A program made the translations under genes and the position numbers. The notes beneath the pieces are model-generated. The model was not told the origin of the DNA, made no database searches, and saw only the letters and a program-made list of their open reading frames with translations. A stretch of 64,000 nucleotides of DNA, taken from assembly GCF_900113115.1 (NCBI RefSeq), contig NZ_FOOF01000015.1:62001-126000 (forward strand), in the 5' to 3' direction. The DNA is from Duganella sp. CF458 (GTDB taxonomy: Bacteria; Pseudomonadota; Gammaproteobacteria; Burkholderiales; Burkholderiaceae_D). Positions 1-64,000 of the stretch are shown piece by piece (position 1 is the first letter of the stretch; every line of letters begins with the position of its first letter).

Positions 1-2234
1 ACGTAAGGCAGCACACGGCTGGCCAGGCGGGTATCGGTGCGCAGCACGCTCACCTCGTCGGCCAGGATATGCACTGCCTCGTTCAGCAATACGTCCTTGG
101 CATTCTTGGCTGCCTTTTCGGCATCCAGTTCCGCGGACAAGGAACGCTCATCCGCCTGCAGGCCATCGTCGGTGCGGATCGCGCCACGAACCTGGCTGGC
201 CTGGCGCTGGGCGGCGCGCGGGTTGGCAGGTTTGGCGGCAATCGCCTTGTTCAACGCGTCTTTCGGGTCCGCCACCAGGATAGGATCGTCCGGCGATGGG
301 CCGGCGGCCATGCGCTGTTCACGCAGTTTGGCACGCGCTTCCTGTTGGTCGCGCTCCTTGCGGCGCACCGTTTCGTTCAACGAGACCACGTTGTCCGCGC
401 GCTGCTTCTTGACGTAGTTGATGTCGTCGAGCAGGTACTGGTAGTCCTTGTCCTTGGCCACGCGTGCGTCGTGCTTCTTGTCCAGGATCGGCACGATCTC
501 CTTCAACTCGCCGGCCGGGATGTACACCGCAGGCTTGATCTGGGTGTATGGCAGCGCGTTGTCGTAGCTCGACTCGCCGAAGTTCTCGGCATCGCTGGTG
601 GAAGCCAGCTTGATGTCCGGCGTCACGCCGCGCAGCTGGGTAGTACCGCCGTTGATGCGGAAGAACTGGGCAATGGTCATCTTCAGTTCACCGAAGCGCG
701 ATTTGTCGCTCTGGCCGAAGCGGTCCAGGTTGACCAGGGTCTGCACGGTGCCCTTGCCGAAGCTAGGCTCGCCGATCACCAGGCCGCGGCCGTAATCCTG
801 GATTGCCGCTGCAAAGATCTCGGAAGCCGATGCCGAACCGCGGTTGATCAACACGCCAACCGGGCCGTCCCACGACAGGCCGGGCACGTTGTCCGCTTCC
901 ACTTCCACTCGGCCTTCGGCATTACGCTGCTGCACCACAGGACCACGATCGATGAACAGGCCGGTCAGCTCCACCGCCTCGGTCAGCGAACCGCCGCCGT
1001 TGTTGCGCAGGTCGATCAGCACGTTGTCGACCTTCTCTTTCTTCAGCTCGCCCAGCAGGCGGGCCACGTCGCGCGTGGCGCTCTTGTAGTCCTTGTCGCC
1101 CTTGCGGCGCGCATCCCAATCCTGGTAGAAGGTCGGCAGCGAAATCACGCCGATGCGGCGCTTCACGGCGCCATCCTTGACTTCCAGGATCGAGCGCTTG
1201 GCCGACTGCTCTTCCATGCTGATTTTCTTGCGTACCAGGGACAGCACGTACGGTTTGCCGTCCGGACCGGCATCGGCGCCCAGCACCTGCAGCTTGACGG
1301 TCGAATCCTTCGGACCGCGGATCAACTGCACCACGTCGTCGATGCGCCAGCCCAGCACGTCGGTGTACTTGTCAGTTTCACCCTGTGCCACGCCAACAAT
1401 GCGGTCGCCCACTTTCAGCTTGTTGGACAGGCCGGCCGGGCTGCCAGGCACGATTTCGCGGATCACGGTGTATTCGTCGCGGTTCTGCAGCACGGCACCA
1501 ATGCCTTCCAGCGACAGGCGCATGGAAATGTCGAAGTTCTCGGAGGCGCGCGGGCCCAGGTAGTTGGTATGCGGCTCGATCGACATGGCATACGCGTTCA
1601 TGAAGATCTGGAACACGTCTTCGCTGTTCAGCTTGCGCGAGCGGCTCACGTAGTTCTCGTAGCGCTTGTCCAGCGTTTCGCGGATCGATTTGTCGTCCTT
1701 GCCGGCCAGCTTCAGGCGCAGCCAGTCGTTCTTCACGCGTTTGCGCCACAGGTCTTTCACCTCGGCGTCCGACTTCGGCCAATCGGCCTTTTCACGGTCA
1801 AACTGGTAGCTCTCGTCCTGCGAGAAATCGAACTTGGTCTTCAGCAGCTCGCGGGCATACGCCATGCGGTCCGCGAAACGCTGCTGGTACAGGTTGTAAA
1901 TGGTGAACGGCGTTTGCAGGTTTTCGCTGGTGATCGCGTCGTCCAGGCGCGACTTTTCCTTGTTGAAGGAATCGATATCGGCCTGGGTAAAGAACAGCTT
2001 CTCGCCGTCGAGCGATTTGAAGTAGCGGTCGAAGATCTTCTCCGACATCGCGTCGTCCAGCGGCATGGCCTTGTAATGGTAGCGCGACAGCACGCGGGAC
2101 GCCCACAAGGCGGCCTGGGTTTGCTGTGCTGCAGGCTTGACAGGTACATCTGTCGCCTTGTCTGCCTGGGCCGCGCTTGCATAAGCGGTCATCAGTGCCA
2201 GGGACATGGTGGCCAACAGGGTGTGCTTCTTCAT
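1..2234 (-). CDS. prc: Carboxy-terminal (tail-specific) protease Prc, 3' end cut by window edge
   Basis: Periplasmic S41-family protease that degrades proteins with exposed non-polar C-termini and trims envelope proteins. About 744 residues are visible before the gene leaves the left edge. A signal peptide ends near residue 24 (after SAAQA). A PDZ-like region around residues 240-330 contains the IVPGSPAGLSNKL stretch. The catalytic dyad is intact: the GSASASEIF motif puts the nucleophile at Ser469, and Lys494 lies in FGKGTVQ, exactly 25 residues later as in E. coli Prc; Asp480 is also conserved. The visible part already exceeds the E. coli protein (682 aa), so little should be missing. The start ATG at 2234 has a convincing signal sequence behind it. 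Family assignment is firm; specific substrates cannot be inferred. Confidence 0.95.
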   Translation of the reverse strand, partial: MKKHTLLATMSLALMTAYASAAQADKATDVPVKPAAQQTQAALWASRVLSRYHYKAMPLDDAMSEKIFDRYFKSLDGEKLFFTQADIDSFNKEKSRLDDAITSENLQTPFTIYNLYQQRFADRMAYARELLKTKFDFSQDESYQFDREKADWPKSDAEVKDLWRKRVKNDWLRLKLAGKDDKSIRETLDKRYENYVSRSRKLNSEDVFQIFMNAYAMSIEPHTNYLGPRASENFDISMRLSLEGIGAVLQNRDEYTVIREIVPGSPAGLSNKLKVGDRIVGVAQGETDKYTDVLGWRIDDVVQLIRGPKDSTVKLQVLGADAGPDGKPYVLSLVRKKISMEEQSAKRSILEVKDGAVKRRIGVISLPTFYQDWDARRKGDKDYKSATRDVARLLGELKKEKVDNVLIDLRNNGGGSLTEAVELTGLFIDRGPVVQQRNAEGRVEVEADNVPGLSWDGPVGVLINRGSASASEIFAAAIQDYGRGLVIGEPSFGKGTVQTLVNLDRFGQSDKSRFGELKMTIAQFFRINGGTTQLRGVTPDIKLASTSDAENFGESSYDNALPYTQIKPAVYIPAGELKEIVPILDKKHDARVAKDKDYQYLLDDINYVKKQRADNVVSLNETVRRKERDQQEARAKLREQRMAAGPSPDDPILVADPKDALNKAIAAKPANPRAAQRQASQVRGAIRTDDGLQADERSLSAELDAEKAAKNAKDVLLNEAVHILADEVSVLRTDTRLASRVLPY

Positions 2235-2484
2235 CGGCTTGCTCCGAACGTAGGTGATTCTATAAGAATAGTGCTAATCCCATTCTACAGGATAGGACAC
2301 TCTCGAGGAGAGAGCGATGACGGCCAGTGTGCTGCGCTTCACTTAAGCCAGGCTGAAGGCTGAGCTTCCTGCCAAGATTTACGCTAAGTCATTGAATATA
2401 CTGAGAAACATTTTGTAACAGGCGATATTTCCGCACGACAACGAGATATCATATCGGCCCTTCCCCAAAAATAATCAAGAATCC

Positions 2485-4482
2485 ATGTCCACTCTTACGC
2501 CCCCTGCGCGTAGCTGGAGCGTCGGCAGCAAGATCGCCGCCTTCACCTTCGTGCTTGTCAGCGCACTGTTAGCGCTACTTATTACCTTCATCAACTGGAA
2601 CAGCACCGCCATGCTGGAGCAGCGTGCGCATGACCAGGTCGCAGCCGACCTGAATGGCGTGGCAAACATGCTGGACGTGTTCAATGCGGCCATGGTGAAC
2701 GATGCCGGCAGCTACGCCCGCCAGTTTGCGGCGTACGTGCCAGGCCCATTCGAGCTCGATGGCGGCCAATTGTCCGCCAACGGCAAGGCCGTCAACAACG
2801 ACTTCGGCATTCCCGACAGCTTCACCGCCCAAACCGGCGCCATTGCCACTATCTTCGCCGCCGACGGCACCGATTTCGTAAGGGTGACCACCTCGGTCAA
2901 AAAGGAAGACGGCCAACGCGCAGTCGGCACCAGGCTTGATCACAACAACCCAAGCTATGCCATGCTGCGCGAAGGTCGCTCCTATACCGGCCTGGCGCAG
3001 TTGTTCGGCAAGCCGTACATCACACAGTACGACCCGGTCAAGGATGCCTCCGGCAAAGTGGTTGGCGTGCTGTTCATCGGCCTGGACATCAGCAAGAACA
3101 TTGCGGCCCTGAAGGACAAGATCAAGGGCATCCGCATCGGCGAAACCGGCTATGTTTATGTGCTGAGCGGTGCCGCCGGCAAGGACTACGGCACGCTGCT
3201 GGTCCATCCGGCCAAGGAAGGCGCATCGATGCTCGACACGAAGGACAGCAACGGCAAGGCCTTCATCCAGGAGATGCTGGAGAAGAAGACCGGCGAGATC
3301 CGCTACATGTGGGCGGATGCCGACAGCAAAGCATCCCCTCAGGAAAAGCTGCTGGTGTACCGCTATTTCGACGACTGGAAGTGGATTGTCGCCGGCGGCA
3401 CCTACGTCCATGAGATCACCAAGGACGCCGTCACTGCGCGCAACCGTTATGCGGTATGCGGCATCGTCGCCCTGCTCGCCTTCGCCGCCAGCCTGTTGCT
3501 GCTGGTGCGCGCCATCGTGACCCGCCCGCTGGTACAAGTGCAGGATGCGGCCGGCCGTATCGCAGGCGGCGACCTCACCGTGCGCCTCGACGTCACCACC
3601 GGCGACGAAATCGGCAAGGTGCTGGGCGCCATGAACGGCATCAGCGAGCGCCTGGCCAATGTGGTTGGCGGCGTGCGTGAAGGGGCCGACCAGATCGCCA
3701 CCGCGTCGTCTGAGATCGCAGCCGGCAACCAGGACCTGTCGGCCCGCACCGAACAGCAAGCTTCCAGCCTCGAAGAAACGGCAGCATCGATGGAAGAACT
3801 GACCTCCACCGTGCGCCAGAACGCCGACAACGCGCGCCAGGCCAATGCGCTGGCACGCGAAGCGTCGGACGTAGCCTCGCGCGGCGGCCAGCAGGTCGCG
3901 CTGGTGGTCGAGAAGATGGGCGCCATCAACGAAGCGTCGCGCAAGATCGAAGACATTATCTCGGTGATCGACAGTATCGCTTTCCAGACCAATATCCTGG
4001 CCCTGAATGCGGCAGTGGAAGCGGCACGCGCCGGTGAACAGGGCCGCGGCTTCGCCGTGGTGGCCACCGAAGTGCGCAACCTGGCCCAGCGCAGCGCCGC
4101 CGCGGCGCAGGAGATCAAGGGACTGATCGCCAACTCCACGGGCGAAGTCGAAGCCGGCGCCAAACTGGTCGAACTGGCCGGCGCAACGATGGATGAAGTG
4201 GTCAACAGCGTGGGCCGCGTGACCGACATCATGGGCGAAATCAGCGCCGCCAGCGAAGAACAGCGCGCGGGCATCGACCAGGTCAACCAGGCCATCGGCC
4301 AGATGGACCAGGTCACGCAGCAGAATGCCGCCCTGGTCGAGGAAGCCGCCGCGGCGGCAGCAGCCATGCAGGATCAGGCCGAAGCGCTGGCACGCGAAGT
4401 GCGCGCCTTCAAGCTGCCGGCCAAGTCCATGAATGCAGCCAAGGGTAATGCGTCCAAACGTAGCCTCCTGCGCCTGCAATAA
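2485..4482 (+). CDS. Methyl-accepting chemotaxis protein with periplasmic Cache-type sensor
   Basis: Transmembrane chemoreceptor, 665 aa. TM1 is at about residues 13-35. A periplasmic ligand-binding region of about 270 residues carries features of a single Cache fold ([19 protein letters not shown], then [11 protein letters not shown]). TM2 is at about 316-337, followed by HAMP ([20 protein letters not shown]) and a long cytoplasmic four-helix signalling domain. The hairpin tip ([20 protein letters not shown], then [19 protein letters not shown]) is canonical. It feeds CheA/CheW; no che genes are adjacent, but a second receptor with cheW lies at about 50-52 kb. The ligand is unknown; Cache domains commonly bind carboxylates or amino acids. 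Its 3' end overlaps the convergent gene by 74 nt. Confidence 0.93.
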
Positions 4483-4918
4483 TCAGCAATGGCCATGAAC
4501 GCATGGCCAGCTTCCAGTCCGCCGCAGAGGGCCAGCAGGCCAGGAACTGCGGCGCAATCAAAAAGGCCAGGCCGGCGTCCAGGGGCGTGAAATGCCAGGC
4601 GCCGCGCGTGCGCAGCACGGCAATCCACCAGGGAATCAGCACCAGCAGCACCGGTGCCAAAGCGGTCGGCGCGGAGTTGTACCAACTCGCGTTGGCGAGC
4701 TTGACTTCGCCCAATCGGTAGCCATTTCCCTCGCGGCGCGGAATGATCGACAGTGAAACCGGCCGCGCAAACGTGAGCAGCCCGGCCAGGAAATGCGCCA
4801 GCTCATGGCACAGGGTGCCGGGAAGCTGCAGCAGCGTGAACACCACATAGCGCCGCGACAGCACCCAGATTGCCAGCGCCAGGCATAGCGACGGCGTGAG
4901 GTAAAGCAGCCTATCCAA
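4409..4918 (-). CDS. Small membrane protein with HELAH zinc-metalloprotease motif (M50-like)
   Basis: Predicted 169-residue integral membrane protein with four or five hydrophobic stretches. The sequence [18 protein letters not shown] puts an HExxH zinc-binding motif inside a membrane helix, as in site-2-protease (M50) and related membrane proteins. A second polar stretch, [11 protein letters not shown], follows. The TTG start abuts the TGA of the upstream thymidine kinase gene, so translation is probably coupled to it. The 3' end overlaps the convergent chemoreceptor gene by 74 nt. The third zinc ligand is not obvious, so proteolytic activity is an inference; it could be a non-peptidase member of the fold. 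Confidence 0.72.
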
Positions 4919-5470
4919 TCAGGCCGTGTAGAAACAGCGGCCGCAAGCCTGGCGATAGGCCTCGTTGCCGCCAATGCTGATCTGCTCGCCTTCGCGAATG
5001 CGCTCGCCCTTCTCGTCCACGCGGATATTCATCGTGGCTTTTTTGCCGCAGGTGCAGATATTCTTGATTTCTTCGATATCGTCGGCCAGTGCGAGCAGGT
5101 AGGACGAACCCGGGAACGGTTCGCCGCGAAAATCGCTGCGCAACCCGTAGCAGATCACCGGCACGCCCTTGGCTTGGGCCAGTTGGTGCAGCTGCTTGAC
5201 CTGTTCCGGCGCCAAGAACTGCGCCTCGTCGACCAGCACGCAGGCCACCTTCTGCATATCCTGCAGGAAGTTGGTCTCGGACGAGAACAGCTCGACTTCG
5301 CGCTGCGGTCCCAGGCGGGAGGTCACCTTGCCCACGCCGTAGCGGTTGTCGATGGCGGCGGTGAAAAGGCGCACGATCAGGCCCTGCTCTTCGTAGTTAT
5401 GGGCGACCTGCAGCATGGAGGTCGATTTACCTGCGTTCATCGCAGAATAGCGGAAATAGAGTTTTGCCAC
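4919..5470 (-). CDS. tdk: Thymidine kinase (type II)
   Basis: Phosphorylates thymidine to dTMP in the salvage pathway. 183 residues with a GTG start at 5470, giving the N-terminus AKLYFRYSAMNAGKST; the upstream in-frame ATGs would add an unrelated tail. The P-loop (SAMNAGKS), the Walker B/lid segment VLVDEAQFL and the structural zinc cysteines (ICTCGKK and ACGRCFY) are all present, marking the tetrameric type II family. Length is normal for it. It is the first gene of a two-gene unit with the HELAH membrane protein and is divergent from the cystathionine beta-synthase gene. Identification is secure. Confidence 0.95.
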   Translation of the reverse strand: MAKLYFRYSAMNAGKSTSMLQVAHNYEEQGLIVRLFTAAIDNRYGVGKVTSRLGPQREVELFSSETNFLQDMQKVACVLVDEAQFLAPEQVKQLHQLAQAKGVPVICYGLRSDFRGEPFPGSSYLLALADDIEEIKNICTCGKKATMNIRVDEKGERIREGEQISIGGNEAYRQACGRCFYTA

Positions 5471-5609
5471 GGTAGAAATTATTTTAAAAGTCGCTGCGGG
5501 ATTATACGCGAGCCGCCAACCATCAAAAAAGGTATAAGCTAGCGCAAAGATATTCCTTCTTGGTTCAATCGGATCGCCACACAATGCGCGTTTTTCGCAA
5601 GGAGAGAAA

Positions 5610-6986
5610 ATGCAGAATACCCGTCCTGCAGCTTTGTTCAGCCTGATCGGCAATACACCGCTTGCCGAAGTAACCCGTCTTGACACCGGCCCATGCCGGC
5701 TGTTCCTCAAGCTCGAATCCCAGAACCCCGGCGGCTCCATCAAGGACCGCATCGGCCTGTCCATTATCGAAGCGGCCGAGCGCGATGGCCGGCTCAAGCC
5801 AGGCGGCACCATCGTCGAAGCCACGGCCGGCAATACCGGCCTGGGGCTGGCCCTGGTCGGCGCCATCAAGGGCTACAAGGTGCTGCTGGTGGTACCGGAC
5901 AAGATGGCGACCGAGAAGATCCTGCACCTGAAGGCGCTCGGCGCCGACGTGCGCATCACCCGTTCGGACGTCGGCAAAGGCCATCCCGAGTACTACCAGG
6001 ATTACGCGGCACGCCTGGCCAGCGAGCTTCCGGGGGCCTTCTTCGCCGACCAGTTCAACAACCAGGCCAATCCGCTGGCCCACGAAACCACCACCGGTCC
6101 CGAAATCTGGGAGCAGATGGCACGCGAAATCGACGCCATCGTGGTGGGCGTCGGCTCCTCCGGCACCCTGACCGGCCTGGCACGCTACTTCCGCAAGGTG
6201 GCGCCGCACGTCAAGTTCATCCTGGCCGACCCCAAGGGCTCGATCCTGAAGGAATACGTGGACACCGGCAAAGTGGCCGACACCAGCGGTTCCTGGGCGG
6301 TGGAAGGCATCGGCGAAGACTTCATCCCCGCCATTGCGAACATGGACGCGATCGCGCAGGCCTACACCATCACCGACCAGGAAAGCTTCGACAGCGCGCG
6401 CGCCCTGCTGCGGGCCGAAGGCATCCTGGCCGGCTCCTCCACCGGCACCCTGCTTGCCGCCGCCCTGAAATACTGCCGCGAACAGACCAAGCCGCAACGC
6501 GTGGTGACCTTTGTCTGCGACACCGGCACCCGCTACCTGTCCAAGGTCTACAACGACAGCTGGATGTTCGACCAAGGCCTGCTGCAACGCCAGAAGCTGG
6601 GCGACCTGCGCGACCTGATCGGCCGCCTGTTCGAAAACGGCGACGTGGTCAGCGTGGCCCCAAGCGACACCCTGCTGATCGCCTTCAATCGCATGCGTGC
6701 AGCCGACCTGGCACAGTTGCCTGTGATCGAGAACGGCAAGCTGGCAGGCATCATCGACGAGTCGGACATCCTGCTCAAGGTCGAAAATGACGCTGCCCAG
6801 TTCAAGAGCGAGGTCGGCGCCACCATGACCAGCCGCGTCGAGACATTGGCGCCATCCGCCGGCACGCCCGCCCTCCGTGATACCCTGGACCGTGGCTTGA
6901 CCGCCGTGATCGCAGAAGGCGGCAAGTTCTATGGCCTGATCACCCGCTACGACCTACTTAACCATTTGCGCAGGACCTTATCTTGA
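5610..6986 (+). CDS. Cystathionine beta-synthase with C-terminal CBS-domain pair
   Basis: PLP enzyme condensing serine and homocysteine to cystathionine, the first step of reverse transsulfuration. 458 residues. The fold-type II catalytic core (about 8-310) has Lys45 in GGSIKDR as the PLP Schiff-base lysine, a phosphate-binding GSSGT loop and the asparagine loop TAGNTG. Residues of about 335-455 form two CBS modules (GDVVSVAPSDTLLIAF; VETLAPSAGTPAL), the architecture of regulated cystathionine beta-synthases. There is no N-terminal haem segment. The Shine-Dalgarno AAGGAGAG is well placed. The stop overlaps the start of the gamma-lyase gene, so the two are one operon. An O-acetylserine sulfhydrylase is less likely because of the CBS pair and the neighbour. 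Confidence 0.92.
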   Translation: MQNTRPAALFSLIGNTPLAEVTRLDTGPCRLFLKLESQNPGGSIKDRIGLSIIEAAERDGRLKPGGTIVEATAGNTGLGLALVGAIKGYKVLLVVPDKMATEKILHLKALGADVRITRSDVGKGHPEYYQDYAARLASELPGAFFADQFNNQANPLAHETTTGPEIWEQMAREIDAIVVGVGSSGTLTGLARYFRKVAPHVKFILADPKGSILKEYVDTGKVADTSGSWAVEGIGEDFIPAIANMDAIAQAYTITDQESFDSARALLRAEGILAGSSTGTLLAAALKYCREQTKPQRVVTFVCDTGTRYLSKVYNDSWMFDQGLLQRQKLGDLRDLIGRLFENGDVVSVAPSDTLLIAFNRMRAADLAQLPVIENGKLAGIIDESDILLKVENDAAQFKSEVGATMTSRVETLAPSAGTPALRDTLDRGLTAVIAEGGKFYGLITRYDLLNHLRRTLS

Positions 6987-8161
6987 CCGATAAAAAAACC
7001 AAAGCCCACCTGGCCACGCGCGTCATCCACGCCGGCCAGCACCCGGATCCATCGACCGGCGCCATCATGCCGCCGATCTATGCTACTTCCACCTTCGTCC
7101 AGCAAAGCCCGGGCGTGCACAAAGGCCTGGATTACGGCCGCTCGCACAATCCCACTCGCTGGGCGCTGGAGCGCTGCGTGGCCGACCTGGAAGGCGGCGC
7201 GCAAGCGTTCGCCTTCGCCTCCGGCCTGGCCGCCATTTCGACCGTGCTGGAACTGCTTGACGCGGGCTCGCACATCGTGGCCGGCGACGATATGTACGGC
7301 GGCACCTTCCGCCTGTTCGAACGCGTGCGCCGCCGCAGCGCCGGGCACGAGTTCACCTATGCCGACCTGACCAACCCGGAAAACCTGCTGGCCGCCCTGC
7401 GCCCGGAAACCAGGATGGTGTGGGTCGAGACCCCGACCAACCCGATGCTCAAGCTGGCCGACCTGGCCGCCATTGCCCGCATCTGCCGCGAGCGCGGCAT
7501 CCTGGCGGTGGCCGACAACACCTTTGCCAGCCCGATCGTGCAGCGGCCTTTGGAGCTGGGCTTCGACATCGTGGTGCACTCCGCAACCAAGTACCTGAAC
7601 GGCCACTCGGACATCATCGGCGGCATCGCGGTTGTCGGCGACGAGGAGCGCCAGTCGGCCTGGCGCGAACAACTGGCTTTCCTGCAGAATTCTGTCGGCG
7701 CCATTGCCGGCCCGTTCGACGCCTTCCTGGCGCTGCGCGGCGTCAAAACACTGGCAATCCGCATGGAGCGTCATTGCAAGAGCGCCCTGGAACTGGCGCG
7801 CTGGCTGGAACGCGAGCCCAAGGTCAGGAAGGTGTTCTACCCGGGCCTGGAATCGCATCCCCAGCACACGCTGGCCAAGGCGCAGATGGATGGTTTCGGC
7901 GGCATCATCTCGATCGACCTCGATACCGACCTGGCCGGTGCCCGCCGCTTCCTCGAACGCTGCGAAGTGTTCGCGCTGGCCGAAAGCCTGGGCGGCGTGG
8001 AGTCGCTGATCGAGCACCCTGCCCTGATGACCCATGCATCGATTCCCGCGGTGCAGCGTGCCGTGCTGGGCATCGGCGACGGCCTGATCCGGCTCTCCGT
8101 CGGCATCGAAGATATCGAGGACTTGCGCCAAGACCTGCGCAATGCACTCGACGCCATCTGA
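6983..8161 (+). CDS. Cystathionine gamma-lyase/synthase family PLP enzyme
   Basis: Cys/Met-metabolism PLP enzyme (fold type I), 392 residues, acting after cystathionine beta-synthase to release cysteine, 2-oxobutyrate and ammonia. The catalytic Lys203 lies in the SATKYLNGHSD motif; YGRSHNPTRW, the SGLAA phosphate-binding loop and ETPTNP are typical of the family. The start is TTG at 6983, inside the TGA of the upstream gene (TTGA overlap), which implies translational coupling. The pairing with a CBS-domain cystathionine beta-synthase favours gamma-lyase over cystathionine gamma-synthase or beta-lyase, although sequence alone separates these poorly. Confidence 0.9.
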   Translation: MTDKKTKAHLATRVIHAGQHPDPSTGAIMPPIYATSTFVQQSPGVHKGLDYGRSHNPTRWALERCVADLEGGAQAFAFASGLAAISTVLELLDAGSHIVAGDDMYGGTFRLFERVRRRSAGHEFTYADLTNPENLLAALRPETRMVWVETPTNPMLKLADLAAIARICRERGILAVADNTFASPIVQRPLELGFDIVVHSATKYLNGHSDIIGGIAVVGDEERQSAWREQLAFLQNSVGAIAGPFDAFLALRGVKTLAIRMERHCKSALELARWLEREPKVRKVFYPGLESHPQHTLAKAQMDGFGGIISIDLDTDLAGARRFLERCEVFALAESLGGVESLIEHPALMTHASIPAVQRAVLGIGDGLIRLSVGIEDIEDLRQDLRNALDAI

Positions 8162-9494
8162 ACGTCCCTGCAGCAACTGCAAGCGCCCGATGCGGGTGCT
8201 TGACTTGTCCGGCCACTACCAGCGGCGGGTGGAGATCGACACCTGTCCCCACTGCTGCCTGGTGTGGTTCGACGATACCGAATCGGTGCGGCTGGCGGGT
8301 GCCGGCATCACCGGATTCTTGCGCCAAATCCATGCCGCCATGCAGGCCGGCGGCGATCATGCCCACGCAGTTTCCCTGGCAAGGGTGCAGTCCTGTCCCG
8401 TTTGCGGCGCCGCGCTGAAACCCGTCTTCAACATGACGCGCTTCGGGCGTACCAGCCAGCTGGATTGTCCGCACGGGCATGGCTATTACCAGACCTATAT
8501 CCTGTACCTGGCCGAAAAGGGCTTCGTGCGCCCATTGGCGTGGGCGGACATCCGCTCGTTGCTTGCCGCCGGCAAGGAGCTGTTTTGCGCCGATTGCGGC
8601 TTCCCCTTGCCCAACCGGCCGGTCGAGGCGTGCCCTGCCTGCCAGTCGGCGGTGGGCGTGATCGATCCGGCGCGGCTGGCCATCGCAACCTACGCGGCAG
8701 ACGGCGGTGCGATCGTCAGGAATGTCGCGACCGGGCTCAATCAGCACAAGTGCCATGCCTGCGGCGGCGCCGTCGACCTGACGCACGACATCAAGTGTCC
8801 GCACTGCCATGCGCCTGCGCTAAGTCATGACGTCCCTGAAACGGCTGCTGCAGCCGTGACCGAAGCGCCCGTCGTGCCGACTGCCGACCAACGCCGTCAA
8901 GCGGCGGCCGGGCGATCGGCATTGTCGGCGGCGCAGCTGGCGATGGTCGACTTCAGCGGGGAGCGGTCAACACAACGGCAAATAAACCGTGCCTTCCGTA
9001 TCGCCATTGGCATGCTGGTGGCGGCGATCGCGTTTGGGGTCATCGCCTGGAACTGGCACATGGGCCAGCCCGTCAACGGCGTTCTGCAGGTCGCTCCCGT
9101 CATTTCATACAGCCCTCGCTTCAGGGACGATCGAATCGAGTGCGACCTGCATTCAGCGGTACGCCGTGAAGTGCGGGTGCGCCAGTTGATCGTGACGCCC
9201 GGCACACCCGGACCCGGCCAGGCCATCGCGACTTATGGCGCCACGCGCATGGCCTACCAGCGTGCCATCACCGTGCGCAACGATTGGAAGAACGGCATCG
9301 ACTTCGAACTGCTGGAGCCACAGTTCAGCAATCCGTATGCAACCCCGCGCAGCATGCCGCCGGGCTTCTTCCGTCGGGGTGAAGCGCTGGCCGCAGTGGA
9401 GCGCGTGGCGTTCTGCCTGCCGGTTCGTGAAATCAGTCCGCCCGTGCTGGCGGAAGACGGCTTTCACCTTATCGAGGTGCTGGAAGTGCGCTAA
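8142..9494 (+). CDS. Multi-zinc-ribbon protein with C-terminal membrane anchor and extracytoplasmic domain
   Basis: 450 residues, function unknown. The N-terminus carries a zf-TFIIB-like ribbon (CSNCKRPMRV followed by CPHCCLVWFD), and further Cys pairs follow: CPVCG/CPHGHGYY, CADCGFPL/CPACQ and CHACGG/CPHCH, about four treble-clef or ribbon units in the first 225 residues. A low-complexity Ala-rich linker leads to one transmembrane helix near 285-305 (IAIGMLVAAIAFGVIAWNW) and a C-terminal domain of about 140 residues with no recognised motif. The gene starts inside the gamma-lyase gene (20-nt overlap) and so is probably co-transcribed with it. Its 3' end overlaps the convergent membrane-protein gene by 4 nt. 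Confidence 0.8.
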   Translation: MHSTPSERPCSNCKRPMRVLDLSGHYQRRVEIDTCPHCCLVWFDDTESVRLAGAGITGFLRQIHAAMQAGGDHAHAVSLARVQSCPVCGAALKPVFNMTRFGRTSQLDCPHGHGYYQTYILYLAEKGFVRPLAWADIRSLLAAGKELFCADCGFPLPNRPVEACPACQSAVGVIDPARLAIATYAADGGAIVRNVATGLNQHKCHACGGAVDLTHDIKCPHCHAPALSHDVPETAAAAVTEAPVVPTADQRRQAAAGRSALSAAQLAMVDFSGERSTQRQINRAFRIAIGMLVAAIAFGVIAWNWHMGQPVNGVLQVAPVISYSPRFRDDRIECDLHSAVRREVRVRQLIVTPGTPGPGQAIATYGATRMAYQRAITVRNDWKNGIDFELLEPQFSNPYATPRSMPPGFFRRGEALAAVERVAFCLPVREISPPVLAEDGFHLIEVLEVR

Positions 9495-10801
9495 TCGTCG
9501 GGCCGCCGCACCGGGTCATCGATTCTGAATATTCGCCGCACCAGGCCTTCCAGGGCCACGAATACCCCCTCCACACCGAAGCCGGCGATGAAGGAAATCG
9601 CCGACATTCCGAGCGCCTGATTGCCCAGGAGTCCGCTCTCGCAGCCCGTCGACTGGGAGGAAGGATTGACGAACAAGGCGATGCAGGCGCCGATGGTGGC
9701 GCCAAGCGCCAGTTGCATCAGGGCCAGCGTAAATTCGCGTGGCGACAACAGGCTATCGCGCATCTTGGCCCATAAGCTACGCACCACGGCGGCGCCGGCG
9801 CCCAACACGCCGTAGCACAAGGGCAGCACGGCAGTTCCCACCACCAGCGTAACCACGCGCGCCTGCTCCTCCAGCGCACGTTGCAGGCGGCCTTCTTTTT
9901 CGGTGGGCGCGGCAATCGCCTGCAACGCGCCGCCAGGCGGCATGCGTCCAAACGGGCGCGCCAGAGTGTCATAGCAGGCCTGCCAGGGCAGCAGCCAATC
10001 GCGCAGGTTCATGCCGATCGCGGCCGCCTGTTGCGCCAAATGCTGGCGCCGGGTGCAGAGCTGGTACTCGACCATGCTGCGATCGTGGGGCAAACCTGCC
10101 ATATCGGATTCGGTACAGAACTGCATAGGCGGCGCGGTGCCGCTGGCGGCATGCTTGAGCTCGGCTTCCCCGATTTCCTTGGACAAGGCCGCTTGTGCGG
10201 CTTGCACCGCGTCCAGGTGTTGCAGGATCGCGTTGCCGCCGGCGACGTGCCAGGACATAAGGCAGGTCAACACTAGTCCCACCAGCAGCAGGTAGACCAC
10301 CAGCTTCATGCGCAGGTTGAACCTTGACGCCACCCTGACCAGGCCGGGAAACGCATTGCGGGCCAGGGTCAGGCGCGTCGGTTTGTCCCATTGCGCACTG
10401 TTTTCCGAGCCGGTCCCGCTGGAGCCTTTGCCGAACATCCTGTCGCGCAACCAGTTACGCCAATCCCGCCGGTTGTCCTCACCCACCACCAGCAAGGTGA
10501 AGGCGATGGTCAGGCCCGTCGCCGGGCGTGCTGCGGCATTCAGCCTATCCTTGGCGCATAGCACTTTGACCGCCTGCGCCACACGCTGCTGGTCGTTTTC
10601 GGGCGGCGTCAGGCCGATTGCGCACAGCTCATCGATGTGCGGTTCGCCGTCGTCCTTGTTATCGAGTTTGTGGAGGCTCTTGTCCCAGCGCCCGGAGATG
10701 TGGTCAAGCAGCAGGAAGACTTCATTCAGTTCGCGAATGAAGATGAATTGCTCGATCCGCTGGCGGGCAGTGCCGCCATTCTCGTCAGAGTCGGAAGACA
10801 T
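9491..10801 (-). CDS. Hypothetical four-helix integral membrane protein
   Basis: 436 residues, not recognised. The N-terminal 170 residues are soluble and charged. A transmembrane segment follows (about 172-193, LVVYLLLVGLVLTCLMSWHV), then an extracytoplasmic stretch of about 130 residues with a few cysteines. A C-terminal cluster of three helices (VVTLVVGTAVLPLCYGVLGA; FTLALMQLALGATIGACIAL; MSAISFIAGFGVEGVFVALE) completes the protein. The last helix plus a short basic tail resembles the end of several uncharacterised bacterial membrane proteins, but no motif gives a function. It stands alone, convergent with the zinc-ribbon gene. Real coding is supported by the consistent topology. Confidence 0.75.
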   Translation of the reverse strand: MSSDSDENGGTARQRIEQFIFIRELNEVFLLLDHISGRWDKSLHKLDNKDDGEPHIDELCAIGLTPPENDQQRVAQAVKVLCAKDRLNAAARPATGLTIAFTLLVVGEDNRRDWRNWLRDRMFGKGSSGTGSENSAQWDKPTRLTLARNAFPGLVRVASRFNLRMKLVVYLLLVGLVLTCLMSWHVAGGNAILQHLDAVQAAQAALSKEIGEAELKHAASGTAPPMQFCTESDMAGLPHDRSMVEYQLCTRRQHLAQQAAAIGMNLRDWLLPWQACYDTLARPFGRMPPGGALQAIAAPTEKEGRLQRALEEQARVVTLVVGTAVLPLCYGVLGAGAAVVRSLWAKMRDSLLSPREFTLALMQLALGATIGACIALFVNPSSQSTGCESGLLGNQALGMSAISFIAGFGVEGVFVALEGLVRRIFRIDDPVRRPDD

Positions 10802-10884
10802 CGGCGCCTCCCCGTTGGCAGTTTGTCACTTCATTGTGCGCCTGCCAGTCAGGGGAGGACTTTGCGCTATCTCAAACGTGAACC

Positions 10885-13086
10885 TTATTCACCCGGGCGG
10901 TACTTGCGTTCCAGGTTCTTTTCGATGTCTTCCTTGTAGAACAACACGTCCTTGAACTCGCCACGCGCATACATCTCGGCCTGGTCGCTGAAGTGCGGCG
11001 ATGCCGGATCGCCGCTCTGGCCGCCGGCCAGGATGCTCTTCGCCTTGACCTTGGGGCCGAATTCCACGGCCGCCACAAAGCTATTGCCGCGCTCGCCATA
11101 CATGCGTTTGGTGCGCAGTTGCGACGTCATGCCGTAGGCGGCCAGCGCGCCGTAATTGCCGGACGCGTAAGGCACCGGGATGCTTGGCTTGTTGTCGTCA
11201 AACGGTTGCACGATGTCGCCGGTCAGGCGCTGGAAGCGGTTGATCTCGCCCCAGGGGGTCTTCCAGCTGCCAAAGTCCGCCGCCAGCTTGTTCGACGCGC
11301 GCACCAGTGCTTCCAGGCGCTGCTTCGACGTGAGCTGGGTTTCCAGGTAATCGAGCATCGGGATGCCCTTCTCTTTCGCGGCCCGGCCGTACTGTTTTAC
11401 CTGGTCCTGCAACCAATAGATGGCCACGGAAGTCGGCACCGATGTCAGCGAATAGCGCAGATCCCAATCGCGCAGCAGCGTAACCTGTTCGATCACCGCA
11501 GCCTTGGACAGGTCGCTGGCCGGTGCTTCGTCATAAGCGCGCACCAGTAACGGCAGCAGCGGTTCGAAGGCCGTCAACTGGCTGTCGTAAGCTGCCGCGA
11601 TCAGGCTGTCGATGGTGAAGTCCGTCTTCCCTTGCAGCACGCGCACCGCATGAATGCCGCGCGCGTTCTCGGGGTTGACCGACATATAAGCCGGATAGTT
11701 TTCAGGGCGCGGGCTGAAGGCGCCGGCCGCCGAGAATGGCCAGTTGTTGGTGTTCTGGATCCAGCCGTTCCGTGGATTGAAAAGCTGGATGGTTTCGCGC
11801 ACCTGGTGCAAGCCTTTCCAATCGGTCGCCGGTTCGGCGCCGTCGACCGGTTTGGTGTAGTCGAAACGCGGGTCGCGCACCGGCATGAAATTGCCGTGGA
11901 AGTAGGCGATATTGCCATCCGCGTCGGCGTACACGGTGTTGTTGGAGGAATTGGTGCGCAGCTCCATAGACTTGTAAAAGGCCGGATAGTTGCGCGCCTT
12001 GGTACGGATGAACGATTGCGTCAGCGCCTTCAGCGGCTCATTCATCATGGCCACGGACACCCATTTGCCGTTCTGCTCCCGCACCACCGGACCGCGGTGC
12101 GTGAAATACGCTGTCACGGTCTTCTCCGCCTTGCTGCCGTCGGCGGACTTGTAAGGCAGGCGCACATGCTCGACGAGGAATGGACGCAGCTCCTTGCCGT
12201 ACTGGTAGAAGAACTTGCCGTTCTTCTCGACTACCGTTTCCAGGTATTCGTCGATCACGTCCCCACCGCCGGAGGTGTGCATCCAGCCGATGCGGTCGTT
12301 GAATCCCTGATAGACGAAGAACTGGCCCCAGGTCACCGCGCCATAGGCATTCAGGCCTTCCTGGCTGTTCACATGAATCTCGGGCCGGAAGTAGAACGAA
12401 GTGTGCGGATTGATCATCAACAGCGCATGCCCGGATCTGCTCAGTGCCGGGGCTATGGCAAAGCCGTTCGAACCGCGCGGTTCGTTATCGAGGTCGCTGC
12501 CGGCCGCCGCCAGCGCAGGCGCCGGATGCTTGCTGTAGAACGCCTTCAACTGTTCGATGTTGACGGTTTCGATGTCGCCGCCGATGCTGCCTTCGCTGAA
12601 ACTGAGTGCCATCCAGGGCTCGAAGCGCGCCAGCAGGCGCGGCTGCACCTTCGGGTGGGTGTGCAGGTAGAAGTTCAAGCCGTCGGCCCAGGCCACCATC
12701 AGTTTCTTCAGCCAATCCGGGCTCGCCTTGTACTGCGCCTTCAACTGCTCGGGCGTGATGAAGAGCTTCATGCGCAGGTCCTGGTACAGGGCCTTCTCGC
12801 CTTCCACTTCGGCCAGGCGGCCCATGGCGTTGATGAAATTCAGTTCAATGCGCTTGAAATCATCTTCCGACTGCGCATACATCATGCCGAATACCGCGTC
12901 GGCGTCGGTCTTGCCATAAACATGCGGAATGCCCCATTTGTCGCGCAGGATGGTGACACGCTTGGCAATCGCTTGCAGGCGCAGCACTTCGGCGGGACTC
13001 AATGCACCCGCCGCCTGAGGGGCGGCCGGCGCGGCAATCGCAGGAATGGCACAGAACGCGACCAGCGCGGTACTCAGCTTAAGCAT
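10885..13086 (-). CDS. Penicillin-amidase family (S45) acylase, secreted
   Basis: Periplasmic N-terminal-nucleophile hydrolase, 733 residues. A signal peptide ends near residue 19 (IPAIAA). The proenzyme is predicted to be cleaved at Gly205-Ser206: EPRGSNGFAIAP is the S45 autoprocessing motif, Ser206 becoming the beta-chain N-terminal nucleophile. The alpha segment has the WGIPHVYG start typical of the family, and NPHTSFYFRPEIH and NTVYADADGNIAYF follow the family layout. Members hydrolyse acyl-homoserine lactones, penicillins or other amides; this subgroup is usually annotated as acylase or AHL acylase, but substrate cannot be read from sequence. It lies 3 nt downstream of the ParB-like gene in the same direction. 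Confidence 0.9.
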   Translation of the reverse strand: MLKLSTALVAFCAIPAIAAPAAPQAAGALSPAEVLRLQAIAKRVTILRDKWGIPHVYGKTDADAVFGMMYAQSEDDFKRIELNFINAMGRLAEVEGEKALYQDLRMKLFITPEQLKAQYKASPDWLKKLMVAWADGLNFYLHTHPKVQPRLLARFEPWMALSFSEGSIGGDIETVNIEQLKAFYSKHPAPALAAAGSDLDNEPRGSNGFAIAPALSRSGHALLMINPHTSFYFRPEIHVNSQEGLNAYGAVTWGQFFVYQGFNDRIGWMHTSGGGDVIDEYLETVVEKNGKFFYQYGKELRPFLVEHVRLPYKSADGSKAEKTVTAYFTHRGPVVREQNGKWVSVAMMNEPLKALTQSFIRTKARNYPAFYKSMELRTNSSNNTVYADADGNIAYFHGNFMPVRDPRFDYTKPVDGAEPATDWKGLHQVRETIQLFNPRNGWIQNTNNWPFSAAGAFSPRPENYPAYMSVNPENARGIHAVRVLQGKTDFTIDSLIAAAYDSQLTAFEPLLPLLVRAYDEAPASDLSKAAVIEQVTLLRDWDLRYSLTSVPTSVAIYWLQDQVKQYGRAAKEKGIPMLDYLETQLTSKQRLEALVRASNKLAADFGSWKTPWGEINRFQRLTGDIVQPFDDNKPSIPVPYASGNYGALAAYGMTSQLRTKRMYGERGNSFVAAVEFGPKVKAKSILAGGQSGDPASPHFSDQAEMYARGEFKDVLFYKEDIEKNLERKYRPGE

Positions 13087-13089
13087 GCT

Positions 13090-13938
13090 TTATTGCTCCA
13101 CCAGTTGTGCAATGCGTTCGCGCAGTTCGGCGTTTTCCGCCCGCAGCGCGGCATTCTTCTCCTTCAGTTGCGAGATTTCGAGGCGCAGTACTTCCACCTC
13201 GGTCAGCGGCGCCGGACGTTCCGACGCTTCGTAATGCCCTTCACCTGCATCCTCTTTCGGCGCTTTCGCGGGGCGGTTGGCGGCGCGCTGTTCGCGGATC
13301 TCGCGGGCAGCCTGCTGCAGGAACTTCCGGCCACCGGCGACAGCCGACTTCTGGTCATCTTCCGACAGCGAGGCCACGGTGGCGGCGGCATTGATCGAGA
13401 TCGTACCGGAACGCACGGCTTCCACCAGCTCCGGCGTAGCGCTGCGGGTGATTTTTTCGATCTGGCCCAGGGTATTGGCGCTCAAGCGCGCGGCACGGGC
13501 AATATCTTCGCGTTTGGCTTTCGGCTTTGGCGGTGGCGCCGCTTCTTCGGCTTCCGGGTCGGGCGGCGCAATGGCGGCATCTTCCGCCTTGGCCTGCTCT
13601 TTCACAAGCTGTTCACGCTTGGCGATGATTTCCTGCTGGCGCAGCGCCAGCACACCACGCTGGAAGTCCGACACGCTGCGGCGGCCCAGGTGGTTGTCGA
13701 TCATCCACAGCATCACGTCTTCAATATCCTTGAAGCTCGTGTTCTGGGTGACTTTGTAGGGAATGCCATGCTGCTGGCAGATCGAGTAGCGGTTGTGGCC
13801 ATCGACCAGAACATCGTTCCACAGCACCAGCGCATCGCGGCAACCTTCGGCCAGCAGGCTGCGTTCCAGCGCGGTCCGCTCGGCCTCGGTCAACGGTTCG
13901 ATATAGTCCCGCAGGACGTCGTTAATCTTGATTTGCAT
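13090..13938 (-). CDS. ParB-like nuclease-domain protein with C-terminal coiled coil
   Basis: 282 residues from the ATG at 13938, which has GGAAAGACC as ribosome-binding site; a longer frame upstream lacks one. The N-terminus (MQIKINDVLRDYIEPLTEAE; LVDGHNRYSICQQHGIPY) resembles the ParB/sulfiredoxin-like domain, including the DGHNRY segment equivalent to the ParB CTP-binding GERR box but not identical. A charged Glu/Ala/Pro linker and a helix-turn-helix-like stretch (DIARAARLSANTLGQIEKIT) follow. The protein ends in a clear leucine-zipper-like coiled coil (LRLEISQLKEKNAALRAENA). No parA partner is nearby, so this is more likely a plasmid- or phage-derived DNA-binding regulator than the chromosomal ParB. 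Confidence 0.8.
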   Translation of the reverse strand: MQIKINDVLRDYIEPLTEAERTALERSLLAEGCRDALVLWNDVLVDGHNRYSICQQHGIPYKVTQNTSFKDIEDVMLWMIDNHLGRRSVSDFQRGVLALRQQEIIAKREQLVKEQAKAEDAAIAPPDPEAEEAAPPPKPKAKREDIARAARLSANTLGQIEKITRSATPELVEAVRSGTISINAAATVASLSEDDQKSAVAGGRKFLQQAAREIREQRAANRPAKAPKEDAGEGHYEASERPAPLTEVEVLRLEISQLKEKNAALRAENAELRERIAQLVEQ

Positions 13939-14062
13939 GTGGTCTTTCCAGGGATTCTGCGACCAGCATGCTACAACATTCCGTGACGATTTCAAGCGTT
14001 GTCGGAATTGCCACTACTGGAAGTTAACCAACAGACATGTCATAATAGCGGGCTTCAAGCAT

Positions 14063-14146
14063 GCCCCGGTGGTGAAATTGGTAGACACACCGGACTTAAA
14101 ATCCGTTGGCCGCAAGGCCGTGCCGGTTCGATTCCGGCCCGGGGCA
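14063..14146 (+). tRNA. tRNA-Leu (anticodon TAA)
   Basis: 84-nt cloverleaf with a class II long variable arm. The acceptor stem GCCCCGG pairs with CCGGGGC and A is the discriminator base. The D-arm contains TGGTAGAC. The anticodon loop CTTAAAA gives anticodon TAA. The variable-arm helix is GGCCGCAAGGCC-like and the T-arm is GCCGGTTCGATTCCGGC. CCA is not encoded. It lies between the divergent ParB-like gene and the convergent radical SAM cassette. Confidence 0.97.
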
Positions 14147-14154
14147 CTCTCCTG

Positions 14155-15042
14155 TCAGGCTTCCAGTACCTGAAAACGCAAGGGAATACGCGCCAGCGTT
14201 CCGGTGCCGAAATCCCGCCCGAATGGCAAATCCCGCCGATGCGCATATCCAATGAAGCAATCGCATTTCAAGCGGCTGCATGGACGTTCGCCCACCATCG
14301 AGTCCAGCGAATCGCGGTACAAATTTCCCAGCCGCTGGGGGATGAAATGGCAACGTTGCACCTCCCCATCGCCATCGACGGCAATCACTTCCTGGCCTGC
14401 GGCGCAGGGGCTGCCGCGTGACGGTGCCGGGCGCCGGTTATAAACGAACCAGGGATCGATCGCATCCAGCCATGCCAGGTCGTCCGCCGTGTAGTAGCCT
14501 GGCCCGCGCCGGTCGTAGGCGTTCAGCCAGAGATACTGGCCCGGCGGCAGCGCCGACCGCAGTTCGCGGATGGCGCTGAAATGCTCGCGCATTGCGACCA
14601 CGCCAACGGAAAAGCGTATCCCCATCTTGTCGAGACGCGCGCAACGCTCGATGAACCGTTGTTGCGAAGTCTGTCCAGGGTGATAGGTGCACCACAGCAT
14701 CACCTTGGCCAGATCGACGTGCTCCAGCCAGGACAGCGGTGCTGCCAGATTGGTCTGCACGGATACTTGCTGGACATGCGGCATCGCCGCCAGCGCCTGC
14801 ACCGCCTCGCGGTAATGGCGCCGCACCAGTGCCTCGCCCCACGGGGTGAACTGGATGCGCAGATGGCGCTCCTGCTGCCCCGCCCACGCTACGAAGCGCG
14901 CGACTTCCGCGGCATCCTTTGCCAGCCTGGCGCGGCTATCCTTGCGCTTGGCGAAGGGGCAGTAGCCGCAATCGTAGTTGCAGCTCTCCAGGGTACCGCG
15001 GTACAGCAGCGAAAGCGTCGCCTGGGCTCCGGCGTTCAGCAC
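14155..15042 (-). CDS. STM4011-family radical SAM protein
   Basis: 295 residues from a GTG start at 15042 that overlaps the end of the upstream radical SAM gene; the longer upstream frame would add 56 unlikely residues. Cys21, Cys25 and Cys28 (CNYDCGYC) form the radical SAM 4Fe-4S site. The C-terminal part has additional cysteines (SPCAAGQ, VQRCHF, ERPCSRLKCDCF), which suggests an auxiliary Fe-S cluster like SPASM or Twitch domains of peptide-modifying enzymes. It is the last gene of the five-gene cassette. The reaction is unknown; protein or peptide modification is an inference from the auxiliary-cluster cysteines and neighbours. Confidence 0.85.
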   Translation of the reverse strand: MLNAGAQATLSLLYRGTLESCNYDCGYCPFAKRKDSRARLAKDAAEVARFVAWAGQQERHLRIQFTPWGEALVRRHYREAVQALAAMPHVQQVSVQTNLAAPLSWLEHVDLAKVMLWCTYHPGQTSQQRFIERCARLDKMGIRFSVGVVAMREHFSAIRELRSALPPGQYLWLNAYDRRGPGYYTADDLAWLDAIDPWFVYNRRPAPSRGSPCAAGQEVIAVDGDGEVQRCHFIPQRLGNLYRDSLDSMVGERPCSRLKCDCFIGYAHRRDLPFGRDFGTGTLARIPLRFQVLEA

Positions 15043-16415
15043 GACGCGCCGCCATTGGACATCAGCTCCTGTACGCGCCCGGATGCCAGCCATGGGCCAA
15101 TGGTGTCGGCATAGGCGTAGCCCAGGTCGTTCAGGCGAAGGATGGCGCCGGATCGCTCGGCCAGGCCGAGTGCGTCCAGCTCCCTCAGATCCGGCAAATC
15201 CTCCAGGCATGTGCTGCCGAAACGCGCCGCATAGGCCTGCAAATCGAGGCCGGGATCCGTCAGCAGCGACTGGATCACATAGCGACGCCGCTGTTCGTCC
15301 AATCCAAGCTGGAAGCCATGGCGCGCTTCCATGAAATCCCCCTCTTCGTAAGCGAGATAGCCCTTGATAATGTCCATCGTGCCAGCGCGCCCCACTGCGT
15401 AATCGGTTGAATAATGCAGCCCGCGCGTATAGGAACGGGCGCCGGTGCCAAAACCCACCATGCCGTCGTTCTGGCAGCAGTAGGAAGGACCCGCCTGGTC
15501 GGGAGCATGGGGCGCACGGAACATGCGCATCGAAACCTGCACATACCCCCGCGCGCGGAGGTGGTCGCGCGCCGCGATATACAGTTGCAGGCGGCTGTCG
15601 CCATCGGGAGCCAGCGGGATCGTGTCGAAGCTTCCCGCCGCCCGCCGCTGCGCCAGTTTGCCCAATCCGGTGTGCTGGCGCACGTAGAGCGGATACAGGT
15701 ACAGTTCTTCCGGCATGAACTCCAGCGCACTGTCGATCGAGGCCAGCAGGCTGGCAATCGATTGCCCGGCGATACCGTAGATCAGGTCCAGGTTGAGGGT
15801 CGGGAAACCGGCTTCGCGAATGCGCGCAATGGCGCTGCGCACCGCGTCATTTTGCTGCGGCCTCGCCAATGCGCGCATTTCAGGGGCAGAGAAGCTCTGG
15901 ATGCCGAGGCTGACGCGGTCGATGCCCATCGAGCGGCACACCGCCAGTTTGTCCGCGGTCGCGGTTTCCGGCGAAGCCTCGATGCCGGCGGGAGTGTCCT
16001 GCAAACGAATACCAAGAATGTCCTCGGCGGTCCGCAGCAAGGTCTCAAGCTGGCGTGGCTGCAGGAAGGTTGGCGTGCCGCCGCCCAGTGCGAAGCGGGC
16101 AAACCGCCGCTCTCCCAGCACATCGGTCAGCACCCGCATCTGGCGTACTACCTGGGATACGTAGCGTTCCACCAGCTCGTCGCCGGGATTGGCCATCGCG
16201 AACAGGTTGCAAAAGCCGCAGCGCATCTCACAGAACGGGACGTGGATGTAGCCGAACAAGGCCGAGCGGTCTTCGCCCGCCCACAATGGTTGCAGCGGCA
16301 TGGGCTGCTCCAGGGTCCGGTACGCGGACTTGTGCGGATAGGAGTAGGAATACGCCTGGTACGGCGTTTGCCGCATGCGTTGCGCCAGTGTGCTGGCGGG
16401 GACGGGGTGGTTCAA
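15036..16415 (-). CDS. STM4012-family radical SAM protein (HemN/HemW-like)
   Basis: 459 residues. The radical SAM cysteines Cys62, Cys66 and Cys69 lie in VPFCEMRCGFCN, and the surrounding sequence (GYIHVPFC, FALGGGTPTFL, SLGIQSFS, NLDLIYGIAGQ) follows the coproporphyrinogen III oxidase-like/HemW fold. It is not a housekeeping HemW by context. The TTG start overlaps the TGA of the STM4013-like gene by 4 nt. Members of this family form a conserved unit with the other cassette proteins in Salmonella (STM4011-STM4015) and scattered proteobacteria; their role is unknown. Confidence 0.88.
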   Translation of the reverse strand: MNHPVPASTLAQRMRQTPYQAYSYSYPHKSAYRTLEQPMPLQPLWAGEDRSALFGYIHVPFCEMRCGFCNLFAMANPGDELVERYVSQVVRQMRVLTDVLGERRFARFALGGGTPTFLQPRQLETLLRTAEDILGIRLQDTPAGIEASPETATADKLAVCRSMGIDRVSLGIQSFSAPEMRALARPQQNDAVRSAIARIREAGFPTLNLDLIYGIAGQSIASLLASIDSALEFMPEELYLYPLYVRQHTGLGKLAQRRAAGSFDTIPLAPDGDSRLQLYIAARDHLRARGYVQVSMRMFRAPHAPDQAGPSYCCQNDGMVGFGTGARSYTRGLHYSTDYAVGRAGTMDIIKGYLAYEEGDFMEARHGFQLGLDEQRRRYVIQSLLTDPGLDLQAYAARFGSTCLEDLPDLRELDALGLAERSGAILRLNDLGYAYADTIGPWLASGRVQELMSNGGASC

Positions 16416-17248
16416 GATCGCGTCGCTCCGGGCGAGTTAAGGAAAAAATGCGCGTAAGGGACGTTCCACACGGTTTCATGCGCCAGGCGATGCCCCTGGA
16501 AGCCGGCTTCCCCATATGCGCTGCCGTGATCGGAACAGATGATGACAAAGGTCGGTGCGCGCGCCGCACAGGCGGCCAGCAGCGGTTCCAGCTCGCGGTC
16601 GACATAGCGCAGCGCGGCGGCATGGCTGTCCAGGCTGTCGGCTTTGCAGCCACGCAGGTAGACCCGGTTTGGCTTGTGGATCGCCGCCACGTTCAGGAAC
16701 AGCAGCACGCGCCGCTCACCTGCAGCCTGCAGGCGTTGCTGCGCCAGCGCCGCCTGGTTCGCGGTGGAAGCGGGGGCGTCAACTCCCATCGAGTGCGACC
16801 AGTGGCTTTCGGCGAACATCGACGGCAGGACGCATCCCAACGCGGTCTGTTTGTTGAAAAAACCAACGCCGCCGATGCAGACGGTATGGTAGCCCGCCGC
16901 TGCCAGGCCGGAGGGAATACTCTCCTGTTCGAACACGCAGGTATGCGCGGAAGTCGTCTCGCTGCCGCGAAATGCCGTGGCAAACAGGCGTGGATGCGGG
17001 CCGGGACTGTCCGGCGTCGGCAGGAATCCGGCAAAGAAGGCATGGTGCGCGGCATAGGTGAAACTGGCCGGCGTATGGCGTCGCTCCCAGCCGCCCGGCG
17101 GGAGATGGCGCCCGAGCACGGGCAGTTCACCTGCCTCGTACAATTGCTGCGCGACGTCGTAGCGCAGCGTATCGAGCGTGATGAACAGGATGTCGTGGCT
17201 GCCCACCACCTGGTTCATATCGGGAATGCTGTGTGCCGGCAGAGTCAT
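16412..17248 (-). CDS. STM4013/SEN3800-family hydrolase (alkaline phosphatase/sulfatase superfamily)
   Basis: 278 residues if translation starts at the ATG at 17248, which overlaps the upstream stop as ATGA; a start 18 nt further upstream is possible. The core is a sulfatase-like metal hydrolase: ILFITLDTLRYDV holds the first metal-binding Asp, and IICSDHGSAYGEAG plus GHRLAHETVWNVPYA supply the second-site Asp-His and the final His. The usual C/S-x-P-S-R formylglycine motif is missing, so a Ser or Thr near HTPASFTYAAHHAF may be the nucleophile. No signal peptide is seen, so it acts in the cytoplasm. The substrate is unknown. Confidence 0.83.
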   Translation of the reverse strand: MTLPAHSIPDMNQVVGSHDILFITLDTLRYDVAQQLYEAGELPVLGRHLPPGGWERRHTPASFTYAAHHAFFAGFLPTPDSPGPHPRLFATAFRGSETTSAHTCVFEQESIPSGLAAAGYHTVCIGGVGFFNKQTALGCVLPSMFAESHWSHSMGVDAPASTANQAALAQQRLQAAGERRVLLFLNVAAIHKPNRVYLRGCKADSLDSHAAALRYVDRELEPLLAACAARAPTFVIICSDHGSAYGEAGFQGHRLAHETVWNVPYAHFFLNSPGATRS

Positions 17249-18339
17249 TGCGTGAAGCTTTTCCATTGTGCCGTGTAGGTATCCTGCCCCTGCCAGAGCA
17301 AGCCGGGAAGGAGGTCGCCGAAAGCATTCGCTTCCAGCACATGCGCCTGGCCGCGCTGCGCCACCAGGTCCAGCCCGATGATGTGGCTGGCGGGGAAGGC
17401 CTGCGCCGCCTGTCGTGCGACGTTCTCCAGCGCCAGCAACGACGCGGGGTCGAGCAGGCTTTCGGTTTCGGCACGGCGGCTATCCAGGTGCAGGTTGGTC
17501 ATCATGCGCGTGCCGATGCGGGCCACCCGGTGCGCCGGCTGGCCCGCCAGCGTGAGTACGCGGATGTCGTAGTGGCCATTGCCTGCGCGCGGCTTGGGCA
17601 GCCACCCTTCCGCGTAGGCCTGCTGTTTCGCGAGAAGGTCGAGCAAGGTTCGAATGTCGGCGGCCTGGTGATAGCGGCTCATGCGCTTCGCGTTGTACAG
17701 CCGCGCGCCGCCGGTGCCGTCCACCAGTTGCGCCGAAGTGGTGGCCTGTTCGTCGCCACGCCGGTTGCGGCGGTAGGCAACCACGCCGGATGCACTGGAG
17801 CCGTAGCGGGTCTTGATGAAGGCCCGGTCCAGGCCGTGCTGATCGAGCAAGGAGCGGAAATGATCGTAGCCTTGCACCGTGCCCAGCAACGGCGCAATGG
17901 GCACATGATGCCCTGCGAGATGCTGCTGGCAAGCCAGCTTGTCCGTCATCAGCAAGGCTTCGCCCGGGGAGTTCATGACACGCACATGTGGCATGCCTGC
18001 CAGTTGCTGCTCCAGGCGCTGCAAGGCACCCTCCAGGCCTTTGAACCAGGCGCCGCAGACCGCGATCTCGCCGTGCTCCAGCGGGCCTGGCATAGCGACG
18101 CCATCGACCATGCAGCCGTCGGCCAACAACCGTGCCTGGGCGGCCGGATCGTCGCCGGGAGGTTCCATCTTGAATACACAGGGCCGCTCCAGCATGCCGC
18201 TCAACTTCCCTGGCGCTGCCAGCCAATCGCGCCATTCAAGCACTTCGGCCGGCGGCAAGCCGGCCGAAGTGCGGGCCTGTTGCGTCAGCCGGATGCGTTT
18301 TCCACCGGCTGCGCCCAATAGAACCAGGCGGCTTGGCAA
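17245..18339 (-). CDS. STM4014-family protein with ATP-grasp fold
   Basis: 364 residues from a TTG at 18339 that has GGAGAG seven bases upstream and lies just after the previous stop; an ATG at 18396 or 18375 would overlap the upstream gene. ATP-grasp signatures are visible: LLTDKLACQQHLAGHHVP, then FIKTRYGSSASGVVAY (ATP-binding lysine and glycine-rich loop), YDIRVLTLAGQ, and the metal-binding end GLDLV followed by AHVLEANAFGD. ATP-grasp enzymes join a carboxylate to an amine or thiol through an acyl phosphate, so this is the likely ligase of the cassette. The ATP-grasp call is my reading of the motifs; the substrate is unknown. Confidence 0.83.
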   Translation of the reverse strand: MPSRLVLLGAAGGKRIRLTQQARTSAGLPPAEVLEWRDWLAAPGKLSGMLERPCVFKMEPPGDDPAAQARLLADGCMVDGVAMPGPLEHGEIAVCGAWFKGLEGALQRLEQQLAGMPHVRVMNSPGEALLMTDKLACQQHLAGHHVPIAPLLGTVQGYDHFRSLLDQHGLDRAFIKTRYGSSASGVVAYRRNRRGDEQATTSAQLVDGTGGARLYNAKRMSRYHQAADIRTLLDLLAKQQAYAEGWLPKPRAGNGHYDIRVLTLAGQPAHRVARIGTRMMTNLHLDSRRAETESLLDPASLLALENVARQAAQAFPASHIIGLDLVAQRGQAHVLEANAFGDLLPGLLWQGQDTYTAQWKSFTQ

Positions 18340-18343
18340 TGTC

Positions 18344-19258
18344 TTACTCTCCAACGGCGACGTAGCGGTCGCCATCGTCGTCTTCCTGTGCGTCATCGAG
18401 TACCACTTCCAGCGGCAAGGCCTTCAAATTCTCCTGCACCTCCGGGGAGATGTAGTGATGCGACAGGTCGAGGCGGCGCAGTGCACGCACGTGAGGGCTG
18501 TCCAGCAAAGCGCGCGCCCCTTCATCGCCCAGCGTGCCCAGCGACAGGTCCAGCGTGTGCAGTCGGCCGACAATTTCTTCGCCAGCCAGCCACTCGGCCA
18601 ACTCGTCGGAGATCTCGGAGTCGCGCAGGCCAAGGTAGCGCAGCGACGGGCCGGCCAGTGCACCCAGCAAGCGGCGGTACAATTCAACGTCGCCGTCGAA
18701 GCCATAATCCTCGGAGCCCAGCCACACTTCAAGATGCTCCAGGGCCGGCAGCGAAGAGCCGATCAGCGCTTCCACCACTTCAGACGGCAGGCCACCCGAT
18801 TCGATGGTCAGCTTGCGCAGAGCCGTATGCGTCACCGGCTCCAGCGCCAGGTCCTGTGCACCGCGAATGCGCAATTCTTCCAGCTTTGGAAACGCCTTCA
18901 GCAAAGGCGTGTAGTCGCCCTGCACGATCCACGAAATCTCGCATTCTTCAAACGTCATGTCGCCAATGAACAATGCGCGCAGCGCAGGCAGTTCCGGCGC
19001 GTGGGCAACCAGGGCCGCGATGACGTCGTCGGCGCTTTCCTCGTAAGGTTCGCCCCACATGCCGAACACCAGCGCGTCAAGCTTCGACTTGTCGGCGCTT
19101 TGCAGGAATTGATCGAGCAGGTCCGGCATCTTGCGTTCGTCGTCATATTCGAGCGCCAGACGGTAGACTTTGTCGCCGGACAGGTCGACCGGCAACGCCG
19201 GGTCAAAAGCGGTGACGGTTTTATTGAAGAAGGTTTCAGTGCTTTCGGAGATGGTCAC
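18344..19258 (-). CDS. STM4015-family leucine-rich-repeat protein
   Basis: 304 residues, first gene of the cassette. From about residue 120 the protein is built of irregular leucine-rich repeats (LEELRIRGAQDL, LRKLTIESGGL, LEHLEVWLGS, LRYLGLRDSEIS, LHTLDLSLGTLG, LRRLDLSHHYIS). It ends in a very acidic tail (LDDAQEDDDGDRYVAVGE). No signal peptide or catalytic motif is seen. An LRR protein beside radical SAM and ATP-grasp enzymes could be a scaffold, a recognition subunit or the modified substrate; nothing in the sequence decides this. The ribosome-binding site AGGAAG is about 11 nt upstream of the ATG. It is divergent from the ABC importer genes. Confidence 0.85.
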   Translation of the reverse strand: MTISESTETFFNKTVTAFDPALPVDLSGDKVYRLALEYDDERKMPDLLDQFLQSADKSKLDALVFGMWGEPYEESADDVIAALVAHAPELPALRALFIGDMTFEECEISWIVQGDYTPLLKAFPKLEELRIRGAQDLALEPVTHTALRKLTIESGGLPSEVVEALIGSSLPALEHLEVWLGSEDYGFDGDVELYRRLLGALAGPSLRYLGLRDSEISDELAEWLAGEEIVGRLHTLDLSLGTLGDEGARALLDSPHVRALRRLDLSHHYISPEVQENLKALPLEVVLDDAQEDDDGDRYVAVGE

Positions 19259-19361
19259 AGTGCGCTTCCTGAAAAAGACCCTGGCGCCTTTCGCCTGGGA
19301 AATGTTGAAATTTTAACAGGCGCGCGGCTTAACGTCCGCTTAAATTAGGTGATTCCCTAAG

Positions 19362-19391
19362 TTGACTCTGGCGATCCCATCCGCCTACACT
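19362..19391 (+). promoter_or_regulatory. Predicted sigma-70 promoter for the ABC importer genes
   Basis: TTGACT at 19362-19367 and TACACT at 19386-19391 are separated by 18 nt, giving a predicted transcription start near 19398. That leaves a leader of about 184 nt before the permease ATG, covering the structured element described next. No factor-binding site was recognised. This is a motif call only. Confidence 0.5.
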
Positions 19392-19411
19392 GCGCCCCGT
19401 TATCATATTTT

Positions 19412-19502
19412 GGAGCCCCCTTTCATGGGCACTTGTTCGAGTCATAGTTGGCACCGAATTCACTTCGGCATCGCATAACGGCACGATCACGTCCTGGGCT
19501 CC
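19412..19502 (+). promoter_or_regulatory. Structured 5' leader (riboswitch-like candidate) of the ABC importer
   Basis: GGAGCCC at 19412-19418 pairs perfectly with GGGCTCC at 19496-19502, closing a 77-nt domain that includes an inner hairpin (CCGAA 19454-19458 with TTCGG 19464-19468). Downstream, a second hairpin of 8 bp (TCATCTGC with GCGGATGA, loop CATCA) lies at about 19512-19532. A third (CCGCA/TGCGG) abuts the GGAGAG ribosome-binding site just before the ATG at 19582. I compared it by eye with the ykkC guanidine, yybP-ykoY manganese and molybdenum-cofactor riboswitch consensus motifs and saw no match. The rest of the 323-nt intergenic region holds only promoter sequence. Confidence 0.4.
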
Positions 19503-19581
19503 TGTCCCTCCGTCATCTGCCATCAGCGGATGATGATTCAAGCGCGCACGATCGCGGGCCCGCATCCTTGCGGAGAGCCTG

Positions 19582-21273
19582 ATGTTCGCATCTATCACTA
19601 CACGTCCCAATCGCTGGGACTGGGCATTGCTGCCGCTCGTGCTGGCGGTGCTGCTCGCTGTTGCCTATGGCGCCATGCAGATGGCGCGCCCCTTCGTGCT
19701 GGGACAACCGATGGCCGTCAGCCTCGATCCGGCCGCGCTGCCGTATTACCTGTTGCGCACCATCCTGCGCATGTTTGCCGCGTTGGGCGTCTCGCTGCTG
19801 TTCGCCTTCGTGTTCGCGGCGGTGGCGGCCAAATACCGGCTGGCTGAAAAAGTCCTGGTGCCGCTGCTGGACGTGCTGCAGTCGGTGCCGGTGCTGGGGT
19901 TCCAGGCGATCGCCATCGCGCCGTTCATCGCCCTGTTCCCTGGCAGGCAGCTGGGGGTCGAGTGCGCGGCCATTTTCGCGATCTTCACCTCGCAAGCCTG
20001 GAACATGGCATTCAGCCTGTACCAGTCGATGCGCGCCGTGCCGGCCGAATTGCGCGAGGCGAGCCGCATGTTCCGCCTCTCCGCCTGGCAGCGCTTCTGG
20101 CGCCTGGAACTGCCGTTCGCCATGCCCGGCCTGCTGTGGAACATGATGATGTCGATGTCGGGCGGCTGGTTCTTCCTGGTGGCTGCGGAGGCGATCTCCG
20201 TCGCCGGGCAGGACGTCAAGCTGCCGGGCATCGGCGCCTACATCGCGGTGGCGATCGAGGCGGAAAATGGCCGCGCCATCGCCTGGGCCATCGGCGCCAT
20301 GTTTGTCGGCATCGTCATGTACGACCAGCTTTTCTTCCGTCCGCTGCTGGTGTGGGCGGACAAGTTCCGCTTCGAAGAACTGGATGGCGAAGCGGGCCGG
20401 CGTTCCTGGCTGCTGGACTGGGTGCGCCGCAGCCGCATCACCAGCGGCCTGGCCGACCGGGCCTGGAAGCTGATGCGCGCCACCCTGCGCTGGTTCCCTG
20501 CCCGTCCGGTCGACGCGGCCGGCGCAGGCAAGGCCGCGCGCCGCTGGCGCCTGCCGTCGCGTGCCGCCGATGCGCTGCTGCTGGTGCTCGCGGTGTGGGC
20601 CAGCTATCGCGTGGCTGCCTTCATCCACACCGAAGTCGGATGGCGCGAAGCGGCCAACGTGTTCGGGCTCGGCCTGGCGACACTGGCCCGCGTGGCGGTG
20701 CTGATTACGCTGGCTTCCCTGTTCTGGGTGCCGGTGGCGGTGTGGATCGGCTTGCGCCCGCGTTATGCGCAGAAAATCCAGGCAGTGGCGCAGTTCCTGG
20801 CCGCGTTCCCGGTCAACCTGCTGTTCCCGGTGGTGGTGTACGCGGTGCTGCACCTGGGCCTCAATCCGGACATCTGGCTCAGCCCCCTGATGGTGTTCGG
20901 CACCCAGTGGTACATCCTGTTCAATGTTGTCGCGGGGGCGTCCACCCTGTCCACCGACCTGCGGCTGGCAACGGCGAACCTGGGCCTGAAAGGCTGGCTG
21001 AAATGGCGGCGCGTCTACCTGTCGGGGGTATTCCCCAGCTATGTCACCGGCGCCGTCACCGCCAGCGGCGGCTCGTGGAACGCCAGCATCGTAGCCGAAT
21101 ACGTCACCTGGGGCAAAACCACGCTGGTGGCCCATGGCCTGGGCAGCTATGTGAAGCAGATGACCGATGCCGGCGACTTCCCCCGCATTGTGCTTGGCAT
21201 CGGCGTGATGTGTGTATTTGTAATGGCAATCAACCGCTTCGTTTGGAGCCGTTTGTATCAGGAGCAGGCATGA
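19582..21273 (+). CDS. ABC transporter permease, fused double-domain (nitrate/sulfonate/taurine type)
   Basis: Inner-membrane importer subunit, 563 residues: two BPD_transp_1 permease domains in one chain, with roughly six helices each. Both EAA-like loops for ATPase contact are visible, one near residue 155 (ELREASRMFRLSAWQRFWRL) and one near 465 (LRLATANLGLKGWLKWRRV). A cytoplasmic linker joins the halves at about 265-325. Homologues are in the SsuC/TauC/NrtB group, but no periplasmic binding protein gene is adjacent, so the substrate is open. The gene is followed by its ATPase with an ATGA overlap. Its start is preceded by a GGAGAG ribosome-binding site. Confidence 0.9.
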   Translation: MFASITTRPNRWDWALLPLVLAVLLAVAYGAMQMARPFVLGQPMAVSLDPAALPYYLLRTILRMFAALGVSLLFAFVFAAVAAKYRLAEKVLVPLLDVLQSVPVLGFQAIAIAPFIALFPGRQLGVECAAIFAIFTSQAWNMAFSLYQSMRAVPAELREASRMFRLSAWQRFWRLELPFAMPGLLWNMMMSMSGGWFFLVAAEAISVAGQDVKLPGIGAYIAVAIEAENGRAIAWAIGAMFVGIVMYDQLFFRPLLVWADKFRFEELDGEAGRRSWLLDWVRRSRITSGLADRAWKLMRATLRWFPARPVDAAGAGKAARRWRLPSRAADALLLVLAVWASYRVAAFIHTEVGWREAANVFGLGLATLARVAVLITLASLFWVPVAVWIGLRPRYAQKIQAVAQFLAAFPVNLLFPVVVYAVLHLGLNPDIWLSPLMVFGTQWYILFNVVAGASTLSTDLRLATANLGLKGWLKWRRVYLSGVFPSYVTGAVTASGGSWNASIVAEYVTWGKTTLVAHGLGSYVKQMTDAGDFPRIVLGIGVMCVFVMAINRFVWSRLYQEQA

Positions 21274-22547
21274 AAAAAGAAACCCTGGTCGACCTGCAAG
21301 GCGTCGGCAAATCCTTCCGCACTGGCGATGGCGCCAGCCGCACCGTACTCGATGGCGTCGACTTTGCACTGGAGTCGGGCGAGATCGTCGCTCTGCTTGG
21401 CAAATCGGGCTCCGGCAAATCGACCCTGCTGCGCATTATCGCCGGCCTGGTGCAGGCCGATGCCGGCGCGGCCAGGTATCGCGGCGCGCCGCTGGCCGAG
21501 CCGGTGCCGGGCATCGCCATGGTGTTCCAGTCGTTCGCCCTCTTCCCCTGGCTGACCGTGCAGCAGAATGTGGAACTGGGCCTGGAGGCGCAAGGCCTCG
21601 CGCCTGCCGAGCGGGCAGCCCGCAGCGGGGCCATGCTGGACTTGATGGGCCTGTCGGGCTTCGAAGGCGCCTTGCCGCGCGAGCTGTCCGGCGGCATGCG
21701 CCAGCGCGTGGGCATCGCGCGCGCCCTGGTGACGAATCCGGACGTGCTCTTGATGGACGAAGCGTTTTCCGCGCTCGACGTGCTGACCGGCGAAACCCTG
21801 CGCAACGACATCCTCGAGCTGTGGGACCACGGCCGCATTCCCACGCGCGGCATCCTGGTGGTTTCGCACAATATCGAGGAGGCGGTGATGATGTCGGACC
21901 GGATCATCATGCTCTCCAGCGATCCAGGCCGCATCCGCACCGAGATCCGCATCGACCTGCCGCGCCCGCGCAATCCGGACAGCCCGGCCGTGCGCCAACT
22001 GGTGGACGAAGTGTATGGCCTGATGACCATGCGCGCACCCGCCGCCAGCCCGGTACGCGAAGCAGGCCCCGATTACCGTCTGCCCGATGCCGACATCGAG
22101 CTGATCGAAGCGGTATTGTCCCTGCTGGCATCCGAACCCTTCGAAGGCCGCGCCGACCTGCCGCGCCTGTCCGACGAAAGCGAACTGCCGGACGAAGCCC
22201 TGTTCCCGGCCTGCGAAGCGCTGTCCCAGCTCGGACTGGCGACGGTGGAAGGCGGCGACATCACCATGACGGCGCTTGGCCGCCGCTACGAGGCGGCCGA
22301 CCATGCGGGGCGCCAGGCTATTTTCGGCCGCCAATTGCTGGCGCACGTCGCACTGCCGCAACGCATATACAGCATGCTGCGTGCTGCCGCAGACGGCGCG
22401 CTGCCGGAAGAACAGGTGCTGGCGCAACTACTCGAATCCAACGACCCCGAACAAGCGCGCCGCATCATGCGCACCGCTGTCGAATGGGGCCGTTATGGAG
22501 AGATTTATGAGTTCGATTTCCACACCCGCCGCCTGGGTCTGGCCTGA
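21270..22547 (+). CDS. ABC transporter ATP-binding protein with C-terminal AAA-associated domain
   Basis: 425 residues, ATG at 21270 inside the permease stop codon. The nucleotide-binding domain has Walker A (GKSGSGKST), a Q-loop (MVFQSFALFPWL), the signature LSGGMRQRVGIARAL, Walker B (VLLMDEAFSALD) and the switch histidine (VVSHNIEEAV). After residue 270 there is an extra C-terminal domain of about 150 residues (LPDADIELIEAVLSLLASEP and onward) of the AAA-associated type seen in some NrtD/SsuB-like ATPases, perhaps a regulatory winged helix. It powers the fused permease. Later in-frame starts would remove Walker A, so the start is secure. Confidence 0.92.
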   Translation: MKKETLVDLQGVGKSFRTGDGASRTVLDGVDFALESGEIVALLGKSGSGKSTLLRIIAGLVQADAGAARYRGAPLAEPVPGIAMVFQSFALFPWLTVQQNVELGLEAQGLAPAERAARSGAMLDLMGLSGFEGALPRELSGGMRQRVGIARALVTNPDVLLMDEAFSALDVLTGETLRNDILELWDHGRIPTRGILVVSHNIEEAVMMSDRIIMLSSDPGRIRTEIRIDLPRPRNPDSPAVRQLVDEVYGLMTMRAPAASPVREAGPDYRLPDADIELIEAVLSLLASEPFEGRADLPRLSDESELPDEALFPACEALSQLGLATVEGGDITMTALGRRYEAADHAGRQAIFGRQLLAHVALPQRIYSMLRAAADGALPEEQVLAQLLESNDPEQARRIMRTAVEWGRYGEIYEFDFHTRRLGLA

Positions 22548-22585
22548 AATCGTTGAGGCACTGGCGGGATTGCTATACTAAAGGG

Positions 22586-23119
22586 ATGAAAACCCTGCTT
22601 CCCGTCGCGGCACTGGCTGCGCTCCTCACTGGCTGCGCCGGCATTGGCGCACAGAGCTTTTACGCCAACCCATCGGCGGCTAGCGCGTTCGAGATGTGCA
22701 AGACACTTGCCACGGGCTCGCCCGACATGCATTTTTCCAATGCCCTGCGCATGGAGCTGGGCCGTCGCGGCGTGGCCGAGGCATCTTGTCCGGAAGTTAT
22801 CAAAGAGCGCGAAACCTGGGTGACGGTTGGGGTAGCGGCCGGTGTGGTCGCGCTGGCCGTCGCTGCCAGCAAGCATAACGACGTCAGCATCGGCGTCGGC
22901 GGCACGATCGGCCTGTACGGCGACGACTGGTATTCCGAACCGAGCTACGCGCCGCATACCGACCGTGAATGGGCCTGGGACCGTTACACCGGCGAGAACG
23001 GCAGCCAGATCTGGGCCTGCCGCGGCGTCCAGACCGGCGCCATGGTCGACCCATCGCAGTGCCAGGGCCGCCCATTGGCCGACACGGTCTGGCCCGGCCC
23101 AGCTGCGCCGTTCAGGTAG
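22586..23119 (+). CDS. Predicted lipoprotein of unknown function
   Basis: 177 residues from the ATG at 22586; an earlier in-frame ATG lacks a signal sequence. A lipobox (LLTGC) closes a short signal peptide, so Cys18 should be acylated. The mature protein has paired cysteines, a hydrophobic glycine/alanine segment (VGVAAGVVALAVAAS) that may insert in the membrane, and an aromatic C-terminal part (DREWAWDRYTGENGSQIWACRG). It lies 38 nt downstream of the ABC ATPase in the same direction; a functional link is not evident. No family recognised. Confidence 0.78.
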   Translation: MKTLLPVAALAALLTGCAGIGAQSFYANPSAASAFEMCKTLATGSPDMHFSNALRMELGRRGVAEASCPEVIKERETWVTVGVAAGVVALAVAASKHNDVSIGVGGTIGLYGDDWYSEPSYAPHTDREWAWDRYTGENGSQIWACRGVQTGAMVDPSQCQGRPLADTVWPGPAAPFR

Positions 23120-23257
23120 ACCGTTTACCGCGGCGCACTTCAAGCCCAAGTCCTATACTGCCTGGCTATTGTCCCCTTCCGCACGATAGCGACAGTCTTT
23201 CGGCAGATCCACCCTACACGAGGAGAATGATGGCGTTCTCTTCGATGGGGCTGCGAA

Positions 23258-24094
23258 ATGAAGACAAGAAACTTTTTGATGCTCGCCACCTGCGCGGCAT
23301 TCTCGGCACTGGCCGCGCCTGCCCTCGCCGGCACCTTCGACGACGGCCTTCCAGCACCATGGCGCTGCACCGGCCAATGCGGCACTTTGGGGGGCAATGG
23401 AGTTGTCGGTCGCGCACCGGGCGGCGGAAGCGCCTATGGCTGGATCTCCAGCTACAACTCCAACAGCGAAGTCGCGCTGCCCGGCGTCGGTGGCCTGGGC
23501 GAGGCAACGAACGGCTCGATCCTGCGTTCGGTCTCGTTCATGGCCGACGCGAATGCGACGCTCGATTTCCGCTTCAACTACGTGACGACCGATGGCGCAG
23601 GTTATGCGGACTACGCCTGGGCGCGCCTGCTCGACGCCGACAACCAGCAAGTTGCGTTGCTGTTCACCGCCCGCACCAACGAGAATGGCAATGCCATCCC
23701 CGGCTTCGACATGCCGGCGCCCGTGGCGACGCTGACGCCCTTCCCGGTCGCCATCGCTCCGGGCCAGACCAATTGGGCGCCCCTGGGGCCCGATTCGGAC
23801 GAGTGCTATGACGTCGGATGTGGCGCCACCGGCTGGGTGCGGGCGCAATATGCCATCGCCAGCGCAGGCAAATACCGCATCGAATTCGGCGTGACAAACT
23901 GGGACGACCAGGACTTCGATTCCGGACTGGCCTTCGATGCCATCGCCGTTGGCGGCGCGCCCTTGCCCATCCCCGAGCCCGGGCAGTACGTCATGCTGCT
24001 GGCGGGCCTGGCCATGCTCGGTACGTGGAGGCTGCGGGTCAAGGCACATGCGCCTTTTGGCGCGCGGAGCCTGGAGCAGCGCTTATCAGGCTGA
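23258..24094 (+). CDS. Exported protein with PEP-CTERM sorting signal
   Basis: 278 residues. An N-terminal signal peptide ends after APALA (about residue 24). The mature region is rich in Gly, Asn and Asp and predicted to be a beta-sandwich. Near the C-terminus PIPEPGQYVMLLAGLAMLG followed by TWRLRVK is a classic PEP-CTERM tripartite signal (PEP motif, hydrophobic helix, basic tail), here with about 18 further residues. Such proteins are sorted by exosortase, not present in this window, to the cell surface with exopolysaccharide. The unusually long tail after the basic cluster overlaps the convergent CLC gene by 9 nt and could reflect loss of an original stop. Confidence 0.88.
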   Translation: MKTRNFLMLATCAAFSALAAPALAGTFDDGLPAPWRCTGQCGTLGGNGVVGRAPGGGSAYGWISSYNSNSEVALPGVGGLGEATNGSILRSVSFMADANATLDFRFNYVTTDGAGYADYAWARLLDADNQQVALLFTARTNENGNAIPGFDMPAPVATLTPFPVAIAPGQTNWAPLGPDSDECYDVGCGATGWVRAQYAIASAGKYRIEFGVTNWDDQDFDSGLAFDAIAVGGAPLPIPEPGQYVMLLAGLAMLGTWRLRVKAHAPFGARSLEQRLSG

Positions 24095-25291
24095 TGGTCG
24101 CCGCTGGGCGCGGTAAATCCCCGATTGGCCGGAAAACATGAAGGCAACCGCACAGGCCAGCGCTGCATACGGGCCGATTGCAGGCCCGAACAACTCCATC
24201 GCCATCACCGTGCAGGCCAGCGGCGTATTGGCCGCACCGGCAAACACCGCAACGAAGCCTATTGCCGCCAATAGCGGGAACGGCAGGTGCAGGACCGGCG
24301 CGAGCACGTTGCCAAGCGTAGCGCCGATGTTGAATAGCGGCGTCACCTCGCCGCCTTTGAACCCGGAGCCCAACGACGTCACGGTGAAAACAAGCTTGCC
24401 GAGCCAATCCCACCACTCGAGCGGCACGCGGAAGGCCTCAACCATCGGCCCGATGCCCAGGCCAAGATAACGGTGCAAGTCGACTCCCGCCGCAGTGCCG
24501 GCGCCGACCACCAGTGCAATCACCGCTCCGCCAATCAACGGCCGCAGCGGGGCATAAGCAAAACGCGCCTTGAACCACGCCGACAAGCCATGCGTGGCTG
24601 CCGCAAAGGCTCGCCCAACCAGGCCGAACACCACGCCCGCTGCAACGATGCCGGCAAGCGCCAGCAGCAGCGGGCCATCGGGCGCGCCCAGCGTACCGGC
24701 CGGGTAATGCGTGTGCCCCACGCCCCAGGCGCGCGTGACCTGGTCGGCCAGCACCGCCGCCAGCATGCAGGGGTATATCGCGGTAAAGCGCATGCGTCCC
24801 ACCACCAGCACTTCCAGTCCGAAGATCGCACCGGCCAGTGGCGTGCCGAACACCGAAGCGAAACCGGCACTGATGCCGGCCATCAGCACCGCGCTGCGAT
24901 CCTCGCGCGGCAGGCGGAATACATGGGTGAGCTGGTCGGCCAGGGCCCCGCCCATCTGCACCGCCGTGCCTTCACGCCCGACGGAAGCGCCGAACAGATG
25001 CGACACCACGGTGCTGCACAGGATCAGCGGCGCAAGCCGCAGCGGCACCACATTCTTCGGATCGTGGATCTCGTCGATCAGTAGGTTATTGCCCGCTTCG
25101 ACGCGGCTACCCACGTGCAGGTAGATCCAGCCGACGGCAAAACCGGCCAGCGGCAGCAGCCACACCACCCAGCGATAGGCTTCACGCCAGGCGGTGGCTA
25201 CGTCCAGCGCCACCAGGAAGAATGCGGAAGCGCTGCCCGCCAGCACCGCGACGATGCCGGCCAGCAGGCTCCACTTCCCCAGGTAGCGCAA
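24086..25291 (-). CDS. CLC-family anion transporter, probably the fluoride/proton antiporter type
   Basis: 401-residue polytopic membrane protein. The CLC signature region reads GREGTAVQMG instead of GREGPxVQ, and the first anion-binding loop reads AGNNLL instead of GSGIP; both departures are those described for CLC-F (EriC-F) fluoride exporters rather than chloride channels. The gating glutamate of GREG is kept. The second half has VTSLGSGFKGGEVTPLFNIG. It lies 4 nt downstream of the multicopper oxidase gene in the same direction and ends the operon. No fluoride riboswitch was seen upstream, so regulation would come from the operon promoter. CLC membership is certain; the fluoride assignment is motif-based. 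Confidence 0.85.
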   Translation of the reverse strand: MRYLGKWSLLAGIVAVLAGSASAFFLVALDVATAWREAYRWVVWLLPLAGFAVGWIYLHVGSRVEAGNNLLIDEIHDPKNVVPLRLAPLILCSTVVSHLFGASVGREGTAVQMGGALADQLTHVFRLPREDRSAVLMAGISAGFASVFGTPLAGAIFGLEVLVVGRMRFTAIYPCMLAAVLADQVTRAWGVGHTHYPAGTLGAPDGPLLLALAGIVAAGVVFGLVGRAFAAATHGLSAWFKARFAYAPLRPLIGGAVIALVVGAGTAAGVDLHRYLGLGIGPMVEAFRVPLEWWDWLGKLVFTVTSLGSGFKGGEVTPLFNIGATLGNVLAPVLHLPFPLLAAIGFVAVFAGAANTPLACTVMAMELFGPAIGPYAALACAVAFMFSGQSGIYRAQRRPSA

Positions 25292-25295
25292 TTGC

Positions 25296-26684
25296 TTAGT
25301 GATGGTCGTGCCCCTTCTTGTCGCGGGTCACTTCCATCGGCTTGACACCGGCGGGCGGCGCCGAGTTGGGGGCGGAAACCGGTGGCGGCAGTTCGCCGGT
25401 CCACTCGTAAGCCGTGGTGCCTTTCGGCGCCCTGTACCAGCCAGGATCGGTGTAATCGCCCTTCTTCTGGTCCGGACGGACTTTCATCAGCGTGAACATG
25501 CCGCCCATCTCGATGTCGCCATACGGGCCGGTACCGGTCATCATCGGCAACGTGTTCTCGGGAATTTCCATCTCCATGCCACCCATCGAACCGCCTTTGT
25601 CGCCCATCACCATATAGCCGGGCACCAGCTTGTTGATCTTCTCGGCCACGCCCTTGTGGTCCACCCCGATCAGGGTTGGCACGTTGTGGCCCATGGCGTT
25701 CATGGTGTGGTGCGATTTATGGCAGTGAAAGGCCCAGTCGCCAGGGTTGTCGGCGATGAACTCGATGGCGCGCATTTGCCCTACCGCGACATCGGTGGTG
25801 ACCTCCGGCCAGCGCGCGGTCGGCGGCACCCAGCCGCCGTCGGTGCCGGTCACTTCGAAGCGGTGGCCGTGGATGTGGACCGGGTGGTTGGTCATGGTCA
25901 GGTTGCCGGCGCGGATGCGCACGCGATCGCCCTGCCGCACGACCAGCGGGTCGATGGCGGGGAAGACGCGGCTATTGAATGTCCAGATATTAAAGTCCGT
26001 CATCGTATTGACCTTGGGGACCATGCTCCCGGGTTCGATATCGTAGGCGCTGAGCAGGAATACGAAATCGCGGTCCACCGCATGCTGGCGCGGATCTTTC
26101 GGGTGGGTCACCCAGAAGCCCATCATGCCCATCGCCATCTGCACCATCTCGTCAGCATGAGGATGGTACATGAAAGTACCGGCATGCCTGGCGACGAACT
26201 CATAGACGAAGGTCTTGCCCGGCTGGATCGCCGGCTGGCTGACGCCTGACACGCCATCCATTCCGCTTGGCAGGATCTGGCCGTGCCAGTGCACGCTGGT
26301 ATGCTCCGGCAGCTTGTTGGTGACGAAGATGCGCACCCGGTCGCCCTCCACCACTTCGATGGTCGGCCCAGGGCTCTGGCCGTTGTAGCCCCACATCTTG
26401 GCATACATGCCGGGCGCAATCTCACGCACCACCGGCTCGGCGACCAGGTGGAATTCCTTCACGCCATCCTTCATGCGCCACGGCAGGCTCCAGCCGTTCA
26501 AGGTCACCACCGGATTGTATGGACGGCCGTTGGGCGGCATCAGCGGCGGCGCTGTCGAAGCATTCGATTGAACCGCTGCCTCCGGCAAGCCGGCAGCGCC
26601 GGCACGGCTCACCAGGCCCGCTCCAATCAGGGCGGTGGCGCCGTTGACGAGGAAAGAGCGGCGCTTGTTGACAGGACTATTCAT
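25296..26684 (-). CDS. Multicopper oxidase (copper tolerance type), Tat-exported
   Basis: 462 residues. A twin-arginine signal (RRSFLVNGATALIGAG) directs the folded enzyme to the periplasm. All four copper-binding motifs are present: HWHG, HPHADEM, HPVHIHGH and HCHKSHH, the last supplying the type 1 Cys. A Met-rich region near residues 370-395 (KGGSMGGMEMEIPENTLPMM) is typical of copper-resistance oxidases that oxidise Cu(I). It overlaps the TolC-like gene by 4 nt (ATGA) and is followed by the CLC gene. In context it is probably the cuprous oxidase of a copper-handling operon. Confidence 0.92.
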   Translation of the reverse strand: MNSPVNKRRSFLVNGATALIGAGLVSRAGAAGLPEAAVQSNASTAPPLMPPNGRPYNPVVTLNGWSLPWRMKDGVKEFHLVAEPVVREIAPGMYAKMWGYNGQSPGPTIEVVEGDRVRIFVTNKLPEHTSVHWHGQILPSGMDGVSGVSQPAIQPGKTFVYEFVARHAGTFMYHPHADEMVQMAMGMMGFWVTHPKDPRQHAVDRDFVFLLSAYDIEPGSMVPKVNTMTDFNIWTFNSRVFPAIDPLVVRQGDRVRIRAGNLTMTNHPVHIHGHRFEVTGTDGGWVPPTARWPEVTTDVAVGQMRAIEFIADNPGDWAFHCHKSHHTMNAMGHNVPTLIGVDHKGVAEKINKLVPGYMVMGDKGGSMGGMEMEIPENTLPMMTGTGPYGDIEMGGMFTLMKVRPDQKKGDYTDPGWYRAPKGTTAYEWTGELPPPVSAPNSAPPAGVKPMEVTRDKKGHDHH

Positions 26685-28036
26685 TGCTGCACTCCTTTAC
26701 CGCCAATCGCGGCATCCAGATTGGCGTCCGCGATCCAGTATTCCTTCAGCGCGGTGATGGTGTTATTGACGGCGCTAGCCTGTTCGCGGGCGTCTGCCAG
26801 CAGTTCGAACACGGACAGCAGCATGCCGTTGTAGCGCAACAGGGTCTCTTCGGATATCTTCTGCCGTAAAGGAATCACCACGTCGCGGTAATGCTTGGCC
26901 AGCGCGTAGGAAGCCTGGTAGTCCTGATAGCTTTCGCGCGCCTCGCTACGGGCATTGGTCGCCGCCGCGGCCAACAGGTTGATCGACTGCATATAGGTCG
27001 CCTCGGCATGCGCCACGCGGGCGCCGCCCCAGTCGAACAGCGGCACCTCCAATGAAATTTCGTAGCCATGCGAACGGCGCTCGCCATCGCGCTCGCTGAT
27101 GCCGCCCAATTCCAGCACGTTGATGAAGCGCGTGGTCCTGGTCAGGCCCAGCGAACTGGCCGTGTGCCCTGCGGACAGTCGGGCGGCCTGTAAGTCCAGG
27201 CGGTCGCGCATGGCGGCAGCTTCGGCATCGTCTACCTTGCGCGGACTTGCCGGGAGCTCAGGCAAGCGCTCCGGCAAGCGGTATGCCGTGGCTTCGGCAC
27301 CGGACAAGCCGAGGATGCGGGTCAGTTTCTCGCGGCTGGCGCTGGCGGCTTTGCGGGCACGCGCCACGTCCGCCATGGCATCGGCGTGGAAGGCCTCCTC
27401 CTTGGCCGCATCGTATTTGCTCCAGTTGCCGGCTGCCTGCATGCGGCGCGCCAGTTCACCGCCGGCATCTGCCGCATCGCTGATCTGCTGGGCATACGCA
27501 ACACCCTGCTGCGCCGCGACGGCTTCGATCCAGGCCAGGCGGGCCTGGTGCGCCATCGCGACAGCTTCGCCGGCCAGTTCCAGCTTTACCTGCTCGAAAC
27601 GTTGCGATTCGATGCGGCTGGCCAGCGGCAGCGTGAGCAACTGGATGAAGTTCATGCTGAGGGTGCGTTCGATGCCGACTTCGCCACCGCCATGCGTGCG
27701 CTTGAAACTGAAACCTGGGTTGGCCAGTCGGCCCGCCTGCACCAGTTCCGCTTCGGCGATGCCGAGGTCCCAGTAGCGCGCCTGCAGGCCGCGGTTGTTC
27801 AAAAGTGCGATCCGGACTGCCGTGTCGGCGCCGAGCGGCTCGACCAGCAGCTTTGTCAGCTGATCGTCCAGCGCGCGCCGGTCGTTGTCGTTGCGCAGCA
27901 GGCGCGTCTCGGCGCCGCTGCGGCTCTTGGTGGCTTGCGCCACTGCGCCGAAGCCGCCATCGTTCGAGAACGTGGCGCAACCGGAGAGCAGCGCAGCCAC
28001 GACGGCCATCGCCGCCGGCTTGAATGCTTGGTTCAT
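26681..28036 (-). CDS. TolC-family outer membrane factor lipoprotein
   Basis: 451 residues from the ATG at 28036 (ribosome-binding site GGAAAGAC); the longer frame has no signal. A lipobox (LLSGC) predicts an acylated outer-membrane protein. The rest is an alpha-helical repeat protein of the outer membrane efflux family (IAEAELVQAGRLANPGFSF; YEISLEVPLFDWGGARVAHA; duplicated helical hairpins). It would form the exit duct of a tripartite exporter, but no RND pump or membrane-fusion protein is adjacent, which is common in copper-oxidase operons of this type. Upstream is a small Cys/His protein, downstream the multicopper oxidase. Confidence 0.9.
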   Translation of the reverse strand: MNQAFKPAAMAVVAALLSGCATFSNDGGFGAVAQATKSRSGAETRLLRNDNDRRALDDQLTKLLVEPLGADTAVRIALLNNRGLQARYWDLGIAEAELVQAGRLANPGFSFKRTHGGGEVGIERTLSMNFIQLLTLPLASRIESQRFEQVKLELAGEAVAMAHQARLAWIEAVAAQQGVAYAQQISDAADAGGELARRMQAAGNWSKYDAAKEEAFHADAMADVARARKAASASREKLTRILGLSGAEATAYRLPERLPELPASPRKVDDAEAAAMRDRLDLQAARLSAGHTASSLGLTRTTRFINVLELGGISERDGERRSHGYEISLEVPLFDWGGARVAHAEATYMQSINLLAAAATNARSEARESYQDYQASYALAKHYRDVVIPLRQKISEETLLRYNGMLLSVFELLADAREQASAVNNTITALKEYWIADANLDAAIGGKGVQQ

Positions 28037-28108
28037 GTTTGTCTTTCCAATGCTTGGTCGTCCTGTGCGGGGGCGCAGGATGGGGCCAGCCGCCACGGCT
28101 GGCATGGA

Positions 28109-28492
28109 TCAGGCAAGGATCGCCCGCGGCGGGCGTTTGGGAAGGGCAAGGTCGACCGGCAGCGGTGGCACGGGTTCGGGCGGCAGCAGGCGTTCGGCAA
28201 GCTGCGGGTGGGAGACGGGTTGCGGCAGGCCGTAGGCCAGCGCTGCGCCGACGCAGCAATCGCCCATGGCGCTGCCGTGCGCGCTGCCGGCGCAATCGGC
28301 GCCGCTGTCGCCGGCCTGCTGGGCAGAGGCCAGCATGGCCGCATGATCGTGCTCGCCGCCCGGCACCGCCTGGGCGACCGGCTTGGCAGGACTGTCCGCC
28401 GCGCACAGCAGCATGCTGGCCGAGGCGAAGCCCTGGAAGGGCAAAGCCACCAGCATCAGCCACAGCGCAATGACACTGATCATGGATTTCAT
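28109..28492 (-). CDS. Small exported Cys/His-containing protein in copper operon
   Basis: 127 residues from the ATG at 28492; an ATG 24 nt upstream is possible. The N-terminal hydrophobic stretch (MISVIALWLMLVALPFQGFA) is a signal peptide. The mature part has scattered Cys, His and Met (GGEHDHAAMLASAQ, DCAGSAHGSAMGDCC) and a Pro-rich tail, resembling the small periplasmic proteins often found in copper operons (CopL/DUF2946-like). Metal binding is an inference from these residues and from its place between the TonB receptor and the TolC-like gene. Confidence 0.65.
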   Translation of the reverse strand: MKSMISVIALWLMLVALPFQGFASASMLLCAADSPAKPVAQAVPGGEHDHAAMLASAQQAGDSGADCAGSAHGSAMGDCCVGAALAYGLPQPVSHPQLAERLLPPEPVPPLPVDLALPKRPPRAILA

Positions 28493-28517
28493 GGGCAGCG
28501 ATATTACCATGCCCACA

Positions 28518-30443
28518 TTAGAAGCGGCTTATGACCCTGACATAGGCGCCGCGCCCCAGGGCCAGCCGCGTGGCGCCGCTGAATTCCTCGTGTTCCCGGC
28601 CCAGGGCATTGCTGGCGCCCAGCGCCAGTTCCAGGCCCGGCTTGAGCTGCCAGTTGAAGTTCACGTCCAGCGCGGTGTAGCCGTCGACAGCCGTAAAGCG
28701 CAGCGGACCGACGTAGCGCAAGGTCAGGTCCAGGTCGCGCCCTTCGCCCAGCGTGTAGGACGAGCGCAGCTTCGCCACGCGGCGCGGGTCCCAGTTCCCT
28801 GTTACCGAGCGGTTGCCGAAATCGCGCTCGCCCGGCTTGAGCGAAAATTCTTCATGCATCAGGGTCAGGCCCGCACTGAGACGCCAATCCTGCGTGGCCT
28901 GGTAGCTGCCCCATCCCTCCAGGCCGCGCGTTTCGCCCTCCATGCCGTTGCCGATCTCAAACACCAGCGGCGCCACGGGCTTGATGGTGCGCAGCTTGTC
29001 ATACAAGGCACGATAGACGGTGAGCGAATAGCTGGCGCGGTTGCCGAACTGTTGGCGCAAGCCGATCTCAATCACCCGCGCCGTCTCGGACTGGAAAGCA
29101 GGACCGCCGGTCAACGTGCCCAGCGGACCGGCATTGATATAGATTTCGCGGTCAACGCGCGATGGCGCCCGCACAGTGCGCGACACGGCGGCCCACCAGG
29201 AAGTCGACGGCGTGGCCCTCCACGCCAGGCGCAGGTTGGGAAGGAACTCGGTGCCGGTGTACATATTGCGCTCGATGCGCAGGCCGGCCGTCAGGTTCAA
29301 CTGCTCGCCGAGGGCGATGGTGTCCTGCCCGAACAGGCTGGCCCAATGCATGGAGGCGCGCTCAGGACGGAAGGCAGTACCACTGGTGACCGCCACCCGG
29401 TCGTGTGCGAACCGGTATTCGGCGCCCGCTGCCAGCGTGTGCCGGCCGAGCGGTGCGAAGTTATAAAGCGCCTGCAGGTCGGCGACGTCCAGGTTCTCCT
29501 TATAGGCGCCGGTCTGGTCGCGCTCCGTTCGATCGTAGTAAGCCAGCAGGGACAAGCTGGCGCCGCCATCAAGCTGGCGGGTCCAATGCCCCATCAGGTT
29601 GGCGCCGCGCATCGATGCAGCGGGCAAAGGAACGGCAGGCGGCGTCGCGACCTGCCCGGCGCCGATGCGGTACACGTCGCCCTGCACCGTCAGCGCATCG
29701 CTGCCGCGCAGCCAATCGGCGCGAAATCCCGCCTGCGCATTGTGCCAGGCATCGCCCAGCGTCTTGCCGGCCAGCGTTGCACCGTGCGGCATGGCGTAAT
29801 CCAAGCCATAAGCGCGCCAGGCCCCGTCCTCCATCGCAGCGCCGTAACGGAAAGCGGCGCCGGATTGATCCTGCCCCCAGCGCAGGTCGGCCATCGCGCC
29901 GATCGTCGACGCGGCAGGCTTGGTGATCACGTTGATCACGCCGTTGACGGCGTTGGTGCCCCATAGTGTGCCGCCCGGCCCGCTGACCACTTCGATGCGC
30001 TCGATGGCGTCCATCGGAACCTGCTGTACGTCCCACGACACGCCGGAAAGAAGCGGCGTATAGACCGAGCGGCCGTCGATCATCACCAGCTGCTTGTTGG
30101 CGCTATTGCCGGCGAAGCCGCGTGCGGTGATGGTGTAATTGCCGGCAGGTGTCTGCGCCACATGCAGGTTGGGTGCCATGCGCAGCGCTTCGGCCAGGCT
30201 GCGCGCGCCGCTGCGCCGGATGTCGTCCGAAGCGATCACAAAGACCGAAGCCGGGGCATCGCCCAGCCGCTCTTCGCGTTTTGAAACGGACACCACGCGC
30301 ACGTCGCTCAATTCTTCGAGCGACAGGTTGGCAAAGTTTTCCGGCGCAGCCGCGCCGCCGGCGGCAGCGACTGCCGATAGCGACTGGCTGCAGATACAGC
30401 CAGCGAGCAGTCCCCACTTCAGTGAATCGCCTGCTTTGGGCAT
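28518..30443 (-). CDS. TonB-dependent outer-membrane receptor
   Basis: 641 residues from the ATG at 30443 (AGAGAGG upstream); the longer frame lacks a ribosome-binding site and signal peptide. After a signal peptide comes the plug domain (VSVSKREERLGDAPASVFVI; RSGARSLAEALRMAPNLHVA; IERIEVVSGPGGTLWGTNAVNGVINVITK), then a 22-strand barrel ending in the aromatic VISRF. It imports a chelated ligand using TonB energy. Leading an operon with a multicopper oxidase and TolC-like protein, it may take up copper or a metal complex, though siderophore or cobalamin receptors look similar. It is divergent from the MBL-fold gene. Confidence 0.9.
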   Translation of the reverse strand: MPKAGDSLKWGLLAGCICSQSLSAVAAAGGAAAPENFANLSLEELSDVRVVSVSKREERLGDAPASVFVIASDDIRRSGARSLAEALRMAPNLHVAQTPAGNYTITARGFAGNSANKQLVMIDGRSVYTPLLSGVSWDVQQVPMDAIERIEVVSGPGGTLWGTNAVNGVINVITKPAASTIGAMADLRWGQDQSGAAFRYGAAMEDGAWRAYGLDYAMPHGATLAGKTLGDAWHNAQAGFRADWLRGSDALTVQGDVYRIGAGQVATPPAVPLPAASMRGANLMGHWTRQLDGGASLSLLAYYDRTERDQTGAYKENLDVADLQALYNFAPLGRHTLAAGAEYRFAHDRVAVTSGTAFRPERASMHWASLFGQDTIALGEQLNLTAGLRIERNMYTGTEFLPNLRLAWRATPSTSWWAAVSRTVRAPSRVDREIYINAGPLGTLTGGPAFQSETARVIEIGLRQQFGNRASYSLTVYRALYDKLRTIKPVAPLVFEIGNGMEGETRGLEGWGSYQATQDWRLSAGLTLMHEEFSLKPGERDFGNRSVTGNWDPRRVAKLRSSYTLGEGRDLDLTLRYVGPLRFTAVDGYTALDVNFNWQLKPGLELALGASNALGREHEEFSGATRLALGRGAYVRVISRF

Positions 30444-30611
30444 GTCGGCCTCTCTTTCAGGAAGCACTGTCGAAAATCTTATCACGGAGATAGTTTTTGC
30501 CGCCACACCGATGGCTTGCATCGTAAAACGAATAAGCCTCGCCCGCTATATCAGGATTCTTTATAATAGTCGGGCTTGAATCATCCTACTATCCTGATAC
30601 GAAGCCTGAGA

Positions 30612-31469
30612 ATGAAGCCTGAAATTCAGGGGTTCTTCGACCCCGCCACATCCACCGTCAGCTATGTCATTTACGAGGCAGACGGCGGCGAATGCGCCAT
30701 CGTCGATTCAGTCCTTGATTACGATCCAAAGGCCGGCCGCACCGCGACGACAGCCGCCGACAAGATCATCGCCTTCGTACGCGAACATCGCCTGAAGGTG
30801 AGCTGGCTGCTGGAGACCCATGCCCACGCCGACCACCTGTCGGCCGCCCCGTACCTGCAGGAGAAGCTGGGCGGGCGCATCGGCATTGGCGCCGGCATCT
30901 GCAAGGTGCAGCATGCCTTCTCGGCAATCTTCAACCGCAAGGGCGAAAAGGAAGACGGTTCACAGTTCGGCCACCTGTTCGAGGCCGACGAAGAATTCAT
31001 GATCGGCAAGCTGAAGGCGCGCGCAATGCACGTACCGGGCCATACGCCGGCCGACATGGCGTACCAGGTGGGCGATGCGGTATTTGTCGGCGACACGATG
31101 TTCATGCCGGACGTGGGCAGTGCGCGCTGCGACTTCCCGGGTGGCTGCGCCGGCGATCTGTACAAATCGGTGCACCGCCTGCTGTCGCTGCCGCCGGAAA
31201 CCCGCCTGTTCATGTGCCACGACTATCCGCCTGCCGGCCGCGAACCGCGCTGGGAAGTCACGGTGGCCGAGCAGCGCGCCGCGAACATCCATATCCGCGA
31301 CGGCGTCAGTGAAGAAGAATTCGTGGCCATGCGCACCAAGCGCGATGCCACGCTGCAGATGCCGGTACTGATCCTGCCTGCCATCCAGGTCAATCTCAGT
31401 GCCGGCCACCTGCCGGAGGCGGAGGATAACGGCGTGCGTTACCTCAAGATCCCCCTCAACGCCCTGTAA
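30612..31469 (+). CDS. MBL-fold hydrolase, ETHE1/Blh persulfide-dioxygenase-like
   Basis: 285 residues from the ATG at 30612. The metal site THAHADH (His70, His72, Asp74, His75), VPGHTPADM, VGDTMFMPDVGSARCDFPGG and MCHDYPP are those of ETHE1-like persulfide dioxygenases and the Blh group that detoxify sulfide in bacteria. It likely oxidises glutathione persulfide with iron. A TATAAT lies at 30562-30567, about 45 nt upstream. It is divergent from the copper operon; no rhodanese or BigR repressor gene is adjacent. The alternative is a generic metallo-hydrolase, but the DxGxARxDFPGG motif is specific. Confidence 0.85.
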   Translation: MKPEIQGFFDPATSTVSYVIYEADGGECAIVDSVLDYDPKAGRTATTAADKIIAFVREHRLKVSWLLETHAHADHLSAAPYLQEKLGGRIGIGAGICKVQHAFSAIFNRKGEKEDGSQFGHLFEADEEFMIGKLKARAMHVPGHTPADMAYQVGDAVFVGDTMFMPDVGSARCDFPGGCAGDLYKSVHRLLSLPPETRLFMCHDYPPAGREPRWEVTVAEQRAANIHIRDGVSEEEFVAMRTKRDATLQMPVLILPAIQVNLSAGHLPEAEDNGVRYLKIPLNAL

Positions 31470-32906
31470 TTACTTCAGCGGCTCAGGCGCGCGGCCGATC
31501 GGATCGTCGGTGTTGGCCAGGTACCAGGCCAGCGCGGACATCACGGCGACGTGCTTCTTCATATTCACCGGATCCACCTTGTCGAAAGTATCGGCCGGCG
31601 TGTGGTGGTAGTGGAAGTAGGCACTGGTGTCGACGTAAGGCATGAAGGAAGGCACACCGCCCGCCTCCAGCTGGTGCACGTCCGAACCGGATGCAGAGTC
31701 GCGGCGGTTGAACACGCCGGCGCCGATCGGCAGCAGCGCATTGCTCACCGGTGCGAAATACTTCTCCGCTTCGCGGCGCACGCTGCCCATGATGCCGAAG
31801 GTACGGCCCACGCCGCCGTCGGTCTCGATCGCGGCGAACTGCTTTTCCAGCTTGCCCTTGTTCGCTTCGTAGTAGGTATTGCCGCCCTTCAGGCCATTCT
31901 CTTCATTCGCCCAGGCCACCATGCGGATGGTGCGGCGCGGCTGAAGGCCCAGCTTCCTGATGGTTTCCAGCACACCCATCGAGGTGGTCACGCCGGTAGC
32001 GTCGTCATGCGCGCCGGTCGCCAGGTCCCAGGAATCCAGGTGGCCGGAAACGATGACGACTTCGTCGGCCTTATCCGTTCCCGGCAGGTCGGCGATCACG
32101 TTGAAGGTGTCGGCATCGGGCAGGACTTGCGGGGTCAGGGTCAGCTTCATCTTGACCGGGCCGCGCTTCATCAGGCGGCCGATCAGCATCGCATCTTCCG
32201 CCGTGACGGCAGCGGCGGGGATGCGCTGGTCGTCTTTCAGGTTGGTGGCGCCGGTATGCGGCAGGCGATAATCGGCGCCGCCGACGGAACGCACCAGGGC
32301 AGCAGCTGCACCCAGTTCGGCCGCCATGCGCGGACCGTTGCCGCGGTAGCGCGCAGCCTGGCCATAGGCGTTGCCGGCCAGGCCGCGGTCCGCCATGCCC
32401 TGGTCGAACACCACGTCGAACAGCACGATGGCGCCCTTCACTTCCGCCGCACGGGCTTTCAGTTCATCGAAATCGTGCACCACCACGATTGGCGCGGTCA
32501 GGCCGGTGGCCGGAGTGGCGCCGGAGCCGCCGAGCGCCGTCAGCACCACGCGCTGGGTGACGTTGGCCGGACGGCCCTTGTAATCCACCAGTTCGGCCTT
32601 TTCCTCACCGCGCACCCAATGCGGTACCTTGACCGGTTGCAGGGTGACTTTGGCGCCCAGTGCGCGCATGGCCGCGGCCACTTGCTCCACCGCCGCCGCG
32701 CCGCCCACCGAACCGGACAGGCGCGGGCCCACCAGGTCGGTCAGGTCTTCCAGGCGCTGGTAGGAGTAATCGCTCTGCATCGCGGCATCGCGGATCTTGC
32801 CGAGGGTAGCGGCGTCGTTCGGGTTGGCGGCACTGGCGATGCCGGAGAAACCTGCGCCCAGCAGGCAGACAAACAGGGCGGAAAGGGCGGGCTTGCGGAG
32901 GTTCAT
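31470..32906 (-). CDS. M28-family zinc aminopeptidase/carboxypeptidase Q-like, secreted
   Basis: 478 residues from the ATG at 32906 (AGGAAACG upstream); the longer frame has no signal. A signal peptide ends near residue 26 (GIASA). A PA-like insert lies between the two halves of the peptidase. Co-catalytic zinc ligands are visible in order: SGHLDSWDLATGAHDDATG (His, then bridging Asp), ANEENG (catalytic and metal Glu), ETDGGVG (Asp) and FHYHHTPADT (His). It is a periplasmic or secreted exopeptidase of the plasma glutamate carboxypeptidase branch. It is convergent with the MBL-fold gene, with no intergenic gap. Confidence 0.9.
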   Translation of the reverse strand: MNLRKPALSALFVCLLGAGFSGIASAANPNDAATLGKIRDAAMQSDYSYQRLEDLTDLVGPRLSGSVGGAAAVEQVAAAMRALGAKVTLQPVKVPHWVRGEEKAELVDYKGRPANVTQRVVLTALGGSGATPATGLTAPIVVVHDFDELKARAAEVKGAIVLFDVVFDQGMADRGLAGNAYGQAARYRGNGPRMAAELGAAAALVRSVGGADYRLPHTGATNLKDDQRIPAAAVTAEDAMLIGRLMKRGPVKMKLTLTPQVLPDADTFNVIADLPGTDKADEVVIVSGHLDSWDLATGAHDDATGVTTSMGVLETIRKLGLQPRRTIRMVAWANEENGLKGGNTYYEANKGKLEKQFAAIETDGGVGRTFGIMGSVRREAEKYFAPVSNALLPIGAGVFNRRDSASGSDVHQLEAGGVPSFMPYVDTSAYFHYHHTPADTFDKVDPVNMKKHVAVMSALAWYLANTDDPIGRAPEPLK

Positions 32907-33101
32907 GCGTTTCCTGTGAGAAGGTTCAGTTTCGCTCGGAACTTCATACAATAGCGTATTTGCCAAGATTGTGCTGGGAGGGCAACTTAAGGATACAAAT
33001 CTCTCTCCACTGTGGAGTTTGTAAGAATGTGTATATGCACTGGCGCAAGTTTTCGCGGCTCGCTAATCTACACTCCAACAGAGAATGAAAGGGGACTTAC
33101 C

Positions 33102-33530
33102 ATGTTCAACAAACGATTTGCCGGGCTGATGCTGATGGGCGCAGCCCTGACCGTTTCCTCCGCCGCATTTGCCGCGGGCGACCGTGACTTCAACACCGCC
33201 GCGGGTGCCGTGATCGGCGCCGCCATCGGCAACCACAACGGTGGTACCGGCGGTGCGGTAGTGGGCGGCCTGGTAGGCGCCGCGGTTGGTAACTCCCTGT
33301 CCGGCGGCGGCCGCCACAACCGCGGCTACGTCGAGACCCGCGTCTACTCGCAGCCGGCCCCGGTCTACTACGAGCCGGCCCCGGTGTACTACAACCCGCC
33401 GCCACGCGTGTACTACCAACCAGCACCGCGCGTGTACTACCAGCCAGCGCCGGTCTACGTTGAGCCGCGCCCGGTGTACTACTACCGCGGCCACGGACAT
33501 GGCCACGGCCACCGCCACGGCCGCTGGTAA
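33102..33530 (+). CDS. Glycine-zipper protein with Tyr/Pro repeats and His-Gly tail
   Basis: 142 residues from the ATG at 33102 (AAAGGGG ribosome-binding site). A signal peptide ends at AAFA. A 2TM glycine-zipper segment (AAGAVIGAAIGNHNGGTGGA, GLVGAAVGNSL) is followed by at least five short repeats of the type VYYxPAP and a C-terminal HGHGHGHRHGRW. Glycine-zipper proteins of this size are envelope proteins. The His-rich tail could bind metal ions. The repeats are a likely spot for slippage and length variation. It is followed by the hairpin at 33544. Confidence 0.85.
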   Translation: MFNKRFAGLMLMGAALTVSSAAFAAGDRDFNTAAGAVIGAAIGNHNGGTGGAVVGGLVGAAVGNSLSGGGRHNRGYVETRVYSQPAPVYYEPAPVYYNPPPRVYYQPAPRVYYQPAPVYVEPRPVYYYRGHGHGHGHRHGRW

Positions 33531-33543
33531 TCAAGCACTTATA

Positions 33544-33604
33544 AATTGGGGACGTACCCCATTTTCTGCCGCGGCGGAAAATGGGGTACGTCCCCATTTT
33601 TTTT
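33544..33604 (+). terminator. Long inverted repeat with T-run; intrinsic terminator and REP-like unit
   Basis: Two arms of about 28 nt pair almost perfectly around a GC-rich turn. The cores are GGGGACGTACCCC on the left and GGGGTACGTCCCC on the right. A run of eight T follows directly at 33597-33604, so it can act as the terminator of the glycine-zipper gene. The length and regular core are unlike an ordinary terminator and resemble a dispersed palindromic repeat of the REP/BIME kind. There is only one copy in this window. Confidence 0.75.
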
Positions 33605-33752
33605 GCAAGTAGATGTCATGGCGACAATAAACTGTTGCGCTTTTGGCGCGCGGGGAATACAGGGGTAAAAAGGCCCTTTATCGAAGGAAAGGCGTGTTGC
33701 CAAGCAATGGGGTAAACGCGTAAAGTTGCGGTATCCCTACGAACGTCTTTCC

Positions 33753-35234
33753 ATGAACAAGTGCTGTCACCCAGACCATCCGCATTGCACCTACTGGGTC
33801 ATGCCAGGGGAAGGCACTTGCGCCGGCGGCCACGCGCAGCCGGCAATAGTAGCGGAAGGCGGCAGCTTTGACTTGCTGAACACCATGCGCAACGTCCGCG
33901 GCGGGCCGCCGGCCGCCCCGCTGGCAGGCTATTCGGCGCCGGCACGCGTCTACCCGCAATTGCATATCAGCGGCTTTGACCCGCGCGCTGCCGGCGGCCG
34001 CCAGTCGCTCAAGATGGAATTGCGCGGCATGCCCCTGGATTGCGCACCGCACTTGTCGATCTGTCTACGCTCGGAGCTGATTCCGCACGGCTCCTTGCAG
34101 CAGCAATTCATCCGCTCGGTGCACGGCGACTGGCGTCCGGTGTTCGTGGAATTCTCCTCGCGCGGCAAAGAGCATGGCCAGTACCAGATCCACGCCGAAA
34201 TCGTCAGCAAGGACGAGCAGGCGCAGCGCCAATGGGAATGCACCTTTGTCATCCTGGTGCCGCGCGTCGATGCCAGCCTGGGCGAAATCCACCGCACCTT
34301 CCTCAGCACCCACAAGAACGTGCGTGTGATGGCCGACGATGCCGCGATTGCGCGCGTTTCCGCCCAGGGCGGCAATACGATGGACATCGACGTCACCGCG
34401 CGCAACGCCGGTATCGCCCACCTCGACCTTGGCGCGCCGGCGGGCAAGGTGGATGTCGGCTATTCGACCATCGCCTGGGATGAGGACCTGATCGAGATCG
34501 AGCAGCCGCGCAGTGGTCCTTCGCATCCCCACCCTACCCTGGCCGCAAGCTTCATCAACGCCGCTCCGGAAAATGGCGCCTGCCGCCACATCCGCCTGTT
34601 CGCGATGGAGGAAGTATCGTTCGGCCGCTTCGAGCTGGCCGATCCTGAAGCGGACGTGCTGTTGCACCACTTCAGCGCCGAAGGTCCTGATTCGGCCGGC
34701 CTGACGCGCCGCCTGTCCGGCCGCCACGCCGTCATCCGGCGCACCCGCAACGGTTTCGAAATCGAGGATGTATCGCGTTACGGCCTGCTGCTGGACGGCG
34801 TCTGGCCGGGCAAGAACAAACCGGTGCCGCTGCGCACCGGGATGAAGATTGAAATGTGCGCCAGCATCAAAGGCATCGTGCTGCTGGAAGTGAGCGCGGT
34901 GATGCCGCATGGCGTGATCCTGCATCGCATCGACGAAGGTGCGCGGGCCGAGTGCTTCGTGCTGCTGGCGGCGAACACCCATCCTGGCTATCCGCTGCCA
35001 CGCCATCACGCTCTGCCGAAAGCATCGAGCCTGCCGCTGCTGATGCACCACCAGGGCGGCTTCTGGCACATCGACCAGCTCACCGGCAAGGAAACCGCGC
35101 TGGCACCTACACCGAAGCAGGAAAAATTGAGCCGCGTCCCGGCCCATACACGCTTCGCCAGCGATCCTTATCCGGAACACTGGATCGTGCGCAGCGCTGC
35201 CGCGCACTTGCCGCCAGCCGAAGCGACCACCTAA
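33753..35234 (+). CDS. FHA-domain protein with N-terminal Cys/His cluster
   Basis: 493 residues from the ATG at 33753; a TTG 27 nt upstream is possible, and no strong ribosome-binding site is present. The first 30 residues hold a possible zinc site (CCHPDHPHCTYWVMPGEGTC). The middle is a beta-rich region of about 280 residues (residues of about 80-280). An FHA domain spans about 290-370: FGRFELADPEADVLLHHFSA, RRLSGRHAVIRR and DVSRYGLLLDG match the GR, SxxH and NG positions, with Tyr-Gly replacing the usual Asn-Gly. FHA domains bind phosphothreonine. About 1.3 kb away, on the other strand, are a Ser/Thr kinase and its partner, so this may be the reader of that kinase. Confidence 0.78.
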   Translation: MNKCCHPDHPHCTYWVMPGEGTCAGGHAQPAIVAEGGSFDLLNTMRNVRGGPPAAPLAGYSAPARVYPQLHISGFDPRAAGGRQSLKMELRGMPLDCAPHLSICLRSELIPHGSLQQQFIRSVHGDWRPVFVEFSSRGKEHGQYQIHAEIVSKDEQAQRQWECTFVILVPRVDASLGEIHRTFLSTHKNVRVMADDAAIARVSAQGGNTMDIDVTARNAGIAHLDLGAPAGKVDVGYSTIAWDEDLIEIEQPRSGPSHPHPTLAASFINAAPENGACRHIRLFAMEEVSFGRFELADPEADVLLHHFSAEGPDSAGLTRRLSGRHAVIRRTRNGFEIEDVSRYGLLLDGVWPGKNKPVPLRTGMKIEMCASIKGIVLLEVSAVMPHGVILHRIDEGARAECFVLLAANTHPGYPLPRHHALPKASSLPLLMHHQGGFWHIDQLTGKETALAPTPKQEKLSRVPAHTRFASDPYPEHWIVRSAAAHLPPAEATT

Positions 35235-36115
35235 GTCGCGGCTGAAGGCCGTTTGGGCAGCGGGATGAATTCGGTCTCCCCGGGAACCTTGTCGAAACGC
35301 TGCGCTTCCCAATCGTCGGCCGCCTTGAGCAGGCGCTCCTTGCTCGACGAAACGAAATTCCAGAACAGGAAACGCTGGCCATCGAGCGGCTCGCCGCCGA
35401 TGATGACGAACTGCGCATCCGTATTGGCCGATACGCGCCGCGAACTCGATGTATCGAGCAAGGCCATGCTGTTCTGCGGCACCGGCGCGCCGTCAATATC
35501 GAGCGAGCCGCTGACGGGATAGATGGCAGCTTCCGGCGGCAAGCCGTTCAGGGCCAGCTGCTGGCCTGCCTTCAGGCTTACGTCCAGATACAGCGTTTGA
35601 CTGAAGGTCTTTACCGGCGAGGTGTGGCCGAAAGCCGAACCAATCAGGACGCGAACCTTGGCACCGTCGATCTCCATTTCAGGAATCGCCGCCGCCGGGG
35701 TATGGGCGAATGACGGCTCCACTTCCTCATGCGCCTTCGGCAAGGCAGCCCACAGCTGCAGGCCGTGGGTACGGTGCGGTACGCCGACCAGGTCTTTCGG
35801 AGTGCGCTCCGAATGCACGATGCCGCGGCCGGCCGTCATCCAGTTGATGGCGCCCGGTTCGATGCGCTGCAGCGTGCCCAGGCTGTCGCGGTGTTCCATC
35901 GCTCCTTCGAACAGGTAGGTGACGGTAGCCAGGCCGATATGCGGGTGCGGCCGCACGTCATGGTCGGCATCGGCCGGCACGTCGACCGGACCGAAATGAT
36001 CGAAGAAAATGAATGGGCCTACCGCCTGCTTGACTGCCGCCGGCAAATACCGGCGCACGACGAAACCGCCGCCCAGGTCCTTCTCATGGCCTTTCAGGAG
36101 GTGCGCGATATTCAT
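35231..36115 (-). CDS. Pirin family protein
   Basis: 294 residues from the ATG at 36115. A bicupin of the pirin family: the metal-binding set is in HPHIGLATVTYLFEG and the later RGIVHSERTP, with the conserved start GGGFVVRRYLPAAVKQAVGP and FDHFGPV. Bacterial pirins have quercetinase-like dioxygenase activity or act as redox sensors or co-regulators; which applies is not clear. It lies 5 nt downstream of the OsmC-like gene and its 3' end overlaps the FHA gene by 4 nt. Confidence 0.92.
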   Translation of the reverse strand: MNIAHLLKGHEKDLGGGFVVRRYLPAAVKQAVGPFIFFDHFGPVDVPADADHDVRPHPHIGLATVTYLFEGAMEHRDSLGTLQRIEPGAINWMTAGRGIVHSERTPKDLVGVPHRTHGLQLWAALPKAHEEVEPSFAHTPAAAIPEMEIDGAKVRVLIGSAFGHTSPVKTFSQTLYLDVSLKAGQQLALNGLPPEAAIYPVSGSLDIDGAPVPQNSMALLDTSSSRRVSANTDAQFVIIGGEPLDGQRFLFWNFVSSSKERLLKAADDWEAQRFDKVPGETEFIPLPKRPSAAT

Positions 36116-36120
36116 GGCAT

Positions 36121-36519
36121 TTACCCCAGTTTGGTGGAGATTTCGGTGGTCACGGCCGTCATCAGCTTGTGCACCGGGCACTTCTGCGAGATGGCCAGCA
36201 ACTCTTCCCGCTGTTCTTCGGTCAGCTCGCCGCCCAGGTGCAAGGTGGCTGCCAGGCGGTACACGCCCTTGCGCTCTTCGCTCGCATCGCGCTCGGTGGT
36301 GACCTGCACGTCGTCGACGGGAATGCCCTTGCGGCGGGCGTACCAGATCACAGTCAGGGCCTTGCAGGCGCTGACGGCGGCGTCGTACAGGTCGTGCGGC
36401 GAAGGACCGGCGTCGTTGCCGCCTTCCTCGATCGTGCCGTCGACGGAGACGATATGGTTGCGCACGTGCAGGATGCTGCGCATTGGGAGCGATGGGTCGC
36501 GGGCTACTTTAACGGTCAT
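36121..36519 (-). CDS. OsmC/Ohr-family protein
   Basis: 132 residues. The two redox cysteines of the family are present, in SACKAL and QKCPVHKLM, with GPSPHDLYDAAVSACKALTV as the conserved helix. OsmC-like proteins reduce organic hydroperoxides with a dithiol partner. The pair OsmC-pirin is co-directional (5-nt gap) and is often seen in proteobacteria as a small oxidative-stress unit. Length is normal. Confidence 0.92.
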   Translation of the reverse strand: MTVKVARDPSLPMRSILHVRNHIVSVDGTIEEGGNDAGPSPHDLYDAAVSACKALTVIWYARRKGIPVDDVQVTTERDASEERKGVYRLAATLHLGGELTEEQREELLAISQKCPVHKLMTAVTTEISTKLG

Positions 36520-36552
36520 GGTGGTTTCCTGCTTGTTGGTTTATCCGGCAAT

Positions 36553-38865
36553 TTACACCAACTTGCGTGCTACGCGGAAGCCCACCACGTCATTCGCCAG
36601 CAGCGCCGAATAACCATTGCGCAGGGCCGAGCGCAGATAGCGCGGCTGATACAGCCAGGCGCCACCGCGCAGGATGCGGCGCGCCTTGTCGCCGCCCTGC
36701 TCCCATGCGCTGCCGTCGATGGGCGCGCCGAGGTAATTGTCATGCACCGTATCCTGGGTCCACTCCCAGACGTTGCCATGCATGTCGAACAGGCCCCAGG
36801 GGTTGGGCTGGTAGCTGCCGACGCGCGTGGTGCCGCCATGGCTGCTGCCTTTCGGGCTGTCGTTGTAAGTGAAATGGCCGTCGTAGTTGGCGTGTTCCGG
36901 CGTGATCTCGTCGCCGAAGCTGAATGCCGTGTGGCTGCCGGCGCGGCAGGCGTATTCCCATTCCGCCTCGCTCGGCAGGCGGTACTCCTGGCCGGTCTTC
37001 TCGCCCAGCCATTGCAGGTAAAGCTGGGCGTCATGCCAACTGACACACACCACCGGGTGCCGGTCATCCTGCGCGAAACCGGGCTGCTGCCAGTCCACGT
37101 CCATCTTCGATTGCCACCCAGTCGCCTTCACGAAAGCGCGCCACTCGCCCACGGTCACCGGGTAGCGCCCCAGCGCGAACGACTGCTCGATGCCGACCCA
37201 GTGCGCCGGCAACTCCTTGTCCAGCCAGGTTTTCTGGGCGCCGGCCTTGATGGCGATCTTGTGCTCATATTCGGATGAACCCATCTGGAAGCGGCCGGTC
37301 GGGATCAGCACCAGATCCGGCCCCGCGCCGCTGCCGTCGGTGAAGCGGTCGCGCAGCACGCCTTCCGCATCGGCTACCGGGCTGCTGGCGCTGGGCAGCA
37401 GCGCCGCCAGTTCGGCCGCCTTGCGCGCGGCCTGCTCCTTGCGATGGCGCTCCTGCTCGGCGCGATAGGCCGCTTCCGCCTTCAGTTGCGCCATCTTGCG
37501 CTGGTATTCTTCCTCGGCCTGGCGCGCCTTCAAGGCATCGGCATCGCGCCGCGCAATCAATTGCTGGCGCAGGCTTTCCTTGCGTTCTTTCGCTTCCTTC
37601 TCGGCCTGCGCCTTGCGCTGCTTTTCCTGTTCGCGGCGCAGCTGCTCCTGGCGCGCTTTTTCCTGCGCCGCGGCCAACGCCTCGGCCTTGCGTCGCGCGG
37701 CCAGCTCCACTTCCTTCTGGCGCCGTTCTTCCTCCTCCTCGGCGCGGGCGATGGCATCGGCACGGGCCCGTTGTTCGCGCGCGGCACGTGCCGCGCGCTC
37801 GTGCTGCTCCGCCGTGGCCATGTCGGCCTTGCGCGCGGCTTCACGCCGGGAAGCTTCTTCGGCACTCGGTTCGGCGGCCTGCTTCAGTGCGTCCAGCAAT
37901 CCGGCGACCGATTCCGGCCGCTCGCCGGCCCGGTTGGCGAAGCCGCGCTTCAGCACCTCCCATTGCTGCGCGTTGAGCGCCGCCGGCCTGGCCGGCTCGA
38001 GCAAAGCGGTGTGCTGGTCGAACGGCAGCCGTCCCTCCAAGAGCTGGTAGATCATGACCGCCACGGCATAGACATCCAGCTGCGGACGGGGTGCGCCCTG
38101 GCCGGTGCCCGCCTCGGGAGCACGGTAGCCTGCGGTGCCGGCATTCGGGATCGCCAAGCCAAGGTCGGTACCGGTCGAACGCGCGCGCGAGGCGATGCCG
38201 AAATCGAGCAGCTTGATTTCGCCGGCCTTGGTCAGGAACACGTTGCCCGGCTTGAGGTCGCGGTGCACCAGGCGATGCTTGTTCCAGGCATATTGCAGCG
38301 CAGCGGCCACCGGCCGCAGCATCTGCTCGACTTGTCCCGGAGTCGCCTTGCCATGTTCCTCCAGCCAGGCCTCCAGGTCCTGGCCTTCCAGGCATTCCAT
38401 GATGATGAAATAGCTGGAAGTGGCCGGGTCCTGTGCCCATTCATAGACGCGCACGATATTGTCATGCGCCAGGCGGCGCGCCTGGGTCGCTTCCTCGATC
38501 AGCAACTTGGCGTGGGCCGGGCTTTGCGTCAGTTGCGGCGGCAGGATCTTCAGCGCGACCACGGCGCTGTGGCCCAATTCAGCGTGGGTGGCCAGGTCGG
38601 TGGCTTGCCATACCTGGCCCATGCCGCCCATGCCGATCAGGCGCTCCAGCCGGTAGCGCCGGTTGTGCGGGCCGATCTCCTGGCCTGCCATCAGGCCAAG
38701 CTCGGTCCCATGGCGCAGGATGGTGATGGGCGCCGCCGCCCCTCCCGGAGGCGCGTATTCGGCGTCCAGGATGGCATTCTTGCGTCGGTCGAACTCTTGC
38801 AGGCTTAACAGGCCATCGTCGTGCAGGGCACGCAGTTCGCGAATCTTGTCTCGGGCTGTCTGCAT
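36553..38865 (-). CDS. Ser/Thr protein kinase fused to a formylglycine-generating-enzyme-like domain
   Basis: 770 residues. The N-terminus (about 1-38) is a SHOCT-like helical pair. The kinase domain (about 70-330) is complete: the glycine loop LIGMGGMGQVWQA, Lys106 in VALKILPP, HRDLKPGNVFL and LLDFGIASRA. About 150 residues of Ala/Arg/Glu/Lys-rich coiled coil follow. The C-terminal domain (about 500-768) is of the SUMF1/EgtB/FGE-sulfatase type (RLPSEAEWEYACRAGSHTAF, NPWGLFDMHGNVWEWTQDTV, RRILRGGAWLY, VVGFRVARKL). In such kinases the FGE-like domain is usually a sensor or scaffold and not an active oxidase. It starts 12 nt after the zinc-ribbon gene and forms an operon with it. Confidence 0.9.
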   Translation of the reverse strand: MQTARDKIRELRALHDDGLLSLQEFDRRKNAILDAEYAPPGGAAAPITILRHGTELGLMAGQEIGPHNRRYRLERLIGMGGMGQVWQATDLATHAELGHSAVVALKILPPQLTQSPAHAKLLIEEATQARRLAHDNIVRVYEWAQDPATSSYFIIMECLEGQDLEAWLEEHGKATPGQVEQMLRPVAAALQYAWNKHRLVHRDLKPGNVFLTKAGEIKLLDFGIASRARSTGTDLGLAIPNAGTAGYRAPEAGTGQGAPRPQLDVYAVAVMIYQLLEGRLPFDQHTALLEPARPAALNAQQWEVLKRGFANRAGERPESVAGLLDALKQAAEPSAEEASRREAARKADMATAEQHERAARAAREQRARADAIARAEEEEERRQKEVELAARRKAEALAAAQEKARQEQLRREQEKQRKAQAEKEAKERKESLRQQLIARRDADALKARQAEEEYQRKMAQLKAEAAYRAEQERHRKEQAARKAAELAALLPSASSPVADAEGVLRDRFTDGSGAGPDLVLIPTGRFQMGSSEYEHKIAIKAGAQKTWLDKELPAHWVGIEQSFALGRYPVTVGEWRAFVKATGWQSKMDVDWQQPGFAQDDRHPVVCVSWHDAQLYLQWLGEKTGQEYRLPSEAEWEYACRAGSHTAFSFGDEITPEHANYDGHFTYNDSPKGSSHGGTTRVGSYQPNPWGLFDMHGNVWEWTQDTVHDNYLGAPIDGSAWEQGGDKARRILRGGAWLYQPRYLRSALRNGYSALLANDVVGFRVARKLV

Positions 38866-38877
38866 TTCTCTCGTGCT

Positions 38878-41067
38878 TTACCTCGCTAGCGGCGCCCCGC
38901 ATTCTGGACAGAATTTCGCATCTACGCAATCGGTCGGCACCATATGGCCGTTGCGGCAGCGGCGCGCGGCAACGGCACCCACGCTGGCTTGCGCCCGCAG
39001 CAGGTCCAGCTGGTGCTGGCGTTCCTTGTCGCCCGCCGTATCGCGATACGAACGTTCATCGCGGACGTCTTCGCGCGCCAGCCGCAGCGCTTCGGCGGGG
39101 GTGATGCTGTTCTCTGCCGCCACCACGCCCGCCAGCGCCTGCAACTGCTCGGGCGACATCGCGGCCTGCGCCTGCTGGCGCATCAGGCGCGACAACGCTT
39201 CGGCATTCGGTGTCGCCGCCAGCGCGATCTTGGCCGTATCGCTCATGCGCCCGATGGCTTCCAGCCGGTCGATGTCGATACGGGCCAGGTCGGCGGCATG
39301 CTGCTGCTGCGCCACCATGCTGTCATAGTCGACTTTCCAGCGGTTGAAGCGCTCGTCGCGCTCCACTTCCATCTTCTTCAGCGACTGCTGCCACTGCGCC
39401 TCCTGGTCGCGCAGCTTCAGTTCCAGGCGCTGTTCTTCCACCGCCACCTGGTCAAGCATGGCCTGGCGCGCCAGGTTTTGTCCCTGGCGTTGCTGCACGC
39501 CGTCGGCCTCGATGGTGCGCAGCAGCTTTTCATACTGGGCCAGCGATTCGGCGGCGGCGCCGCTGCGCTTCAGTTCTTCCAGCTTGGCGCTGATTTCCGC
39601 CACCTGGACGTTCGCACCGGCATCCTTGGCCTCCTCGCCGCGCGCCAGTTCCCGCTTGCGGGCCAGGTGCTGTTCTTCTTCCCACTCGGCGATGCGTTCG
39701 GCCTCGCGATGACGGGCCGCGTTGGCCAGGGCCAGGCCCTGGAATTTCGCCCGGTGATGTTCCGCTTCGATTTCCTGCTCGCGCTGCTGGGCATCGATCT
39801 CGGCCTTGCGCAAGAGCTGCAGCTGGTTGCGGCGGTGTTCCTCGTCCTCGATGGCCAGCGCCTGCTGGATGCGGTGTTGCAGCTGTTGCTGGTACAACTG
39901 GTGCGAGAAGCGCTGCCTGGCCAATGCCCTTTCTTCCAGGCCGGCCTGCTGCGCCAGTTCCATCTCGGTGCGCATCTTGATTTGCGCCAGGCGGCGCACC
40001 TGGTCCCACTGGGCCGCCTCGCCGGCATGCAGGGTTTTGTGGCGCGCCAGTTCATGTTCCAGGTCGGCCAGCGCGACGCCGGCGCCGTGCTCGAAGGCTT
40101 GCTTGCGGGTCTTGGCTTCGACAATGCGGCCGTACAGGTCGATCTCGCGGGCGCGGATGGCCTGCATCTGCTCTTCGGCATCCGCTTTCAACTCGGCCCG
40201 GCGGAAATCGCTGCGCATTTTCTGCTCCTGGCGGCTGATCGCCTGCCATTCTTCCTCGTTGTAGAGCTGGTCGAGCTGCTTGACGTGCTCCAGTTGGCGC
40301 TGGCGTTCGTCGGCCACCAGGAACAGGCTGCCTTCGCGCTCACGGTTGTCGTCATATTTATCATGACGAAGTGACAAAGTTTCCACCTGCACAGCAGCCA
40401 GGCCGAATTCGGCCAGGCGCTGGCCCAGCGCACTGTGCAAGCGTTCGTTGAGCTGCTCGCGCAGCACGTTGGAGTTCGCCATGTCGCGCACCGAGCGGCT
40501 GCCCAGGAACTCCGCCGCCAGCTGACGCATGGATGGCGCCAGCAGGTCATGCAAGTGGAGCGTGGTGACGGTACCGGGCGCGGTCATGAAATGCCGGGCA
40601 AAGGCTGGCACATCGTTCATCAGCAGGCCAACGGTGAAGCGGGCCGCCAGCTTCAGGAATTCCGCGCTGTGCAAATCGGTGAAATTGAATTCGACCGCCA
40701 GCGGCGCAGTGCGGGTGATCAGGATTTCACCCTGCTCGTCGCGCAGCAGCTTGCCCATCCGGGCAAAAAAGCCTTCCAGTTCATATTCGCCCTGCGGCAC
40801 GTCGGACACCTGTTCGCCCTGCAAGATGAAAGCGCGGGTCGCTGCGGGCACGTGCAGGGTCTTGGTAAAGATGCCGGCAAGCTGGCGCACGCCGAAGAAC
40901 ACCGCCAGCTCATCGTTGGCCGGGATCCAGCGGTTATCGCGCAACACGGGTTCATTGCGCGGCGCGCCCAGCGACAGGCCGCAATGGCTGCAGTAGTCGG
41001 AGCTGTCGCCGTTGCGGTGCTCGCATCGCGGGCACTTCACGCCGCCAAAACCAAACATCTTGAACAT
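38878..41067 (-). CDS. Large coiled-coil protein with zinc ribbons at both ends and an SPFH-like domain
   Basis: 729 residues from the ATG at 41067 (AAGGAG upstream); the longer frame has no ribosome-binding site. Residues of about 7-30 form a zinc ribbon (CPRCEHRNGD, YCSHCGLSLG). Residues of about 45-260 resemble the SPFH/PHB fold (VPAATRAFILQGEQVSDVPQ, LNERLHSALGQRLAEFGLAA). The next 350 residues are highly charged coiled coil rich in Glu, Gln, Arg and Ala. The C-terminus carries a second ribbon (CRNGHMVPTDCV, KFCPECGAPL). SPFH proteins assemble rings or cages, often on membranes. With the kinase-FGE gene it forms a two-gene unit, probably a stress-signalling or scaffold complex; the SPFH call is by eye. 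Confidence 0.8.
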   Translation of the reverse strand: MFKMFGFGGVKCPRCEHRNGDSSDYCSHCGLSLGAPRNEPVLRDNRWIPANDELAVFFGVRQLAGIFTKTLHVPAATRAFILQGEQVSDVPQGEYELEGFFARMGKLLRDEQGEILITRTAPLAVEFNFTDLHSAEFLKLAARFTVGLLMNDVPAFARHFMTAPGTVTTLHLHDLLAPSMRQLAAEFLGSRSVRDMANSNVLREQLNERLHSALGQRLAEFGLAAVQVETLSLRHDKYDDNREREGSLFLVADERQRQLEHVKQLDQLYNEEEWQAISRQEQKMRSDFRRAELKADAEEQMQAIRAREIDLYGRIVEAKTRKQAFEHGAGVALADLEHELARHKTLHAGEAAQWDQVRRLAQIKMRTEMELAQQAGLEERALARQRFSHQLYQQQLQHRIQQALAIEDEEHRRNQLQLLRKAEIDAQQREQEIEAEHHRAKFQGLALANAARHREAERIAEWEEEQHLARKRELARGEEAKDAGANVQVAEISAKLEELKRSGAAAESLAQYEKLLRTIEADGVQQRQGQNLARQAMLDQVAVEEQRLELKLRDQEAQWQQSLKKMEVERDERFNRWKVDYDSMVAQQQHAADLARIDIDRLEAIGRMSDTAKIALAATPNAEALSRLMRQQAQAAMSPEQLQALAGVVAAENSITPAEALRLAREDVRDERSYRDTAGDKERQHQLDLLRAQASVGAVAARRCRNGHMVPTDCVDAKFCPECGAPLAR

Positions 41068-41332
41068 GTCCCACTCCTTGTCTGACCCTGCGCCTGTCGA
41101 TTGTAACAGGGGCATCATGCGCCCAATACACACCTCCCTATCTTGGCACAGGGGCAGCCCGTCCATTCGTTCCGTATGAAGGGGGATTTCCCTTCTGTTT
41201 GCAATTCAGCCGCAAAAGCCACGTTTTTTTGCGTTTCGCACCACGTTCTGGACAGCTTGTCGCATGGCGATGGCAAGCGCCTGGCTGCGCGGATACAGTG
41301 TGCACATGGATAGTCCTCAACCGGAGAACATC

Positions 41333-41572
41333 ATGAAAGCCCTGCGTAATTTCGAAGCCCTGTTCGTCGCCATTATCGGCCTGGCCTGCGCCGCCAACTT
41401 CATGTACGAAAACCATGCCGTGGACAGCAAGGCGCCCGCCAACTACGCCAGCGCAGCCCTGGCGGCGCCTGCGGTGCCGGTGGTGGTGGTGGCCGCCAAG
41501 CGCATGAGCGAAGCGGAAAAACAGGCCTCGCTGGCGGAGGAACGCAAGGCGGCCCAGGGCGGCAATATCTGA
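41333..41572 (+). CDS. Small membrane-anchored or secreted protein, unknown function
   Basis: 79 residues, ATG at 41333 with CCGGAG at a good distance; longer in-frame starts lack a ribosome-binding site. A hydrophobic N-terminal stretch (FEALFVAIIGLACAANFMY) is a signal anchor or signal peptide. The mature part is Ala/Val-rich with an acidic-basic helix at the end (RMSEAEKQASLAEERKAA). No family is recognised. It is divergent from the zinc-ribbon/kinase unit and lies upstream of the YXWGXW gene. Confidence 0.65.
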   Translation: MKALRNFEALFVAIIGLACAANFMYENHAVDSKAPANYASAALAAPAVPVVVVAAKRMSEAEKQASLAEERKAAQGGNI

Positions 41573-41614
41573 GCAATTGTTACTTGTCTGCTGGATTTGT
41601 AAAAAACTGAATCA

Positions 41615-41680
41615 GGCTTTTCTCCCCGGCGATGCGCTTGGTATATTGAACTCAGCGCATCACCAAACAGGAGAAAAGCC
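41615..41680 (+). promoter_or_regulatory. Nested inverted repeats enclosing a -10-like box and the ribosome-binding site
   Basis: An 11-bp perfect inverted repeat (GGCTTTTCTCC 41615-41625; GGAGAAAAGCC 41670-41680) encloses a second 7-bp one (GATGCGC 41631-41637; GCGCATC 41655-41661). The right outer arm contains the GGAG ribosome-binding site and ends exactly at the ATG of the YXWGXW gene. TATATT, a possible -10 box, lies at 41642-41647 in the central loop. As RNA, a transcript starting upstream would hide the ribosome-binding site; a transcript starting from the internal box would not. Confidence 0.6.
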
Positions 41681-42235
41681 ATGTTCAAATCCAAACTCAT
41701 CGCTGCAGCCGCCCTGGCACTTGGCACGGTTGCATTAGCACCGACCGCCGCGCTGGCGCAGGTTGATTTCAGCGTTGTGATCGGCAACGCTCCTCCACCA
41801 CTGCGGTTTGAAAGCGTGCCGCCGGCGCGTTACGGCTACGTCTGGGCGCCTGGCGTATGGCGCTGGGACGGACGCCGCCACGTCTGGATGGCGGGCCACT
41901 GGCTGCAGGAACGCCCGGGCTACCGCTACGCCCCGTCGCAATGGGTACGCGTCGATAACGGTTGGGGTTGGCGTGAAGGCGGCTGGGCCGTCTACGATAG
42001 CCGCCCGAACTACGTCCAGGGTCCGGGCTACGGTTACCGCGATTCCCACCGCGACAACTACTACCGCGACCACCATCGCGACCGCCGCCACGACCGCGAT
42101 CACGACGGGATTCCGGACCGCCACGACCGCGACCGCGACAACGACGGCGTGCCAAACCGCTATGACCGCGACCGCGATGGCGACGGCGTGCCTAACCGCT
42201 ACGACCACCGCCCCGACAACCCTCGCCGCCGCTGA
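41681..42235 (+). CDS. YXWGXW-repeat protein with thrombospondin type 3 calcium repeats
   Basis: 184 residues. A signal peptide ends near residue 26 (ALAQ). The middle has the aromatic repeat of the YXWGXW family (YGYVWAPGVWRWDGRRHVWM, GHWLQERPGYRYAPSQW). The C-terminal 70 residues are Asp/Arg/His-rich, with three TSP3-like repeats of the form DRDxDGxPxRxD (DRDHDGIPDRHD, DRDNDGVPNRYD, DRDGDGVPNRYD), which bind calcium. A paralogue with the same architecture is at 61051. It is an exported envelope protein of unknown function, preceded by an unusual hairpin. Confidence 0.88.
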   Translation: MFKSKLIAAAALALGTVALAPTAALAQVDFSVVIGNAPPPLRFESVPPARYGYVWAPGVWRWDGRRHVWMAGHWLQERPGYRYAPSQWVRVDNGWGWREGGWAVYDSRPNYVQGPGYGYRDSHRDNYYRDHHRDRRHDRDHDGIPDRHDRDRDNDGVPNRYDRDRDGDGVPNRYDHRPDNPRRR

Positions 42236-42258
42236 CGGCAGGCCGGTGTAATGGCCGC

Positions 42259-43407
42259 CTAGCCCGCAACCGCAATATCGTGTTGCGCGGCCCAGGCGGC
42301 CATATCCTGCTTGCGGATGGCAGCAGCCATCAAGTCCGGGAACTTGTCCGGCGTGCAGGCAAAGCAAGGAATCCCCATCGCAGCAAATTGCGCCGCATGG
42401 TGCCGGTCGAAGCTTGGCGCACCGTTATCGTCCAGTGCAAGCAGGCAGATCATCTGCATGCCGCTGGCCGCCATGGCGCGTGCGCGCGCCAGCATTTGCG
42501 CCGCATGCCCGCCCTCGTACAAATCGCTGATCAGGACGAAAATCGTCTCCTGCGGACGGTGCACCAGGGTCTCGCAATACGCCAAGGCGCGGTTGATGTC
42601 CGTGCCGCCGCCAAGCTGGGTACCGAACAGCACTTCGACCGGATCGCTGAGCAGGTCCGTCAAGTCCACGATGGCGGTATCGAATACCACCACCTGCGTG
42701 CTGACCGCCTTGATGGTCGCCAGCACGGCGGCAAAGATGCTTGCATAGACGACGGACGGCGCCATCGATCCGCTCTGGTCGACGCACAGCACGATGTCGC
42801 GCAAGGCTTGCGTCTTGCGGGCGAAGCCGACCCGCTGTTCCGGTACGATGGTCTGGTACTCGGCCTGGTAATGGCGCAGGTTGGCCTTGATGGTACGCAG
42901 CCAGTCGATTTCGTTGTGGCGCGGCCGGTGGTTGCGCGCGGCGCGATTCAGGCTGGCGCTGACCGCCTGGCGCATCGGATTGGAGAGCTTGCGTTCAAGT
43001 TCCTGCACCACTTGCCTGACCACCTGGCGCGCCGTTTCCTTGGTCTTGCTCGGCATCAAACGATTCAGCGACAGCATGGTGGCAACCAGGTGCACGTCCG
43101 GCTGCACGCTGCGCAGCATTTCCGGCTCCAGCAACATCTGGTGCAGGCCAAGGCGTTCCATGGCGTCTTTCTGCATCAACTGCACCACGCTGCTCGGGAA
43201 GTATTCGCGGATATCGCCCAGCCAGCGCGCCACGCCCGGTGCCGAGCCTTGCAGGCCGCCGCGCCGCTCGCCCGGCTCGTACAGGACGGCCAGGGTGCGG
43301 TCCAGCGCCGAATCGTGCGGCTGCAACGGCAGGTTGTCCGCCTCGCTGCCCAGCATCAGGCGCCAGCGCCGTTCCAGTTCTTCTTGTGAACACTGCTTCG
43401 CGCTCAT
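42259..43407 (-). CDS. VWA-domain protein (YehP-like), fifth gene of AAA+/VWA operon
   Basis: 382 residues. The C-terminal half is a von Willebrand A domain with an intact MIDAS: Asp210, Ser212 and Ser214 in CVDQSGSMAPS, the Thr in FDTAIVDLTD, and the Asp of LISDLYEGG. The N-terminal half is helical (EILRSVQPDVHLVATMLSLN in reading order MLRSVQ onward). MoxR-type AAA+ proteins act with VWA partners as metal-dependent chaperone-like machines. It overlaps the DUF5682 gene by 4 nt. It resembles YehP of the E. coli yeh cluster, whose function is unknown. Confidence 0.88.
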   Translation of the reverse strand: MSAKQCSQEELERRWRLMLGSEADNLPLQPHDSALDRTLAVLYEPGERRGGLQGSAPGVARWLGDIREYFPSSVVQLMQKDAMERLGLHQMLLEPEMLRSVQPDVHLVATMLSLNRLMPSKTKETARQVVRQVVQELERKLSNPMRQAVSASLNRAARNHRPRHNEIDWLRTIKANLRHYQAEYQTIVPEQRVGFARKTQALRDIVLCVDQSGSMAPSVVYASIFAAVLATIKAVSTQVVVFDTAIVDLTDLLSDPVEVLFGTQLGGGTDINRALAYCETLVHRPQETIFVLISDLYEGGHAAQMLARARAMAASGMQMICLLALDDNGAPSFDRHHAAQFAAMGIPCFACTPDKFPDLMAAAIRKQDMAAWAAQHDIAVAG

Positions 43408-45632
43408 GCTGTCACCTCGCTAGTTTCGATCGGGCCGAGCAAGGCCGCCAGTACCGGCAGCACCAGGCTGGCCCGCGCTGCATCCGTGCCGGCACTGCTC
43501 ACTGGCTGCGCCAACGCCACCGTGCCGGTGGCAACGCGCTGCCCCAGCTGGCGCCGTTCCGCCGCCTCGAAAGTGGCGAAAGTGCGGCGCAGCAGCGGCA
43601 GCAATTCCATGAACGTTTCGCCGGGCAGGCCGGCAATCCAGGACTGCAGGATCTGCCACAGCTGCTCGTTCATCACCAGCAGCAGGCCGCTGCCCTGCAG
43701 GAAGCCTTCCAGCCATTCGGCGCTGGACAAAGGCTGGATCGGATTGGTACAAGCCAGCGACAACGCTTGCGCAACCTGCTCCACCTGCCAGTGCTGCCGC
43801 TCCAGCAGGATGCGCACGGCGCGGCCGGCGATCAGCGGGTGCGCCTGGACGCGCGTGCATTGCTCGAGCGCTTCCAGCCAGGCTTCGCGATGCCCGGCCT
43901 GTTGCAGCAGGCCGATTGCATTGTCGGCCTGGAGCAGTTGCCGCAGCAGCACCTGTGCCGCCTCTTCATTGATGCCGCGCGCCGCCAGCGGCAAGGCGAT
44001 GCAGGCGCGCTGCACCAGGCCATCCATGACTTGCGCGACGCTGGCGGTATCGGTATTGCGCGTGCTACCGTAGCGCAGCACATTGGCCAACGGCGCCAGC
44101 GCTTCCAGCAACGCACCCGCTTCGTGGGTCGTGGCAGCCAGCGCCTGCATGCGCGCCATCACTTCGGGCACGGCGTGGCGCGCATCGGCCAGCAACATCT
44201 GTTCGGCCAGTCCGGTTACGTCGGCCAGGCGGCTCGCGCTGCGCGCCAGGTGGATCAGGCGCGCATTGCAGGCCGCTTCCACGGTGGCGCCCCAGACGTT
44301 GGCCTCGATCAGGCGCACTTCAAAATCGGGCTCCCACGCCAGCACCCATTTTTCATGGAAGCTGCCGCTCTTGCCGCTGACCGCCCGGGTGCGGCCCCAG
44401 TCGATGCCAAGCAGCGACAGGCGGTGCAGGAACACGCTTTTTTCCATGTGCTTCGGCTGGCGCAGGTCCAGCTCGAGCTCCTGCTGGTCGGCGCGCGGCG
44501 CCATGCGCAAGCTCTTTTGAAGCTGGCGCACATCCGCCGGCAGCGGCAGGGTCGGCGTTTCGGCCGGCACCGCACCGAGGCGGTCGTTGACCAGCAATTC
44601 GCGCTCGATCAGGCGCAGCGGCGCATCGCTTTCGCCAAACAGCACGCTTTGCAGCGCATCCAGCAACTCGCCGAGGCCGGCCCGGGAACGCTCGCGCAAG
44701 GCGGCCAGGCTTTCGGCCAGGCGCAGCGCTTCGATCACGTGCGCCGACGAGGCATCCAGGCCGTTCTTGCGCAACAGGCGCACGGCATCGGTCAGCCAGT
44801 AAGTCGGCGCACGCTGCGGCGTATGCCACAGGTGGTGATACCAGCCGGGGGCCTGCACCCCGGCGCCATAGCCGCTGTCGAAACTCAGGCGGCCATAGCT
44901 CCATGGTGTCCAGGTGGCGGCAACTTTCGCTTTCGGCAGCTCGCTCAGCAGGTCCTTGTCATGTTTCGCAGTCGGCATGTCGCGCAGGGCCGGCACGTGC
45001 CAGGCGCCGCACACCACGGCAATCCGCTGGTAGCCCTGCTTCTGGGCGGCGCGGATCACCTGGCGCATATGCGCTTCGCGCTGGGCTTCGCGCGGCGCCA
45101 GCGGCTCGTCCAGCGACTTGCGGGCCACCGACATCATTTCTTCAATGGCGGCGAACAGCTCCAGGCTGTCGTGGCGCTGTTCAACCAGGTGGTCCCACCA
45201 GGTTTCGAAGTCGGAAAATCCGGCCGCCTGCGCGAGCTGGGCCATCGCATCGCCGCTGCGCTGCACCGGACGTGGCTCGTCATCGCCCTCTTCCCCGCCC
45301 GCCACCGACATGTGCGCGGCCAGCGTGTGCGCCATCGGCAAGTCGATGAAGCGGGTCGGCACGCCGTGCGCCTGGCCATACTGGATGGCCTGCCATTCCG
45401 GCGAAAACTCCGCAAACGGGAAATGCGAGGCGTGCTGCGGCATGGCCGGCGCGTACACCAGCAGCGCCACCGGCGGGCGCATCCCCGCATGCGCGGCCAG
45501 CGGCAGCAGCTCATCAGCCTCCGGCGGGCCTTCGATCAGGATTGCATCCGGCTGCAGTTGCTGCAATGCCTGCGCCAGGCTGCGCGCGCAGCCCGGACCG
45601 TGGTGGCGGATGCCGAAGAAATGCAGTGCCAT
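43404..45632 (-). CDS. DUF5682-family protein (YehM-like)
   Basis: 742 residues. The N-terminus reads FFGIRHHGPGCARSLAQAL then LQPDAILIEGPPEADELLPL, and VVCGAWHVPAL follows near residue 215. A conserved RHHGPG, an IEGP glutamate and a G-x-W/G-H motif recall the TIKI/TraB/ChaN/EreA superfamily of putative metal-dependent hydrolases; I infer this distant relation by eye. The remaining 500 residues are all-helical without motifs. It overlaps the MoxR gene by 1 nt and the VWA gene by 4 nt, so it is an integral part of the operon. Confidence 0.83.
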   Translation of the reverse strand: MALHFFGIRHHGPGCARSLAQALQQLQPDAILIEGPPEADELLPLAAHAGMRPPVALLVYAPAMPQHASHFPFAEFSPEWQAIQYGQAHGVPTRFIDLPMAHTLAAHMSVAGGEEGDDEPRPVQRSGDAMAQLAQAAGFSDFETWWDHLVEQRHDSLELFAAIEEMMSVARKSLDEPLAPREAQREAHMRQVIRAAQKQGYQRIAVVCGAWHVPALRDMPTAKHDKDLLSELPKAKVAATWTPWSYGRLSFDSGYGAGVQAPGWYHHLWHTPQRAPTYWLTDAVRLLRKNGLDASSAHVIEALRLAESLAALRERSRAGLGELLDALQSVLFGESDAPLRLIERELLVNDRLGAVPAETPTLPLPADVRQLQKSLRMAPRADQQELELDLRQPKHMEKSVFLHRLSLLGIDWGRTRAVSGKSGSFHEKWVLAWEPDFEVRLIEANVWGATVEAACNARLIHLARSASRLADVTGLAEQMLLADARHAVPEVMARMQALAATTHEAGALLEALAPLANVLRYGSTRNTDTASVAQVMDGLVQRACIALPLAARGINEEAAQVLLRQLLQADNAIGLLQQAGHREAWLEALEQCTRVQAHPLIAGRAVRILLERQHWQVEQVAQALSLACTNPIQPLSSAEWLEGFLQGSGLLLVMNEQLWQILQSWIAGLPGETFMELLPLLRRTFATFEAAERRQLGQRVATGTVALAQPVSSAGTDAARASLVLPVLAALLGPIETSEVTA

Positions 45633-46720
45633 CAGAGCACGGCGTGGCAGGCGCGGTACAGGTCTTTCCAGCCTTCGCGTTCCTTGACCACGGTTTCCAG
45701 GTACTCGAGCATGACCACACGGTCCTGCACCGGATCCTTGACGATGGCGCCAACCACCGACGAAGCCATGTCGGCCCCGCGCAGCATGCCGTCGCCGAAG
45801 TGCGCCGCCAGCGACATGCCGTTGGTGACGACGGAAATCGCTTCGGCGGTACTCATGCTGGCGCTCGGCGATTTGAGCTTGATCTTGCCGTCGTCGGTCT
45901 GGCCGGAGCGCAGTTCGCGGAAGATCGTGACGATGCGGCGGATTTCCTCCAGCGCCGGTTTCTCGATCGGCAGTTCCAGCGCGCGCCCCAGGCTGGCGAC
46001 GCGGCTCTCGACGATGCTGACTTCCTCGTCGGCGCTGTCCGGCAGCGGCAGCACCACGGTGTTGAAGCGGCGCTTCAGGGCGCTGGACAAGTCGTTCACA
46101 CCGCGGTCGCGGTCATTCGCGGTGGCGATCACGTTGAAGCCCTTGGCCGCCTGCACGTATTCGTCCAGTTCAGGAATCGGCAGGATCTTCTCGGACAACA
46201 GGCTGATGAAACTGTCCTGCACTTCGGATGGAATGCGTGTCAATTCCTCGATACGGGCCAGCTTGCCGGTGCGCATGGCGCGCATCACCGGGCTTGGTAC
46301 AACGGCGTCCTGGCTCGGGCCCTTCGCCAGCAGTTGCGCGTAATTCCAGCCGTAGCGGATGGTTTCCTCGGCGGTACCGGCAGTACCCTGCACCACCAGG
46401 TTCGAATTGCCGCTGATCGCGGCAGCCAGGTGTTCCGAGACCCAGGACTTGGCCGTGCCCGGCACGCCCAGCAACAGCAAGGCGCGGTCGGTCGCCAGCG
46501 TGGCCACCGCGATCTCGATGATGCGGCGCTTGCCGATGTACTTTGGCGTGATCTCGACACCGTTGTCCAGCGTGCCGCCGAGCAGGTAGGTGGCGACCGC
46601 CCACGGCGACAATTCCCAGTTCGGCGGGCGCTGGCGCTGGTCGGCCTCCTTCAACGCCGCCAGTTCATGTGCGAACTGCTGTTCGGCGCTTTGGCGCAGT
46701 ACTTTGATTTCGTTAGCCAT
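45632..46720 (-). CDS. MoxR-family AAA+ ATPase, YehL subfamily
   Basis: 362 residues. Walker A is GVPGTAKS (85-92), Walker B/sensor is LARIEELTRIPSEVQDSFIS, and FNVIATANDRDRGVNDLSSA holds sensor 1 with the arginine-finger region (ALKRRFNTVVLPLP). This is the MoxR layout, and the company of VWA, SWIM and DUF5682 genes fits the YehL subfamily described for MoxR proteins. MoxR ATPases remodel or activate partner proteins through VWA adaptors. It is the third gene of the operon, with gaps of only 2 and -1 nt to its neighbours. Confidence 0.92.
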   Translation of the reverse strand: MANEIKVLRQSAEQQFAHELAALKEADQRQRPPNWELSPWAVATYLLGGTLDNGVEITPKYIGKRRIIEIAVATLATDRALLLLGVPGTAKSWVSEHLAAAISGNSNLVVQGTAGTAEETIRYGWNYAQLLAKGPSQDAVVPSPVMRAMRTGKLARIEELTRIPSEVQDSFISLLSEKILPIPELDEYVQAAKGFNVIATANDRDRGVNDLSSALKRRFNTVVLPLPDSADEEVSIVESRVASLGRALELPIEKPALEEIRRIVTIFRELRSGQTDDGKIKLKSPSASMSTAEAISVVTNGMSLAAHFGDGMLRGADMASSVVGAIVKDPVQDRVVMLEYLETVVKEREGWKDLYRACHAVL

Positions 46721-46722
46721 GC

Positions 46723-48270
46723 TTACTCCTTATTGTCCGTAAAGCTGCGGTGCAGCGTGTATTTGAAGCGCTGGGCCTCCTTCAATTCATCGACCAGTTG
46801 CCGCCAGTTGTCCCAATGCGCCCATTCCGGCGCCGGCCAACCTTGTTCCAGGTATTCCATATCGCCGACATCCAGCAGGCTGGCCATCGTTTCGAACTCG
46901 TACTTCATGCCGTAGTCCGGCGCATCCTTCTCGCGCATCATCTGCTGCAGCCGGTCCAGCAGCAGGCGCGAGACCGCCAGGGAAACCTGGGCACCGCCTT
47001 CGCCGGCCATCTGCCGGGCCAGCGACAAGGCGTCGGGCACGCCGCTGCCATTGCCGCACTCCAGCCAAGCGTGCAGCACGCGCTCGCGTGCGGATGCCGG
47101 CAAAGCCATCGCCATATCGGCAAACCTGGCGGACAGCACACGGGCATTGGGTACCTTCGATGCATGGATTGCGATGAACCAGTCAGCCGCCTGCCCCGAC
47201 CCGGCACGGGCGGACAGGCCGATGGCGTGCACCAGGCCTTCCTGCAGCACGCGTCCGAATTCGTTGGCCTGCATCACCTGCAGCACGCCGGCCGGGCTCA
47301 CACTCCAGCGTGCGGCCCAATGGGATGGCGGCACGCACTGCATCATATTGAAGATCCAGGACTGCTTTTCACCCATGCGGTATGGGTTCTCGACGCCGAC
47401 ACCATCGCGCTTCATCGACTTGTCGCAAGCCTCAGGCAGGACCAGCTCCAACACCGGCAAATGGCCCTCGCCTTGGGGCTGCAGCGTGAACAACGCTTCC
47501 ATGCGCGCCGCGCATCGTGCGCCAAGCTGTGAGCCGGCCATGACTGCCAGCAGCTCACGCGCTATGCCCCGCACTTCCTTGCGTTTGTCATCCAGCGCGG
47601 ATTCCAGGAAAGGCTCATCGGCAAGCGACAGCCCTGTTTCCAGGCATGGCAACAGGGCGGCGCGCAGGTCGGCCGGCTCCTGCGCCCAGCCGGCTTGCAA
47701 GCTGGTCAGCGCTGCAGCAGCATCGGCGGCACGCATGGCGCGCAATGCCGCGGCACGCTGCGCCGGAGCGCCGGTATTCCAGGCCCGCTCCACGGCGACC
47801 GCATCATCGGTGCCGGCAACGTATTTCGCGCCCCACTCCGGGTTCTGCGCCACCAGCCAGCGGCCACGCTCCCCCAGTACCGGTAACAGAGTGTCGCGCA
47901 ATCCAGGTCTGCCCATGCCCTGCTCAAGCAAAGGCACCAGGCAGGCATGCGGCACGCTCACGCCTTTTGCATGCGCCAGCGTCAACCAGGTTGGCAGGAG
48001 GTCCGCATGCATGCCGCGCATCAGCAGCAGCAAAATGTCTTCGGCGGCGCGAGGGCATGCGGCTGCTTCGGGGGCCGCGGCCGCCGAAGCAGCCAATCCC
48101 GCGGCGGGCTGGTAGCCGGCACGCTGCCACAGGTCTTGCGCGGCCAATGCCTGCCACAAGCTTTGCCCGGCCTCCAGCTGCAATGCAGGCGCCACGCCGC
48201 TTGCCGGATCGAACGGCACACGGCTGGTGCCAGCCAGCACGGCTTTATGCAAATTAACAGGCAGTTGCAT
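46723..48270 (-). CDS. DUF5691-family protein
   Basis: 515 residues, predicted entirely alpha-helical, rich in Ala and Leu with repeated helical pairs (AWNTGAPAQRAAALRAMRAA, LTSLQAGWAQEPADLRAALL, FLESALDDKRKEVRGIAREL) that look like HEAT-type repeats. No catalytic motif is seen. Its start overlaps the stop of the SWIM gene (TGATG), so translation is coupled. In the operon it may be the adaptor or substrate-binding scaffold of the AAA+/VWA machine, an inference from fold and context only. Confidence 0.82.
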   Translation of the reverse strand: MQLPVNLHKAVLAGTSRVPFDPASGVAPALQLEAGQSLWQALAAQDLWQRAGYQPAAGLAASAAAAPEAAACPRAAEDILLLLMRGMHADLLPTWLTLAHAKGVSVPHACLVPLLEQGMGRPGLRDTLLPVLGERGRWLVAQNPEWGAKYVAGTDDAVAVERAWNTGAPAQRAAALRAMRAADAAAALTSLQAGWAQEPADLRAALLPCLETGLSLADEPFLESALDDKRKEVRGIARELLAVMAGSQLGARCAARMEALFTLQPQGEGHLPVLELVLPEACDKSMKRDGVGVENPYRMGEKQSWIFNMMQCVPPSHWAARWSVSPAGVLQVMQANEFGRVLQEGLVHAIGLSARAGSGQAADWFIAIHASKVPNARVLSARFADMAMALPASARERVLHAWLECGNGSGVPDALSLARQMAGEGGAQVSLAVSRLLLDRLQQMMREKDAPDYGMKYEFETMASLLDVGDMEYLEQGWPAPEWAHWDNWRQLVDELKEAQRFKYTLHRSFTDNKE

Positions 48271-49640
48271 CAGCCGTTACCTCCGTCGAGATTGAAAGTG
48301 CGGCCGCCGACATGGGCCGCCAGCGGAAGGAAGGAATAGCCCTGCCACAGCCCGAATACCCGCAATGGGTGGCCGCCCGCCAGCGCGTGCAGCTGCCAGC
48401 CCTGGCGAAACGCCGCATCCACCGCCAGCGCTTCGCCATTGGCGGCGCGCAGCGACCAAGGCATGGCCTTGCTCGCGTCATGAACCGGCGTGACCTGCTC
48501 CAGCGCCATCGGCCAGGTTTCAAGGAAGGGATTGGCCGCCAGCGCCTGCGCGTAGCGCTCAAATTCCGCCGCCAGCTCCGTTGGCGCAACGACCTGCTGC
48601 ACGCCAGGCGCAGCATCGAGCAGCTTCACATCACCGGCAAACACCACGCGCATCGGCACGGCCGCCGGATAGTAATGTACGCTGCCCTGGTAAATCGCAC
48701 CAGTCGGCGGCGCGGGCGGCAGCGCCATGCTACCGGCGGAGAACTGCAGCAGCATCGCCCAGCGCCCGCTGTTTTCGCCATGCAGGAAAGTCGCGCAACT
48801 GCCCACCCGCCCGTCCTCCAGCGTGCGTGCGCCCATGACCAGCCAGCGATCGTGGACGCCGGGCTGCGCCAGCACGTCTTCCTGGCTGGTCGCCCAGCCG
48901 ATGGCGGAACGCACCTCATGTTGAAGGCCGTCCGGCAGCGATGGCAGGCGCGCATAGGCCTGCCGCAACAGCGCCAGTTGCGCCAGTTCGCGCGCGGCGG
49001 CCAGTTCCCAGCCCTCGCTGCCGCCGCCATAGATCGAAAGCCCGAGCCGGCGTACGCGCGACGCCAGCCCCGATGCCTGTGTATCGACCAGGCGGGACGC
49101 CATGGCTTCCCAATCCTTGGAAGGCTTGCTGCGCAGCGTAGCCAGTCCTTCACGGCCCAGGTCTTCCAGCCATGCGTCCAGCACGGCCAGGCCGGCTTCC
49201 ACATTGCCCTGGCGCTTTTCCTGCCGCTTTTGCTGGCTTGCTTCGCGGGCGGCGAGCGCTTCCGGCGTTGCCGCTTCCGCTTCCTTGGCCGCCTTCTTCT
49301 CGCTGCGCTCTTCGCGGCTTTGCAGCCAGTCGCTCACCCACTGCGGTGCCTCGCTCTCCTTGAAGGCGGCACTATCGCGCGCATACAGCAGGTACAGGCC
49401 GATGCCATGCTTGCAGGGGAACTTGCGGCTTGGGCAATTGCATTTGAACGCGGGGCCGGCCAGGTCGATCTGGGCACGGTAAGGTTCCTTGCCGCTGCCT
49501 TGGCACAAGCCCCATAGAGCTTGCGCATGTCCACCAAGGCCGGACCATTTGGAAAGGCTGGCCTGCCCGGTGCCAGCTTTGGCGGATGCAGCGTCCGGCG
49601 CGAGCGCCAGGATTTGTTCGGCAGTGAGGCTCACAATCAC
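48270..49640 (-). CDS. SWIM zinc-finger protein (YehQ-like), first gene of AAA+/VWA operon
   Basis: 456 residues. The SWIM motif CxCx(n)CxH is at 67-78 (FKCNCPSRKFPCKHGIGL), giving a zinc-binding module that contacts DNA or protein. A charged Glu/Lys/Ala stretch (about 110-145) follows, then a long helical and beta-rich region of unknown fold. It heads the five-gene operon (SWIM, DUF5691, MoxR, DUF5682, VWA). It is divergent from the RNase HI-like gene; the 52-nt gap to it should hold both promoters. Confidence 0.88.
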   Translation of the reverse strand: MIVSLTAEQILALAPDAASAKAGTGQASLSKWSGLGGHAQALWGLCQGSGKEPYRAQIDLAGPAFKCNCPSRKFPCKHGIGLYLLYARDSAAFKESEAPQWVSDWLQSREERSEKKAAKEAEAATPEALAAREASQQKRQEKRQGNVEAGLAVLDAWLEDLGREGLATLRSKPSKDWEAMASRLVDTQASGLASRVRRLGLSIYGGGSEGWELAAARELAQLALLRQAYARLPSLPDGLQHEVRSAIGWATSQEDVLAQPGVHDRWLVMGARTLEDGRVGSCATFLHGENSGRWAMLLQFSAGSMALPPAPPTGAIYQGSVHYYPAAVPMRVVFAGDVKLLDAAPGVQQVVAPTELAAEFERYAQALAANPFLETWPMALEQVTPVHDASKAMPWSLRAANGEALAVDAAFRQGWQLHALAGGHPLRVFGLWQGYSFLPLAAHVGGRTFNLDGGNG

Positions 49641-49692
49641 CTGTTAAAGTGGAGGGAAAAACGAGCCGCAAGTGTTGCAAATATAATTACCT

Positions 49693-50160
49693 ATGTCAAC
49701 GAAACAAGAACGTGCGCGCGCTGAAAAACTCGCGCGCCAGCCTGTCCCAACCTCTCCCGCCGCATGGCAGGCATGGTTCGATGGCTCCGCCCATCCCAAC
49801 CCGGGCCGCATCGGCGTCGGCGTGCTGCTTTCCGGCCCTGCTGGAGAACGTGTGGAAATCAGCCGCCGCGCGGGCCACGGCAGCAGCGGCGATGCCGAAT
49901 ACCTGGCCCTGATCGCGGCGCTGGAAAAGGCAGTGGAGCTGGGCGTGCCGGAGTTGCTGGTGTACGGCGACAGCCAGGTGGTGGTACAGGATGTGCTGGT
50001 ATCGCCCCAGGCGGGGGCAAAAGCGCTGGAAGAACATCGCGCCCGCGCGGGGCAGTTGATGGCGGCATTAACGCAAGTGAATGTGCGCTGGGTGCCGCGT
50101 CACAGGAATGGGGACGCGGACCGCCTGTCGCAGCAGGCGATCCGCGAAAGTGCAGCTTAG
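49693..50160 (+). CDS. Ribonuclease HI-family protein
   Basis: 155 residues. The RNase H fold is complete, with the acidic residues Asp30 ([10 protein letters not shown]), Glu69 (GDAEYLALI), Asp93 (VYGDSQVVV) and Asp143 ([10 protein letters not shown]). It differs from housekeeping RnhA and belongs to the reverse-transcriptase-like RNase HI group. It would cut RNA in RNA-DNA hybrids. Length is normal. The 3' end overlaps the convergent chemoreceptor gene by 4 nt. Confidence 0.88.
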
Positions 50161-51704
50161 CGAACCTTGAATACGCTGACCACTTCAGCCAGGTTGCTGG
50201 CCTGGTTCTGCATGGATTCGGCTGCAGCAGCCGCTTCTTCCACCAGTGCGGCATTCTGCTGCGTGACCTGGTCCATCTGGCCGACAGCCTTGTAGACTTC
50301 ATCGATGCCGGAGCTCTGCTCGGCGCTGGCAGCCGTGATTTCGCTGATGATGTCCGACACGCGCTGCACGCTGGAGACGATTTCCTCCATCGTGTTACCC
50401 GCGTCCGACACGAGGCGGGTGCCGGCATTGACCTTCTCGACAGAGTCGCCGATCAATTCCTTGATCTCTTTAGCCGCCGCAGCCGAACGCTGCGCCAGGT
50501 TGCGCACTTCCGACGCCACCACCGCAAAGCCGCGGCCCTGCTCGCCCGCACGGGCCGCTTCCACGGCCGCATTCAGCGCCAGGATATTGGTCTGGAAGGC
50601 AATGCTGTCGATCACGGTAATGATGTCCACGATCTTGCGAGAAGAAGCATCGATCGACTCCATGGTGCCCACTACTTCCGACACCACGCTGCCGCCCTTG
50701 CGCGCCACCGAAGCGGCAGCACCGGCCAATTGGTTGGCCTGGCGCGCGTTATCGGCATTCTGCTTGACGGTTGAAGTCAGTTCTTCCATCGACGACGCGG
50801 TTTCTTCCAGCGACGCCGCCTGCTGCTCGGTACGCGCCGACAGGTCCTGGTTGCCCGCCGCGATCTCGCTGGAAGCGATGGTGATCGAATGGGTACCGTT
50901 GCGCACTTCGCTGACGATGTTCAGCAAGGATTGGTTCATGTCGCGCAAAGCGCCCAGCAACTGGCCGGTTTCATCGTTGCCATGCACGCGGATATCGCCG
51001 GTCAGGTCGCCGGCCGCCACGCGGCGTGCGGCATCGACCGCGCGCGACAGCGGCGTGGTAATGCCCTTGGTGAGCACATAGGCGCACGCTGCGCCGAACG
51101 CCACCGCCAGCACGGCCAGTACCGTCAGCAGGCTGCGGCTGTTGGCCGAAACACTGTCAATCTCTTTGCCGATGGCGTCGATCTTCCCGCGCTGCATGGA
51201 CAGCAGATCCTGCACCAGCACCTGGTATTGCGCGGCAGCCGGGCGATAGGTCTTTTCGAATACTTCGTTCGCCTGTTCCAGCTCGCCGTCGGTCTTCAGC
51301 TTGGCCACCTGGTCGCGCGAGGCGATATATACCTTGCGCTGGGCCATGATGCGGTCGAACAGCTCCTTTTCATCGGCGTCGCTGATCAGCGGCTCGATAC
51401 GCTTCTGCAGGTCGGAAGACGCTGAGGTCGATGCCTTGGATTCCTCGGCGAAGAAGGCGCCCAGCGTTGCATCGCTGCTGCGGGCAATCGCCGTGGTGCG
51501 GCGAATAGCGCTATCGATCTTCGAATACCAGTCGGAGATCATGCGTTCTTTCGCCAGCGGCGTCTCCATCATATGGCGCGTAGCGCCGGCAACTTGCTGC
51601 AATCGCCACACGCCGATGGCGGCAATCACGATGGACAGTGCAAGCGTAACGGCAAAGCCGAATGCCAGGCGTTTGCCGATACTCAGGTTATTCAGGAAGT
51701 TCAT
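50157..51704 (-). CDS. Methyl-accepting chemotaxis protein (4HB-type sensor)
   Basis: 515 residues, the length of Tar/Tsr-like receptors. TM1 (about 12-33), a four-helix-bundle periplasmic domain with typical helical pattern (residues 35-190), TM2 (about 191-211), HAMP ([20 protein letters not shown]) and a signalling domain with the canonical tip ([20 protein letters not shown]) are visible. Its start overlaps the cheW stop by 4 nt, so receptor and adaptor are made together. The C-terminus lacks a CheR-binding NWETF pentapeptide. Confidence 0.92.
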
Positions 51705-52171
51705 GCCGCCATCTTCTCGATCAGGCCCATGTCGGCAGACGACATCAAGCGTTCAATATCGACCAGGATCAGCATGCGGTCATCGATGGTACCCAGGCCG
51801 GTGATGTATTCGGTATCCATCGAACCGCTGATGTCCGGGGCGGCCTTGATCTGCTCCGGTTGCAGTGTCGTCACATCGGACACGGCATCGACCACGATAC
51901 CCACGGTGCGGGTCCCGATGTGCAGGATGATGACCACCGTGAACGGGCCGTAGGTCGGCTCGCCAAGCTGGAAGCGCACGCGCATGTCGATGATCGGCAC
52001 GATCAGGCCGCGCAAGTTGATCACGCCTTTCACGTAGTCCGGCGCGCTGGCAATGCGGGTCGGGCTTTCGTAGCTGCGAATCTCGCTGACCTTCTGGATA
52101 TCGATGCCGTATTCTTCCTGCCCCAGGGTAAAGGCCAGGAACTCGGCAGCTTGGTTGGTGGTTGTAGTCAT
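51701..52171 (-). CDS. cheW: Chemotaxis adaptor protein CheW
   Basis: 156 residues. Couples receptors to CheA. The CheW double beta-barrel signature is clear: [40 protein letters not shown] and [11 protein letters not shown]. It is the first gene of a two-gene operon with the 4HB chemoreceptor (ATGA overlap). The 146-nt gap upstream, shared with the divergent HD-domain gene, is AT-rich and holds the promoters. Confidence 0.95.
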
Positions 52172-52317
52172 GATAATTTTTCACTTATGAACGATGACAC
52201 CGTAATGTTACCGTAGACCAATAAAATAATCACCAACAATTTTGCTCTAGAGAAACATACAAGCTTGCGATAAATACATGGCACAATTGCGCAGCTAAAA
52301 AACGGAATCAAGGCTTT

Positions 52318-52968
52318 ATGGATATCACTCTGAGCAGTTGGCAGCCGCGCCTGGTCGCGCTCGCCATCGCAGCAGCGGGCGACGACGGCGCCCACGACAT
52401 CAATCACCTGCATCGGGTATGGCGCAACGCCAGGCTGTTGTTGGAACAGCATCCCGAGGCCGACCACCTGGTCGTGATGGCCGCCTGCTACCTGCACGAC
52501 CTGGTCAACCTGCCGAAGAACCACCCGGAACGCCATCTCGCATCGCGCCAGGCCGCCGTACTGGCGCGCGCCCAACTGGCCGAAGCCGGTTTCCCGCCCG
52601 GGCGCCTGGACGCGGTGGCCCACGCCATCGAAACCCATAGTTTTTCCGCCGCGCTGCAACCGACCACGCTGGAAGCGCGCATCGTGCAGGACGCCGACCG
52701 CCTGGACGCGCTCGGCGCCGTCGGCCTGGCGCGCATGTTCTATATTGCGGGCCGCATGGGCACCGCATTGGCGCATCCGGACGATCCATTGGCCGCGAAC
52801 CGCGAACGCAACGACAAGATCTACTCCCTCGATCACATCGAGGTAAAGCTGGCCACCCTGCCCGGCACCATGCAGACCGCCGCCGGCCGCGCGCTGGGCG
52901 AACAGCGCCTGCAGGAGCTGCTGGCCTTCCGCGACAGCTTCGTCGCAGAATGGGCGGTGGCGGCATGA
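52318..52968 (+). CDS. HD-domain phosphohydrolase
   Basis: 216 residues of the YedJ-like HD superfamily. The metal ligands are visible in order: HDINHLHRV (His), CYLHDLVNLPKNHPE (His-Asp) and QDADRLDALGAVGLARMFY (Asp). It probably hydrolyses a phosphorylated nucleotide or small metabolite; the substrate is unknown. It overlaps the MFS transporter gene by 4 nt (ATGA), so they are coupled. Confidence 0.88.
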   Translation: MDITLSSWQPRLVALAIAAAGDDGAHDINHLHRVWRNARLLLEQHPEADHLVVMAACYLHDLVNLPKNHPERHLASRQAAVLARAQLAEAGFPPGRLDAVAHAIETHSFSAALQPTTLEARIVQDADRLDALGAVGLARMFYIAGRMGTALAHPDDPLAANRERNDKIYSLDHIEVKLATLPGTMQTAAGRALGEQRLQELLAFRDSFVAEWAVAA

Positions 52969-54221
52969 GCGAGAACGCGCCAAACCTCAAAGCGAAAGGC
53001 AACCTGAACTTTGTCCTGGTCAGCATCTTCATCGACATGCTGGGCATCGGGATCATCGTGCCGGTACTGCCGATCCTGGTCGGCCAGTACGTGCAGGACC
53101 GAGAACTGCATGCCATGTGGTACGGCATTCTCGGCGCCACTTTCGGCCTGCTGCAGTTCATCTTCATGCCGATGCTGGGCGCAATCAGCGACCGTGTCGG
53201 CCGCCGGCCCGTGCTGCTGTATTCCATGGCCGGCATGGGCATCAACTTCCTCACCACGGCCTGGGCGCCCAACCTGGCCTGCCTGTTCATCGGCCGCGTG
53301 ATCGGCGGCATGTCCTCGGCCAGCATGTCGGTGGCGTCGGCGTACGCCTCCGACATCTCCACCCACGAAGATCGCGCCAAGAGCTTCGGCAAGATCGGCG
53401 CCACCTTCGGCCTGGGCTTCATTTGCGGCCCGATGCTGGGTGGATTGCTGGGCGACGTCAACCTGCACCTGCCGTTCTACGTCGCCGCAGCGCTGTCCTT
53501 CGCCAACTTCATTTACGGCTATTTCTTCGTGCCCGAATCGCTGCCCGAAGCGCAGCGCAGCAAATTCAAGCTGGTGTCGATCAACCCCTTCAATGCGCTG
53601 GCCAAGCTGGCCAGGCGCCAGGACATCCGCGGCCTGGTCATCACGTTCGCCCTGGTGACCGGCGCGCAAATGATGCTGCAATCGACCTGGGTGCTGTACA
53701 CCCACTTCCGCTTCGGCTGGAGTCCGGCGGAAAACGGCGCCGCCCTGTTCTGCGTCGGCCTCACCGCTGCCGTGGTGCAGGCCGGCCTGCTCGGCATCCT
53801 GATCCGCAAATTCGGCGAAGTACGACTGTCGCTGATTGGGCTGACCTCGGGCGCGATCACCTATATGCTGTATGGCCTGGCTACGCACGGCTGGATGATG
53901 TACGTCTTCATCCTGTGTAACCTGCTGGCCTTCGCTGCCGGCCCAGCATTGCAAGGCATCGTATCCAAGGCCACGCCGGCCAATGAACAGGGCGAGTTGA
54001 TGGGGTCCCTGCAGTCGATCAGCAGCCTTGGCACGGTGATCATGCCTTTGCTGGGCGGCGCCATCCTGGGCACGGTCAGCCACCTGCCGCCGAGCGACTG
54101 GCGCATTGGCAGCACCTTCTTCCTCTGCGCAGCAATGCAGGCGGTTGGCATCTACGTCGCCCGGCGCTACTTCCGCCAGCATCACATGGCCACCGCGGCG
54201 ACCACGGAAACAGGCGCATAA
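52965..54221 (+). CDS. MFS transporter, TetA-like drug efflux group
   Basis: 418 residues, twelve predicted helices. Motif A between helices 2 and 3 (LGAISDRVGRRPVLLYS) and the helix-5 motif (GATFGLGFICGPMLGGLLGD) are characteristic of TetA/Bcr-like proton antiporters. The ATG at 52965 is inside the HD gene stop; a start 15 nt upstream is less likely. Substrates cannot be predicted. It is followed after 7 nt by a periplasmic-binding gene in the same direction. Confidence 0.9.
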   Translation: MSENAPNLKAKGNLNFVLVSIFIDMLGIGIIVPVLPILVGQYVQDRELHAMWYGILGATFGLLQFIFMPMLGAISDRVGRRPVLLYSMAGMGINFLTTAWAPNLACLFIGRVIGGMSSASMSVASAYASDISTHEDRAKSFGKIGATFGLGFICGPMLGGLLGDVNLHLPFYVAAALSFANFIYGYFFVPESLPEAQRSKFKLVSINPFNALAKLARRQDIRGLVITFALVTGAQMMLQSTWVLYTHFRFGWSPAENGAALFCVGLTAAVVQAGLLGILIRKFGEVRLSLIGLTSGAITYMLYGLATHGWMMYVFILCNLLAFAAGPALQGIVSKATPANEQGELMGSLQSISSLGTVIMPLLGGAILGTVSHLPPSDWRIGSTFFLCAAMQAVGIYVARRYFRQHHMATAATTETGA

Positions 54222-54228
54222 TCAAGCC

Positions 54229-55053
54229 ATGTCCGCCCGCGTGCACAGCTTCTTGCGCCAGTTGCTCGCCGCCCTGCCCCTGGCAGTGGCGGCATTGCCG
54301 TCGCATGCCGACTGCTCGCGCGACATCGTGGTGCCGGTATCCACCACTGGCGTCAGCGTCATCGTCGGCAACGGGACATTCAGCGGCATCTACCCGGAGA
54401 TTTTCCGCAGCCTCGGGCCACGCGCCGGCTGCCACTTCACCTTTACCTCGGTACCGCGCGCCCGCCAGGAATTGCTGTTCGAATCCGGCAAGGCCGACCT
54501 GCTGGTGCCCGCCACCCGCACGGCGGCGCGCGACGTCAACGGCATCTTCGTGCCAATGGTGGGACACCGCGCCGTACTGATTTCGCTGCAAAGCCCACGC
54601 CCGCAGATCGCCAATGCCCAGGATCTGCTGGACCGGCGCGACCTGCGCGTGGCGATCGTCCGCGGCTACGACTACGGCGATGCTTACCAGGCCATCGTGC
54701 GCGAACTGGCCCGCCAGGGACGCTTGTTCACAGAGGTGGAGCCGAGCGCCATCGCGCGCCTGCTGTACGTCGGCGCGGTCGACATTACGATCATGGGACC
54801 GACCATCCTGGCCGGCTCGATCAACCGCGACACCCGCGTAAACGGCATGCTCGACCGGCTGCGCATGGAGGCAATTCCGGAATTGCCATGGCAGCAAACG
54901 GGTGTCTACGTCTCACGTTCCTCGTTGAATCCGGATGATCGCGCCGTACTGCTCGAACTGTTGGAACGGGCCGCCAAGTCGAATATTGTGATGGAAGGAT
55001 TCCAGCGCTACCATCGCCCGGAAATCCTCGCCGAAAGCGTGCGCCCCCGCTGA
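54229..55053 (+). CDS. Periplasmic amino-acid-type binding protein (SBP_bac_3-like)
   Basis: 274 residues. A signal peptide ends at PSHA. The mature part follows the type II solute-binding fold (GTFSGIYPEIFRSLGPRAGC; RARQELLFESGKADLLVPAT; RGYDYGDAYQAIVRELARQG; LLYVGAVDITIMGPTILAG). No transporter subunits are beside it, so it may feed a distant permease or act in sensing. It ends in the TGATG overlap with the DMT gene. Confidence 0.83.
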   Translation: MSARVHSFLRQLLAALPLAVAALPSHADCSRDIVVPVSTTGVSVIVGNGTFSGIYPEIFRSLGPRAGCHFTFTSVPRARQELLFESGKADLLVPATRTAARDVNGIFVPMVGHRAVLISLQSPRPQIANAQDLLDRRDLRVAIVRGYDYGDAYQAIVRELARQGRLFTEVEPSAIARLLYVGAVDITIMGPTILAGSINRDTRVNGMLDRLRMEAIPELPWQQTGVYVSRSSLNPDDRAVLLELLERAAKSNIVMEGFQRYHRPEILAESVRPR

Positions 55054-55913
55054 TGGCTCCATCGGTCGTCGCCATCGTCCTGTGCGGTGCGCTGCTGCAC
55101 GCCGGCTGGAATGCGCTGGTCAAGAAAGGCCGCGATCCATTCCTTAGCAGCGTGCTGGTGGCCAGCGGCGCTGGTCTGATCTCGCTGCCTTTGCTGCCCT
55201 TTCTCGTGCAACCGGCTACGGCAAGCTGGCCATATGCGCTGGCGTCCACAGTCATCCACTACGCGTATTACGGGCTGCTGGCCGCTGCCTACCGCCACGG
55301 CGACATGAGCCACGCCTACCCGCTGATGCGCGGCAGCGCCCCGCTGCTCGTCGCCCTCTCCAGCGTGCCCCTCCTGGGCGAGCACCTCAGCGTCACGCAA
55401 TACGCCGCTGTCGCCTGCATCAGCGGCGGCATACTCGGCCTTTGGTTCGCAACCCGGCCTGCCGCCCCCGATGATGCGAACGCCCGTTCCCGCCGTCGTG
55501 CCACTGCCTACGCCTTGTTGAACGCCCTGGTGATCGCCGCCTACACACTGATCGATGGCCTGGGCGCCCGCGCTTCCGCCGCTCCAGCCGCCTACGTCAT
55601 GTGGCTGCACATTCTCAGCGCCATCGGCCTGCTGGCCTGGTGCCTCCTGCGCTGCCCGCGTGAGTTGCAGGATTACGCCAAACAGTTCTGGAAAGTCGCC
55701 ATTCTCGGCGGCGCCGGCACACTCGGCGCATATGGCCTGGCCTTGTGGGCGATGACAGTCGCCCCGCTGGCCGCCGTAGCAGCCCTGCGCGAAACCTCGA
55801 TCCTGTTCGCAGCGCTGATCGCCAAGTTCTTCCTGTCCGAACGCATCGGCAGCAAACGTGCCCTCTCTATTGCAGCAATCGCCGCCGGCGCGGTGCTGAT
55901 GCGACTCGCTTAA
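55053..55913 (+). CDS. EamA/DMT-family membrane transporter
   Basis: 286 residues with ten predicted helices in two EamA repeats (GALLHAGWNALVKKGRDPFL; YPLMRGSAPLLVALSSVPLL; VAALRETSILFAALIAKFFL). The last helix ends in ISIAAIAAGAVLMRL-like sequence (SIAAIAAGAVLM). It probably exports amino acids or other small metabolites. It is the last gene of the HD-MFS-SBP-DMT series, where gene borders overlap or nearly touch. Confidence 0.88.
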   Translation: MAPSVVAIVLCGALLHAGWNALVKKGRDPFLSSVLVASGAGLISLPLLPFLVQPATASWPYALASTVIHYAYYGLLAAAYRHGDMSHAYPLMRGSAPLLVALSSVPLLGEHLSVTQYAAVACISGGILGLWFATRPAAPDDANARSRRRATAYALLNALVIAAYTLIDGLGARASAAPAAYVMWLHILSAIGLLAWCLLRCPRELQDYAKQFWKVAILGGAGTLGAYGLALWAMTVAPLAAVAALRETSILFAALIAKFFLSERIGSKRALSIAAIAAGAVLMRLA

Positions 55914-55931
55914 GTTTAAAGGACTGGCTGC

Positions 55932-56271
55932 TTATGGAACGAGCAATTCGCCACACCAGATTCGTCCCAGTGCTTCGGTCGGCAGCAGAATCTTCTCCAA
56001 GTAATCTCCGACAGATCCTCCCGTAAATGGTGTTGTCCAAGAATCTGGGGCCGCACATACGACTAACAGTAAGGGAAAAAGAGCAGTTCAAGCCCGAATG
56101 CACCTTCTCCCAGTGCGCACCCGATGTCTGTCCGGCTTCCAATAGAAATAGTGGGAGGTCGCCGGTGATCTTGACGTCATACAGGCGTGAAATTTGGGCG
56201 AGCTCAGTTTCGCTGTAACCGCGAGCCGGGGCCATTTTGAGCTGCTTCAGACTTTCAAACAATTTGTTCAA
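55932..56271 (-). pseudogene. Frameshifted SMI1/KNR4 (SUKH)-like gene
   Basis: The frame opening at 56271 (TTG) reads MNKLFESLKQL, ARGYSETELAQISRLYDVKI and GDLPLFLLEAGQTSGAHWE, which resembles the start of SUKH/SMI1 proteins. It continues as an open frame to 55867 but turns basic and unlike the family. The next frame, from about 56040 on, reads SWTTPFTGGSVGDYLEKILL then PTEALGRIWCGELLVP and stops at 55932; this looks like a natural C-terminus. One or two small frameshifts near 56050-56080 would join them. SUKH proteins are often toxin immunity proteins. A sequencing error could also explain the break. Confidence 0.55.
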
Positions 56272-56354
56272 GTGTCAGGTGCCGGTCACGAGCTACCACG
56301 CACGCAAACCCATTCGGTATCACTCCGAACGAATGAGTACCATGCCAGCTGACC

Positions 56355-57317
56355 TTATCGTGTGGTCTCATTTGGCTTGCCACAGTACTCAGCTCGCTTT
56401 GCAGGCACACGCAACACCTGATCGACGTAGTAGGCCAGCGCTGGCTCCGAGTATTTCGGATCCGGATGCATGGCGACGAAGGGTGCTCCCTTCTGTATCC
56501 ACGTCGCAACGCAACTCGCCGTAGGCTGGCTGCTTTCGGCACAGGCAGTGAAGGCGTCGAATGCGCTGCGGTAGCTGGAGAAAGTGGCATGATCCATCGG
56601 CAGGCCATGACCCGGCACCAGGGTCTGGAAATCGACACGGTCAATCTCGGCCAGCACCTGGCGCCAACCTTCAGCACATCCCGTATCGAAGAATGGCAAC
56701 GGCACCACCACAAGATCGCCAACGAACACAGTCTTGCTGGCGGGATCATGAACCCAGACATCGCCTTCGGTCGCTGCATACTTTGCAAGATGCAGCTTCA
56801 GTTCGCGTTCGCCCAGCTTGACCGACATCGTTCCCTTCACCGGTTGGTCGGGAATCAAATTTGCAGGATCATTGATCGCGTTCAGGTACAGCCTCGTATC
56901 AGCCTTGCGCGCTTCAGGCAGGGACGGATCTTCCAGCCGGGCCTTCGCCTTTTCGACATTCCGGATCAAGAAGCCTTTCAACGCGCCTTCTACGGCTGTA
57001 CTGGTGTACAGCTTTGCGCCCGGATACGCGGACCGGATGCGTGCATTGCCCGTCGCGTGATCAAGGTGCCAATGCGTGTTGATGATCGCCGTAATCGGCT
57101 TCTTTCGCGCCTTTGCGATCGCAATGATTTTGTCGGTGTGTTCCGGATGGCGGCCAGTATCGATGACCAGGATCTCGTTCGGGCCCTCGAACACGATCGA
57201 ATTCCCATCCGGCTGTACATCTTCTGGTACTTTTCCTTCGATGAAGGTATAGGGCGGCTCGGCAGCGCTAGCGGCAACGTTCGCAAAAGCGGCAAGAAAG
57301 AGCAGTGAATACTTCAA
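56355..57317 (-). CDS. Metallo-beta-lactamase-fold hydrolase, secreted
   Basis: 320 residues. A signal peptide ends near residue 19 (AASAAE). The metal motif THWHLDHATGN (His82, His84, Asp86, His87), EGDVWVHDP, VFVGDLVVVP and VPGHGLPM are those of the MBL superfamily, close to the quinoprotein-relay (SoxH-like) group of periplasmic members. It is not a recognisable B1-B3 beta-lactamase. The substrate is unknown. It lies alone in the lower-GC patch. Confidence 0.86.
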   Translation of the reverse strand: MKYSLLFLAAFANVAASAAEPPYTFIEGKVPEDVQPDGNSIVFEGPNEILVIDTGRHPEHTDKIIAIAKARKKPITAIINTHWHLDHATGNARIRSAYPGAKLYTSTAVEGALKGFLIRNVEKAKARLEDPSLPEARKADTRLYLNAINDPANLIPDQPVKGTMSVKLGERELKLHLAKYAATEGDVWVHDPASKTVFVGDLVVVPLPFFDTGCAEGWRQVLAEIDRVDFQTLVPGHGLPMDHATFSSYRSAFDAFTACAESSQPTASCVATWIQKGAPFVAMHPDPKYSEPALAYYVDQVLRVPAKRAEYCGKPNETTR

Positions 57318-57558
57318 TTGTATTTCTCCCAGTCGTCAGAATGACTAGCACTCAGGCAGGCTCTCGCCATCTCAACGAAGAGTTTAAACCAATCATTCCC
57401 GGGCGCGCTTCATTTCACGCCGAGGCTTATGCGGCCATCACCAACCATCGGCACGCAAGACGTGCACCCTTCTACGATCATCCTTGATCGAGAGCCTGCA
57501 TACAAAAGCCTCGGAGTTTTCTCCATTGAGCGGCCGGCGAACACAAGGAATCGTAGGC

Positions 57559-57849
57559 TTACGCGGAATACAGCCTGCCAGCAACGCTCTTCATTTCAAG
57601 ACCAGGAACTAGCTGATCGGAAATCGTCAGGATGGAGAACAGGTTCCTTTTCAGGCCCTCTTCCGATAGCTCACCTTCTTTCAATGCTGTTTGGAGCAAA
57701 TGAAGCGCCATATCAGCAAGGAGAATCCTTTGCTTTTCGCCCCATCCCGGCTCACCTCTTTTCGACTGGTTCGCCTGATAGGTTGACTCAGTCAGATCGT
57801 GGGCCGCCCTTCCTAGAGACAAAATCTCGTTTCTAACTACATCGTTCAT
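57559..57849 (-). CDS. Small hypothetical protein
   Basis: 96 residues, predicted alpha-helical (RNEILSLGRAAHDLTESTYQ; ADMALHLLQTALKEGELSEE). No signal, motif or family seen. It lies in the lower-GC patch with other small orphan genes in the same direction. The 241-nt region between it and the MBL-fold gene shows no convincing gene or repeat. Coding is likely but unproven. Confidence 0.55.
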   Translation of the reverse strand: MNDVVRNEILSLGRAAHDLTESTYQANQSKRGEPGWGEKQRILLADMALHLLQTALKEGELSEEGLKRNLFSILTISDQLVPGLEMKSVAGRLYSA

Positions 57850-57928
57850 TCGTTATGCCTTTCTAGCGAGGAAGGGGCTGTATAAGTGCTTTACTCGTGA
57901 CAACCAGCGAAAATGAGGGCGCCCGCGT

Positions 57929-58213
57929 TCATGACTTGCGCCGTGCGATTGCCGAGAAATGCCCGACTTCATCTCGGGCCGCTGCGCCTGAAACAACTGC
58001 CTGCACAAGCTCAGGATCCAGCACATTGCAGCCGATGTTAGCAATGAGGTCGAGCATCGTTTGATGAAATGCCGCCTCTGTTTCGGCTCGCTTTGCAGGA
58101 CTGTGTCCGCACCAGGTATATCCCTTATCGTTATACATCGCAGCCGCATCGAGGACACGGATTAACTCCACCTTCAGATCAGAGATTTCAAGTTTTTGCT
58201 CAGACGATTGCAT
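57929..58213 (-). CDS. Small hypothetical protein
   Basis: 94 residues from the ATG at 58213, which has GGAAAG eight bases upstream; the same frame is open further up without a ribosome-binding site. It is helical with two cysteines (TWCGHSPAKRAETEAAFHQT; IANIGCNVLDPELVQAVVSG). No family recognised. Confidence 0.55.
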   Translation of the reverse strand: MQSSEQKLEISDLKVELIRVLDAAAMYNDKGYTWCGHSPAKRAETEAAFHQTMLDLIANIGCNVLDPELVQAVVSGAAARDEVGHFSAIARRKS

Positions 58214-58334
58214 AGGTGACTTTCCGATGAAACTCATCATTGAAGCGACGCCCCCGTCGCAACCCGTAGGCCTTCCAAAATCTCCCGCTGATGTTTGCCC
58301 AGCTCCATAAGTTGGCGCTGAATGTGAGGACTGC

Positions 58335-58568
58335 TCAACGAATTGCGTCCTCAGTGATTCGGGGGTGCGCATCGGTTACATGCACACCGTAGGTCTCGAT
58401 GTCACTCAGGCAGTCGTCCGCATCCACACCCGGTGTATGCTCGCCCTTGCGAAGTTCGATGGTCTTGAATTCCGACCATGGCGCGTACTTCTGAGGCAGG
58501 TTTTCACCCGATGGCTGCGCGGTGAAACCAAAAATGCGGCCCGGTCCTCTGAAGATGTGTACTTGCAT
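58335..58568 (-). CDS. Small conserved hypothetical protein
   Basis: 77 residues from the ATG at 58568 with AGGAG as ribosome-binding site; the longer frame is dropped. The sequence MQVHIFRGPGRIFGFT, then WSEFKTIELRKGEHTPGVDA and DIETYGVHVTDAHPRITEDA, looks like a compact alpha/beta protein and resembles a common proteobacterial hypothetical family. Function unknown. It follows the GNAT gene after 10 nt. Confidence 0.68.
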   Translation of the reverse strand: MQVHIFRGPGRIFGFTAQPSGENLPQKYAPWSEFKTIELRKGEHTPGVDADDCLSDIETYGVHVTDAHPRITEDAIR

Positions 58569-58578
58569 GAACTGCTCC

Positions 58579-59004
58579 TCATTGTATATAGCCGTCGGCG
58601 ACCGCCTTCTGCTGGTCCGCAAATATCGCCATCGCAGTATTCATCCGGCGAAATCCAAACTTTTCATAGAATGGTTCTTTCCCTGGAACGGCATACAGGA
58701 TTATCTTTCGGTGGCCCCTGGACACGTCGACCAGCCTTTGTATGAGTTCCTTCCCAAGCCCTGAACCCTGATAGGCTGGATGAACCACTATGTCGCAAAG
58801 ATAAGAGCAGTCGACGCCGTCAGCGACAGCGCGCCCTGCGGCGACGATTCGTTCGCCGTCGAACGCAATGCAACGGAACATGCTGTTCGAGTAAGCGGTC
58901 TTCAGCCACTCGCCACTCTTGATTCCAAGCGGTGCGATGCGATAGAGCTCGGACATCTCTTCCCAATCGAGCTTTTCGGTTGAATCAGTCCAGCGAAATT
59001 CCAT
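58579..59004 (-). CDS. GNAT-family N-acetyltransferase
   Basis: 141 residues. The acetyl-CoA site is in motif A: CDIVVHPAYQGSGLGKELIQRL, here the Q-G-x-G-x-G/K pattern, and motif B is FYEKFGFRRMNTAM. The substrate cannot be told; many small GNATs act on amines or antibiotics. It is the first of several small genes in one direction. Upstream is the CocE-type gene, also on the minus strand, so it may be read from that transcript. Confidence 0.88.
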   Translation of the reverse strand: MEFRWTDSTEKLDWEEMSELYRIAPLGIKSGEWLKTAYSNSMFRCIAFDGERIVAAGRAVADGVDCSYLCDIVVHPAYQGSGLGKELIQRLVDVSRGHRKIILYAVPGKEPFYEKFGFRRMNTAMAIFADQQKAVADGYIQ

Positions 59005-59029
59005 GAAATCTCCTAGCGGGCATATGCGA

Positions 59030-60919
59030 TCATTGCTTCCCCACCACCGGCAACTCTACCGAGCTGCCATGGAACACGCGCTGGGTGGCCTTCTTGTAAT
59101 CACCCGGCGACGCGAGGAAGATATTCGGCACGAATGTTTGCGGATTGCGGTCGTATAGCGGGAACCAGCTTGATTGCACCTGGATCATCAGGCGATGCCC
59201 CGGCTGCACGACGTGGTTCACCGGCGGCAGCGCAAAATTGAACTGCACTGGCTTGTTCGAGGGGATAGCCGATGGCTTCTCGAAGCTGTCGCGATAGCGA
59301 CCGCGCAGGATATCCATCGACAGCGGCAACTGATAGCCACCCAATTTTGGCTGCGACGGCACTTCGTCCGGGTACACATCGATCAGCTTCACCACCCAGT
59401 CGGAATCGCTGCCCGAGGTCGACGCCAGCAGGTGCACTTGCGGCGCACCGGACAGTACCAGCGGCTCCTTCAGCGGCTCCGACACATAGCTCAACACATC
59501 GGTGCGATCGCTGACGAAACGCTGGTCGTGCACCAGCCAGGGTTTCCACACGTTCTCGTCACCCATGCGCACAGGACGCGGCACGAACGGCACCGGCTTG
59601 GCAGGATCGGCCACATACTCGTCGAAGCCTTTGGCGTTGCCCTGCTGCGACCACGAAAGCGTGAAGCCATCCTGGAGGTACACCGCCTTCGCTGCCGACG
59701 CGCAGCCCGTGGCGCACGACACCGGCCATTGCGCCAGCCGCTGCCACTTGTTGCTGCCGGTCTGGTAGAACAGCACCGGTGGCGTGTCCGCTGCCGGTGC
59801 GCCGTCCACCAGGTGCTGTTTCAGGAAGGGCAGCATCACGTCACGCCGGAATTCCAGCGCCGTGTCGCCGGTGAATTGCAGCGCACCCAATGCCGAGCCA
59901 TCGTAATTGACACCGCTATGGCGCCACGGCCCGACTGCCAGGAAATTCAGCTTGTTGTCCTTGTCCTGTTTTTCCTGGGCGGCGTAGGCAGCGTAGGTGC
60001 CGTAGATATCTTCCTGGTCCCACTGCCCCACTACGTGCATGGTCGGCACCCGCAAAGGATGCTTGGCCAGGATGCGGTCCAGCGCTTGCTCCTGCCAGAA
60101 GCTGTCGTAAGCGGGATGCTCGAACAGTTTCTTGGTGAAATTGAGCTGGTCCAGGCCATACTTGCGCGCCAGGCCGGACACCGAGCCACCGCGCAACACC
60201 ACGTCGTAGTCGTCGTACGCTCCTTTTGCCAGCGGTTCGCCGCGTCCTTTCGCAGTGTTCTGGTTGGCGATGTAATCCAGCGTGTTGACGCGGAAGGCGC
60301 CGTTGTGGAACCAGTCGTCACCGCGCCAACCATCCACCATCGCGCTCATTGGTACCGCAGCTTTCAGCGCCGGATGCGGTTCGGTCAGCGCCATCAGCAC
60401 GGTAAATCCCTCATACGAGGAGCCGATCATGCCGACCTTGCCATTCGTTTCCGGCACGTTCTTCACGAGCCAGTCGATGGTGTCCCAGGCGTCGGTGCCG
60501 TTATCGGTCTGGCTGGAGTTGAGCGGGCCGCGCACCGGACGGGTCATCACATACTCACCTTCCGAGCCGTACTTGCCGCGCACGTCCTGGAACACGCGGA
60601 TGAAATCGCGCCCGAACACCTCGTCTCCCTGCGGCAGCGAGGACTGCATATAAGGGCTCACATTGCGCCGTGCACGGCCAGCCGCGTTGTAGGGAGTGCG
60701 GGTCAGGATGATCGGCGCCTTGCTGGCGCCCTTCGGCACCACGATCACCGTATGCAGCCGAACACCATCGCGCATCGGAACCATCACTGCGCGCTTGACG
60801 TAGTCCGCCTGCTCTTGCGGTGCCTCGAATCCGGGCACCAGGTCGGGGGCCATAGGCGAAGTTTGTGCGCCTGCTTGGGAGGCCAGCAGCAGGGCGATCA
60901 GGGGGAGGCAGCTACGCAT
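59030..60919 (-). CDS. CocE/NonD-family hydrolase (X-Pro dipeptidyl-peptidase-like)
   Basis: 629 residues. A signal peptide ends near residue 18 (ASQAGA). The alpha/beta-hydrolase core has the nucleophile Ser in GMIGSSYEGFTV, the early TRTPYNA and DVRGKYGSEGEY oxyanion region, and a catalytic-His stretch HSGVNYDG. The C-terminal jelly-roll domain (about 400-620) is the X-Pro-type domain of CocE and S15 enzymes. It likely cleaves peptides, esters or beta-lactam-like amides in the periplasm. Confidence 0.9.
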   Translation of the reverse strand: MRSCLPLIALLLASQAGAQTSPMAPDLVPGFEAPQEQADYVKRAVMVPMRDGVRLHTVIVVPKGASKAPIILTRTPYNAAGRARRNVSPYMQSSLPQGDEVFGRDFIRVFQDVRGKYGSEGEYVMTRPVRGPLNSSQTDNGTDAWDTIDWLVKNVPETNGKVGMIGSSYEGFTVLMALTEPHPALKAAVPMSAMVDGWRGDDWFHNGAFRVNTLDYIANQNTAKGRGEPLAKGAYDDYDVVLRGGSVSGLARKYGLDQLNFTKKLFEHPAYDSFWQEQALDRILAKHPLRVPTMHVVGQWDQEDIYGTYAAYAAQEKQDKDNKLNFLAVGPWRHSGVNYDGSALGALQFTGDTALEFRRDVMLPFLKQHLVDGAPAADTPPVLFYQTGSNKWQRLAQWPVSCATGCASAAKAVYLQDGFTLSWSQQGNAKGFDEYVADPAKPVPFVPRPVRMGDENVWKPWLVHDQRFVSDRTDVLSYVSEPLKEPLVLSGAPQVHLLASTSGSDSDWVVKLIDVYPDEVPSQPKLGGYQLPLSMDILRGRYRDSFEKPSAIPSNKPVQFNFALPPVNHVVQPGHRLMIQVQSSWFPLYDRNPQTFVPNIFLASPGDYKKATQRVFHGSSVELPVVGKQ

Positions 60920-61050
60920 GGGAACTCCGATCGGGCATGAACTTTTGCAATATTACTAGAAAACCAATGTCTATATGAAAGCTAGTGCGCGCACATACGG
61001 CCGCGGCAGTCTCAGCAAAAATGGCACCTACTAAATGGAAGGAGCCAATC

Positions 61051-61464
61051 ATGAAAAAATTGCTCATTGCCACTCTTCTGGCAGGTTCCCTGGGCGGAGG
61101 CCTGGCTATTGCGCCGATTGCCAGCGCCGATGTGGTGGTCGTCCGTGTTGCCCCACCGACGCCACGCGAGGAAGTCATTCCCCCGGCCCGTTCCGGCTAT
61201 GTCTGGACACCCGGCTATTGGCGCTGGAACGGCCATCGCCACGTCTGGGTCAACGGTAAATATGTGCGCGCCCGCCACGGCTACCACTGGCGCGAACCCG
61301 CCTGGGCCCAGATGGACAACGGCCGCTGGCGCATGGAGCGCGGGCGCTGGGAACGCGGCGACCGTGACCGTGACGGCATCCCCAACCGCTATGACCGCGA
61401 CCGCGACAACGACGGCGTGCCAAACCGGGTCGATGATCGCCCAAATAACCCGAACCGTTACTAA
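61051..61464 (+). CDS. YXWGXW-repeat protein with TSP3 calcium repeats (paralogue)
   Basis: 137 residues from the ATG at 61051 (AAGGAG upstream). A signal peptide ends near residue 26 (ASA). The aromatic repeat SGYVWTPGYWRWNGHRHVWV and the end DRDRDGIPNRYD, DRDNDGVPNRVD, DRPNNPNRY mirror the protein at 41681, which is longer. At DNA level the two TSP3 parts share a stretch of about 35 identical bases. No other gene of a pathway is near. Confidence 0.87.
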   Translation: MKKLLIATLLAGSLGGGLAIAPIASADVVVVRVAPPTPREEVIPPARSGYVWTPGYWRWNGHRHVWVNGKYVRARHGYHWREPAWAQMDNGRWRMERGRWERGDRDRDGIPNRYDRDRDNDGVPNRVDDRPNNPNRY

Positions 61465-61485
61465 TTAGGTGCGTCCGGGCAAGAA

Positions 61486-61519
61486 ATGTCCACATTCGTT
61501 CCTGACCCCGAGTGGACAT
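61486..61519. repeat. Inverted repeat between YXWGXW gene and trpS leader
   Basis: ATGTCCAC (61486-61493) pairs with GTGGACAT (61512-61519) across an 18-nt loop. No T-run follows, so it is a poor terminator. Its right arm abuts the TTGACA of the trpS leader promoter, so it could be an operator or a REP-like relic. Only one copy is seen here. Confidence 0.5.
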
Positions 61520-61520
61520 C

Positions 61521-61548
61521 TTGACAGGGCCGCGCTGAACTGTAACCA
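61521..61548 (+). promoter_or_regulatory. Predicted promoter of the trpS leader
   Basis: TTGACA at 61521-61526 and TAACCA at 61543-61548, spacing 16 nt. The predicted start is near 61555, at or next to the leader ATG (61556), which would make the leader ORF leaderless. The -10 is weak (TAxxxT with a changed last base). Call by motif only. Confidence 0.5.
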
Positions 61549-61555
61549 TTGCGGG

Positions 61556-61606
61556 ATGAAATTTATCCAATCACATCTGCTTTCCCGCAATTGGTGGCGC
61601 CGCTGA
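61556..61606 (+). CDS. trpS leader peptide with tandem Trp codons
   Basis: A 16-residue ORF, MKFIQSHLLSRNWWRR, too short for routine gene calling. Trp codons 13 and 14 are adjacent (61592-61597), followed by two Arg and TGA. This is the layout of ribosome-stalling leader peptides of trp operons, and it sits 105 nt upstream of trpS, the enzyme whose substrate is tryptophan. No Shine-Dalgarno is present; with a transcription start near 61555 the mRNA would be leaderless, as known for trpL of Sinorhizobium meliloti. A leader RNA helix of 9 bp (AATCACATC 61569-61577 with GATGTGATT 61629-61637) encloses the Trp codons. Confidence 0.7.
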   Translation: MKFIQSHLLSRNWWRR

Positions 61607-61645
61607 CTTAGCGCGGCCACTGAAAAGTGATGTGATTTTAATATC

Positions 61646-61674
61646 AACGCCGCCTCTGTCCAGGTGGCGTTTTT
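61646..61674 (+). terminator. Attenuator-type intrinsic terminator upstream of trpS
   Basis: ACGCCGCCT (61647-61655) pairs with AGGTGGCGT (61662-61670) over a 6-nt loop, with five T at 61670-61674. It lies between the leader peptide and trpS, so it would stop most transcription before trpS unless antiterminated. GCGGC (61613-61617) upstream is complementary to GCCGC (61649-61653) in its left arm and is the candidate antiterminator strand; it otherwise pairs with the Trp-codon segment (61594-61604 with 61610-61620). Confidence 0.75.
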
Positions 61675-61711
61675 CTTGGCGCAATCGGTAGGGGCAAGCA
61701 GAAAGAACCCT

Positions 61712-62731
61712 ATGAGCCAGCCAGCATCCACCGCCAAACCGATTATCCTGACCGGCGACCGTCCGACCGGTCCGCTGCACCTCGGCCACTTCGTGGGCAG
61801 CCTGCGCAATCGCGTCTCCTATCAGGATGACTACCAGCAGTTCATCATGCTGGCCGACTCGCAGGCGCTGACCGACAATATGGAAGACACCAACAAGGTG
61901 CACCGTAACGTGGTGGAAGTGGCGTTGGACTATATGGCTTGCGGCATCGATCCGGCCAAATCGACCATCCTGATCCAGTCGCAGATCCCGGAACTGGCCG
62001 AGCTGACCTTCTATTACCTGAACATGGTCACCGTGGCCCGCCTGGAACGTAACCCGACCGTGAAGCAGGAAATCGTGCTGCGCGGCTTTGAGCGCGACAT
62101 CCCGGCGGGTTTCCTGACCTACCCTGCTTCGCAGGCTGCCGATATTTCGGCTTTCAAGGCTACCGTTGTGCCGGTCGGCGAAGACCAGATCCCGATGATC
62201 GAGCAGACCAACGAGATCGTGCGCAAGTTCAACCGCCTGGCCAACAAGGAAATCCTGGTCGAGTGCAAGGCCGTAGTGCCGGAGGTGGGCCGCCTGCCGG
62301 GCATCGACGGCAAGGCGAAAATGTCCAAGTCCCTGGGTAACGTGATCAACCTGGGCGCCAGCGCTGCCGAAATCACCGCGGCCGTGAAAATGGTCTACAC
62401 CGACCCGCTGCACCTGAAAGTCGCCGATCCTGGCCACCTGGAAGGCAACGTCGCCTTCATCTACCTGGATGCCTTCGATACCGAAAAGGCCAGCCTGCAG
62501 GAGATGAAAGACCATTACGTGCGTGGCGGCCTGGGCGACTCCATCGTCAAGAAGCGTCTGGAAGCCGTGCTGCAGGACATGCTGGCTCCGATCCGCGCCC
62601 GCCGCGAAGAACTGGCCAAGGACAAGGGCTACATCATGCAGGTGCTGAAGGAAGGCACCATGCGCGCCCGCGAGGTGGCTGCCCGCACCACCGATGAAGT
62701 CAAGGCCGCCCTGGGCCTGAATTACTTCTGA
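61712..62731 (+). CDS. trpS: Tryptophanyl-tRNA synthetase
   Basis: 339 residues from the ATG at 61712; the longer frame begins inside the terminator. Charges tRNA-Trp. The class I motifs are PLHLGH (21-26, the HIGH motif) and KMSKS (203-207). The Trp-binding region ([35 protein letters not shown]) is complete. Length is usual for bacterial TrpRS. It is preceded by a leader peptide and terminator that suggest control by tryptophan-tRNA charging. It overlaps the DUF1294 gene by 1 nt. Confidence 0.96.
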
Positions 62732-63033
62732 TGCTGTTCACGGCCGCGCTGTATGCAATCGCCAGCGCGGCATGCTTTATCGCCTATGCGCTCGACAAGT
62801 CGGCTGCCCGCCAGGGCCGTCGCCGCACTCCCGAGCGCACACTGCTCATCCTTGGGCTGGCCGGCGGCTGGCCCGGCGGCTTCGCGGCGCAGCAGCTGTT
62901 GCGCCACAAGTCGTCCAAGACCTCTTTTCTAGTCAAGTTCTGGTTCACCGTGGCGCTAAACCTGGCGGCCCTCGTCGCGCTACAAGCCGGATGGATAAGT
63001 CTCGGCGGGCTCTTCGTGGGGCCACAGGGCTGA
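62731..63033 (+). CDS. DUF1294-family small membrane protein
   Basis: 100 residues with three hydrophobic segments (LFTAALYAIASAACFIAYAL; TLLILGLAGGWPGGFAAQQL; FWFTVALNLAALVALQAGWI). The central DKSAARQGRRRTPE and the GGWPGGFAAQQLLRHKSSKT stretch are the conserved core of DUF1294. Function unknown. Its ATG overlaps the trpS stop (TGATG), so it shares the trpS transcript and its possible attenuation. The 3' end overlaps the convergent gene by 54 nt. Confidence 0.88.
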   Translation: MLFTAALYAIASAACFIAYALDKSAARQGRRRTPERTLLILGLAGGWPGGFAAQQLLRHKSSKTSFLVKFWFTVALNLAALVALQAGWISLGGLFVGPQG

Positions 63034-64000
63034 ACGTTCCAGCGGCCTGAGTGCCGTGCTGCGGTCGATGTGGATCAGCGCATCGAACTGCTGTTCCGCA
63101 TCGGCAAAAAAGTAATGGCTCATGCGCTCCGTATCGGGCCGGTAGATCACGCCAATCGCTCTTTCCAGCAAACTCCCGTGCGCCCGCGCCAGGGTGCTGC
63201 TGCGGCCGCGCAGCGGCAGCAGGAAGGCCGGCATGCCCACCTCGTGCAGCACACGCTCGACGCTGTCGGGCCGGGACGGCACGATGGATTTCAATTCGGC
63301 CGGGCCATCCCAGTCGCTGGCCGCCGTCACGCTGCCCGCATGGGTGGTGAAGCCAAGCAGGAAGCTGTCCTGCGGCCGGTAACGTTCGCGCACCAGCTGG
63401 CCAAGGTTCAACTGGCCGTGCTTACCCATTTCGGTGTGGCGCGCATCGCCCAGGTGCGAGTTATGTGCCCACACCACGATGCGCGCCGGCCTGCCTATCG
63501 CTTGACCCAGATGTTCGCGCAGGGATTGCAGCGTTTCCGCCATATGCGAATCACGCACATTCCATGATTCGTCGCGGCCCTTGAACATGGCGCGGTAGTA
63601 CACCTCCGCATTGCGGGTCACGCGCGCGTTCTGCTGGGCGTAGAAGAATTCGTCCGCCAGCGTGCCGGCGCGCAGGTGTTCGTTGGCGACGCGGTTCATC
63701 TCCAGCAGTTGGCGCAACACTTCGGCTTCGCAGTCGGGCTTCATGCCGAAGCTGGTGGCGTAGCCGTAGCGCTGCGGGTCTTCCGCAAAGTGGTCGATGC
63801 AGGCGTAGCGCTGGCGCGCGCGGGCTGCGGCTTCCGGGTCGGCCTGGTCCAGGTAGTCGATCACCGCGTGCATCGATTGCTGCAGGCTGTACAGATCCAG
63901 GCCGTAGAAGCCGCAGCGGCGGGCCGGGCTGGCGACATGCTGGTTGTGCACGCGCAGCCAGTTCACCAGGTCCACGATCTCGTGGTTGCGCCACATCCAT
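62980..64000 (-). CDS. Erythromycin-esterase-family protein, 5' end cut by window edge
   Basis: At least 340 residues, open at the right edge, so the N-terminus is missing. EreA-type features: WRNHEIVDLVNWLRVHN, FYGLDLYSLQQSMHAVIDYL, RDSHMAETLQSLREHL and VVWAHNSHLGDARHTEMGKH (putative His metal ligands). Such proteins include macrolide esterases and many of unknown role with a phosphoribosyl or surface link; resistance is not implied by family alone. Confidence 0.85.
   Translation of the reverse strand, partial: WMWRNHEIVDLVNWLRVHNQHVASPARRCGFYGLDLYSLQQSMHAVIDYLDQADPEAAARARQRYACIDHFAEDPQRYGYATSFGMKPDCEAEVLRQLLEMNRVANEHLRAGTLADEFFYAQQNARVTRNAEVYYRAMFKGRDESWNVRDSHMAETLQSLREHLGQAIGRPARIVVWAHNSHLGDARHTEMGKHGQLNLGQLVRERYRPQDSFLLGFTTHAGSVTAASDWDGPAELKSIVPSRPDSVERVLHEVGMPAFLLPLRGRSSTLARAHGSLLERAIGVIYRPDTERMSHYFFADAEQQFDALIHIDRSTALRPLERSALWPHEEPAETYPSGL

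Follow-up and report, generated by a model that had tools for sequence, protein, structure and literature searches.

The question raised by this locus is what a promoter, a short reading frame with adjacent Trp codons and a set of competing RNA helices are doing directly in front of a trpS gene. An earlier note on the same 64,000 nt of Duganella sp. CF458 DNA (the window) had read them as an attenuator of trpS, and comparison across relatives supports that interpretation. Given the parts themselves, their conservation and their predicted folds, we consider it very likely that a ribosome-mediated transcription attenuator sets trpS transcription by the level of charged tRNA-Trp; from the same material we infer that ribosomes stall and transcripts terminate there, where transcription starts, and that cells induce the gene. 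The elements of the leader are arranged as follows.

61521-61549, + strand: promoter, with -35 TTGACA at 61521-61526 and extended -10 TGT-AACCAT at 61541-61549, read from the sequence
61556-61606, + strand: leader peptide open reading frame, MKFIQSHLLSRNWWRR and stop, 16 codons, from the ATG at 61556 to the TGA at 61606, read directly
61569-61577, + strand: 5' arm of helix P0, AATCACATC, inside codons 5-8; pairs with 61629-61637, with covarying pairs
61592-61597, + strand: tandem Trp codons 13 and 14, the predicted stall site (sequence, relatives, ribosome walk)
61592-61622, + strand: segment 1:2 protector hairpin, 61592-61598/61616-61622 plus 61601-61605/61609-61613 (fold, pair counts)
61613-61617, + strand: segment 2, GCGGC, invariant in 34/34 aligned WW leaders
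61613-61653, + strand: predicted antiterminator three-way junction, 61613-61617/61649-61653, 61618-61621/61626-61629 and 61633-61636/61643-61646 (folds)
61629-61637, + strand: 3' arm of P0, GATGTGATT, with bases common to both antiterminator side hairpins (fold, covariation)
61646-61671, + strand: segment 3:4 intrinsic terminator hairpin, with a T-rich stretch to 61677 (scan, fold, pair counts)
61712-62731, + strand: trpS, 339 aa, TrpRS II-like, the putative controlled gene (TIGR00233, PF00579, structure matches)

Direct reading confirms the 16-codon frame with its adjacent Trp codons before trpS, and the Trp, Arg and stop codons all lie within the 1:2 protector hairpin. The promoter had been described as TTGACA-N16-TAACCA. 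Its -35 element at 61521-61526 stands, but the -10 is better read as TGT-AACCAT, with the hexamer at 61544-61549, a 17-nt spacer and a TG extension at 61541-61542, and we have replaced the N16 reading with this one; a simple consensus promoter scan scored neither -10. When AACCAT is taken as the -10, the usual start point, 7 nt further on, is the A of the leader ATG. In relatives, the distance from TTGAC to the leader ATG is 34-37 nt in 104 of 111 distinct leaders (35-37 in 103, 34 in one), although the filter that defined these leaders required the promoter spacing and at least one Trp, so that both features are partly selected. In the remaining seven, a TA-N3-T element stands 6 or 7 nt ahead of the ATG, and in six of them it is TATACT. 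Unfiltered TTGAC-to-ATG distances over all regions comprise 112 pairs at 35-37 nt, 48 at 27-28 nt and at most 10 elsewhere; 27 of the 48 are in frame with the leader, 17 are out of frame, and four come from loci without a filtered leader. A Shine-Dalgarno-like motif upstream of the leader ATG was found in 0 of 116 leaders (the 111 plus five repeats); in 56 of them the same motif set does occur within the 60 nt that precede the aligned trpS start. On the strength of the -35-to-ATG spacing and the lack of a Shine-Dalgarno motif, the leader peptide probably starts at or beside the first base of the transcript, i.e., it is leaderless. The promoter-to-ATG spacing also argues against a transcription start downstream of 61606.

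The leader RNA has a minimum energy of -46.6 kcal/mol, compared with -28.8 +/- 3.4 kcal/mol for 200 shuffles (z -5.3). The enclosing 9-bp helix and the inner hairpin that had been noted earlier are both present in the minimum-energy fold. In this ribosome-free configuration, 61569-61577 pairs with 61629-61637 to form P0; within this helix lies the 1:2 hairpin with the Trp codons, and segment 3 remains available for the terminator. The terminator and its T-run are also recovered, with 10 pairs (61646-61655/61662-61671, followed by TTTCTT; shuffles average 0.3) rather than the 9 bp originally counted. The rival pairing of 61613-61617 with 61649-61653 holds as well, but it is not limited to 5 bp as had been thought, because a larger structure is built on it. 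When the footprint of a ribosome is placed on Trp13 and the RNA extends no further than segment 3, the predicted fold is a three-way junction of -13.3 kcal/mol, which consists of the helix GCGGC/GCCGC plus the hairpins CACT/AGTG and TGAT/ATCA. P0 and the antiterminator are mutually exclusive, since the 3' arm of P0 gives bases to both side hairpins, and in the modeled folds the helix 61569-61577/61629-61637 is part of the switch. For the complete transcript, the terminator is energetically favored even with a stalled ribosome, and so the switch must operate during transcription, as other attenuators do. The pairings expected of an attenuator, i.e., exclusive 1:2, 2:3 and 3:4 helices among which the position of the ribosome decides, are found here by fold prediction.

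In the mechanism that we propose, transcription would begin at or beside the leader ATG. With ample Trp-tRNA, the ribosome would reach the stop codon at 61604-61606 and cover segment 2, P0 would re-form behind it, and the 3:4 terminator would end transcription before trpS. With scarce Trp-tRNA, a ribosome stalled at Trp13-Trp14 would mask the 5' strand of the protector hairpin together with some of P0; segment 2 would then pair with segment 3 in the three-way-junction antiterminator, and RNA polymerase would enter trpS. If no ribosome initiates, P0 and the 1:2 hairpin would protect the terminator, which would make the default state off.

We modeled this by walking a ribosome along the leader, with an assumed footprint of 17 nt behind and 11 nt ahead of the first A-site base. 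For the window leader, p(2:3) is no higher than 0.008 while any of codons 1-10 occupies the A site, rises to 0.79 at codon 11 and to its maximum of 0.993 at Trp13, and is 0.945 at codon 16, so that codons 11-16 form an antiterminator zone (p(2:3) 0.79-0.99). Once the stop codon enters the A site, p(2:3) falls to 0.000 and P0 is back at 0.974. Over 54 representative leaders p(2:3) averages 0.96 at the first Trp, 0.16 for free RNA and 0.03 at the stop codon, and values of at least 0.5 are reached by 51 leaders at Trp, by 8 when free and by 1 at the stop. The exceptions are L009, L171 and L182, which remain below 0.5 at Trp, and L060, which retains the antiterminator at the stop codon. In a separate fold test based on the segment finder, 116/116 leaders are predicted to antiterminate when stalled, a result that is partly built in because the finder used complementary motifs.

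Conservation of the helices was assessed in three alignments. Removal of 8 divergent and 12 near-duplicate rows from 82 leaders gave 62 rows (A1); A2 contains 34 WW rows, leaving out 28 (17 single-Trp and 11 WW), and the pair count was repeated on A3, which holds all 45 non-redundant WW rows of A1. RNAalifold on all 62 leaders yields 13 pairs, one of them changed on both sides, and our guess is that this poor result comes from misaligned single-Trp Duganella rows. The three terminator-state helices are paired in 87.0% of cells in A2 and 84.8% in A3, compared with 31-54% and 32-54%, respectively, in slid controls. In neither alignment do any of 500 shuffles match their covariation score or their count of cells in which both sides have changed; the numbers of pairs changed on both sides (reached by 175/500 shuffles in A2 and 101/500 in A3) and of further pair types (22/500 and 204/500) are unremarkable. 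Taken individually, the terminator helix is paired in 97.0% (A2) and 97.8% (A3) of cells, the 1:2 protector hairpin in 81.5% and 78.7%, and P0 in 84.3% and 80.0%, with two and four P0 pairs, respectively, changed on both sides. Examples of the latter helix in A2 are columns 16/92 (UA14, GC9, AU1) and 22/86 (CG28, GC2, UG2, UA1).

The antiterminator core, 61613-61617/61649-61653, can pair in 34/34 and 45/45 aligned WW leaders and, being invariant in the 34 rows, is uninformative by covariation. Its side hairpins pair in 69-73% of cells, covary no more than shuffles do (414/500 score as high) and are clade-specific, with Massilia relatives forming another inner hairpin, GAAATG/CATTTC. The sequence of P0 also varies between families, e.g., CAAACCCA/TGGGTTTG in f5 (L196) and CGCAACCGC/GCGGTTGCG in f27 (L173). 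We compared P0 duplex energies with those of shuffled 5' parts, and the antiterminator with shuffles in a test that is independent of the segment motifs and covers 49 of the 54 representatives (the terminator was not found in 5/54). The combined Fisher values, which overstate significance because related sequences are not independent, are p ~7e-15 for the P0 duplex (18/54 at p<=0.05), p ~1.5e-16 for antiterminator energy (21/49 at p<=0.05) and p 3.7e-6 for antiterminator pairing (only 6/49 at p<=0.05). Within Undibacterium, the duplex test supports P0 in L084 and gives no support for it in L083, L087, L089 and L101.

The distribution of the leader was followed through the trpS genes of relatives. 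The 30 trpS loci found among 294 genomes of the window's family, together with those of 80 named contigs, came to 106 after orientation and removal of 4 duplicates. Among the named loci, a Trp leader reading frame precedes trpS in Massilia, Pseudoduganella, Duganella, Rugamonas, Janthinobacterium, Noviherbaspirillum and one Herbaspirillum, and the reading frame, competing structures and terminator recur before the same trpS type in many named Oxalobacteraceae. Altogether, 171 trpS upstream regions contain 111 distinct leaders that pass the filter (116 including the 5 repeats), of which 77 are WW, 6 WWW and 28 single W. The tandem Trp codons that the earlier note expected of relatives are therefore common without being universal; Duganella relatives (YWRRS, NWRRC) and some Undibacterium have a single Trp. 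The residue following the Trp run is Arg in 102/116 leaders. A T-run, defined as at least 4 T in the 6 nt after segment 4, is scored in 98/116 (100/111 by a looser T-rich count), and the 18/116 without one are an upper bound, the finder having missed TTTTT in L032 and L051. Conservation of the Trp codons and of the terminator, the check that had been proposed for the attenuator, is strong by these counts. The filter itself dropped L090 and L164, which have no segment-3 match, assigned an internal ATG to L163_G554, and missed L181 (variant -35, TTGCCA) and L205 (MNTPPTNAPGWMRA and stop, a single Trp followed by Met).

At E<=1e-80, this TrpRS type occurs in 57/399 genomes of the order; at class level it occurs in 2/369, one being the window's own. 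Outside the window's family (f1), an ATG-started Trp leader is found at 31/48 trpS loci, in eight families (f5 7/7, f27 12/12, f51 3/3, f21 2/2, f32 3/4, f31 2/4, f42 1/1 and f37 1/1), and none is counted in f25 (3 loci), f41 (10) and f146 (1). This tally was made by eye and counts only ATG-started reading frames just before trpS; it leaves out short Trp reading frames that begin with TTG or GTG (G516, G628 and G774), as well as stretches of WW (G595) and WR (G447). A covariance model, R1, has a single strong match in the window's own genome, which is this locus (E 3.7e-25; next 0.89). As a probe of distribution R1 is too narrow: the 399 genomes of the order gave 10 matches, namely six trpS leaders of the window's own family, one before trpS in G600 and three elsewhere, and the leaders of other families came instead from the DNA before trpS orthologues. 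The weak R1 matches L117, L118 and L121 have no trpS in their gene context and were judged to be chance; another weak match, L119, was inspected as sequence only.

In a tree of 61 TrpRS II proteins, which does not include L068, the leader label is clustered, with at least seven label changes forced by starred branches, a count that is perhaps slightly high because G003 was scored 'none' although L205 shows a single-Trp leader. We do not claim a single origin of the leader. Two f25 rows group with named Methylophilaceae in the same tree. There is no leader before trpS in L015, some Undibacterium, Collimonas and Methylophilaceae. In L015 (G219, same genus), the leader and segment 2 are gone and the promoter is followed at once by the 3:4 hairpin, and some Undibacterium (L078) likewise keep the promoter and hairpin with the leader absent; the exceptions indicate that control was lost or rebuilt several times. 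The L015 upstream region constitutes a natural deletion that could serve to test the bare hairpin. In Janthinobacterium L054, L058 and L063, segment 4 is followed by AACA, truly without a T-run, and termination may be weak or of another kind. The leader reading frame of these three continues through segment 2.

The counts and the walk also bear on other ways in which the leader could work. If attenuation answered to translation of the leader in general (presence of a ribosome, or leaderless initiation) more than to tRNA-Trp charging, the Trp codons would be minor, which would suit the 28/111 distinct leaders with a single Trp codon and an antitermination zone as wide as six codons, 11-16, in which slowly decoded CGC Arg codons could also play a part. 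We regard this as improbable, since two Trp in a row are present in 77/111 leaders and three in 6/111 (at least one Trp being required by the filter), and since the predicted maximum falls at or beside the first Trp. The relatives that have promoter and hairpin without a leader (L015, Undibacterium L078), together with the leaders from which the T-run is missing, could alternatively be taken to mean that the hairpin is a constitutive partial terminator or a relic, with a fortuitous reading frame and trpS merely set low. That the Trp reading frame, its distance from the promoter and the alternative pairing recur in nine families makes this highly improbable. Control of trpS by a T-box, a riboswitch or a protein-binding leader, with the reading frame incidental, is barely credible: a scan of the window at the Rfam gathering score gave tRNA only, with no T-box, riboswitch or Trp leader family, so that no catalogued leader is recognized there, and the reading frame, Trp position and pairing logic recur although the P0 sequence changes. 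Attenuation by charged tRNA-Trp thus remains the reading that we prefer.

The product of trpS exceeds the TIGR00233 cut-off and contains PF00579. Its best solved structures are 1yi8 (399 bits) and 2a4m (395 bits), the latter named tryptophanyl-tRNA synthetase II and both of Deinococcus origin, and the next is 2g36 (232 bits). Judged by these matches, trpS encodes a TrpRS II-like enzyme. The same genome has a second TrpRS, in an open frame of 403 aa, for which the two matched parts are 43% and 31% identical; 4 nt separate its apparent start from a preceding open frame of 229 codons, and no short reading frame with two Trp was seen ahead of the gene. Among 26 genomes of the genus, 23 have three TrpRS matches, as does the window's own genome, and three (G040, G120 and G133) have one, so TrpRS II is usually a second enzyme in the genus and can be the only one found. 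The single-match genomes still carry single-Trp leaders (L025, L008 and L009). A Trp leader also precedes trpE in the window's own genome (MFLNKRHNVTHRGSIEAWLWRRWQS and stop, with three Trp; L154, G000:C57:290744-292132:-), 245 nt before the aligned trpE start, with a downstream hairpin of -16.6 kcal/mol and six T behind it, and hence biosynthesis and charging appear to answer the same signal.

TrpRS II and the indolmycin-resistant TrpRS1 are both classed as auxiliary enzymes in a review (PMC9437257). One tentative extension, which we think rather unlikely, is that trpS provides a spare, inhibitor-tolerant and inducible TrpRS II: a block of the housekeeping TrpRS would lower Trp-tRNA, stall the leader and activate the second enzyme. 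Possible blockers would be a natural indolmycin-like compound or oxidative damage. If this is true, the order would possess throughout an antibiotic-responsive backup circuit, convergent with that of Streptomyces.

Attenuation of trpS was predicted for Streptomyces in 2005, including S. avermitilis trpS2 (PMC1262725), and Vecchione and Sello (2010) report, by their title, ribosome-mediated attenuation of an auxiliary TrpRS. The S. lividans trpL2 leader is described as leaderless, MMTRTCTQLWRAA and stop, with one Trp and no uridine-rich tract (PMC8079986). These Streptomyces systems are the closest precedent for the trpS leader, since they have a Trp leader peptide before trpS, which in S. lividans is also leaderless. 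They differ in belonging to Actinobacteria and in sequence; the type described here usually has WW, ends in an intrinsic terminator and has P0 as an extra helix. The species of the 2010 work is reportedly S. coelicolor. Attenuators of proteobacterial trp operons (E. coli trpL, Sinorhizobium rnTrpL) use the same four-segment logic, Trp codons and a terminator, but they control Trp biosynthesis, whereas the element in the window controls, on our reading, a synthetase. The Sinorhizobium leader peptide, peTrpL, has been described as acting in trans. As part of the same rather unlikely extension, the terminated leader RNA and the WWRR peptide of the present locus might do so too.

The earlier statement that trpS attenuation is rarely described in Gram-negative bacteria needs qualification: a small leader CDS on trpS mRNA has been reported in Caulobacter crescentus from CDS mapping (PMC4117421), and attenuation of trpS as such is already known in Streptomyces. 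The Caulobacter CDS resembles the trpS leader in being short, Gram-negative and before trpS, a likeness of position as far as it is described. A classical attenuator on an aminoacyl-tRNA synthetase operon is that of pheST in gamma-proteobacteria (PMC1262725), which differs in its amino acid (Phe), gene and lineage. We found no description of a betaproteobacterial trpS leader in searches of the open-licence PMC literature. The trpS leader thus joins the known Streptomyces kind, but is unusually widespread and carries the added P0 helix. It indicates that Trp-codon attenuation governs a TrpRS gene across nine families within a single Gram-negative order, beyond Streptomyces, and offers more than 100 natural variants of one switch in which leaderless translation is coupled to termination. 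The control is also linked to an enzyme of TrpRS II type which, in the window's genus, is usually accompanied by another TrpRS, and this makes the backup-synthetase idea directly testable.

Just upstream of the -35 element, at 61487-61518, is the palindrome TGTCCAC-(18 nt)-GTGGACA, with the usual core TTCCTGACCCC. It was not seen before trpS in the relative L004, and it looks like a dispersed REP-like repeat, given its occurrence at 16 places in the genome compared with none for a reversed-pattern control. Upstream of the promoter, the product of 61051-61461 is small and has a WXXGXW repeat (PF12779). On the downstream side of trpS, past a DUF1294 gene, 62983-63996 on the - strand encodes an erythromycin esterase family protein (PF05139, 362 bits).
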